From the NCBI GenBank assembly GCA_023475455.1, contig JAMCVR010000178.1, positions 1 to 11,088 of the forward strand: a stretch of 11,088 nucleotides of DNA, read 5' to 3'. This DNA is from Thermoplasmatota archaeon (lineage in GTDB: Bacteria > Pseudomonadota > Gammaproteobacteria > Burkholderiales > Thiobacillaceae). Shown here one piece after another: positions 1 through 11,088 of this stretch. The translations under genes and the position numbers were made by a program. Every line of letters begins with the position of its first letter. The stretch's first letter is position 1. The notes beneath the pieces were generated by a model. The model saw only the letters and a program-made list of their open reading frames with translations. It made no database searches and was not told the origin of the DNA.

Positions 1-204
1 ACCCCAACACGATTTTGCATGCCACCAGCAAGCAGCATCGACTGGTCGTCATTGGGGTCGGCCGTATCAAGGATCACCAGGGTTTCCCCCAAGGGCTGTG
101 AAGACAGGAATGGCGTCGGATTTTTTTACGTCAGCAGCATTTGGGTAATATATCCCTCTGAACGCTTTCGGAAAAAACAATAGGGTGCATTCAAAGACCT
201 GGGC
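1..204. other. Unassigned flank downstream of the eamA-like gene
   Basis: No gene can be supported here. On the minus strand a frame opens at a GTG at 77, with a GGGGGA stretch a few bases upstream, and runs off the window edge. Its roughly 25 visible residues (LDTADPNDDQ and onward) match no family I recognise. A plus-strand frame from 3 is open but stops near 98-101, and another plus frame is open to about 183. Both could be shadows. After the EamA stop codon there is only a weak inverted repeat (GCATT...AATGC), followed at some distance by a short T run on the minus strand, which is too poor to call a terminator. The operon may therefore continue leftwards. Confidence 0.35.
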
Positions 205-1102
205 TCAATGCCCATGGCGATGATGGATATCCGGAAAGTGTGGATGTTTGTGGGTGATGACAGCATGCCGATGGGGATGGCTGTGCGGCTCGCTGCCATC
301 CCCGTCGAAATCGTGTTCGTGCTGGTGATGCGCGTCGTGAACGTGTGGATGGGTGTGTTCGAGCGGCTCATGCGTGTGCGCATGTTCGTGACGCTCGGTC
401 AGATGCAGCCAGACACCCGCACTCATGAGTCCGGCGGCCAGCCAGAACGGCGCGGGCGTCGCTTCGTCCAGCAGCAGGATGGCGATGGCGGCGCCGATGA
501 ATGGTGCGGTGGAGAAATAGGCGCCGGTGCGGGCCGTGCCCAGACCACGCAGCGCCCGCACGAAAAGAACCAGGCTCAGGCCATACCCCACCAGGCCCAC
601 CGCCATGGCTGCGCCCGCGGCGGGCCAGGCGGGCAGGGATGCGCCCAGTAACAAGGCGAGGCTGGTGTTGACCACGCCGGCGGTCCAGCCCTTGGCCCCG
701 GCAATGAACAGGGCGTCCGATCCGGAAACCCGGCGCGTCAGGTTGTTGTCGATGGCCCAGCACAAACAGGCGGCAGCGATGGCCAGGGGGCCGATCCAGT
801 CCGGCGTCGCGCTGCCGGCGGTGGGCCAGGCAAGCACCGCGCCGCCCGCGACGATGAGCAGCATGCCGAGCACGATACGGCGGTCGGCGTTTTCCCTGAA
901 GATCACCCAGGCCAGCGCAGCAGTGAAGACCGCCTCCAGATTGAGCATGAGGGAGGCGGCGCCCGCATCGGTATGGGTGAGGCCGGACACCAGCAGGATC
1001 GGCCCCAGCATCCCGCCGAAGACGATGGCACCCGCAAGCCAGCGCCATTCCCCTGTTGCCAGCCCGCTCGATTTCCAGCCGCGATCCCGCAGCAGGCGGA
1101 TC
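205..1102 (-). pseudogene. 3' part of the EamA transporter gene (second copy) with the true His-rich C-terminus
   Basis: This is the downstream copy of the EamA gene left by the 698-bp duplication. In the native frame it repeats the second portion of the permease and then reads through 404-205 into the authentic C-terminus, which is present only once. The native tail is 66 residues with 24 histidines in HxH and HH patterns (for example HEHAHTHEP and HHRHGH), a typical metal-binding extension. As assembled, this part has no start codon of its own with a ribosome site. It sits inside a longer open frame (205-1746) whose upstream half is out of frame with the gene, so it is probably not translated as such. 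If the duplication is an assembly error, this segment is simply the end of the 352-aa EamA gene. Confidence 0.75.
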
Positions 1103-1800
1103 GCAGCCAGACACCCGCACTCATGAGTCCGGCGGCCAGCCAGAACGGCGCGGGCGTCGCTTCGTCCAGCAGCAGGATGGCGATGGCGGCGCCGATGAAT
1201 GGTGCGGTGGAGAAATAGGCGCCGGTGCGGGCCGTGCCCAGACCACGCAGCGCCCGCACGAAAAGAACCAGGCTCAGGCCATACCCCACCAGGCCCACCG
1301 CCATGGCTGCGCCCGCGGCGGGCCAGGCGGGCAGGGATGCGCCCAGTAACAAGGCGAGGCTGGTGTTGACCACGCCGGCGGTCCAGCCCTTGGCCCCGGC
1401 AATGAACAGGGCGTCCGATCCGGAAACCCGGCGCGTCAGGTTGTTGTCGATGGCCCAGCACAAACAGGCGGCAGCGATGGCCAGGGGGCCGATCCAGTCC
1501 GGCGTCGCGCTGCCGGCGGTGGGCCAGGCAAGCACCGCGCCGCCCGCGACGATGAGCAGCATGCCGAGCACGATACGGCGGTCGGCGTTTTCCCTGAAGA
1601 TCACCCAGGCCAGCGCAGCAGTGAAGACCGCCTCCAGATTGAGCATGAGGGAGGCGGCGCCCGCATCGGTATGGGTGAGGCCGGACACCAGCAGGATCGG
1701 CCCCAGCATCCCGCCGAAGACGATGGCACCCGCAAGCCAGCGCCATTCCCCTGTTGCCAGCCCGCTCGATTTCCAGCCGCGATCCCGCAGCAGGCGGATC
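405..1800. repeat. Perfect tandem duplication, 2 x 698 bp, within the eamA-like gene
   Basis: Copy one is 405-1102 and copy two is 1103-1800. I saw no mismatch between them. The 10-base word gcagccagac occurs at 405, at 1103 and again at 1801, so the unit is bounded by a 10-bp direct repeat. The bases just outside differ. The length leaves remainder 2 on division by three, so the gene is frameshifted. Deleting either copy restores a continuous 352-codon gene (1961 to 1103 joined to 404 to 205). No transposase, terminal inverted repeats or target-site signature is present. A 10-bp direct repeat at the ends fits slippage or short-homology recombination, but could also be an overlap used by an assembler. 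Confidence 0.95.
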
Positions 1801-1961
1801 GCAGCCAGACCGAGACCGCTGCCCAGATAGAGTAGCCCGGCCAGCAGCAAGGTCGGCAACTCGCCCACCAGAAGCTTGACCAGCGGCGTGCTGCCACCGA
1901 ACAGGGCGGCGGCGACGAGGGCGGGCCAGATGACCGAACGTGTATTGCGCATTTCATCCAC
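903..1961 (-). CDS. EamA/DMT-family transporter, His-rich tail lost by frameshift at a duplication
   Basis: This is a drug/metabolite-transporter superfamily permease of the inner membrane. Native residues 1-286 hold two EamA repeats of about five hydrophobic helices each, starting with the segment after MRNTRSV (helix 1 includes AALFGGSTPLVKLL). The frame then meets the 698-bp duplication junction at 1103. Because 698 is not a multiple of three, the last 66 residues are a frameshifted tail with no family character. Collapsing the duplication gives a protein that is also 352 aa long by coincidence, but with the true His-rich end. The start is either GTG at 1961, overlapping the ATPase stop, or ATG at 1952, one base after it. 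Either implies translational coupling to the ATPase. The ATG fits the family slightly better. The exported substrate is unknown. The metal-operon context and His-rich tail suggest a transition metal, by inference only. Confidence 0.8.
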   Translation of the reverse strand: MDEMRNTRSVIWPALVAAALFGGSTPLVKLLVGELPTLLLAGLLYLGSGLGLAAIRLLRDRGWKSSGLATGEWRWLAGAIVFGGMLGPILLVSGLTHTDAGAASLMLNLEAVFTAALAWVIFRENADRRIVLGMLLIVAGGAVLAWPTAGSATPDWIGPLAIAAACLCWAIDNNLTRRVSGSDALFIAGAKGWTAGVVNTSLALLLGASLPAWPAAGAAMAVGLVGYGLSLVLFVRALRGLGTARTGAYFSTAPFIGAAIAILLLDEATPAPFWLAAGLMSAGVWLRSACCGIAAGNRAGWQQGNGAGLRVPSSSAGCWGRSCWCPASPIPMRAPPPSCSIWRRSSLLRWPG

Positions 1962-3762
1962 GATAGGCCAGCAAACGCAAAGCGTTCACCACCACCACCA
2001 CGGTCGAGCCTTCGTGAATCAGCACCGCCACGCCGATCCCCGCCCAGCCGAACAGGGTGGCGGGAATCAGCAAGGCCACCACGCCCAGCGACACGTACAA
2101 ATTCTGGCGAATGATGCGCCGCGATGCGCGGCTCAAGGCCACAGCGAACGGCAGCTTGGAGAGATCGTCGGCCATCAGCGCCACGTCCGCGGTTTCCAGC
2201 GCCACGTCGGTGCCGGCGCCACCCATGGCGATGCCGACCGTGGCACGCGCCATCGCCGGGGCGTCGTTGACCCCGTCGCCGACCATGGCCACTTGTCCGT
2301 AACGTTGTCCGAGTTCTTCCATGGCCTTGACCTTGTCTTCCGGCAACAAGCCCGCTTCCACTTCATCCAGGCCGACCGCGTCGGCAATGGCTCGGCCCAC
2401 GCGTTCATTGTCGCCGGTGAGCATGATGGTCTTGCGAATGCCGAGTTGATGCAGTCGCGCCAGCACCTCGCGCACATCTTCTCGCGGCGTGTCGGCGAAC
2501 GGCAGCTTGGAGAGATCGTCGGCCATCAGCGCCACGTCCGCGGTTTCCAGCGCCACGTCGGTGCCGGCGCCACCCATGGCGATGCCGACCGTGGCACGCG
2601 CCATCGCCGGGGCGTCGTTGACCCCGTCGCCGACCATGGCCACTTGTCCGTAACGTTGTCCGAGTTCTTCCATGGCCTTGACCTTGTCTTCCGGCAACAA
2701 GCCCGCTTCCACTTCATCCAGGCCGACCGCGTCGGCAATGGCTCGGCCCACGCGTTCATTGTCGCCGGTGAGCATGATGGTCTTGCGAATGCCGAGTTGA
2801 TGCAGTCGCGCCAGCACCTCGCGCACATCTTCTCGCGGCGTGTCGGCCAGGGCCACGACGCCGAGGAACTGCCCGTCCGCCTGGATCAGCATGATGGTTT
2901 TACCCTCTGTCTGAAGGCGCTCTGCCTGCTGCTGAATCGCGTCCGGAATGACTTCGCCATCAAACATCTTGGCGTTACCAATCGCCACTTTCTGCCCATC
3001 GAATTCGGCGCGCACGCCTTTTCCTGTCACGGACTCGGTCTCCCCCGCCTCGCTCCAGGTCAAACCACGCCCCTTCGCCTCCGCCACAACCGCCTGTGCA
3101 AGCGGATGGGCGCTGCGGCTTTCCACGGCGGCGGCAAGGGTCAGCAGACGTGCCTCGTCTCCGCCGACCGCGACGACATCGGTCACCCTGGGCTTGCCGA
3201 GAGTCAGGGTGCCGGTCTTGTCGAAGGCGACGGCCGTGAGCATGCCGAGATTTTCCAGATGGGCGCCGCCCTTGATCAGCACGCCGCCGCGCGCGGCGCG
3301 GGCGATGCCGGAGAGCACCGCCGACGGAGTGGCGATGGCGAGCGCGCAGGGCGAGGCCGCCACCAGCACCGCCATGGCGCGGTAGAAGGATTCGGCGAAG
3401 GGAAAACCGAGCAGGGGTGGCAGCACGATGAGCAGCACGGCGCCCACCAGCACCACGGGCACGAAAATCCGCTCGAAGCGGTCGGTGAAGCGCTGGGTGG
3501 GGGACTTCTGTGTCTGCGCCTCGGCCACCATATCCACCATGCGCGCGAGCGTGCTCTCGCGCGCGAGCCGGGTCACCTCGATGACCAGCACCCCCTCGCC
3601 GTTGACCGTGCCGGCGAACACCGGGTCCCCCGGCTGCTTGTCCACCGGCATGGATTCGCCGGTGACCGGAGACTGGTCCACCGCCGACTCGCCGGACAGC
3701 ACCCGGCCATCGGCGGGGATGCGCTGGCCAGGCTTGACGATCACCCGGTCGCCGCGCTGCAA
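1954..3762 (-). CDS. P1B-type metal ATPase, C-terminal fragment with internal 117-aa repeat
   Basis: This open frame of 602 codons begins at a TTG (3762) with no convincing ribosome site. It carries everything of the ATPase after residue 288: the actuator-domain TGES, the membrane motif SPC, the phosphorylation motif DKTGT, and the HP, TGDN and GDGVNDAP motifs of the P and N domains. The last membrane region holds HEGST, 20 residues from the end. SPC together with HEGST is the signature pair of the P1B-4 subgroup, associated with Co, Zn, Ni or Fe export. An in-frame 351-bp duplication repeats 117 residues, so TGDN and GDGVNDAP occur twice, which would be expected to wreck the hydrolase fold. 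With both ATPase duplications collapsed it joins the upstream fragment as one 773-aa protein, normal for the family. Confidence 0.85.
   Translation of the reverse strand: MQRGDRVIVKPGQRIPADGRVLSGESAVDQSPVTGESMPVDKQPGDPVFAGTVNGEGVLVIEVTRLARESTLARMVDMVAEAQTQKSPTQRFTDRFERIFVPVVLVGAVLLIVLPPLLGFPFAESFYRAMAVLVAASPCALAIATPSAVLSGIARAARGGVLIKGGAHLENLGMLTAVAFDKTGTLTLGKPRVTDVVAVGGDEARLLTLAAAVESRSAHPLAQAVVAEAKGRGLTWSEAGETESVTGKGVRAEFDGQKVAIGNAKMFDGEVIPDAIQQQAERLQTEGKTIMLIQADGQFLGVVALADTPREDVREVLARLHQLGIRKTIMLTGDNERVGRAIADAVGLDEVEAGLLPEDKVKAMEELGQRYGQVAMVGDGVNDAPAMARATVGIAMGGAGTDVALETADVALMADDLSKLPFADTPREDVREVLARLHQLGIRKTIMLTGDNERVGRAIADAVGLDEVEAGLLPEDKVKAMEELGQRYGQVAMVGDGVNDAPAMARATVGIAMGGAGTDVALETADVALMADDLSKLPFAVALSRASRRIIRQNLYVSLGVVALLIPATLFGWAGIGVAVLIHEGSTVVVVVNALRLLAYRG
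2144..2845. repeat. Perfect in-frame tandem duplication, 2 x 351 bp, in the ATPase P domain
   Basis: Copy one is 2144-2494 and copy two is 2495-2845, identical by reading. Only 2 bases (gc) are shared at the breakpoints. The unit is exactly 117 codons, so the reading frame continues through both copies. It covers about residues 595-711 of the collapsed ATPase, beginning near ADTPREDVRE and ending in DDLSKLPF, and includes TGDN and GDGVNDAP. No mobile-element hallmarks flank it. Confidence 0.95.
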
Positions 3763-4526
3763 TGCTTCGACCCTTTTCCTGTCACGGACTCGGTCTCCCC
3801 CGCCTCGCTCCAGGTCAAACCACGCCCCTTCGCCTCCGCCACAACCGCCTGTGCAAGCGGATGGGCGCTGCGGCTTTCCACGGCGGCGGCAAGGGTCAGC
3901 AGACGTGCCTCGTCTCCGCCGACCGCGACGACATCGGTCACCCTGGGCTTGCCGAGAGTCAGGGTGCCGGTCTTGTCGAAGGCGACGGCCGTGAGCATGC
4001 CGAGATTTTCCAGATGGGCGCCGCCCTTGATCAGCACGCCGCCGCGCGCGGCGCGGGCGATGCCGGAGAGCACCGCCGACGGAGTGGCGATGGCGAGCGC
4101 GCAGGGCGAGGCCGCCACCAGCACCGCCATGGCGCGGTAGAAGGATTCGGCGAAGGGAAAACCGAGCAGGGGTGGCAGCACGATGAGCAGCACGGCGCCC
4201 ACCAGCACCACGGGCACGAAAATCCGCTCGAAGCGGTCGGTGAAGCGCTGGGTGGGGGACTTCTGTGTCTGCGCCTCGGCCACCATATCCACCATGCGCG
4301 CGAGCGTGCTCTCGCGCGCGAGCCGGGTCACCTCGATGACCAGCACCCCCTCGCCGTTGACCGTGCCGGCGAACACCGGGTCCCCCGGCTGCTTGTCCAC
4401 CGGCATGGATTCGCCGGTGACCGGAGACTGGTCCACCGCCGACTCGCCGGACAGCACCCGGCCATCGGCGGGGATGCGCTGGCCAGGCTTGACGATCACC
4501 CGGTCGCCGCGCTGCAATGCTTCGAC
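3017..4526. repeat. Perfect tandem duplication, 2 x 755 bp, splitting the ATPase gene
   Basis: Copy one is 3017-3771 and copy two is 3772-4526, identical by reading. Two bases (cc) are shared at the breakpoints. The length leaves remainder 2 on division by three, so the ATPase is cut into two frames. The unit covers about residues 286-537: the actuator-domain TGES, several membrane helices, SPC, DKTGT and part of the nucleotide-binding domain. Only 171 bases separate it from the 351-bp duplication. Confidence 0.95.
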
Positions 4527-5381
4527 CCGCACCTCGATCTCCACGCCATCCCGCTGCACGATGGCGGTCTTGGGGGCCAGCTCCGCCAGCGCCTCGATGG
4601 CCTTGCGCGCGCGATCCATGGCCATGTGCTCCAGCGCATGCCCCAAGCTGAACAGGAACAACAGCAGCGCACCTTCAACCCAGGCGCCGAGCGCCCCGGC
4701 ACCCGCCGCCGCGACGATCATCAGGGTGTCGATGTCGAAGCGGCGGCTCTTCACGCTCTGCCAGGCGTCGCGCAGGGTATAGACGCCGCCCGCCGCGTAG
4801 GCGCCCAGCAGCAGGCCGACCGAGAGCGTGCGCGGCCAGCCGGCGAGCCCCGCGAGCCAGCCCGCCAGCAACAACAATCCCGCCACGCCGCTCACGATCA
4901 GCTCGCGATGCTCGGCGAACCAGCCGGCTGCGCGGCCTTCCTCCAGCACGGCATAGCCCAGCGCCTCGATGCGCCGGACGATGGCCTGGCGCGCGATCTT
5001 TTCGCTGTCGTATTCCAGGCGCAGGCGTTCTGCTGCGTAGCTCACCGAGGCCTCCAGCACGCCGTCGGTGCGTTGCAGGGCATGCTTGATCACGGTGGCG
5101 CAGGTGGCGCAGTCCATGCCGTCGATGCGCAGGCTTTCATGGTGGAAGCGATTGGCGATCTTCGCGCCGGCCGCCTGCGCCAGCTCGCGCACCCGGCTCA
5201 CGCTGAAGCGCTGCGGATCGTAATGCAGGCACAGGCGCGCGGCTCCGTCTTCGCGCACGACGTGCGCCCGCTCCAGGCCCTCGGCCTGCAGCAGTTCGGT
5301 CAATCGCCCCACGCAGGTATCGCGCTCGTCAGGGACGTCTGGCAGGAGCAGGGACAAATCCAATGTACATTTTTCGGCCAT
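3741..5381 (-). CDS. P1B-type metal-transporting ATPase, N-terminal fragment ended by frameshift
   Basis: This is an inner-membrane cation-exporting ATPase that couples ATP hydrolysis to metal export. Residues 1-75 look like a degenerate metal-binding domain without CxxC. A second, intact heavy-metal-associated domain follows, with GMDCATCA (Cys91, Cys94). After the first membrane helices come TGES (322-325), SPC (425-427, the metal site in helix 6) and the phosphorylated Asp469 in DKTGT. The frame is native to residue 537. It then crosses the 755-bp duplication junction and ends after nine unrelated residues. Start ATG at 5381 has GGAG seven bases upstream and lies 18 bp after the BASS gene stop. 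Collapsed with the downstream fragment it makes a 773-aa protein of P1B-4 type. Co, Zn, Ni or related divalent metals are likely substrates, inferred from SPC and HEGST. Presence of an intact N-terminal CxxC domain is less usual for that subgroup. Confidence 0.88.
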   Translation of the reverse strand: MAEKCTLDLSLLLPDVPDERDTCVGRLTELLQAEGLERAHVVREDGAARLCLHYDPQRFSVSRVRELAQAAGAKIANRFHHESLRIDGMDCATCATVIKHALQRTDGVLEASVSYAAERLRLEYDSEKIARQAIVRRIEALGYAVLEEGRAAGWFAEHRELIVSGVAGLLLLAGWLAGLAGWPRTLSVGLLLGAYAAGGVYTLRDAWQSVKSRRFDIDTLMIVAAAGAGALGAWVEGALLLFLFSLGHALEHMAMDRARKAIEALAELAPKTAIVQRDGVEIEVRVEALQRGDRVIVKPGQRIPADGRVLSGESAVDQSPVTGESMPVDKQPGDPVFAGTVNGEGVLVIEVTRLARESTLARMVDMVAEAQTQKSPTQRFTDRFERIFVPVVLVGAVLLIVLPPLLGFPFAESFYRAMAVLVAASPCALAIATPSAVLSGIARAARGGVLIKGGAHLENLGMLTAVAFDKTGTLTLGKPRVTDVVAVGGDEARLLTLAAAVESRSAHPLAQAVVAEAKGRGLTWSEAGETESVTGKGSKHCSAATG

Positions 5382-5399
5382 GATGCTGCTCCTTGAAGA

Positions 5400-6416
5400 C
5401 TATCGATTGCTACCGGGCGCGCGCTGCCCGGCGATCCGCTCAACCGCCGCCACACCGTCGCGTTCCCGAAAAATGACCGAAGGCACCACGCGCATGTAAA
5501 TCAGCTCGCCGACCAGTTCCACCAGCGTTTGGGTCACGATGACGGCGGATGCCAGAATCCAGGCGTCCGGCAAGGCCAGAGCCAGCGGAAGCACCACCAG
5601 CGAATTGCGCGTTCCCGCGCTGAAGATCAGCGCTCTTCCCGCCTGCGTATCCAGGCGAAACGCCCGCGCCGTCAGGCGGGCGAGAAAAGGCATGACGGCC
5701 ATGAAGGCCACATAGACCGGCACGGCTTTCGCTACCAAGGGGAGATATTCTTCGATTCTGCCCACTTGAGAGGCCACGACGAGGAGCAAGGCGAGCGCCA
5801 TGAACGGCACCGGGAGCCATGCGCTGGCTTCGAGCCAGATGGCGCCGCTGCGGCGGCGCCTGGCCCAGAACTCGGTGGCCAAGGCCAGCCCCAGCGGCAA
5901 AACGATGAGTACGAGAAATGCCTCCAGGAACGGCCCCGCATTCATGACCTGGGCGACCTGTTCGCCCATGAACAGCCACAGATACACAGGCAGGAGAAGC
6001 ATCTGGGCGAGCAGCAGCAAGGGGGTGGAGGCAAGAACAAGCCGCGCATTCCCGCGACCGAGGTGGGTAAAGACGATGACGTAGTCAATGCAGGGGGTAA
6101 GCAGCACAAGATATACCCCGAGTAGCAGCGGCGGGTGCTGCGGCAAGAGATGCGACAACAACCAAACCAGGGCGGGGACAACAGCAAAATTGACCGTGAG
6201 CAGCGCCGCCGCAAACCGCCGGTTGGCGAATGCCTCGCGCAGGTGAAGAAACGGAATCTGGGAAAACATCCCGTACAGCATGACCGCCAGCACGGGAGAG
6301 ATCAAAAATTCCAGGCCCGATCCAAAGGCCGGATGCCGCAAGCCAAGACCCGCTCCGATGGCCAATGCCGCGGCGTAGAGCGCGATTTGATTCTTTTCCA
6401 GTTGTTCCCGTGTCAT
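5400..6416 (-). CDS. BASS/ACR3-like membrane transporter (arsenic resistance / bile acid:sodium symporter family)
   Basis: This is an intact 338-aa inner-membrane protein with about ten hydrophobic helices. It belongs to the bile acid:sodium symporter superfamily, near the ACR3-type arsenite exporters. The helix-4 region carries TPCIDYVIVF, whose Cys sits where ACR3 proteins have an essential Cys. A late helix reads LVELVGELIYMRVVP and keeps a Glu comparable to the conserved one in ACR3. The length is right for the family. ATG at 6416 is preceded by GAGGA and overlaps the stop of the upstream small ORF (ATGA), which suggests translational coupling. The ATPase starts 18 bp after its stop. No arsR or arsC is visible here, so arsenite is only one candidate substrate. 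Another anion or metal-linked substrate is possible in this metal operon. Unlike its neighbours it is untouched by the duplications. Confidence 0.82.
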   Translation of the reverse strand: MTREQLEKNQIALYAAALAIGAGLGLRHPAFGSGLEFLISPVLAVMLYGMFSQIPFLHLREAFANRRFAAALLTVNFAVVPALVWLLSHLLPQHPPLLLGVYLVLLTPCIDYVIVFTHLGRGNARLVLASTPLLLLAQMLLLPVYLWLFMGEQVAQVMNAGPFLEAFLVLIVLPLGLALATEFWARRRRSGAIWLEASAWLPVPFMALALLLVVASQVGRIEEYLPLVAKAVPVYVAFMAVMPFLARLTARAFRLDTQAGRALIFSAGTRNSLVVLPLALALPDAWILASAVIVTQTLVELVGELIYMRVVPSVIFRERDGVAAVERIAGQRAPGSNR

Positions 6417-6514
6417 GGCGCTTCCTCAAGACGCACAGGGCCATCGATACGACGGTTTTCGGGGATGTGGAGCCCGCCCATCAGATTGCCCAGCATCCGT
6501 TCGAAGAATCCCAT
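6413..6514 (-). CDS. Small ORF of 33 aa, coupled to the BASS transporter gene
   Basis: The ATG at 6514 has a strong Shine-Dalgarno (AGGAG, six bases upstream), and the frame ends in TGA overlapping the ATG of the transporter gene in an ATGA arrangement. The peptide starts MGFFERMLGNLMGG and ends RLEEAP. Its first part is hydrophobic to amphipathic, and the rest is charged (PENRRIDGP). An in-frame ATG at 6556 would add 14 residues but lacks the ribosome site. It matches no family I know. It may be a small membrane-associated protein of the operon, or a leader ORF that sets translation of the transporter. The ribosome site and stop-start overlap are seen directly. That it is a functional peptide is inference. 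Confidence 0.55.
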   Translation of the reverse strand: MGFFERMLGNLMGGLHIPENRRIDGPVRLEEAP

Positions 6515-6556
6515 GATGTGCTCCTTTGCAATTGGGTTTTTAAGGTGTCCGGGCAT

Positions 6557-6579
6557 GGCGCGGACCGCGAGGCCGCGCC
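6557..6579 (-). other. GC-rich stem-loop after the PII-like gene
   Basis: The arms ggcgcgg (6557-6563) and ccgcgcc (6573-6579) can pair around a 9-base loop, immediately after the PII stop codon. On the minus strand no T run follows, so it does not look like a standard terminator. It may be an intercistronic RNA hairpin that affects transcript stability or partial termination before the small ORF. Confidence 0.4.
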
Positions 6580-6930
6580 TTACTCATGCATGCCCTTGAT
6601 AAGAATCGCCCGGACGATATCGGTCACATAAATCCACCCCGCTTCGGCCTGGCCGGTGCGGGCGGTTCGCTTGATGATTCCAACCAGTTCGTCCACCTGG
6701 TCGTCCTCGCAGATCAGCTCCAGTTTCGATTCGTGGATGACCGCCTCGGCCAATTCGATGGAATAGCGTTGTTCCGCAGCATCCACCGCCTTCAGCAGGC
6801 TTTGCACCGGGACGACGGCAAGATTGCGGCAGCCGGCCGTTCCGCCTGCGTTGCACAGCCCCGAGCCTTTCAATGCGCGAATCACGTCGGCAATGCGGTT
6901 GTTGTGGATATAAGCCTTGATTTCTTTCAT
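6580..6930 (-). CDS. PII-like signalling protein linked to the RND pump (PII-NG type)
   Basis: This 116-aa protein has the PII ferredoxin-like layout. The N-terminal strand and helix (MKEIKAYIHNNRIADVIRAL) are present, and the C-terminal part keeps ARTGQAEAGWIYVTD in place of the classical B-loop region. The usual uridylylated T-loop is replaced by a different stretch around residues 36-66. The Lys that contacts ATP phosphate in GlnB/GlnK (K90) aligns with Trp99 here. Cysteines lie at 26, 34 and 74. A divergent PII group lying beside CzcA-type efflux genes is known (often called PII-NG), and this fits it. A role in metal sensing or pump regulation is inference. It is unlikely to do GlnB/GlnK nitrogen signalling. 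ATG at 6930 has GGAG seven bases upstream. This is the complete copy; a truncated copy lies in the hybrid ORF upstream. Confidence 0.85.
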   Translation of the reverse strand: MKEIKAYIHNNRIADVIRALKGSGLCNAGGTAGCRNLAVVPVQSLLKAVDAAEQRYSIELAEAVIHESKLELICEDDQVDELVGIIKRTARTGQAEAGWIYVTDIVRAILIKGMHE

Positions 6931-6955
6931 GTCATTTCTCCTGTCTCATGATTGC

Positions 6956-6977
6956 GGGCGGCCGCAACGGGCCGCCC
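6956..6977 (-). other. Intercistronic hairpin, copy in front of the complete PII gene
   Basis: The arms gggcggcc (6956-6963) and ggccgccc (6970-6977) pair perfectly around a 6-base loop, with one further C-G pair possible outside. It lies between the stop codon of the duplicated pump tail and the PII ribosome site. On the minus strand there is no T run after it, so a standard terminator is unlikely. It may limit read-through or stabilise the upstream message, so that pump and PII are made in different amounts. Confidence 0.5.
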
Positions 6978-6981
6978 GTGT

Positions 6982-7695
6982 TTACTTCGCTTGCCTGCGC
7001 TCGCGGCGGTTCTCCACCCATTCGTACATCAGCGGCAGCAGCAGCAGCGTCAGCGCGGTGGAGGTGAACAGTCCACCCACTACTACCGTCGCCAGCGGAC
7101 GCTGTGTTTCCGCCCCGACGCCGCTGGATAGCAGCATCGGAACCAGGCCGAAGATGGCGATGGACGCCGTCATCAGCACCGGCCGCAGGCGCAATGCCGC
7201 ACCTTGCCTGACCGCCTCCCTGACCGACAGCCCCTGCCGCCTCTGGTCGTTGAGGAAGGACACCAGGACTATTCCATTGAGCATCGCCACCCCGAACACC
7301 GCGATGAAGCCGATGGCAGAGGGCACCGACAGGTACTGCCCGGTGAGCGCGAGCCCGATCACGCCGCCGATGGTGGCGAACGGCACGTTGGCGATGATGA
7401 GCGTGGCGTAGGTGAGCGAATTGCGGGCGGTTCGCTTGATGATTCCAACCAGTTCGTCCACCTGGTCGTCCTCGCAGATCAGCTCCAGTTTCGATTCGTG
7501 GATGACCGCCTCGGCCAATTCGATGGAATAGCGTTGTTCCGCAGCATCCACCGCCTTCAGCAGGCTTTGCACCGGGACGACGGCAAGATTGCGGCAGCCG
7601 GCCGTTCCGCCTGCGTTGCACAGCCCCGAGCCTTTCAATGCGCGAATCACGTCGGCAATGCGGTTGTTGTGGATATAAGCCTTGATTTCTTTCAT
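6982..7695 (-). CDS. Hybrid ORF: PII residues 1-91 fused in frame to the RND pump C-terminus
   Basis: This 237-aa frame was created by the 765-bp duplication. It has the true PII start and ribosome site (GGAG upstream of ATG at 7695) and reads PII residues 1-91. At the junction it passes directly into residues 883-1028 of the CzcA-type pump, so KRTAR is followed by NSLTYAT. The pump part holds about four membrane helices with no periplasmic domain. The PII part lacks its last 25 residues. If the duplication is real, this would be translated as a membrane-tethered partial PII, of unknown and probably no function. If it is an assembly error, the ORF does not exist in the organism. It should not be read as a natural PII-transporter fusion family. 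Confidence 0.6.
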   Translation of the reverse strand: MKEIKAYIHNNRIADVIRALKGSGLCNAGGTAGCRNLAVVPVQSLLKAVDAAEQRYSIELAEAVIHESKLELICEDDQVDELVGIIKRTARNSLTYATLIIANVPFATIGGVIGLALTGQYLSVPSAIGFIAVFGVAMLNGIVLVSFLNDQRRQGLSVREAVRQGAALRLRPVLMTASIAIFGLVPMLLSSGVGAETQRPLATVVVGGLFTSTALTLLLLPLMYEWVENRRERRQAK

Positions 7696-7720
7696 GTCAT
7701 TTCTCCTGTCTCATGATTGC

Positions 7721-7742
7721 GGGCGGCCGCAACGGGCCGCCC
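7721..7742 (-). other. Intercistronic hairpin downstream of czcA
   Basis: This is the upstream copy of the 8-bp perfect stem (gggcggcc / ggccgccc, loop gcaacg), starting a few bases after the pump stop codon and ending before the PII-start ribosome site. It is duplicated exactly by the 765-bp repeat. It lacks a T tract. A part in message stability or graded expression is inference. Confidence 0.5.
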
Positions 7743-7746
7743 GTGT

Positions 7747-10700
7747 TTACTTCGCTTGCCTGCGCTCGCGGCGGTTCTCCACCCATTCGTACATCAGCGG
7801 CAGCAGCAGCAGCGTCAGCGCGGTGGAGGTGAACAGTCCACCCACTACTACCGTCGCCAGCGGACGCTGTGTTTCCGCCCCGACGCCGCTGGATAGCAGC
7901 ATCGGAACCAGGCCGAAGATGGCGATGGACGCCGTCATCAGCACCGGCCGCAGGCGCAATGCCGCACCTTGCCTGACCGCCTCCCTGACCGACAGCCCCT
8001 GCCGCCTCTGGTCGTTGAGGAAGGACACCAGGACTATTCCATTGAGCATCGCCACCCCGAACACCGCGATGAAGCCGATGGCAGAGGGCACCGACAGGTA
8101 CTGCCCGGTGAGCGCGAGCCCGATCACGCCGCCGATGGTGGCGAACGGCACGTTGGCGATGATGAGCGTGGCGTAGGTGAGCGAATTGAACGCCGTGTAG
8201 AGCAGGATGAAGATCAGCCCGATGGTGAGCGGCACGATCAGCGCAAGCTTCGCCATGGCGCGCTGCTGGTTCTCGAACGCGCCGCCCCACTCGATCCAGT
8301 ATCCGGCGGGCATCTTCACCTCGCGCTTGATCTTCGCCTCCGCCTCCTTCACGAAGCTGTCCACATCGCGCCCCTTCACGTCCATCTGGATCACGGCATA
8401 GCGCTGCAACTGCTCGCGCCGCACGAAGGAGTAGCCTTCGTCCAGTTCCACCGTCGCCACGCTGGAAAGCGGTACCAGCGCGCCCGCGCGGGTGCGGATC
8501 GGGATGTTGTTGATGGCTTCCACGCTGTTGCGGAAATCGGGCGCGAGCCACACCTGGATGTCGAAGCGCTTGACGCCGTCGATCAGGGTGGAAACGGCCT
8601 TGCCGCCGATGCCGGCCTGCACTATCTCCAGGATGTCGTCGGCGTTCAAGCCCAGGCGCGCCGCCGCTTCGCGGTTGACCTTCACCACCATCTGCGGCTT
8701 GCCCTTGTTGGCTTCCAGCGCCAGATCGGCTACGCCGGGCACCTCCTCCAGCACGGACTTGAGCTCGGCGGACAGCCGGTCCAGCGTGGCCAGATCCTCG
8801 CCGTAGAGCTTCAGGGCCAGCGTGGCGCGCACCCCGGAAATCAGTTCCTCCACGCGCATCTGGATCGGCTGCGTGGCGGCGATGACCGCGGTCGGCACCT
8901 GTTTCTCCAGCACCGCCTGCATGTCCTGCGTCAACTCCGGAAAGGAAATCGCCTGCGGCCACTGCTCGCGCGGCTTGAGGTCGACCAGGATTTCCATGTA
9001 GTTGACGTCCGCCGTCTCGCCCTTCTCCGCGCGCCCGATCATGGCGACGGCCGATTTCACCTGCGGGAAACGCTTGAGCGCGGTTTCGATGCCCTCGGAA
9101 ATGCGGATCGACTCCTCCAGCGAGGTGGAGGGAATGCTGGTCACGCGGAACATGATGCCGCCTTCCTGCAGGGTCGGCATGAACTCCTTGCCGAGGAAGG
9201 GAAACAGCGCGAGCGTTCCGATCAGCAGGGCCAGTGCGCCGCCGACCACCTTGCGCTTGTTTTCCAGCGCCCAATCCAGCAGCGGCAGATAAAGCCTTTT
9301 CGCCCACTTCACCACGAAGGTGTCCTTCTCCTCCTTCGGCTTCAAGATCAGCGCGGAGAGCACCGGCACCAGAGTCATGGTCAGCACCAGCGAACCGATC
9401 ATGGCGAAGGTGATGGTGAGCGCCATCGGCTTGAACAGCTTGCCCTCCAGCCCGGTCAGCGAAAACAGCGGCAGGAACACCACGATGATGATCAGGATCG
9501 CGAAGGCGGTCGGATTGATCACCTCCCGCGCCGCTTCCAGGATCACATGGGTCTTGTTGACCGTCTGCCCGACCTTGTGGCTGAGCAGGCGGAAGCCGTT
9601 TTCCACCATCACCACGGCGCCGTCCACCATCATGCCGATGCCCACGGCCAGCCCGGCCAGCGACATGAGATTGGCCGACAGCCCCCACTGCTGCATCAGG
9701 ATGAAACTGATCAGCATGGCCAGCGGCAGCGCCAGGATCACCACGATCGCGGAGCGCACCTCGCCCAGAAAGAGAAACAGGATGATCGCCACCAGGATCG
9801 AGCCCTCGACCAGGGCGCTCTCGGCGGTCTTGACCGCCTTCTCCACCAGGTCGGTGCGGTCGTAGATCGGCTTGATCGTCACGCCCGCGGGCAGGGCCTG
9901 CTGCACCGTCTTCAGTTTTTCCTTGACGGCGTCCACCACGTTCTTGGCGTTCTCGCCGATACGCTGCAACGCCATCCCCAGCACCACCTCCTCGCCGTTC
10001 TTGGTGACCGCGCCGCTGCGCAACGAGGGGGCTTCCTTGACATCGGCCACATCGCGCACATAGACCGGTGTGCCTTCCTTTTCGGTAACGACAATGCCGC
10101 CGATGTCCTGCGTATTGGAAACCAGGCCCAAGCCGCGCACCAGATACTGTTCCTGGCCCAGATTGACGTATTGCCCGCCCACCTGGCGGTTGTTGGCGGT
10201 CAGCGCTTCCATCACGTCCTTGAAGGTCAGCCCGTACTTGATAAGCCGCCGCGGGTCGATCAGCACTTGGTATTGCTTCTCGTCGCCGCCCCAAGACATG
10301 ATGTCATCCACCCCGGGTGCGGTGCGCAGAACGAGCCGCACGCTCCAGTCCTGCAGGGTGCGCAGATCCATCCCGGAAAGTTTTTTGTCGGCCGATTCGA
10401 CGGTGTACCAGAACACCTGGCCCAAGCCAGAACTGTTAGCGCCGAGCTCCGGTTCGCCATAGCCTTCCGGTATGCGGCCCTTGGCTTCCTGCAGTTTTTC
10501 GCTCACCAGGCGGCGGGCGAAATAAATGTCCACATTGTCCTTGAAATACACACTGACATAGGACAGCCCGAACAGGGACACCGAGCGGATTTCCTCCACC
10601 CCCGGCAGGCCGGCCATGACGCCTTCCACCGGAAAGGTAAGCAGCTTTTCCACATCCTCGGCCGCAAGCCCCGGCGCTTCCGTATAAATATTCACCTGCA

Positions 10701-10833
10701 CCGGCGTCACGTCGGGGAAGGCATCCACCGGCACTTCGCGCCAGGCCTTCACGCCCAGCATCACCACCAGGGCGAAGGCCACCAGCACCAGCACCTTGTA
10801 GCGCAGCGAGAGATCAACAATCTTGTTCAACAT
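7747..10833 (-). CDS. czcA: CzcA-type heavy-metal efflux RND pump (inner-membrane subunit)
   Basis: This is an intact 1028-aa proton-driven pump of the heavy-metal RND family, normal in length. It would work as a trimer with the adaptor CzcB and an outer-membrane channel to expel cations from the periplasm. The N-terminal helix, the first periplasmic domain (FPDVTPVQVNIYTEAPG region), a central membrane block, the second periplasmic domain and the last helices are all present. The helix-4 motif reads GIGMMVDGAVVMVEN. Asp404 and Glu411 match D408 and E415 of the Cupriavidus pump, but the D402 position is Gly398. In the RVEELISGVR segment a Glu stands where CusA has a Met, which argues against Cu/Ag specificity and for divalent metals. 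The exact metal is unresolved, so the symbol denotes family. ATG at 10833 follows the adaptor stop by 10 bp, with a GAGGGG ribosome site between. Confidence 0.9.
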   Translation of the reverse strand: MLNKIVDLSLRYKVLVLVAFALVVMLGVKAWREVPVDAFPDVTPVQVNIYTEAPGLAAEDVEKLLTFPVEGVMAGLPGVEEIRSVSLFGLSYVSVYFKDNVDIYFARRLVSEKLQEAKGRIPEGYGEPELGANSSGLGQVFWYTVESADKKLSGMDLRTLQDWSVRLVLRTAPGVDDIMSWGGDEKQYQVLIDPRRLIKYGLTFKDVMEALTANNRQVGGQYVNLGQEQYLVRGLGLVSNTQDIGGIVVTEKEGTPVYVRDVADVKEAPSLRSGAVTKNGEEVVLGMALQRIGENAKNVVDAVKEKLKTVQQALPAGVTIKPIYDRTDLVEKAVKTAESALVEGSILVAIILFLFLGEVRSAIVVILALPLAMLISFILMQQWGLSANLMSLAGLAVGIGMMVDGAVVMVENGFRLLSHKVGQTVNKTHVILEAAREVINPTAFAILIIIVVFLPLFSLTGLEGKLFKPMALTITFAMIGSLVLTMTLVPVLSALILKPKEEKDTFVVKWAKRLYLPLLDWALENKRKVVGGALALLIGTLALFPFLGKEFMPTLQEGGIMFRVTSIPSTSLEESIRISEGIETALKRFPQVKSAVAMIGRAEKGETADVNYMEILVDLKPREQWPQAISFPELTQDMQAVLEKQVPTAVIAATQPIQMRVEELISGVRATLALKLYGEDLATLDRLSAELKSVLEEVPGVADLALEANKGKPQMVVKVNREAAARLGLNADDILEIVQAGIGGKAVSTLIDGVKRFDIQVWLAPDFRNSVEAINNIPIRTRAGALVPLSSVATVELDEGYSFVRREQLQRYAVIQMDVKGRDVDSFVKEAEAKIKREVKMPAGYWIEWGGAFENQQRAMAKLALIVPLTIGLIFILLYTAFNSLTYATLIIANVPFATIGGVIGLALTGQYLSVPSAIGFIAVFGVAMLNGIVLVSFLNDQRRQGLSVREAVRQGAALRLRPVLMTASIAIFGLVPMLLSSGVGAETQRPLATVVVGGLFTSTALTLLLLPLMYEWVENRRERRQAK

Positions 10834-10843
10834 GGTCGTCCCC

Positions 10844-11088
10844 TCAATCCGCGTCGCCGATTTGCGACTTGAGCAGGCGTGCCTTGAGGGCGTAGGCGCC
10901 GCTCACCACCACCGCTTCTCCAGCCTCGACGCCGGACTTGATCACGACCCGCCCCTGCGTGCGGTCGCCCACTTGCACCGCGCGCGGTTCGAACCCGCCT
11001 TTTTCAGCTACGAACACGGTCGGTTGTCCCTGCACCAGCAACACGGCATCTTCAGGCAGCAGCAACACTTTGGTGCTCGACCCCGTGT
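10844..11088 (-). CDS. czcB: CzcB/CusB-type periplasmic adaptor subunit, C-terminal part
   Basis: Only the last 81 residues are in the window; the 5' part lies beyond the right edge. They form the end of a membrane-fusion (HlyD-like) adaptor. LLLPEDAVLLVQGQPTVFV is followed by a strand-rich stretch with VQVGDRTQGRVVIKSGVEAG, then EAVVVSGAYALKARL, a characteristic membrane-proximal ending in this family. Such adaptors bridge the RND pump and the outer-membrane channel and may bind metal themselves. The stop lies 10 bp before the pump start, so the two are co-transcribed and made together. An outer-membrane channel gene (CzcC-like) would be expected further upstream. Assignment to family is firm; Czc versus Cus cannot be told from this piece. 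Confidence 0.85.
   Translation of the reverse strand, partial: TGSSTKVLLLPEDAVLLVQGQPTVFVAEKGGFEPRAVQVGDRTQGRVVIKSGVEAGEAVVVSGAYALKARLLKSQIGDAD

Follow-up and report, generated by a model that had tools for sequence, protein, structure and literature searches.

Four exact tandem duplications in a metal-efflux operon as probable sequence artefacts

The window, by which the whole stretch of 11,088 nucleotides analysed here is meant, contains exactly four perfect head-to-tail duplications with units of 698, 351, 755 and 765 bp (scan of lags 20 to 5,999). As far as sequence comparison can tell, these are very probably artefacts, by whichever route they were made, and the organism is single-copy at each of the four stretches. 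An artefact is preferred to a biological origin on account of four perfect copies on a single contig, the breakage of genes, an ATPase allele found unduplicated, single-copy relatives and the absence of deletions and inversions. For the specific route we infer, by reasoning rather than simulation, that chimeric molecules and a loop in the assembly are a reasonably probable source. Unless the duplications are flagged, an annotation of the window would show the EamA and ATPase genes as split and include a spurious P-II/CusA fusion protein.

The duplications and the genes they affect

Every lag from 20 to 5,999 was scanned, and exact runs of at least 30 were kept. Runs were found at lag 698 (405–1112), lag 351 (2144–2496), lag 755 (3017–3773) and lag 765 (6657–7423). 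The copies, to which no strand is assigned, lie at 405–1102 and 1103–1800 (duplication 1, 698 bp), 2144–2494 and 2495–2845 (duplication 2, 351 bp), 3017–3771 and 3772–4526 (duplication 3, 755 bp) and 6657–7421 and 7422–8186 (duplication 4, 765 bp). Each unit is present as n=2 copies, and the number of mismatches is 0 in all four (2,569 bp per copy set). The lag scan thus confirmed what the preliminary description had reported: four exact two-copy tandem duplications whose breakpoints share 10, 2, 2 and 2 bases. The 10-base homology of duplication 1 is present at 405–414, 1103–1112 and 1801–1810.

No N was present at the joins. A long inverted copy was not detected in the window, the longest inverted pair measuring 44 nt at 77 %, and no deletion or inversion was seen beside the duplications in the comparable parts. 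Hairpins were considered as a cause and rejected. Perfect stems reach 9 bp at most (two, with loops 3–12), and these lie inside units 3 and 4, well clear of any breakpoint; stems of at least 8 bp are absent from units 1 and 2. No mobile element appeared when eight ORFs were compared with Pfam.

The operon lies on the minus strand and comprises, by rising coordinate, EamA, P-type ATPase, permease, P-II-like and CusA, followed by the end of a CzcB/CusB-type adaptor. The EamA-family (DMT) transporter gene (205–1952, minus strand; PF00892) encodes a His-rich C terminus and is interrupted by duplication 1; a relative, P0241, maps onto it as two overlapping pieces. The heavy-metal P-type ATPase gene (1954–5381, minus strand) was assigned from PF00122, PF00702 and PF00403 and from the pieces of a public protein, P0121, located by tblastn; P0121 itself matches TIGR01525. 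This gene is interrupted by duplications 2 and 3. An SBF/ACR3-like permease of 338 aa is encoded by an open frame at 5400–6416 (minus strand; PF01758, with TIGR00832 acr3 below its cut-off), and its best match among the genome_contigs sequences is 89 % in protein. An intact copy of the gene for a P-II-like protein of 116 aa (PF00543) occupies 6580–6930 on the minus strand, and a CusA/CzcA-family RND efflux pump of 1,028 aa is encoded, also intact, at 7747–10833 (minus strand; TIGR00914 above cut-off). At 10844–11068 (minus strand) a 74-aa ORF represents the 3′ part of the CzcB/CusB-type adaptor gene; it matches positions 211–271 of the 271 of TIGR00999, below cut-off, and the start of the model lies beyond the window.

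Three of the four units alter or break a gene. Division of 698 by 3 leaves a remainder of 2, as does division of 755, so that duplication 1 puts the EamA gene out of frame and duplication 3 the ATPase gene; the 351 bp of duplication 2 are in frame and add 117 residues to the ATPase. Unit 4 covers the greater part of the P-II-like gene together with the 3′ end of CusA. It crosses the boundary between the two and leaves both genes intact beside a 237-aa P-II/CusA fusion ORF that arises at the junction (6982–7695, minus strand), and gene breakage is therefore not universal among the units. The claim that removal of one copy restores genes of normal length proved arithmetically exact: the ATPase span of 5381–1954 is 3,428 nucleotides (774 codons + 351 + 755), and the EamA span of 1952–205 is 1,748 (350 codons + 698).

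Single-copy state in related and control sequences

When the 602-aa ATPase ORF of the window was searched against about 5.8 billion proteins, P0121 and P0122 were obtained, both 773 aa long and encoded on ENA contigs of 10,621 and 8,990 bp, respectively. The full 773 residues of P0121 correspond to three exact pieces of window translation that follow one another (1–537, 538–711 and 712–773), and a single residue distinguishes P0122 from P0121. The ATPase allele thus occurs in a form that lacks duplications 2 and 3. The named ATPase matches, among those listed, come from mixed taxa.

The comparison with close relatives proposed in the preliminary description was carried out, and a single copy was found wherever both flanks could be located. 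Among the 117 genomes of the family to which G235 belongs, an EamA homologue was present in 14 (E ≤ 1e-150) and an ATPase homologue in 13 (E ≤ 1e-200). Flanks and units were searched as separate pieces in 248 loci, a unit being counted as found when at least 60 % of its length was matched. Unit 1 was contained in 24 loci, unit 2 in 18, unit 3 in 15 and unit 4 in 5, with DNA identities of 81.8 to 93.7 % for units 1–3, and in none of the 248 loci was any unit matched twice at that threshold. The distance from flank to flank, where both flanks were found, was 698 in both loci for unit 1, 351 in 12 of 13 loci for unit 2 (342 in the other) and 755 in 11 of 12 for unit 3 (720 in the other). For unit 4 no locus of the first search had both flanks; after longer stretches had been fetched, seven longer loci were examined, and the distance was 764 in all four with both flanks, one or both being missing from the other three. 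The spacing is thus that of a single copy in every relative locus with both flanks found (2/2, 13/13, 12/12 and 4/4), with the proviso that these loci are possibly not all independent, as L239 and L240, and likewise L242 and L243, have nearly equal, though not identical, match values. One locus, L251, was tried as a carrier of two unit 4 copies and rejected, its two partial matches (68 and 78 %) lying in order within one diverged stretch. The listed matches of the relatives (16 EamA and 14 ATPase) contain no internal stop.

Searches across the junctions pointed the same way: none of the independent sequences compared, whether from the same organism or a relative, was seen to carry a junction. 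The proteins inspected were the best 120 of 8000 (EamA), of 4171 (fusion) and of 8000 (ATPase), and among the 120 listed for each search none matched convincingly across the junctions of duplications 1, 2 and 4; the ATPase junction (duplication 2) was crossed by 0 of 120. Alignments did cross the EamA junction in 4 of 120 listed matches and the fusion junction in 1 of 120. These were rejected as true junction carriers and taken as forced extensions because few residues match on the far side (P0315, 9 of 56; P0334, 5 of 59; P0335, 7 of 59; P0360, 6 of 48; P0065, 17 of 50). The junction of duplication 4 was absent from viral contigs. The four best EamA matches that bear an organism name are from Thiobacillus, yet only 6 of the 16 named ones among the 120 listed are. 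The source is probably a betaproteobacterium, but with names this mixed its placement near Thiobacillus is weak. Plasmid matches to the window stay below 90 % identity, and none spans 80 % of it.

Background was estimated by scanning 255 control loci (2,963,297 bases, some overlapping) for exact tandem units of 100–5000 bp. None longer than 108 bp was found in the 255 loci; the 108-bp unit was in L049, one of 80 genome_contigs loci (1,554,593 bases). A scan of 125 loci (1,118,250 bases; 120 from the viral collection and 5 others) gave no such unit, so that the error is not common in that collection. Against this control background four units in 11 kb are highly exceptional; the controls were drawn from other assemblies than that of the window and do not give its error rate.

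Breakpoint homology and origin of the duplications

Chance homology was modelled with 800,000 draws of random breakpoints at lags of 300–800 in positions 4528–6656 and 7723–11088, where no sequence occurs twice. At least 2 bases were shared by 18.5 % of random breakpoints and at least 10 bases by 0.0056 %. The observed values of 10, 2, 2 and 2 exceed this expectation (P(sum ≥16) = 8.9e-5), and the chance-level microhomology assumed in the preliminary description is not borne out. Duplication 1 contributes most of the excess; its two 10-base sites are not conserved in the relative L252 (91–95 % identical around both sites), so that the repeat is particular to the window sequence. Homology of this kind marks template switching, whether in vitro or within cells: template-switched chimeras would leave short junction homology in excess of chance, and so would cellular template switching. 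Junction homology alone therefore does not separate artefact from biology, and its excess is a caution that repair-like junctions do not make perfect tandem copies real.

In the route considered reasonably probable, a polymerase would fall back by 350–770 bases during amplification or library preparation and re-prime on 2–10 shared bases. A few chimeric molecules or reads of this type could give rise to backward links, which an assembler would read as a loop and might walk twice, with exactly two identical copies as the outcome; a link that skips forward would instead become a side branch, which the assembler would discard. The loss of forward links would explain why four duplications and no deletion are seen in the comparable parts, and the route as a whole would account for two perfect copies, junction homology and absent deletions together. 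In multiple displacement amplification (MDA), complementary bases (at least 2, up to 21) were present at 90.9 % of the direct joins formed within 10 kb, according to the available part of the report (PMC1855051). Such chimeras resemble the window in their short junction homology, but differ in orientation: 337 of 348 joins within 10 kb were inverted and 11 of 348 direct in the same partial source (PMC1855051), whereas all four in the window are direct, and this rarity of direct joins counts against chimeras of the MDA type. Spurious cycles are reported from the assembly graphs of natural communities, in an excerpted account (PMC9104695), and are alike in that an assembler could pass twice along a false backward link; the paper, in that excerpt, concerns circular elements, and the extension to linear tandem copies is our own (PMC9104695). 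Among the papers listed in a literature search, none was seen to describe the exact loop artefact.

An artefact could also have come about by overlapping contigs or gap-filled ends being joined end to end with the overlap left untrimmed, the explanation favoured at the outset. Its artefact part stands, given the ATPase found unduplicated on two contigs and the single-copy relatives; the joining itself holds up less well, as the junction homology is above chance. End-to-end joining would yield perfect identity, exactly two copies, duplications only and a single copy elsewhere. Unmerged overlaps do occur in public assemblies, as illustrated by the relative L253, in which a 40-base end overlap flanks a run of 112 N inside CusA without having been merged, apparently a scaffold-join error of that assembly. 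In the window, by contrast, the joins are made without N. Blind joins are expected to share 0–1 bases at about 82 % of junctions, and all four share at least 2 (P = 0.0012), one of them 10 (P = 5.6e-5), in place of the chance-level homology that such joins would show. Identical overlaps of 350–765 bases are, moreover, normally merged by assemblers. With junction homology above chance and this usual merging taken together, joining fits less well than template-switched chimeras and is unlikely, holding a minor share of the artefact total.

That the duplications are real in any form, a switch included, is improbable. Recent tandem duplication in a subpopulation by microhomology-mediated template switching, possibly several per event and perhaps under metal stress, has only a slim chance. 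Its junctions would resemble those of starving E. coli, where 40 of 40 sequenced amplification junctions showed microhomology and complex events by repeated template switches were proposed, in the part of the paper at hand (PMC3161906), and metal-efflux genes would be plausible targets of amplification. Against it, three of four units alter or break the very genes presumed to be under selection, all four would be required on one chromosome, the identical ATPase allele is found unduplicated, and no relative locus compared carries a duplication. The E. coli duplications, as described in that part, also span kilobases and were verified by PCR and sequencing, unlike the 351–765-bp units of the window (PMC3161906).

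A reversible on/off switch, in which duplication is followed by precise loss of one copy, is scarcely credible here, even though perfect tandem copies within genes can be lost by recombination. The precedent is capsule phase variation by sequence duplication in pneumococci (Waite et al. 2001 and 2003, as summarised in part in PMC4022640), which is alike in that an intragenic duplication alters expression (PMC4022640). The capsule system is, in that partial source, a recognised phase variation (PMC4022640); the window would need four switches simultaneously in neighbouring genes, no compared relative locus is duplicated at any site, and the 10-base repeat of duplication 1 is not conserved in L252. 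Only the single-copy state was met elsewhere, both in the relatives and on the ATPase contigs. Real duplications would nevertheless make the locus a striking rearrangement hot spot. It is very unlikely that one replication event in the cell, with repeated backward template switches on 2–10 shared bases, produced all four within about 8.5 kb of the operon; if it did, the window would hold a bacterial counterpart of serial template-switch rearrangement.

Genes between the ATPase and CusA

In the window, the gene for the SBF/ACR3-like permease (5400–6416) is flanked by the genes for the heavy-metal P-type ATPase and the P-II-like protein. In four loci of relatives (L249, L250, L253 and L254) the gap between the ATPase and P-II matches measures only ∼440–460 bp, and the permease is therefore absent from this interval in all four. 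The gene for the P-II-like small protein (6580–6930) directly adjoins the CusA gene, and this gene order was also found in the same four loci. Searched with the NCBIfam P-II models, the P-II-like protein of the window gave scores far under the cut-offs.

C terminus of the EamA-family transporter

The EamA-family transporter carries a very His-rich C-terminal tail (205–400, minus strand), which is common to relatives. Among the matches listed, at least 10 His were counted within the final 60 residues of 119 of the 120 EamA homologues (best 120 of 8000 protein matches), with a median count of 22. A metal-binding role for the tail is plausible.

Hairpins and a scaffold gap

The two longest perfect hairpins found in the window (3541–3564 and 6955–6978; 9 bp stems) both lie within units of the perfect tandem duplications, distant from the breakpoints. 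In a relative's contig, L253, a run of 112 N splits the CusA gene, and an identical 40 bases flank this run on either side (13298–13489); the repeat is apparently an unmerged overlap at a scaffold join.
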